From a virus, in the IMG/VR virus record IMGVR_UViG_3300030107_001466, positions 7,268 through 27,491 of that record: a stretch of 20,224 nt of DNA. One strand, given 5' to 3'. The position numbers were made by a program, and so were the translations under genes. The notes beneath the pieces are model-generated. The model had not been told where the DNA came from, searched no databases, and saw only the letters and a program-made list of their open reading frames with translations. Within the stretch, counting starts at the first letter, position 1. Each line of letters starts with the position of its first letter. Positions 1-20,224 of the stretch are shown here, piece after piece.

Positions 1-37
1 CCCTACGGGGCGATCGTAACTACAATAAAAAAATATT
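1..37 (+). other. Leader with left-edge hairpin, upstream of the first connector gene
   Basis: This non-coding or partly coding leader precedes the ATG at 38. Bases 1-10 form a short stem, CCC pairing with GGG around a TACG loop. C(UACG)G belongs to the very stable UNCG tetraloop class. The right arm may continue into GCGATCG, but the left arm lies outside the window, so the true stem length is unknown. An upstream gene could end at the TAA at 17-19 (frame CCT ACG GGG CGA TCG TAA), which would place the hairpin inside its last codons. A terminator, an RNA-processing hairpin or chance are all possible. Confidence 0.3.
12..29 (+). repeat. Gap element copy 1 (GATCGTAA / CTACAATAAA)
   Basis: GATCGTAA is followed directly by CTACAATAAA, nine bases before the ATG at 38. 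The same two blocks occur in the gap at 11321-11343, with five extra bases between them. In both places the element sits just upstream of a start codon, and it is absent from the other five gene junctions. Its role is unknown; an early-gap regulatory signal or a shared leader is an inference. Confidence 0.4.
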
Positions 38-739
38 ATGATAAACGTAGATAGAATATATCAAAGAGTTTTAACTCTTGCAAATAAAGAACAAAGAGGT
101 TATATAACTCCTCAAGAATTTAATCTGTTTGCTAATCAAGCACAAATGGATATATTTGAACAGTATTTCTACGATTTAAATCAATTTATAAGAACACCTG
201 GAAATGACACTGTTCATGCTGATATGGTAGACATGCTAGAAGAAAAAATAGGTGTTTTTGAAGAAACTCAAAATTTACCATTAACTCTAGGTCAAGGATC
301 TCTTGATAATTTAGGTAGATTTTATAGATTTTCTGAAGCTAGAACAGGTGGAACAAACACTACTTTAGAAAAGGTAAGTAAAAAAGATTTAAGATTATTT
401 TTAAATAGTCCCTTAACAATACCAACTATAAATAGACCTATTTGTATAGTTGAAGAAGAGAATAATATAATAAGAGTTACTCCAAATACAATTACCAATA
501 TAGACGTAGATTATATTCAATCACCTAGATTAGTAAATTGGACTTATGTAGTAGTTCAAGGTAAAGCTTTATATAACAATTCTGCAGCTGATGCTCAAGA
601 CTTTAGTTTACATCCATCTGAAGAAACTGAATTAGTATTAAAAATATTAACATTAGCAGGTTTCACATTAAAAGATCCAGCGTTGTATCAAGCAGCTTCT
701 GGAGAAGATATTAAAAACATTCAACAAGAAAAACAATAA
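38..739 (+). CDS. Tail connector / ring-type virion protein, 233 aa
   Basis: This is probably a head-tail connector or tail ring protein that sits between the portal and the nozzle. The N-terminal helix-rich segment has a distinctive run around residues 15-30 (ANKEQRGYITPQEFNL), followed by an aromatic-rich stretch (QYFYDL, 42-47). I recall this signature from structural genes of marine uncultured phages and crAss-like phages; I could not confirm it by search. The protein has no signal peptide, membrane segment or cysteine cluster. The C-terminal part (about 190-233) is acidic and helical (EETELVLKILTLAG). The start at 38 has no Shine-Dalgarno sequence, only an A-rich leader. Its stop is three bases before the next gene, so the two are almost certainly co-transcribed. 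The gene order connector, connector, nozzle supports the role. Virion membership is much surer than the exact position in the tail. Confidence 0.7.
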   Translation: MINVDRIYQRVLTLANKEQRGYITPQEFNLFANQAQMDIFEQYFYDLNQFIRTPGNDTVHADMVDMLEEKIGVFEETQNLPLTLGQGSLDNLGRFYRFSEARTGGTNTTLEKVSKKDLRLFLNSPLTIPTINRPICIVEEENNIIRVTPNTITNIDVDYIQSPRLVNWTYVVVQGKALYNNSAADAQDFSLHPSEETELVLKILTLAGFTLKDPALYQAASGEDIKNIQQEKQ

Positions 740-742
740 TAC

Positions 743-2092
743 ATGGCTTTATTAACAGAATCACAACAACAATATTACGATGGTAATAATTTTGGTGGTT
801 ATCAATTTATATCTTTAGATGAAATTATAAACAACTTTAGAATAGCTTATGTTGGTGAAAACAAAATAATACCTAAAGTGAAAAGAACAGATATAGCTTT
901 TCACGCTCAAAGAGCGATACAAGAATTATCATTTGATACTTTTAAATCCATAAAAGCTCAAGAAATTACACTACCTCCATCAAACACGATGGTTTTACCT
1001 CAAGATTATGTTAATTACACTAAAATATGTTGGGTAGATGATAATGGTATAGAACGTCCATTGTATCCAACTAGACATACTTCTAATCCAATTCCTATAT
1101 ATCAAAATTCAGATGGTGAATATAAATTAACAGCTGTTGGAGATTTAGATTCTGATATATCAAACACAACGTTTAGTGTTGTATTAGATGGTGAATATAA
1201 GAATATACAAGTTGGAATGCGTGTTGTTGGACCTTATATCCCGGTTAATACATTTGTTAGAGGAACCTCTAATAATAACAGTATTACAACTGTAACCTTA
1301 GAAGATAACACTGGAGCCGGCGTGCTTCCAACACAAACAAACGCTGATGTCACACTAACATTTATGCATAGAAATAGAGATTTAGTTTTAGAAGAAGAAA
1401 CAGCAGTTGTTGTAGAAAATTTAGATTGGAACACAACAGATTTAAAAATAACAGCAAACGCAGCCGCGGATATAACTGATGTAAAAGTAGGTATGCTAGT
1501 TTCTCATGATAACTTTCCCGAAGGAACGGTTGTTACAAACGTATCAGGAATTACAATAGTAGTTTCAGAACCACCGGATACAACCGTGTTGTCAAACGGA
1601 GGTGAAGTAACTTTTATATCAACACCTAAAAATTCCTCGACTTGGGACGCTTATAAGTCTGACACTTCTAGTAGTACAGATGATGCGTTATCCTATAATC
1701 ATGATACTGATATTTATGATTTAAACGTAGGACAAAGATATGGTTTAGAACCACAACTATCTCAAACTAATGGAACGTATTATATAGATGGTTTAAAAGG
1801 ATTAATTCATTTTTCATCTAATATTTCTGGAAAAACTGTAATATTAAAATATATAAGTGATGGACTTGGTACTGACGAAGAAATGATAGTTCATAAATTT
1901 GCAGAAGAAGCTATGTATAAATCTATAGCTTATGCTATTTTATCTACTACTTTAAGTGGACAAGTTTTAGTACCTAGATTTAAACAAGAAAAATTCGCAG
2001 CGATAAGACAAGCTAAACTAAGATTATCAAATATAAAAATAGATGAACTAACTCAAATTATGAGAGGTAAGTCTAAATGGATAAAAAGATAA
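743..2092 (+). CDS. Tail ring / tail-tube-A-like protein with beta-domain insert, 449 aa
   Basis: This is likely a second ring or tail-tube adaptor protein, comparable in role to T7 gp11. The N-terminal part (about 15-115) is helical and then beta (FISLDEIINNFRIAYVG, IQELSFDTFKSI, LPQDYVNYTKICW). The C-terminal part (about 355-449) has FSSNISGKTVILKYISDGLG and a basic helical end (RQAKLRLSNIKIDELTQIMR). I recognise these two ends as conserved in marine and crAss-like phage connector proteins. The middle (about 125-305) looks inserted: it is beta-rich and contains two similar units, each with a V-G-M core (residues 157-159 and 249-251) followed by a P-x-(N/G)-T turn. It has no membrane segment and no obvious enzyme motif. 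The leader is only TAC, without a Shine-Dalgarno sequence, so coupling to the previous gene is likely. Confidence 0.72.
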   Translation: MALLTESQQQYYDGNNFGGYQFISLDEIINNFRIAYVGENKIIPKVKRTDIAFHAQRAIQELSFDTFKSIKAQEITLPPSNTMVLPQDYVNYTKICWVDDNGIERPLYPTRHTSNPIPIYQNSDGEYKLTAVGDLDSDISNTTFSVVLDGEYKNIQVGMRVVGPYIPVNTFVRGTSNNNSITTVTLEDNTGAGVLPTQTNADVTLTFMHRNRDLVLEEETAVVVENLDWNTTDLKITANAAADITDVKVGMLVSHDNFPEGTVVTNVSGITIVVSEPPDTTVLSNGGEVTFISTPKNSSTWDAYKSDTSSSTDDALSYNHDTDIYDLNVGQRYGLEPQLSQTNGTYYIDGLKGLIHFSSNISGKTVILKYISDGLGTDEEMIVHKFAEEAMYKSIAYAILSTTLSGQVLVPRFKQEKFAAIRQAKLRLSNIKIDELTQIMRGKSKWIKR

Positions 2093-2095
2093 AAT

Positions 2096-5000
2096 ATGCC
2101 AGAAATTAAAAATCTTTTTCGCTCTGGAATCATGAATAAAGATGATGATGAGAGAATAATACCTAATGGACAGTACAGAGATGCAATGAATATTGAAGTT
2201 TCTACATCTGAAGATTCAGACGTAGGAACAGTTCAAAATATACTAGGTAATACTAGAGTAGACAATTTGCTTAATTTATCAGGTAGTGATATGAAAGCTG
2301 TTGGTGCTATTGCAGATGAAAAAAACGATACTTTATATTGGTTCGTAACTGGTGATTCGAGCGGTAAAAAAATTGACGCTATTATAGAGTACCATCATAA
2401 CGGTACTGTCACACCTATATTAGTGGATTTAAATGAAAGAGTTTTAAAGTTTGATAAAAATAATATAATTACAGGTATAAATATAATTGATAATTTATTG
2501 TTTTGGACAGACAATGTCAACGAACCTAGAAAAATAAATATAGATTCTTTTAAACTAAACAATCATACAGATTTAAATGATCATAGTACCATGTTTATTA
2601 ATGGTAATGGTATTGGTTTTGTAACAGAAGATCATATTACTGTAATACGAAAAAAACCAACCAAAGCCCCTAAGGTAACTTTTGAAGAAAGTGTTTTAGA
2701 GAGAAATCTTGAGTTTGGTTTCGCAGATGCAAGTACTGCTTATGGACCGATAGACATATCTAATAATACTTCACAATTACCACTACCAGGAACTATGTTG
2801 ACGCTTACACATATTGGGTATGTTGATAAATTCGATCCTTTTGAACTAGTTGTAGATGATGAAATAATATTAAGTAGACAAGATGCTCCTGGTAATTTAC
2901 CACAAAACTACGAATTAAAATTAAGATTAGATACTATTCTTACAGACGTGTGGGATACCACTTTCGGACAACCATTACCTGGACAAGTTGGCGCTGGAGT
3001 ATTTGAAGCTGAATTTGAAATATTAGAAATAAATAGTAGTATACCTACAAATACAGCTTTTCTTTATAACGCACAAAAGGTTTCAGAAAAAGATGTTATC
3101 TTTGAAAAAGATTTTATAAGATTCGCGACAAGATATAAATATGCAGATGGAGAATATTCTGCTTTCTCTCCTTTTACCCAACCAGTATTCTTAGCTGGAT
3201 CCTATGGGTTCCATCCAACAAAAGATCCTCATAATTTAGGTATGTCTAATAAAGTTATTAATATAAGATTACAAGAATTAATATCAAAAGATGTTCCAGA
3301 TGATGTAATTCAATTAGATATATTGTTTAAAAAAGAAGATTCGACGACTGTTTATTCTATTGATAGTATTAAACCCGATGATCATGCTAGTGGCTCGTAC
3401 AATCTTTGGAACACACCTATAGAATACGAAGTTTTAGATGGTAATTATCCAGCTGGAGATGAGACTAGTGATTATCATGAACAATTTACATCTACATATA
3501 CAGGGGAATATTTTATTTCTACTGAAAATATATACGCGGCATTACCAGAAAATCAAATGTTAAGACCTTGGGATAATATCCCTAGAAAAGCCTTATCACA
3601 AGAAATATCAGCGAATAGATTAATATATGGTAATTACATACAAAATTACAACTTAAAAGATTATCTTGGTAAAGAATGCCACACGGATATAACGGTCAAT
3701 TATGAAAAAAGACTTTTTCCTAATGCTAATATTATAAAGTTTGATACAGGGGTAAGATCTGTAAAAGCTGAAAGAACTTATTATTTAGGTATTGTTTATG
3801 GTGATAAATATGGTAGAGAAACACCTGTTTTTACCGGAAAAAATAGTTCTATAAGAGTACCGTTTGATCTAGATTCTAATGTTGGAAGTGGAAATTTTGA
3901 AGGAGCAGCTAGTACTGCATTAAGATTACAAGTCAAATTATCAGGACCACAACCACACTGGGCTCATTATTATAAATATTTCTTAAAACAAACAACAGGA
4001 GAATATTATAATTTAGTAGTAGATAGGGTTTACAAGTCCACTCAAGATCAAACGCTTTGGTTATCATTACCTTCTTCTGATAGAAATAAATTACAAGAAG
4101 GAGATTATTTTACAATAAAAAAGCAAGCTGATTTAGAAGTACAGGTTCCAGTTGCAAATAAAATAAAAGTAATAGATATAAAAAATGAAGCACCTGATTC
4201 TATTAAATTTGATTACACTACTTTAGGTACTGGCGGAGGATCTTCAGCTAACTTATCTAGTTTATTTCCAGATTCTAATGGAAAACCAGCAGAAGATGTT
4301 TTCCGTATAGCTGTAGATAAAGAAGCTTGGATAGTCACTGAGCTTGGTGCTAATATAGAAGAAAATCCTCCAGAGACTAAATATGCAATACAATTCTCTA
4401 TTTTAAGTGGAACTTCTAGAACTATGTCTGAGATGTATTTTGTATCTACCACCTTCATGGAAGACGCTGGAGTTAGCGGTAGATATGTATTCATACTAAG
4501 AAAAAAGATAACGGCAGCTGACTCATGGGTGGAAAGTTCAGCTGGTGTCTTAAATTCAACGCTTTCTATGGAGCTATTTTCTCTTGAAAATAAAAATTCT
4601 GTAGAGTTTGAAGGAAGATTTTTTGTTAAAATAGCATCAAATATAATAACACAATCTTACTTAGTGCCTGGAATTAATGATAACGTTGATTTTGCTTTAA
4701 TAGCGAGGGCTTACGCATTTTGGTTAGCAGACGAACCTGTGTCTGGTACTATTGGAGGTGGTAATATGGGATGTTTTAATACAAGCTCTGGTGCTTCTGG
4801 ACCTTGGGTTCAAAACACTACTAGTGCCGATGGTCGAAGTAAATTAGAATCAGAATGGGCTAATACTTTAAAGTTTAATACGACAGCTGAAAATAGTTCT
4901 GGTTGGTTCATAGACAACATGTATTTTGCGGCGGCTCAAGGAAATTACGAAGATGTTCCTGGAGGTGGATGGGACGCTTGGTACTCTGGAAGAATGCATA

Positions 5001-8000
5001 AAGGAAATCCAGTAGCAACCGTTTCTTTGACAGATCCCACTCCTATAGGAACGCAATATGTCAATAGTATAGAGGGTATAGTTAAAGTAGATAATACTGC
5101 TGGAGCATATAGTTATCAATCTTCCGCTCCATTTGGACCTCAAGGAGCTAGAAGTTGGAGTAAATATCCTTATATCTGTCACAATAGTTTAGATCAATAT
5201 CATACACTAGACAGTACTTATGGAACTTTACCCGCGGGACAAGTCCATTACACCGATACTTATAGAGCTGAAGGTCCTTACCCGGCGCAAAATGGTACTG
5301 GGCAAGGTGTGTTTATGCATTTATCATTTTCTTCTGTCGGTGTTGATTTACATGACGGTGATTTTACTCCGCTAACTGATGCTATTAACGCGGGTGAACT
5401 TGTAGAAGACGAATTTTATAAAAACTTACAATGGATTTTGTCTAGTGGAATACATTTTCAAGGAGATTTTGATAGTTATGTAGGGAAAAATTTTGCACAC
5501 TTTAATGCTAATGTAACAGCTGTAGGATTAGAAGCGCACGATAGACAATTCGATGTATCTTATATGGGTGGGCCAGGTGCCGCTGCTGTTGCTAATAATT
5601 TAGCTGTAGGTAATCAATTTAAATTTGAAGGTGATGATCAAACAGTGTATACGATACAAAGTGTAGATATAAAATATTTATACAATCATACAACATGGAA
5701 TCCTAGGATACGAACATCGTCAGGAATGACTACAAGTGATAATGTTTTTCCTGGTAATTTACCTGGTAATAGTGTATCAGAAGCTTTAGACGCGTTTTAT
5801 GTTAATCAAGTGCAATCCACGTATGATGTTTTAAAAGAAAGAATAGAAAACTTTGGAAAAGCAAATAATAGAAGAGTTTGTTATATAGTTCAATTAGACA
5901 AAGATCCTACTGATCAAAACTATAATCCTCTTGGTACTAATAAAGCAGATGACAATACGTTCAATGCTATAAACTTTATAGATACTTATATAGAACCTGG
6001 AAAAAATACAATACCAACTTCACCGGCTATATTGGAAACAGAAGCTAAAGAAGATCAAGATTTAAATATATATTACGAAGTAAGTGATGCTTTACCACGT
6101 ATATTAGATCTTACAGATGGTACTGGAAACTCTGGTTTAACTTCTAATTACAATGGTCCTGGAGGACCTATAACTGATCCAGAATCAAATAAAGGACATA
6201 TGTTAGCACCTGTTGGTAGTAAAGTTACTATTCATGGGCCAGGATTGATAGATTATGGTCAGCAAATAGCAGAATTTCCAGAAAAAAAGTTTTGGTTAAA
6301 AGTTGAAAATTGGGATGGTAATATACTTTCTATTCATGGGCCAGGATTAGAAACAAATGGAGTTACTTTAGAAGATAATACCACTTTTTACCAAGGTAAA
6401 ACACTAACATTTTGGAGAGAAGACAATAGTTATACAAGAGCAGCTATATTTGAATGTAGAGAACTTAGTACTAGTGGTATGTATGTTACTAAATTAGAAA
6501 TATATCCATTGGTACATAATAGAAATACTGGTTTGTCTTATTATAATTGTTTTAGTTTTGGAAACGGAGTTGAATCTAATAGAATTAGAGATGATTTTAA
6601 CGCCCCTATTATAAGACACGGAGTTAAAGCTTCTACTACTTTAGAAGAACCTTATGCAGAAGAAAGAAGAAAATATGGTCTAATATATTCTGGTTTATAT
6701 AATTCAACATCTGGGGTTAATAATTTAAATCAATTTATTCAAGCTGAAAAGATCACAAAAGATATAAACCCTGTATATGGTAGTATACAAAAGTTATACG
6801 CTAGAGAAAAAGATTTAGTCACTTTATGCGAAGATAAAATATTACAGATATTTGTAGATAGAGACGTTTTATATAACGCAGATGGTAATCAACAACTTCT
6901 ATCTACAAATCAAGTATTAGGACAAGCTCAACCATTTAGAGGTAATTATGGTATATCTACAAATCCAGAATCATTTGCCTCTGAATCATTTAGAGCTTAT
7001 TTTACAGACAAACAGAGAGGAGCTGTACTTAGATTATCTATAGATGGTTTAACACCTATATCAGATGCTGGTATGCATGATTACTTTAGAGATCATTTAA
7101 AAGATGGATTAACTTTATATGGATGTTATGACGCGTATAAAAAAGATTATAATTTATCTATTAATTATGGGATGACTAACAATAGGGTTTTAAATACTAT
7201 GTTTGATAAAGGTTTTACGAGTAACTCACAAACTAGTGGGACTGAATTTATTACTGATGGAGATTTTATAAATGCCCAACTCTTCCCAACTGACATCGTG
7301 TTAAACGGTACTTTTGCAGATCAACTTAATTGGATAAGTTCTAGCACCATCGGATCAATAACACATGATCCTAACGAAAACGCACCTCAAGATTTTAGTA
7401 GAACCAATATAAATGGCGTTATTAATGCGAGTGCTAATTACAATAATCAAAATCATAATGATGGAACTGGTGGTATAAAATGGTGGGGAATGATTTCGCC
7501 TGGTGATAGTATTTATCAAGATATACCAAGCTCGACAATTGGTGTTGGGGATTTTATTAATTTAAAATGGGATTTCTTTAAAATGTTTACTACTATACCT
7601 CCTGGTTGGAGTCCTGATAATAAAATAAAAGTTACTTTTACAAATGCTAATGGAGATGGTTTTCAAATAGCACCTAGTGAAATCAAATTTGATCAAACGC
7701 CTCCAAATGTTACAGAAATGCATTGTGATTTTAATAAACAAATTTCATCTAATTTTACATCGGCAGATCCTAGTATACCAACTGACAATTGGAGAGTACG
7801 TATGGAGTTAGCTAGTGCCACAGGCACACCTTGGTTAGGCAAGGAGTTTTACATAGACAATTTTGAAATTATAGAAGAACAAATTTCAATTCCTGATTGG
7901 ACTCTAGTTTTTGGACCTGGTACTTATAATGCCAGTGATGACACTGTATGGTCACTTCCAATTCAACAAAACGTTACAATTCCTAACACTGGTATATATA

Positions 8001-10036
8001 GAATTACTGTTGATATCAGCCAAGTACTTGCAACTGGATGGTTAAGAGTAGCTGTTGGTGGAAATTACGAAAATATTAAACAGATATTAACACCAGGTAC
8101 GTATAGTATTGATTTATATGTAGGAAACACCGGTGTTGTTCTATTTAGCATGGGTAATCTTGGTTTTTCCAGTGGCACTAATTATGGTGTTTTTCATATT
8201 GACTCAGTGTCATTACAAGAAGTGGTTAATTATGGTGGAGATGTTGATCACTGGGATTTAAATAGTGATAATGGTGATCCTGATAAGATATATACTTTAG
8301 AAACAGGTGGTGGAGAGAAGTTAGTAAAATTTGATCTTGCTCCAAAAGATACTTATTTACATCAAGAATTAATACCTACCAACCAAGTGTTAGACTTTGA
8401 TAGTGGAAGAATATGTAGAGTTAAATTTTCTTATAATAAGCCTTATTTAAGTGGATCTAATCTAGGTAAGTTATATTTTAGACTATATAATGCGGATGGA
8501 GAAGGTTTTGATAGAGAAATAACAGAAGGTTCAGGAATTGTAGAGTTCGAGGCTGAAATAGGTGGTAGTAATACTAGTATTGCAAATTTACAAAATAGAT
8601 TTGGTTTTTATGTTGGTTCGGATGATGTATTTACTGGTACAGTTGATAACGTGAGTTTAATTATAGACAGTAAAAACGATGGGAAATCGGTGTCTTATAA
8701 TGAAAAAGCTAAAGGTTGGACAAGTTTTAAGTCTTTTGTTCCTGAAATAGGTATTAGTAGTGTTAACCAATTTTATACTATGAACTTTGGTCAATTATGG
8801 AAACATCATACTAATGAAACTAGAAATACTTTTTACGGTGACTTTACTCAATCTTCTATAAAACCTGTATTAAATACAAATCCAGAATTAGTTAAACATT
8901 TCAATACGCTAAACTACGAAGGTACACAATCTAGAATTGATCAATTTTTAACACACGAAGTTACTGCTGATCAACCGTTTCCAATAGGTGATAACTTAAT
9001 AAATACCGGTGTTAATGTTTTTAATCAAATTAATGCACCTAACTCTAACGTAAGTTTTACAACACCTACCGCGGATAGTGTTTCTGTCACAGATTTACAC
9101 GGTGAACAAGGACAGGCAGATATTATAGAAATACAATCAGATATTCTTGATGTAAATAAAACATATAGATTATCTTTTGATTTTAGTGTAACCGGCGCGA
9201 GTGGGCAATCCCACGTTGCGTTTGGAGGAACTTCTATTTCACCAATATTATCAACGGCATTAAGTGGTGTATTTTCTGAAGATTTCACCCCTACAAACAC
9301 TATAGAATTTGTAAGTATAATTCATCCTAATCCAATTAATGGATTTGTAGAAGATGTTAATGTAGAGTTAACCAACATTCTTCTTCAAGAGTTAGACTTT
9401 ACAACAGATGAGAACGATGGGCAATATTATAATTTAATAGAGAGAAAAGGTTGGTATGTATCAGACATACACACAGATAAACAAGAGGGAACATTAAATG
9501 AATTTATAGAAAAAGAAGGTAAATGGTTTAACTATATAAAAGGAACAGCAAATCACTTTGATCCCGCAGCGTTTAATTTCCAAGGTATAGGAACAGTTGA
9601 ATCGGTTGATGGTGGTGTAGTTTTCGGTTGTACTAATCCTAACGCAACTAATTATGATCCTTTAGCCACCACGGATGATGGAACTTGTGGTTTCCCACCT
9701 GATAGTTTTGATATGCAAATTAGACCTTTAACTGGTGCATTTACTGGAGATGGAGCGGCTAGGGTTGTTTATATGGGTACTAATATAGAAGCCACTGGAT
9801 TTACTTACGCTTGGTCCAATGGAGGAACTGGTAGTGAAGTAACTGATCTAGGCGTAGGACCTATTGGTCTTACATTAACAGATGGACAAGGAAATCAACA
9901 TGTAGTACCTCACACGGCTGGACAAGATCCATCGGCACCTATGGTTATGTTCGACACGGTGACTGGCTGTACAAATCCAAATGCTACTAACTTTAATTAT
10001 GTGGCTAATATGGATGATGGTAGTTGTCAAATATAA
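2096..10036 (+). CDS. Giant tail nozzle/muzzle-like protein with inserted beta modules, 2646 aa
   Basis: This is likely the tail nozzle or muzzle protein (role of T7 gp12, P22 gp10 or the crAss-like muzzle), with receptor-contacting additions. The conserved-looking scaffold is an N-terminus with IIPNGQYRDAMNIEVSTSED (22-41) and LFWTDNVNEPRKINI (about 139-153). Around 1590-1680 there is a core with LYAREKDLVTLCEDKILQIF and NPESFASESFRAYFTDKQRG. It is followed by KGWTSFKSF (about 2205), NYEGTQSR (2273-2280) and KGWYVSDI (2451-2458), then EKEGKWFNYIKG. Four beta-sandwich-like modules interrupt this scaffold (about 1721-1927, 1930-2043, 2047-2190 and 2298-2433); each ends in a D/T-(N/S)-x-x-L/I strand such as IDSVSLQE. 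The C-terminus holds a SprB-like segment flanked by two GCTNPNATN...DDG(T/S)C motifs. No signal peptide or membrane helix is seen. The nozzle assignment rests on recalled motifs and gene order. The module calls are inferences. Confidence 0.72.
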   Translation: MPEIKNLFRSGIMNKDDDERIIPNGQYRDAMNIEVSTSEDSDVGTVQNILGNTRVDNLLNLSGSDMKAVGAIADEKNDTLYWFVTGDSSGKKIDAIIEYHHNGTVTPILVDLNERVLKFDKNNIITGINIIDNLLFWTDNVNEPRKINIDSFKLNNHTDLNDHSTMFINGNGIGFVTEDHITVIRKKPTKAPKVTFEESVLERNLEFGFADASTAYGPIDISNNTSQLPLPGTMLTLTHIGYVDKFDPFELVVDDEIILSRQDAPGNLPQNYELKLRLDTILTDVWDTTFGQPLPGQVGAGVFEAEFEILEINSSIPTNTAFLYNAQKVSEKDVIFEKDFIRFATRYKYADGEYSAFSPFTQPVFLAGSYGFHPTKDPHNLGMSNKVINIRLQELISKDVPDDVIQLDILFKKEDSTTVYSIDSIKPDDHASGSYNLWNTPIEYEVLDGNYPAGDETSDYHEQFTSTYTGEYFISTENIYAALPENQMLRPWDNIPRKALSQEISANRLIYGNYIQNYNLKDYLGKECHTDITVNYEKRLFPNANIIKFDTGVRSVKAERTYYLGIVYGDKYGRETPVFTGKNSSIRVPFDLDSNVGSGNFEGAASTALRLQVKLSGPQPHWAHYYKYFLKQTTGEYYNLVVDRVYKSTQDQTLWLSLPSSDRNKLQEGDYFTIKKQADLEVQVPVANKIKVIDIKNEAPDSIKFDYTTLGTGGGSSANLSSLFPDSNGKPAEDVFRIAVDKEAWIVTELGANIEENPPETKYAIQFSILSGTSRTMSEMYFVSTTFMEDAGVSGRYVFILRKKITAADSWVESSAGVLNSTLSMELFSLENKNSVEFEGRFFVKIASNIITQSYLVPGINDNVDFALIARAYAFWLADEPVSGTIGGGNMGCFNTSSGASGPWVQNTTSADGRSKLESEWANTLKFNTTAENSSGWFIDNMYFAAAQGNYEDVPGGGWDAWYSGRMHKGNPVATVSLTDPTPIGTQYVNSIEGIVKVDNTAGAYSYQSSAPFGPQGARSWSKYPYICHNSLDQYHTLDSTYGTLPAGQVHYTDTYRAEGPYPAQNGTGQGVFMHLSFSSVGVDLHDGDFTPLTDAINAGELVEDEFYKNLQWILSSGIHFQGDFDSYVGKNFAHFNANVTAVGLEAHDRQFDVSYMGGPGAAAVANNLAVGNQFKFEGDDQTVYTIQSVDIKYLYNHTTWNPRIRTSSGMTTSDNVFPGNLPGNSVSEALDAFYVNQVQSTYDVLKERIENFGKANNRRVCYIVQLDKDPTDQNYNPLGTNKADDNTFNAINFIDTYIEPGKNTIPTSPAILETEAKEDQDLNIYYEVSDALPRILDLTDGTGNSGLTSNYNGPGGPITDPESNKGHMLAPVGSKVTIHGPGLIDYGQQIAEFPEKKFWLKVENWDGNILSIHGPGLETNGVTLEDNTTFYQGKTLTFWREDNSYTRAAIFECRELSTSGMYVTKLEIYPLVHNRNTGLSYYNCFSFGNGVESNRIRDDFNAPIIRHGVKASTTLEEPYAEERRKYGLIYSGLYNSTSGVNNLNQFIQAEKITKDINPVYGSIQKLYAREKDLVTLCEDKILQIFVDRDVLYNADGNQQLLSTNQVLGQAQPFRGNYGISTNPESFASESFRAYFTDKQRGAVLRLSIDGLTPISDAGMHDYFRDHLKDGLTLYGCYDAYKKDYNLSINYGMTNNRVLNTMFDKGFTSNSQTSGTEFITDGDFINAQLFPTDIVLNGTFADQLNWISSSTIGSITHDPNENAPQDFSRTNINGVINASANYNNQNHNDGTGGIKWWGMISPGDSIYQDIPSSTIGVGDFINLKWDFFKMFTTIPPGWSPDNKIKVTFTNANGDGFQIAPSEIKFDQTPPNVTEMHCDFNKQISSNFTSADPSIPTDNWRVRMELASATGTPWLGKEFYIDNFEIIEEQISIPDWTLVFGPGTYNASDDTVWSLPIQQNVTIPNTGIYRITVDISQVLATGWLRVAVGGNYENIKQILTPGTYSIDLYVGNTGVVLFSMGNLGFSSGTNYGVFHIDSVSLQEVVNYGGDVDHWDLNSDNGDPDKIYTLETGGGEKLVKFDLAPKDTYLHQELIPTNQVLDFDSGRICRVKFSYNKPYLSGSNLGKLYFRLYNADGEGFDREITEGSGIVEFEAEIGGSNTSIANLQNRFGFYVGSDDVFTGTVDNVSLIIDSKNDGKSVSYNEKAKGWTSFKSFVPEIGISSVNQFYTMNFGQLWKHHTNETRNTFYGDFTQSSIKPVLNTNPELVKHFNTLNYEGTQSRIDQFLTHEVTADQPFPIGDNLINTGVNVFNQINAPNSNVSFTTPTADSVSVTDLHGEQGQADIIEIQSDILDVNKTYRLSFDFSVTGASGQSHVAFGGTSISPILSTALSGVFSEDFTPTNTIEFVSIIHPNPINGFVEDVNVELTNILLQELDFTTDENDGQYYNLIERKGWYVSDIHTDKQEGTLNEFIEKEGKWFNYIKGTANHFDPAAFNFQGIGTVESVDGGVVFGCTNPNATNYDPLATTDDGTCGFPPDSFDMQIRPLTGAFTGDGAARVVYMGTNIEATGFTYAWSNGGTGSEVTDLGVGPIGLTLTDGQGNQHVVPHTAGQDPSAPMVMFDTVTGCTNPNATNFNYVANMDDGSCQI
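6228..6246 (+). repeat. 19-base in-frame direct repeat, copy 1
   Basis: CTATTCATGGGCCAGGATT occurs here and again exactly 102 bases (34 codons) downstream, inside the nozzle gene. It encodes IHGPGL, at about residues 1379-1384. This could be a duplicated beta-turn unit or a trace of a short duplication. Confidence 0.6.
6330..6348 (+). repeat. 19-base in-frame direct repeat, copy 2
   Basis: This is an exact second copy of CTATTCATGGGCCAGGATT, in the same reading frame as the first. The flanking codons differ (TIHGPGLID in the first copy, SIHGPGLET here), so the identity is confined to the repeat itself. Confidence 0.6.
9626..9688 (+). repeat. Codons for cysteine motif copy 1 (GCTNPNATN...DDGTC)
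   Basis: Residues 2511-2531 of the nozzle-like protein read G-C-T-N-P-N-A-T-N-Y-D-P-x-A-x-x-D-D-G-T-C. This motif type is common in extracellular proteins of marine Bacteroidetes and their phages. The two cysteines probably pair, or the acidic loop may bind a metal; both are inferences. Confidence 0.75.
9800..9894 (+). other. Codons for SprB-like beta repeat
   Basis: From residue 2569 the protein reads FTYAWSNGGTGSEVTDL, then a short Gly turn and LTLTDGQGN. This matches the pattern (Y/F)-x-Y-x-W-S-(N/T)-G ... T-x-T-D-x-x-G typical of SprB-type repeats in Bacteroidetes gliding adhesins. There is a single unit, placed between the two cysteine motifs. Confidence 0.55.
9965..10027 (+). repeat. 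Codons for cysteine motif copy 2 (GCTNPNATN...DDGSC)
   Basis: Residues 2624-2644 repeat the first cysteine motif, with the same GCTNPNATN start and DDG-S-C end, and stop two residues before the C-terminus. The DNA of the two copies differs at many third positions, so the duplication is not recent or has been kept by selection on the protein. Confidence 0.75.
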
Positions 10037-10051
10037 TATAGATAATATAAT

Positions 10052-11320
10052 ATGGCTTTAATAACAAAAATAGAAATAGATACGTCGAGATTAAGAACTA
10101 GCGCGACTAATAGACTTTTAAAGGTAATTGGAGATGAAGATGCTAGATTTTGGGTTTATATAACTAGATCTTCTAATTCTCAAGCTTATAACTTTGTCAC
10201 GAAATCTTTTTCTGCTACTATTAATTCTCAAAGTAGATTAAGAAATCAATCTCCTGGAATACTTAATTTATCTTTTCCAGCAGCGGCTAGTGGAGATACT
10301 TACACGGTACAAATTCATGCTGATGCTCATTCTGGAACTAGATTTAGTTTTGGTCAAAATAAATTATATTATTCATTCACATTAACACAAATTGGTAATT
10401 CTACCTTAACCTTTAAAAGTGTAGGAACAGGTTATGGGATAACAGATACTTCTCATGGGTCTTCGACTGGATCTACAGTTGATACTTTTGCTGGTATAGA
10501 AAGATCAACATTTGTTTTTAATAAAGCACAAATAACCTCTACTGCCGAGGATGAAGATTTTGGCTTTTTTATATCAACATTAAATTTAAAACCACGATTT
10601 GACGGTGATTTAAATTATGGAACTTGGGACGAAGGGGCTTTGTGTGTTCAGTACAGTAAAGTGGCTAATGGAGCTGGTACAAGTGCTACTTCTTTAGTTT
10701 TAGACGATGTTGATAATTTGCTTGTAGGCATGGAAGTAGCTGTTATAAATAGTGTACATCAAAGCGCTAGAAGAAAGATAACCGCTATTAACACTAGTAC
10801 AAAAACAGTTACATTAAATGGTAGTGAAACATGGAGTAACGATCATGTTATATTATTTAGAGCTTTTGGAACGAGATTAATAAAAGCAGCGAGTGGTGCA
10901 AATATAACACTAAGTGACGCTTTTGTGGAACTAGGACAAACAACAACTGAAATAAGAACAGATATTACCGCGGATATTGCAGCTGGATCATCAATAAACG
11001 TAAGAGGAACAGCGGGTATATCCGCAGAAGCTACTATTAGAATGAGAGGATTAGCAAGAAATACTAGTTCTTCATCCTGTGTGGTTGTGTCTGTACCTAC
11101 ACCAAGTGCAGCTACAAATGACGGTGTTATAAGATTATCAAATGGAGAACTTGCTGCCAGTGAAGAAAGACCAATTAAAGCAGGGACAAAAATATACGTG
11201 GATGGTAGTAGTAATATAGTTTATTTATATGGTACAATAAGCATTAGTAAATATCCTTCTGCTAACGCAGATTTATTGATAGATATGACTAAAATATTAA
11301 CCCAAGGATTACCAGGTTAG
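10052..11320 (+). CDS. Ser/Thr-rich beta-structured virion protein, 422 aa
   Basis: I do not recognise a specific family. The sequence is dominated by short alternating beta strands and Ser/Thr/Gly turns, as in phage tail or head-decoration proteins. It has almost no charged helices until the end. Around residues 218-268 there is a unit with a V-G-M core (225-227) followed by a strand-rich segment (KITAINTSTKTVTLNGSE), resembling the two V-G-M units of the 449-residue ring protein. It has no signal peptide, membrane helix or catalytic motif. It lies directly after the nozzle gene (15-base A/T gap) and before the small conserved virion gene, so a tail-appendage or surface role is likely. This is the only gene here ending in TAG; an in-frame TAA follows three codons later. 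Confidence 0.65.
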   Translation: MALITKIEIDTSRLRTSATNRLLKVIGDEDARFWVYITRSSNSQAYNFVTKSFSATINSQSRLRNQSPGILNLSFPAAASGDTYTVQIHADAHSGTRFSFGQNKLYYSFTLTQIGNSTLTFKSVGTGYGITDTSHGSSTGSTVDTFAGIERSTFVFNKAQITSTAEDEDFGFFISTLNLKPRFDGDLNYGTWDEGALCVQYSKVANGAGTSATSLVLDDVDNLLVGMEVAVINSVHQSARRKITAINTSTKTVTLNGSETWSNDHVILFRAFGTRLIKAASGANITLSDAFVELGQTTTEIRTDITADIAAGSSINVRGTAGISAEATIRMRGLARNTSSSSCVVVSVPTPSAATNDGVIRLSNGELAASEERPIKAGTKIYVDGSSNIVYLYGTISISKYPSANADLLIDMTKILTQGLPG

Positions 11321-11343
11321 GATCGTAATTAAACTACAATAAA
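11321..11343 (+). repeat. Gap element copy 2 (GATCGTAA / ACTACAATAAA)
   Basis: The element starts on the base after the TAG stop of the 422-residue gene. GATCGTAA, then TTAA, then ACTACAATAAA match the blocks at 12-29. The rest of the gap (11344-11365) is A/T-rich, with no Shine-Dalgarno sequence before the ATG at 11366. No convincing terminator is seen. Confidence 0.4.
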
Positions 11344-11365
11344 TAACGTAATTAAAAACATAAGT

Positions 11366-11731
11366 ATGATAACAATAGATTTTGTAAATAATATAAACAA
11401 TGATTCGTTACAAGTAGGTGATTTAGCTTTTTTTATAACACACTCTAATGTTGGAGGTTTTGATACGTCTATAACTGCAGAAGAATACAATCCTCCAAAG
11501 TTAATTGGTCCTATACAAGCCATGACACCTAACTCAATAACAGTAGATGAAACAGTAGGAAATCCTACTCCGTTACCAACAAATAATGATTTTATAATGT
11601 TTGCGAAAGATAGTAGAATTAATTTATCAGGACTAATAGGATATTATGCTGAAGTTGAAATAAAAAATAATTCTGAAGAAAAAGCAGAGATGTATTGTAT
11701 AGCTTCAGAAATCACACCTAGTAGTAAATAA
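11366..11731 (+). CDS. Small conserved phage virion protein, 121 aa
   Basis: The function is unknown. The first half is beta-rich (LQVGDLAFFITHSNVGGF at about 15-32, then LIGPIQAMTPNSITV), and the middle is Pro-rich. The best conserved-looking part is the end, about 83-121, with RINLSGLIGYYAEVEIKNNS, then EKAEMYCIASEI and a short Ser-rich tail. I recall proteins with this ending next to nozzle and gp14-like genes in marine phages, but this is memory, not a search result. It has no membrane helix, signal peptide or catalytic motif. It sits between surface-type and internal virion genes and is preceded by the longest gap in the window. A small fibre, spike or capping component is possible. Confidence 0.6.
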   Translation: MITIDFVNNINNDSLQVGDLAFFITHSNVGGFDTSITAEEYNPPKLIGPIQAMTPNSITVDETVGNPTPLPTNNDFIMFAKDSRINLSGLIGYYAEVEIKNNSEEKAEMYCIASEITPSSK

Positions 11732-11769
11732 TGTATAAAAACTGTAATAATAGATAAAACAATATAATT

Positions 11770-12411
11770 ATGGCAAATAAAAAATCATCACCAGTAAAAT
11801 TCGTAAATGCTATGTTCGGCGGTGCTCAAAGAAGAAGAGAGCAATTTGCCGCAAATCAAGATCTTGGTCAAAAAATGGAAGACTGGGAAAATAGAAAAAT
11901 GAAAAATCCTTACGCTGGTGTAAAAAATCCTTATGAAAATTTAGAGAACGTTTATGAGGACGCTCAAGTAAATTTAAAACAAGCTGAGTTTGAAAAAGAA
12001 CAATCACAACAAGCTATGGCTAATATAATGCAAGGTATGCAAGGTGCTGCAGGTGGAAGTGGTGTAGCTGGTTTAGCGCAAGTTCTAGCTAACCAAGGAG
12101 TAAAACAGGCTCAACAATCTGCGTTATCTATTGGTGCTCAAGAACAAACTAATCAACAAAGAGCTATTGCTGAATCAGGTAGATTAGCAGAGCAAAAAGC
12201 TATGGGTGAACAAAAAAGAGCTTTAATGGAGAGAGAAGGTGAGAGAATGGTGGAAGCGCATGATATTAAAAAAGAAGAGCAAATGTTGGATTACGCAATG
12301 CAAAGAAAAAACGCATCGGATCAAGCTATTGCAGATGCTCAAGCGACAGTAGATAAATTTATTTCTGGAGCTGTTAGCACTGGAATATCAGCTGCAATTC
12401 CAACGCCTTAA
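11770..12411 (+). CDS. T7-gp14-like internal virion protein, 213 aa
   Basis: This is probably an internal virion protein ejected with the DNA, of the T7 gp14 type. In that system, gp14 helps form a channel through the cell envelope. The N-terminus is basic (QRRREQ near 20-25) and is followed by two NPY motifs (46-48 and 53-55) and a NVYEDAQVNLKQAEFEKEQS helix (60-79). A Gly/Ala-rich, weakly hydrophobic segment (about 85-110, GMQGAAGGSGVAGLAQVLA) could insert into a membrane. The rest is Gln/Ala/Glu-rich and predicted coiled coil, ending in another small-residue stretch (ISGAVSTGISAAI). I recognise this layout from marine phage genomes. The gene stands 38 bases after the previous one, with no Shine-Dalgarno sequence. 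It ends in tandem TAA stops. It is followed by an unknown and then the giant protein, echoing the T7 gp14-gp15-gp16 order. Confidence 0.65.
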   Translation: MANKKSSPVKFVNAMFGGAQRRREQFAANQDLGQKMEDWENRKMKNPYAGVKNPYENLENVYEDAQVNLKQAEFEKEQSQQAMANIMQGMQGAAGGSGVAGLAQVLANQGVKQAQQSALSIGAQEQTNQQRAIAESGRLAEQKAMGEQKRALMEREGERMVEAHDIKKEEQMLDYAMQRKNASDQAIADAQATVDKFISGAVSTGISAAIPTP

Positions 12412-12424
12412 TAAATAATAAAAT

Positions 12425-13345
12425 ATGTCAGAAGATAAAAGAATAAAAAAGTATTTTGAAAATATGCCTTATGGTGACGATGCTAAGTCGTCAGAAATAC
12501 ATGGTAAGGCAAATCAACAAATTATAAATAAAACTATAACCTCTTTAGCTAAACAATATGACGCTTTGTTTTCTATCGGGGATAAATCAGGAGCACAAAA
12601 CATATCTGATCTTATAAAAAACATTGCTAGACAACTAGATAATTTAAAAGCTATAAAAGAAGAGTTTGCAGTAAGTTACGGTGGAGGAGTTGGAGGTAAA
12701 AATACTTTTTCAAACTATACTGATTTAAATTGGGAAAGAGCGTTTTTTGGAGAAGTACCTGGAAGTTATATAACTATAGATGAAAATTATCAAATATTAT
12801 GTACAGCTCACGATCCTAATGGTGTAAAAATAACTAAAACTATAAGTGATATAACTGAAAATTGGGTAATCAAAGGAACAGAAGAGGCTGAGTATATGAA
12901 TGCTTATAAAGATTTAGTTAAACAAGGTCAAACAGCAGCTAAACACCCTGATTTTGATATTGATTGGACAGTAGATAATTTACTTATAAATAACGACGCT
13001 TGGAAAGTGTTTGTATCTGATAAAATCGGAGGTATATACTTTTTACAAGAGTGGATGCAACAAAATAAAGAAGCATTAATGAAAGGTGAAATAGAGGATA
13101 GTATGTTACATCCTGATTCTTTTGATCCGAATTACGATACTAGACTACATAAATTTTATGCTGATAGATTGAGAGCTGCGTTTGATTCAAGTTATCAAAC
13201 TATAAGAGAGGGTAACAAATCTAGTTCAACTATACCTGGTAGAACAACTATGGAAGAAACAAAACAATCTGAGCAAACAAGCGGATCATCTCCAGCGGGA
13301 ACATCTATAAAATTTGAAGATTATAAAATACCAAATTTACAATAA
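12425..13345 (+). CDS. Unknown virion-associated protein, 306 aa
   Basis: No family is recognised. The N-terminal third (about 1-85) is helical and charged. It is followed by a Gly loop (YGGGVGGKN at about 85-93) and a compact mixed segment with aromatic residues (YTDLNWERAFFGEVPGSY). A central beta part (TIDENYQILCTAHDPNGVKI) leads into helices with WTVDNLLINNDAWKVFVSDKIGG and FLQEWMQQNKEALM. The last 45 residues are Ser/Thr-rich and look disordered. There is no membrane helix, signal peptide or catalytic motif. It sits 13 bases after the gp14-like gene and 6 bases before the giant gene, so it is likely translated and assembled with them. By position, a partner of the ejected proteins (the T7 gp15 slot) is a reasonable guess, but nothing in the sequence proves it. 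Confidence 0.6.
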   Translation: MSEDKRIKKYFENMPYGDDAKSSEIHGKANQQIINKTITSLAKQYDALFSIGDKSGAQNISDLIKNIARQLDNLKAIKEEFAVSYGGGVGGKNTFSNYTDLNWERAFFGEVPGSYITIDENYQILCTAHDPNGVKITKTISDITENWVIKGTEEAEYMNAYKDLVKQGQTAAKHPDFDIDWTVDNLLINNDAWKVFVSDKIGGIYFLQEWMQQNKEALMKGEIEDSMLHPDSFDPNYDTRLHKFYADRLRAAFDSSYQTIREGNKSSSTIPGRTTMEETKQSEQTSGSSPAGTSIKFEDYKIPNLQ

Positions 13346-13351
13346 TTTAAT

Positions 13352-16300
13352 ATGAGTAAATCAACTAAATCACCTTTAAAACATAATGAAGGAGGACACA
13401 TGCTTCTCAACAAAGAGACTCATATAGCTCAACACGGTGGCGACGCTGTTGCGGCTGGTTATGAAGAGGCTATCGAAAGTCCACCAGTTGAAAATCGTGA
13501 TCCATCTACTGGACAGGTATCTTATTCTTTTGACTTAAGTAAAATGTCAAATGAATCTTTGAAGGAAACAGAGGAAAAAGAAAAAAATAAATCAAAGTCT
13601 TTACTGACTCCTCAAGCAAGTCCATTAAGTGAAGAAACTAAAGTTAAGTTAGGTATAGAAGATGGTAGTTTTGAAAAACCCTTTAAAGGAGTACCACCTA
13701 CAACTAAAGCCGCTACGGATGGTTCTTATTATTACAATCCAGGTGTTGATCAGTTATATTATTTTAACAAAGGTAAATATCAAAAAGTTTCTAAAGAAAG
13801 TGGTGTTACTAAAAAAGAAGAAAAAGAAGATAAATCTAAATTTATATATAAAGGTGAGGTTATTGACAATAAAGAAATCAATAAACTTGAACAAATAATT
13901 AATAAACCTAAAACAAACTTTAAAATTAATAATGAAGAAGTTAGTGAAGAAGATTTATTAAGTTTAGAAAACGGTAAAGTACCGTCAAAATATTTCCTTG
14001 TAGGTGTTCATTCTCCTGATTATCAAAAGCAAGTTATTGCTAGTTACAACAAATGGAAAAAAGATAATTACGGCGGTAAATCTCCTGAAAAAATAGAAGC
14101 GTTTAAAAAATTTCGAGACGAGCGTGCAGAAGCATTCGTAGCAGGCAAAGAAGATCGTCCTGAATATAAATATAACGATTTTGTATCTAAAGAAGAAAAT
14201 GAAATACTAGAGATTCAACATAAGTTAAACAACTGGGGTGGTTTAGATAAGAAAGAAAGAGATATATTAAATTCTCAATTAGGTGTAGTTAATAATAAAA
14301 TAAAGAAAAAAGAACTTGAAGAAAGAAAATTAAAAGGAAAAGAAAATTTTGAAGCAGAGGAGAATGTCATACCTTTTATTTTAGAAAACAAAGATGAAGT
14401 AGGTTTTGATAAGTTTGGAAAATATGGTTTTATGGTTCAAAATCCACTAGAAGTTGGAATAGTGAACATACTTGGTTACGATCTTGTTAAAGCGGAGTTA
14501 GATAATGAAAAAATAATAACTTCTCTTGACGGAGAATCAATGGTTTTGAATGGAGACGGTAAAGGATATGTAAACGGTGTAGAGGTAGATCCTAAACAAT
14601 GGATGAGTGATAACGCTTATCTTTTTAAAGATAAAACAGAAGCGAACATTGAAAGAATACATAAGGGTAGTTTAACTCCTCTCCAAATAAGTAAGTTAGA
14701 ACAAACTGATAAAAACTACGTTCTTAATACTATTCAAGATGCACATTTATCGGAGAAAGAGATGGAAGCAGCGTATCTATCTACAGTAACTCCAGTCGAG
14801 AATATCCATACTGGAGAAATGAAAACCCAACCATTTATAACGGATAGTCCTTATGAGTTACCTATAGCTATAGGAGAAGATATAAATAAAACAAGTCATA
14901 TAGATATAGCTCTTAATCAAGCTAGTGGAGTAAGAGATCATGGTCTTTTAGATTTCGGAGAAGACGAAGATGAAGAAGTTACTAAACGTAATCTAACACC
15001 ATATCGAAATAATCTAACTAACGCTATAAGAGATGTTGTAACACAGAAATTAAACGCTTTAGATAAAGAAAGAGGAGGAACTGGTAAACTAAATGGCATA
15101 CAATTAGCTGAAAAATACCCTGATGAGTTTGAGATGTTACAATCAGAAGTTACCGATGAATGGCATGAACTTACTGGATTTTTAACCGATCAAGCCGAGT
15201 TGGCTGGAAGGTCAGACGAAGACGATGCATTTTCTACTAGTGATATTTATGATTTAGATGGAAATATAGTAAATCAAGATTTATTTGATTCACAACTTAG
15301 TAAATTACAAAATAGTGATACTTATAAATATTTATCTAAAAGAATTACAGATCAAAGAAGAATAGATCTAGTAAATATAAATATGACAAAAGCGATTGAA
15401 AATCCTTTAATGTTTGATCAATCTGTCTTTAATAAAGATGAAAAGCATGAAATGCTAATAGAAGAAGCTGCAGAAAAGGAGATAGAATTAGATGAAGAAT
15501 ATGCTGATTTATTAGTTATCCATAATACGTTAGAAGAAAAAGCTGATATATTAAGAAAGGATTTAACCGCAGAGGTTCATTGGTTAGAAGAAAATAGTGA
15601 AGATGCTGTTATTGAAAAAATAAAAGAAATACAATCTAGAGACTTTAAAACACAAGAAGAGGTTGATGATGCCAACGCAGAGATCAAAAGGATTTCAGAT
15701 GATTTTATGGATCATGTTAAAGAATATCAAAGACTGCGTAACGAAGTTTTAGGTTTAAACAAACAAGCTGACGAATTAAGTATAGATTTTGAAGATCATT
15801 TTAAAGATGCTGAAAAATTTGCCGACTACTATAACATGCTTGATAAAAATTACTCTATAGGAGCTCAAATGGGAGCTAGTTTTATGACTGGCTTAACAGA
15901 TTTAGGTATTGGATTAATTAGCGTTGGGGATATGTTAACGGATGTTGTTACACAAAGTTACGGAACAGAAGAAAGTTTCCTTCAAGAAGTAGCTAATGGT
16001 ATGGACGAGTGGAAAAACGCAACGTGGGTAGACCCATATCAAGTTAGACCGACTTACGAACAAGCTAAGGTAAGTGCTGGAGATGCTTTTGAATGGGCCT
16101 GTGTTTCTATAGCTGGTCAAGGACCACAACTCGTGGGTCATGGTATTGCTACTGGATTACAGTTAACTGGAGCTGGCTTCCCAGCGGGTACAGCTTTGCA
16201 AATTGCACTTGGGGCTAGTGCTGCTGGTAATCAATATAGAGAATTTGAAGAAAACGCTTTATTATACAACAAAACAAACGGATTATACGGTGAAGATATA

Positions 16301-19300
16301 GATTTTTTAACAGCTTTCACGGCTAGTACTGGTGTTGGTGCTGTAGAATACGCTTCGGAGAGAGTTACTTTTGGTTTAGCTACTAAGGTTGGTAAAGGAC
16401 TTCTTTCAGACGTTGGACAAGCGACTGGATGGAAATATCTTAGACAAAACGTTTTCAACTACAAATCAATGAGAAATTATTGGGGCGACGTTAGTCAAGA
16501 AGCAATTAGCGAAGGACTTGCTTCCCTTGGGCAGAATGGAGCGCAAATATTAGCAGGAAAAAAAGGAGTAGGATTATATGATAATGTTGAAGAAAGCATG
16601 GTTATAGGTGGTTTAATAGGTAAAACTATGAAAACCCCATTAATATTTAAGCACGCTATAGCTCCTTTTAGATCTCCTAGTAACGACGCTATATTATCAA
16701 GTAATCTTAGAAAGGTAAATAAACTCGGAATGGATTTATTAAATCCAGACTTAATAGATCAACATGCGAGTATTAAAGAAGAGATAGCTAGATTAACTCA
16801 GCAAAATGCTAGATTAATAGAAGAAGATATTAAACGTGTTGACTTATTAAATAACGATGAAAAAAGAGATTTAATAAATATAGAATCTGATAATAGAAAG
16901 TTAACTCAAGCTGCTAAAGAAATTCAAGAAGATAAAACTTTAACTAAACAGCAAAAACAACAGCAATTACAAGGAATAATTGAAAAATTAAATAAAAACC
17001 AAGTTCGTAAACAAGAGATAATAGATAAATATCCAGAAGTTACAGAAGCATATAAACAAACTATGGCTTCTGTTAAAAAACAAGGAAAATTAGTTGAAAA
17101 ATATGGTGGTCCTAAAGTAGAAATAGAAGAGGGTAGTACTGAAAGATTTGGTGAGGTTTTAGAAGAAATGGGTGTAGATCCTGTTTATCAAACTAGATAT
17201 GGTGGTATGATGCCAATATTAGATGCTGATGGTAATGTAGAAAGTTATAAATTATTTATTAATAAAGAAACCTCATTGCGAGATGGTATGTTTCATACTG
17301 GGGCTCATGAGTTTTTACACGGTGTAATGTATCAAACGTTAAAACAAGATATGGTTTCTCAAGATGCGGTAGGTACGGCTTTATTAAAAGCTTTGAATGA
17401 TCAAATGTTAGATGCTAATGGAAATCTAAAAAAAGGAGCTGGTTTAAAAGAAGGTAGTGATTTTAACGATAGAATAAATGCGTATAGTCCACAAGAAGGA
17501 CAAGGAGAAGAAATAGTAATGATAACTTCTGAAGCTTTATTAAATAAAGAAATAGAGTTAAAACAATCAACAAAACAAAAGTTAAAAGGTATATTTAGAA
17601 GATTTGCTCAAAACCACTTAGGAAGAGATATAAGATTTGATACAGATCAAGATCTTTTAAATTTCGTAATAGATTACAATGTATCTATAAAAAAGAATAT
17701 ACCTAGTAAAGCTATAATGAGAATGGCTGCTGAGGGGGCTAAAGGTAAACTAATAGATCAATATCAAAAAGATTTAGTAGATGCTAAGAACGAAACTGTT
17801 TTTTCTAAAAACGTTATACAAGAAATAACAAATAACCCAGATATAAAACAAGAGTTTGATCAATTTGTACAAAATCCAGATGGAAGTAAAAAATATAAAA
17901 CTAAAGAAAGTTTTCAACAATCTGTAGAATTTTTCCCTGCTTATGACAAGATAGTTAACTCTAAGGTTTTAGATGGTTTAGTAATGGCTAACGTTTCAGA
18001 TGTTGTACAGCCGTCTCAAATGAGTGAGTTTGTTAGAAACGTAAAAGAGAAAATAGGTGATAGATTTTTAAAGAATTTTAATCCAGCTGTAAACGATAGT
18101 TTATTTGGATGGTTAACAGGTGTAGCTGGTGGTAGAGGAGAATCTATTATATATAGAGCTAAAGGTGATATAATGAATGAGTATAGTAAACAAATTCAAG
18201 CTCAATCATTAGAAGCTCAAGCTGAGAAGAGTGCACAAATAGAAGATAAAGCGGATAAATCTTTAGAAATATTTGAAGAATTAAATCTTGAAACAGGTAG
18301 AGTAAAAGGACCTATAGGTATAAAATTATCTGAGAGATTAGGGCCAAAAGCTAAAGAAATAAATAATACAGTTAAAGAGATTGCGTCAGAAATGGATTTA
18401 GAAAATCTTAACTTTAAAACACTAAAAGATTTAACGCCTAATTTAACTCAAGAAATGTTTGGTATAAAACCTAAAGTAGGTAATTTAACAAAATCAGATA
18501 TTAAAAACGCACAAATGTTTATTAATAAAAACGCTAGTACATTGATAGCTATGCTACCAGAAGGTTCTACCGCTAGTGGTACTTCAACAGGTGTTCAAAA
18601 GGTTTTATTAGACGCTTTTTATACTAAATCCGACAGAGCTAAAATGGCAGAAACTGGAACAAAAGCTGGTTTAGCTGTTCAAATTAAAAATGACAATATA
18701 ACTCCTTCTGAATTTTTAGAGGTTTTTGGTATAACAAAAAGAGGAGAAGCTAATTTATACAAAAAAGATAGTAATACTAGTTCTAGAATAAAAGCTTTAG
18801 TTGCTCAAACTGGTAGAATGATGACTAATCAAGGTGTCAGAGAGTATTTAAACAACGAAGGTAAAATAAAGTTATCTGCTAAAATAGCTGATGGTAAAGC
18901 TAGAATGATGTTTAGTAATCCGCCTTCTGAAAAAATTAATAATCAAGATATAAGTAGTTTATTGTTAGCGACACAAAAAAGTTGGAAACAAATAGTTAAA
19001 GACAGAAAACTAACTCCTATAGATATGAATACAGAGCAAGGTAGAGCTTTGCTTAAAGAGTTTGTTGTTAATAAACTGTCTAAACGTTTACCTGAAATTT
19101 TCTTTAAAACATCTGGTACTTTTGATGGTAGTAGTAAGTCAATGTTCAATGAGCAAGGAGAACAAGTAAGAGTTCCAAAAGCTAATTTATTAAATAAAAC
19201 AGTTGATGAAACAATAGCTATGTTTGCTGAAAACCATACATTTGGTCCTAGTGACGTTGATATAAATAATTTACTAATAAAACCAACTCAAAGCAAAACT

Positions 19301-20224
19301 AACTTAGAAAACGCTGAGTTCAAGGCTTCTAAATTAAGAGGGTTTAAAAAAGTATTAAACGTTTTAAATGAAATGATACAAGAAGACAAGGCTAATATAC
19401 CTTATGTAGCTGCTTTGTTGTCTTCAACTAGTTCTAATCAAGGCCATTTTATGAGAAAAGGTTCTTTATTAGAATTTATCAACTCGTTAAACGAGGCAAA
19501 CGTAGAAGAACATACACAAGCTGCTAGTGATTTTGGTAAGTTTATTCTTAATAGAATGATAGAGGGTAATTACAATAACTATATAGATTTAGCTTTAAAC
19601 GCTTATACACAGGGTTCTTTACCAAAAAGATTTGATAATTTACTTCAAGATCCAAATGGTGAATTTAATTATAAAAATAATGCTGGTGAATACACTTACG
19701 CTATATTAGTAGAAGGAAAACCAGTTTGGATTAGATATTTTAATCCTAATGTAAATAATAATCAAGATGGTATAAATCCTAATGTTTTAATATTAGCTAA
19801 CGGTAATACAGTCGCTCAAGAATTTGGTGTTGGGGTAGATATTAGCTTATATAATGATCAAAATGTAATAAATAAACAACAAGATTTATTATTTAAAATA
19901 TTTAATGGTGACATAACACAATCGCAAGCTTCTGCAGAAATTAAAAAATATACTACTAAAATAAAACCTATAGCACGTACAGAGAATGTTAAAAACGCTA
20001 TAGTGTTTAGTAAAGCGGTTAATAACGCTAGAGCGATAAATAAAAATACTGAATCTAGAGGTATGTCCGCTTTTGATTTTGATGAAACGTTGATAGATAA
20101 AGGTAAAAATGTTATTACAGCTAAAAAAGGAGATGATGTTGTTGTTATTACCTCTAGTCAATGGCCGATACAAGGACCTCAATTAGCTAAAGTTGGATAT
20201 GAATTTGATTTTAGTGATTTTATA
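13352..20224 (+). CDS. Giant polyvalent / ejection protein with metallopeptidase and HAD motifs, partial (2291+ aa)
   Basis: I translated this frame codon by codon from the ATG at 13352 to the last base and found no stop, so the gene runs past the right edge. Order of parts: charged, low-complexity N-terminus (1-200); helical, acidic region; coiled coil (about 700-830); Gly/Ala-rich hydrophobic section (about 835-1093, with VSIAGQGPQLVGHGIATG and EAISEGLASLGQN); second coiled coil (about 1136-1231); HEFLH metallopeptidase site (1319-1323) with a likely third ligand in GEEIVM (E1386 or E1387); helical C-terminal body with LPEGSTASGTSTGVQ (1735-1749) and EHTQAASDFGKFIL (2053-2066); FDFDET of a HAD-type motif I (D2242, D2244, T2246), cut by the window end. 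This matches phage polyvalent proteins, which are packed in the virion and injected. Enzyme activities and ejection are inferred. The start could instead be the in-frame ATG at 13400. Confidence 0.85.
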   Translation, partial: MSKSTKSPLKHNEGGHMLLNKETHIAQHGGDAVAAGYEEAIESPPVENRDPSTGQVSYSFDLSKMSNESLKETEEKEKNKSKSLLTPQASPLSEETKVKLGIEDGSFEKPFKGVPPTTKAATDGSYYYNPGVDQLYYFNKGKYQKVSKESGVTKKEEKEDKSKFIYKGEVIDNKEINKLEQIINKPKTNFKINNEEVSEEDLLSLENGKVPSKYFLVGVHSPDYQKQVIASYNKWKKDNYGGKSPEKIEAFKKFRDERAEAFVAGKEDRPEYKYNDFVSKEENEILEIQHKLNNWGGLDKKERDILNSQLGVVNNKIKKKELEERKLKGKENFEAEENVIPFILENKDEVGFDKFGKYGFMVQNPLEVGIVNILGYDLVKAELDNEKIITSLDGESMVLNGDGKGYVNGVEVDPKQWMSDNAYLFKDKTEANIERIHKGSLTPLQISKLEQTDKNYVLNTIQDAHLSEKEMEAAYLSTVTPVENIHTGEMKTQPFITDSPYELPIAIGEDINKTSHIDIALNQASGVRDHGLLDFGEDEDEEVTKRNLTPYRNNLTNAIRDVVTQKLNALDKERGGTGKLNGIQLAEKYPDEFEMLQSEVTDEWHELTGFLTDQAELAGRSDEDDAFSTSDIYDLDGNIVNQDLFDSQLSKLQNSDTYKYLSKRITDQRRIDLVNINMTKAIENPLMFDQSVFNKDEKHEMLIEEAAEKEIELDEEYADLLVIHNTLEEKADILRKDLTAEVHWLEENSEDAVIEKIKEIQSRDFKTQEEVDDANAEIKRISDDFMDHVKEYQRLRNEVLGLNKQADELSIDFEDHFKDAEKFADYYNMLDKNYSIGAQMGASFMTGLTDLGIGLISVGDMLTDVVTQSYGTEESFLQEVANGMDEWKNATWVDPYQVRPTYEQAKVSAGDAFEWACVSIAGQGPQLVGHGIATGLQLTGAGFPAGTALQIALGASAAGNQYREFEENALLYNKTNGLYGEDIDFLTAFTASTGVGAVEYASERVTFGLATKVGKGLLSDVGQATGWKYLRQNVFNYKSMRNYWGDVSQEAISEGLASLGQNGAQILAGKKGVGLYDNVEESMVIGGLIGKTMKTPLIFKHAIAPFRSPSNDAILSSNLRKVNKLGMDLLNPDLIDQHASIKEEIARLTQQNARLIEEDIKRVDLLNNDEKRDLINIESDNRKLTQAAKEIQEDKTLTKQQKQQQLQGIIEKLNKNQVRKQEIIDKYPEVTEAYKQTMASVKKQGKLVEKYGGPKVEIEEGSTERFGEVLEEMGVDPVYQTRYGGMMPILDADGNVESYKLFINKETSLRDGMFHTGAHEFLHGVMYQTLKQDMVSQDAVGTALLKALNDQMLDANGNLKKGAGLKEGSDFNDRINAYSPQEGQGEEIVMITSEALLNKEIELKQSTKQKLKGIFRRFAQNHLGRDIRFDTDQDLLNFVIDYNVSIKKNIPSKAIMRMAAEGAKGKLIDQYQKDLVDAKNETVFSKNVIQEITNNPDIKQEFDQFVQNPDGSKKYKTKESFQQSVEFFPAYDKIVNSKVLDGLVMANVSDVVQPSQMSEFVRNVKEKIGDRFLKNFNPAVNDSLFGWLTGVAGGRGESIIYRAKGDIMNEYSKQIQAQSLEAQAEKSAQIEDKADKSLEIFEELNLETGRVKGPIGIKLSERLGPKAKEINNTVKEIASEMDLENLNFKTLKDLTPNLTQEMFGIKPKVGNLTKSDIKNAQMFINKNASTLIAMLPEGSTASGTSTGVQKVLLDAFYTKSDRAKMAETGTKAGLAVQIKNDNITPSEFLEVFGITKRGEANLYKKDSNTSSRIKALVAQTGRMMTNQGVREYLNNEGKIKLSAKIADGKARMMFSNPPSEKINNQDISSLLLATQKSWKQIVKDRKLTPIDMNTEQGRALLKEFVVNKLSKRLPEIFFKTSGTFDGSSKSMFNEQGEQVRVPKANLLNKTVDETIAMFAENHTFGPSDVDINNLLIKPTQSKTNLENAEFKASKLRGFKKVLNVLNEMIQEDKANIPYVAALLSSTSSNQGHFMRKGSLLEFINSLNEANVEEHTQAASDFGKFILNRMIEGNYNNYIDLALNAYTQGSLPKRFDNLLQDPNGEFNYKNNAGEYTYAILVEGKPVWIRYFNPNVNNNQDGINPNVLILANGNTVAQEFGVGVDISLYNDQNVINKQQDLLFKIFNGDITQSQASAEIKKYTTKIKPIARTENVKNAIVFSKAVNNARAINKNTESRGMSAFDFDETLIDKGKNVITAKKGDDVVVITSSQWPIQGPQLAKVGYEFDFSDFI
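13391..13395 (+). promoter_or_regulatory. GGAGG before an in-frame internal ATG (13400)
   Basis: This is the only strong Shine-Dalgarno-like match placed before an in-frame ATG that I found in the window. It lies four bases before codon 17 of the giant gene. All other starts here lack such a site, so 13352 fits the local pattern better. The bases also encode Glu-Gly-Gly, so chance is possible. Confidence 0.3.
17306..17320 (+). other. Codons for HEFLH zinc-peptidase site
   Basis: Residues 1319-1323 of the giant protein read H-E-F-L-H, preceded by MFHTGA and followed by GVMYQTL. The surrounding helix and the E-E pair about 64 residues later (GEEIVM, 1385-1390) fit a gluzincin-like zinc site with two His and one Glu as ligands and E1320 as the catalytic base. 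The role of each residue is inferred from the family pattern. Confidence 0.7.
20066..20224 (+). other. Start of HAD-like domain, cut by window end
   Basis: Residues 2242-2246 read D-F-D-E-T after a hydrophobic strand (SAF), the DxDx(T/V) motif I of HAD-superfamily phosphatases. A strand (DVVVITSSQWP) and FDFSDF follow before the window ends. Motifs II to IV, needed to confirm the fold, are not in view. Confidence 0.6.

Follow-up and report, generated by a model that had tools for sequence, protein, structure and literature searches.

Does the gene that runs without a stop to the last base of this stretch encode a genuine giant protein and, if so, to which class of protein does it belong? The window, by which we mean the whole stretch of DNA that was analysed (20,224 bases), occupies positions 7268-27491 of a 30,660-base IMG/VR record (G000:C1), and all of the features described here lie on its plus strand. 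The giant protein is large, little known and divergent, but its class is one already known. The reading we favour, and consider probable, is that of a large polyvalent protein packed in the virion and ejected by a marine phage of podovirus-like type that bears a muzzle and is related to the flavophages.

A single gene interrupted by a scaffold gap

An ATG at 13352 opens a reading frame of 2,291 codons that continues stop-free to 20224. At the GC content of the window (approximately 31%), a random codon is a stop approximately 8% of the time and, by our own arithmetic, an open run of this length has a chance of approximately e^-186. Chance origin is thus excluded and the open-ended gene is real, as the first-pass annotation of this DNA had held. 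Together with the muzzle gene (2,646 amino acids, 2096-10036), it takes up 14,814 of the 20,224 bases, in agreement with the earlier figure of about 73% of the window in two genes.

The frame lacks a stop because the window finishes exactly at a scaffold gap, 10 N that follow directly after it (L003:8493-8502). Joints of this kind bound the window both at 1 and at 20224, so its terminal genes will appear open. The earlier description of an open end holds within the window, but the gene is approximately 900 residues longer and its stop is hidden by the gap. When the gene is extended to the right, as had been advised, one frame resumes past the gap within the same domain (NVRGGVEGPLMQKF...LTARP...VDDALPNV) and continues for 942 codons up to a stop at L003:11332 (G000:C1:30331). 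For each of the 76 intact relatives with an alignment on both sides of the joint, the residue that follows the last one of the window is the first one past the gap, so nothing has been lost and the gene encodes approximately 3,180 amino acids, a length given after correction for a 44-residue repeat. Residues 1-2291 lie at 13352-20224 and the remainder at G000:C1:27502-30331.

The repeat surrounds a second joint of 10 N beyond the window (L003:9933-9942; G000:C1:28932-28941), where a 44-residue segment stands on either side in two strain versions with 21 of 44 residues identical. At this joint the record therefore appears chimeric, with two strains joined. Such joints are what could be cited for the whole giant frame being an assembly artefact or chimera, which we regard as extremely improbable. 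The 6,873 bases of the gene in the window contain neither N nor stop, which refutes this explanation for the in-window part; the same architecture is kept in 95 intact relatives, and 76 of 76 agree with the joint that closes the window. In these 95 relatives the giant is one chain, and profiles do not split the frame into unrelated ordinary structural proteins; such a split is what the first-pass annotation had named as contrary to its view.

Relatives and genomic neighbourhood

A tblastn search of the whole giant against 50,697 phage records gave no match, and a first pattern scan of IMG/VR for it found nothing. Two conserved pieces of its C-terminal part were located at 220 and 219 places in IMG/VR. 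The 95 distinct giants obtained from this database are 2,526-4,265 amino acids long, with a median of 3,118, and locus limits truncate a few at the 5' end.

The muzzle gene upstream of the giant (2096-10036) encodes a homologue of crAss_MUZ (PF25731, E 1.6e-9; PF25729, E 4.8e-6), and a muzzle is also encoded in 45 of 48 records that carry the giant. A 213-amino-acid protein (11770-12411), presumed to be a small ejection protein, has counterparts by hhalign in Gundel_1 gp072 (91%), elemoC gp22 (89%) and, more weakly, phi38:1 gp99 (54%). Of 109 loci, 90 have its homologue upstream of the giant; the small downstream gene has a homologue in 80 of 119. Between the 213-amino-acid gene and the giant, locus comparison reveals a strongly variable slot; here it encodes a 306-amino-acid protein (12425-13345) whose homologue adjoins the giant in few loci, and elsewhere it mostly holds reading frames of approximately 270-640 amino acids.

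Contigs of this phage group also occur in metagenome-assembled genomes called Woesearchaeota and Aliivibrio (PBPJ01000012.1, JAAGZR010000343.1, JAAGZR010000351.1), probably through binning errors. The taxa of these three contigs conflict and are useless for host assignment.

Anatomy of the chain and its homology to flavophage proteins

The N-terminal part of the giant (residues 1 to approximately 780; 13352-15691) is hypervariable, with low occupancy and conservation in an alignment of 84 relatives. It is followed by a hydrophobic central domain with a helical stalk (residues approximately 906-1227; 16067-17032), which was delimited by hhalign to flavophage giants and is presumed to be a membrane or channel part. 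A hydrophobic section had been noticed before, and one is found at residues approximately 830-1110, where the Kyte-Doolittle mean over 19 residues attains 1.3 at a single position. The coiled coils reported earlier correspond to long helices in the prediction.

The central-domain profile matches phi38:1 gp101 (98.5%, E 2e-15), Gundel_1 gp074 (98.0%) and elemoC gp20 (98.6%), and Panino at 77%. The controls, crAss001 proteins and further gp47 relatives, score 1% or less. Because the hhalign E-values come from single pairwise comparisons, the contrast with the controls was relied on and not the size of the E-value. The matched proteins occupy the same slot behind the muzzle. In addition, the zincin profile of the giant matches elemoC gp20 (91.5%) and its C-terminal profile matches Gundel_1 gp074 (92%). 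These profile comparisons support homology of the predicted central domain to giant structural proteins of cultured flavophages.

The cultured proteins differ in how much of the giant they share. The Cellulophaga phage proteins phi38:1 gp101 and phi40:1 gp101 (Pervagoviridae; 1,691 amino acids), which are 99.9% identical, have the post-muzzle slot and the homologous central domain but are half the length of the giant and lack a C-terminal profile match; in phi38:1 gp101 neither an HExxH nor a HAD motif was found. Gundel_1 gp074 (Tenacibaculum phage, 2,482 amino acids) and elemoC gp20 (Flavobacterium phage, 3,694 amino acids), both annotated as structural, share giant size, slot, central domain and HExxH with the present protein, but the HAD motif was not found in them and they show no tblastn similarity at E 1e-3.

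Among these flavophages, phi40:1 alone has an annotation based on experimental MS/MS proteomics of virions, which covers gp101 and the adjacent gp097-gp100. By this homology the giant would itself be packed in the virion, which lends support to the virion location proposed by the first-pass annotation. Since the detected relative is without both enzyme motifs, the MS/MS data support the carrier, through the shared central domain, and not the cargo enzymes. It is highly unlikely that the giant is instead absent from virions and produced in the host cell early in infection; no peptides from the present virus are known, as that explanation would have it, but the gene lies among the structural genes, at the position where MS/MS-detected proteins are encoded. 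The giant ties a large uncultured phage group, whose giant protein had no tblastn match in the 50,697 phage records, to a flavophage virion protein detected by MS/MS.

The annotation of phi38:1 (KC821614) cites phi18:1_gp91-gp101. Phage phi18:1 is too small for this (39 kb, 65 features), and phi40:1 was probably meant.

Another candidate relative was the cargo protein gp47 of crAss001 (Crassvirales; 2,341 amino acids; PMC10172136), a giant found in virions, encoded in the module after the muzzle and carrying HExxH. Homology to gp47 is not supported: position and motif agree but the profiles do not, the central domain scoring 0.5% against a seven-member alignment and the zincin domain 6%, and significant profile similarity is absent in the central, zincin and C-terminal parts of the giant. 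A module like the N4 virion RNA polymerase was also considered, and no polymerase family occurs among the Pfam, PHROG and NCBIfam matches.

Zincin-type peptidase domain

Predicted fold and conservation delimit a zincin-like metallopeptidase domain at residues approximately 1230-1397 (17039-17542). The peptidase site reported earlier is its HEFLH zinc site, H1319-H1323 (17306-17320), in which the first histidine is kept in 96% of relatives and the glutamate and second histidine in 100%. The presumed third zinc ligand, E1387 (17510-17512), is present in 96% and is invariant in alignments A2 and A3. These ligands are near-invariant although the mean column identity around them is 12-14%. The AlphaFold model (mean pLDDT 81, pTM 0.46) places a helix, three strands, the HExxH helix and a helix with the glutamate in succession. 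The same succession is described for the peptidases of polyvalent proteins, in which a zincin-like peptidase is the commonest domain, present in approximately 36% of the class (Iyer et al., 2017; PMC5512222). Pfam peptidase models and curated family models gave no match to the zincin part at cutoff. Conservation and model support the prediction that the giant carries a zincin-type metallopeptidase.

Four relatives are without a plain HExxH. One of them (L055) has HEVLGH, an HExxxH form that is also named by Iyer et al. (2017; PMC5512222). In the other three (L148, L158, L160), the first zincin histidine is missing and ExxH is kept; these are possibly inactive peptidases.

The zincin domain could be a maturation protease that cuts the giant while the particle assembles, and possibly cuts further virion proteins, only some of the fragments then being packed or ejected. 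No enzymatic feature of the giant is better conserved than the peptidase, and DdrB of phage P1 is cut before packing, with its C-terminal peptidase domain as the proposed agent (PMC5512222). Set against this, the N4 virion RNA polymerase, which has a like domain, is packed uncut (PMC5512222), and the time of cleavage cannot be told from sequence. We consider this maturation role unlikely; it would still allow the rest of the giant to be ejected.

Predicted HAD phosphatase domain and proposed exchange of cargo enzymes

The phosphatase-like motif of the first-pass annotation proved to be a HAD-type DFDET at residues 2242-2246. It belongs to a predicted HAD phosphatase domain that starts at residue 2236 and crosses the joint, the window holding the N-terminal third up to the gap (20057-20224); DxDxT is followed by LTARP, K and DD. 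The aspartates D2242 and D2244 are kept in 88% and 93% of relatives. A strict HAD motif is found in 82 of the 95 giants and, with the variant in L117 (DFDDTLA after W), in at least 83. Family matches to this domain are weak: phrog_415 (polynucleotide kinase) matches in 15 of 44 relatives (best E 1.3e-6), DUF2608 in 18 relatives (best E 1.8e-4) and HAD-IA below its cutoff.

Near the HAD site, six giants carry a P-loop kinase resembling AAA_33, zeta-toxin or polynucleotide kinase. In three of these (L070, L071, L141) kinase and HAD motif occur in one giant; in the other three (L090, L136, L100) the kinase is there and the HAD motif is missing. The HAD domain appears closest to the phosphatase moiety of polynucleotide kinases from phages and may thus be a 3'-phosphatase, a reading that draws on the weakly scoring families and on the fact that a few relatives also carry a kinase. 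Matches to phrog_415 and phrog_505, together with the kinase that accompanies or replaces the HAD domain in six giants, recall the T4-type polynucleotide kinase/phosphatase; the domain order and the carrier protein differ, and the scores are weak.

Other inserts follow the HAD site, ahead of the C-terminal body. Three giants (L073, L090, L136) have an insert of approximately 500 residues, which holds an NPWCI...YWDRMD motif, and two (L146, L153) have one of approximately 205 amino acids.

The C-terminal body

The C-terminal body of approximately 650 residues is all-helical and has many invariant columns. Its model in the relative L076 (pLDDT 79, pTM 0.70) has 58 matches at E <= 0.001 in a library of viral models. 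The top matches are uncharacterized virus proteins of 42-50% identity; the next are C-terminal pieces of phage giants of 10-16% identity, with E-values down to approximately 1e-12, several of them named ART-PolyVal or large polyvalent. The C-terminal body is thus similar in predicted structure to C-terminal pieces of polyvalent proteins, a class encoded by phages and by conjugative elements. In Foldseek comparisons with the PDB, neither of the whole models (zincin and C-terminal) had a significant match. Close to its end (L003 approximately 11130-11330), the giant has two Cys/His modules behind a Lys/Glu-rich linker; they are zinc-knuckle-like in appearance, and such modules occur in 45 of the 95 giants.

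A polyvalent protein with a proposed role at entry

The giant resembles the large polyvalent proteins in having disparate enzyme domains in one giant chain with a zincin hub (Iyer et al., 2017; PMC5512222). Such a protein combines at least two domains of unrelated activity, and the zincin and HAD domains are two such domains by motif, conservation and predicted fold. Members of the class also enter the host with the DNA; for the giant, the observation that bears on this is the virion location of its phi40:1 homologue. It differs from the published examples in that the words phosphatase and PLxRFG are absent from that paper, so a HAD phosphatase is seemingly not among the named domains. LPD38 of Pfam matches in none of 49 records, although the controls are also without a match and LPD38 is not required of all polyvalent members.

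An ejected polyvalent protein is suggested by several lines of evidence: the 95 one-chain relatives, the muzzle in 45 of 48 records and the conserved neighbours; the flavophage central-domain homology with MS/MS detection of phi40:1 gp101 and gp097-gp100; the near-invariant zincin ligands, the polyvalent-peptidase fold and the matches of the C-terminal body to phage giants; and the HAD motifs, with phrog_415, DUF2608 and HAD-IA matches and, in some relatives, a kinase or another insert at that site. Counted against it are the lack of a PDB fold match, an LPD38 match or an at-cutoff Pfam peptidase match, the phi38:1 gp101 protein without enzyme motifs and the weak HAD matches.

Phage T7 has the gene order gp14-gp15-gp16. 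The succession of muzzle, small, medium and giant protein in the present module resembles this order, and the hydrophobic central domain also occurs in relatives without enzymes such as phi38:1 gp101. The giant might therefore be mainly structural, a component of an ejection channel or core comparable to T7 gp16, and its enzyme-like domains would carry little weight. This is quite unlikely given that the zincin ligands are kept in 96-100% of relatives amid diverging surroundings, that a HAD motif is present in at least 83 of 95 giants with replacement by a kinase rather than mere loss in some, and that the PDB search with the zincin and C-terminal models gave no fold match to T7 gp16.

On the favoured reading of an ejected polyvalent protein, the giant chain would be packed with the DNA and, when the phage infects, would exit by way of the tail and muzzle. 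Packing, translocation and contact with the membrane may be the tasks of the hydrophobic central domain together with the helical C-terminal body. If active as predicted, the zincin domain would cleave the giant chain, in the head or after entry, and free its parts, and the HAD domain, also a predicted enzyme, would be a cargo handed over at entry. In a tentative and on the whole improbable extension, the C-terminal body would be a carriage module common to many uncultured marine muzzle phages, before which end-healing enzymes (3'-phosphatase HAD, 5'-kinase or both) are swapped. The zincin would free these enzymes after entry, and the phage would mend the ends of tRNA or DNA cleaved by defence nucleases of the host, ahead of phage gene expression. 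The analysis yields an alignment with named catalytic residues and the site of cargo-enzyme exchange; with the flavophage link, these make a polyvalent-protein role at entry testable in phages of Cellulophaga, Tenacibaculum and Flavobacterium.

Further observations

A further conserved region of the chain (residues 1700-1855, N...LPxG...G...FY; 18449-18916) was recognised by conservation, and database searches with it gave no match. A direct Pfam match of the window protein to Lipase_chap (E 0.014) was rejected, being below cutoff and sitting in predicted long helices. A sigma-70 region-2-like domain at residues approximately 1520-1780 was also rejected: the initial matches were weak (SigA, E 0.012; Sigma70_r2, E 0.001-0.005), a focused alignment gives E 0.45 and the match falls inside the giant frame in one of 49 records. 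The C-terminus of the muzzle gene (approximately 9630-10033) contains two GCTNPNATN...DDG(T/S)C repeats. In eight records (G003, G007, G012, G017, G027, G041, G042, G048), separate frames of approximately 250-264 amino acids outside the giant match Sigma70_r2 above cutoff, and the phages concerned apparently encode a sigma factor of their own.
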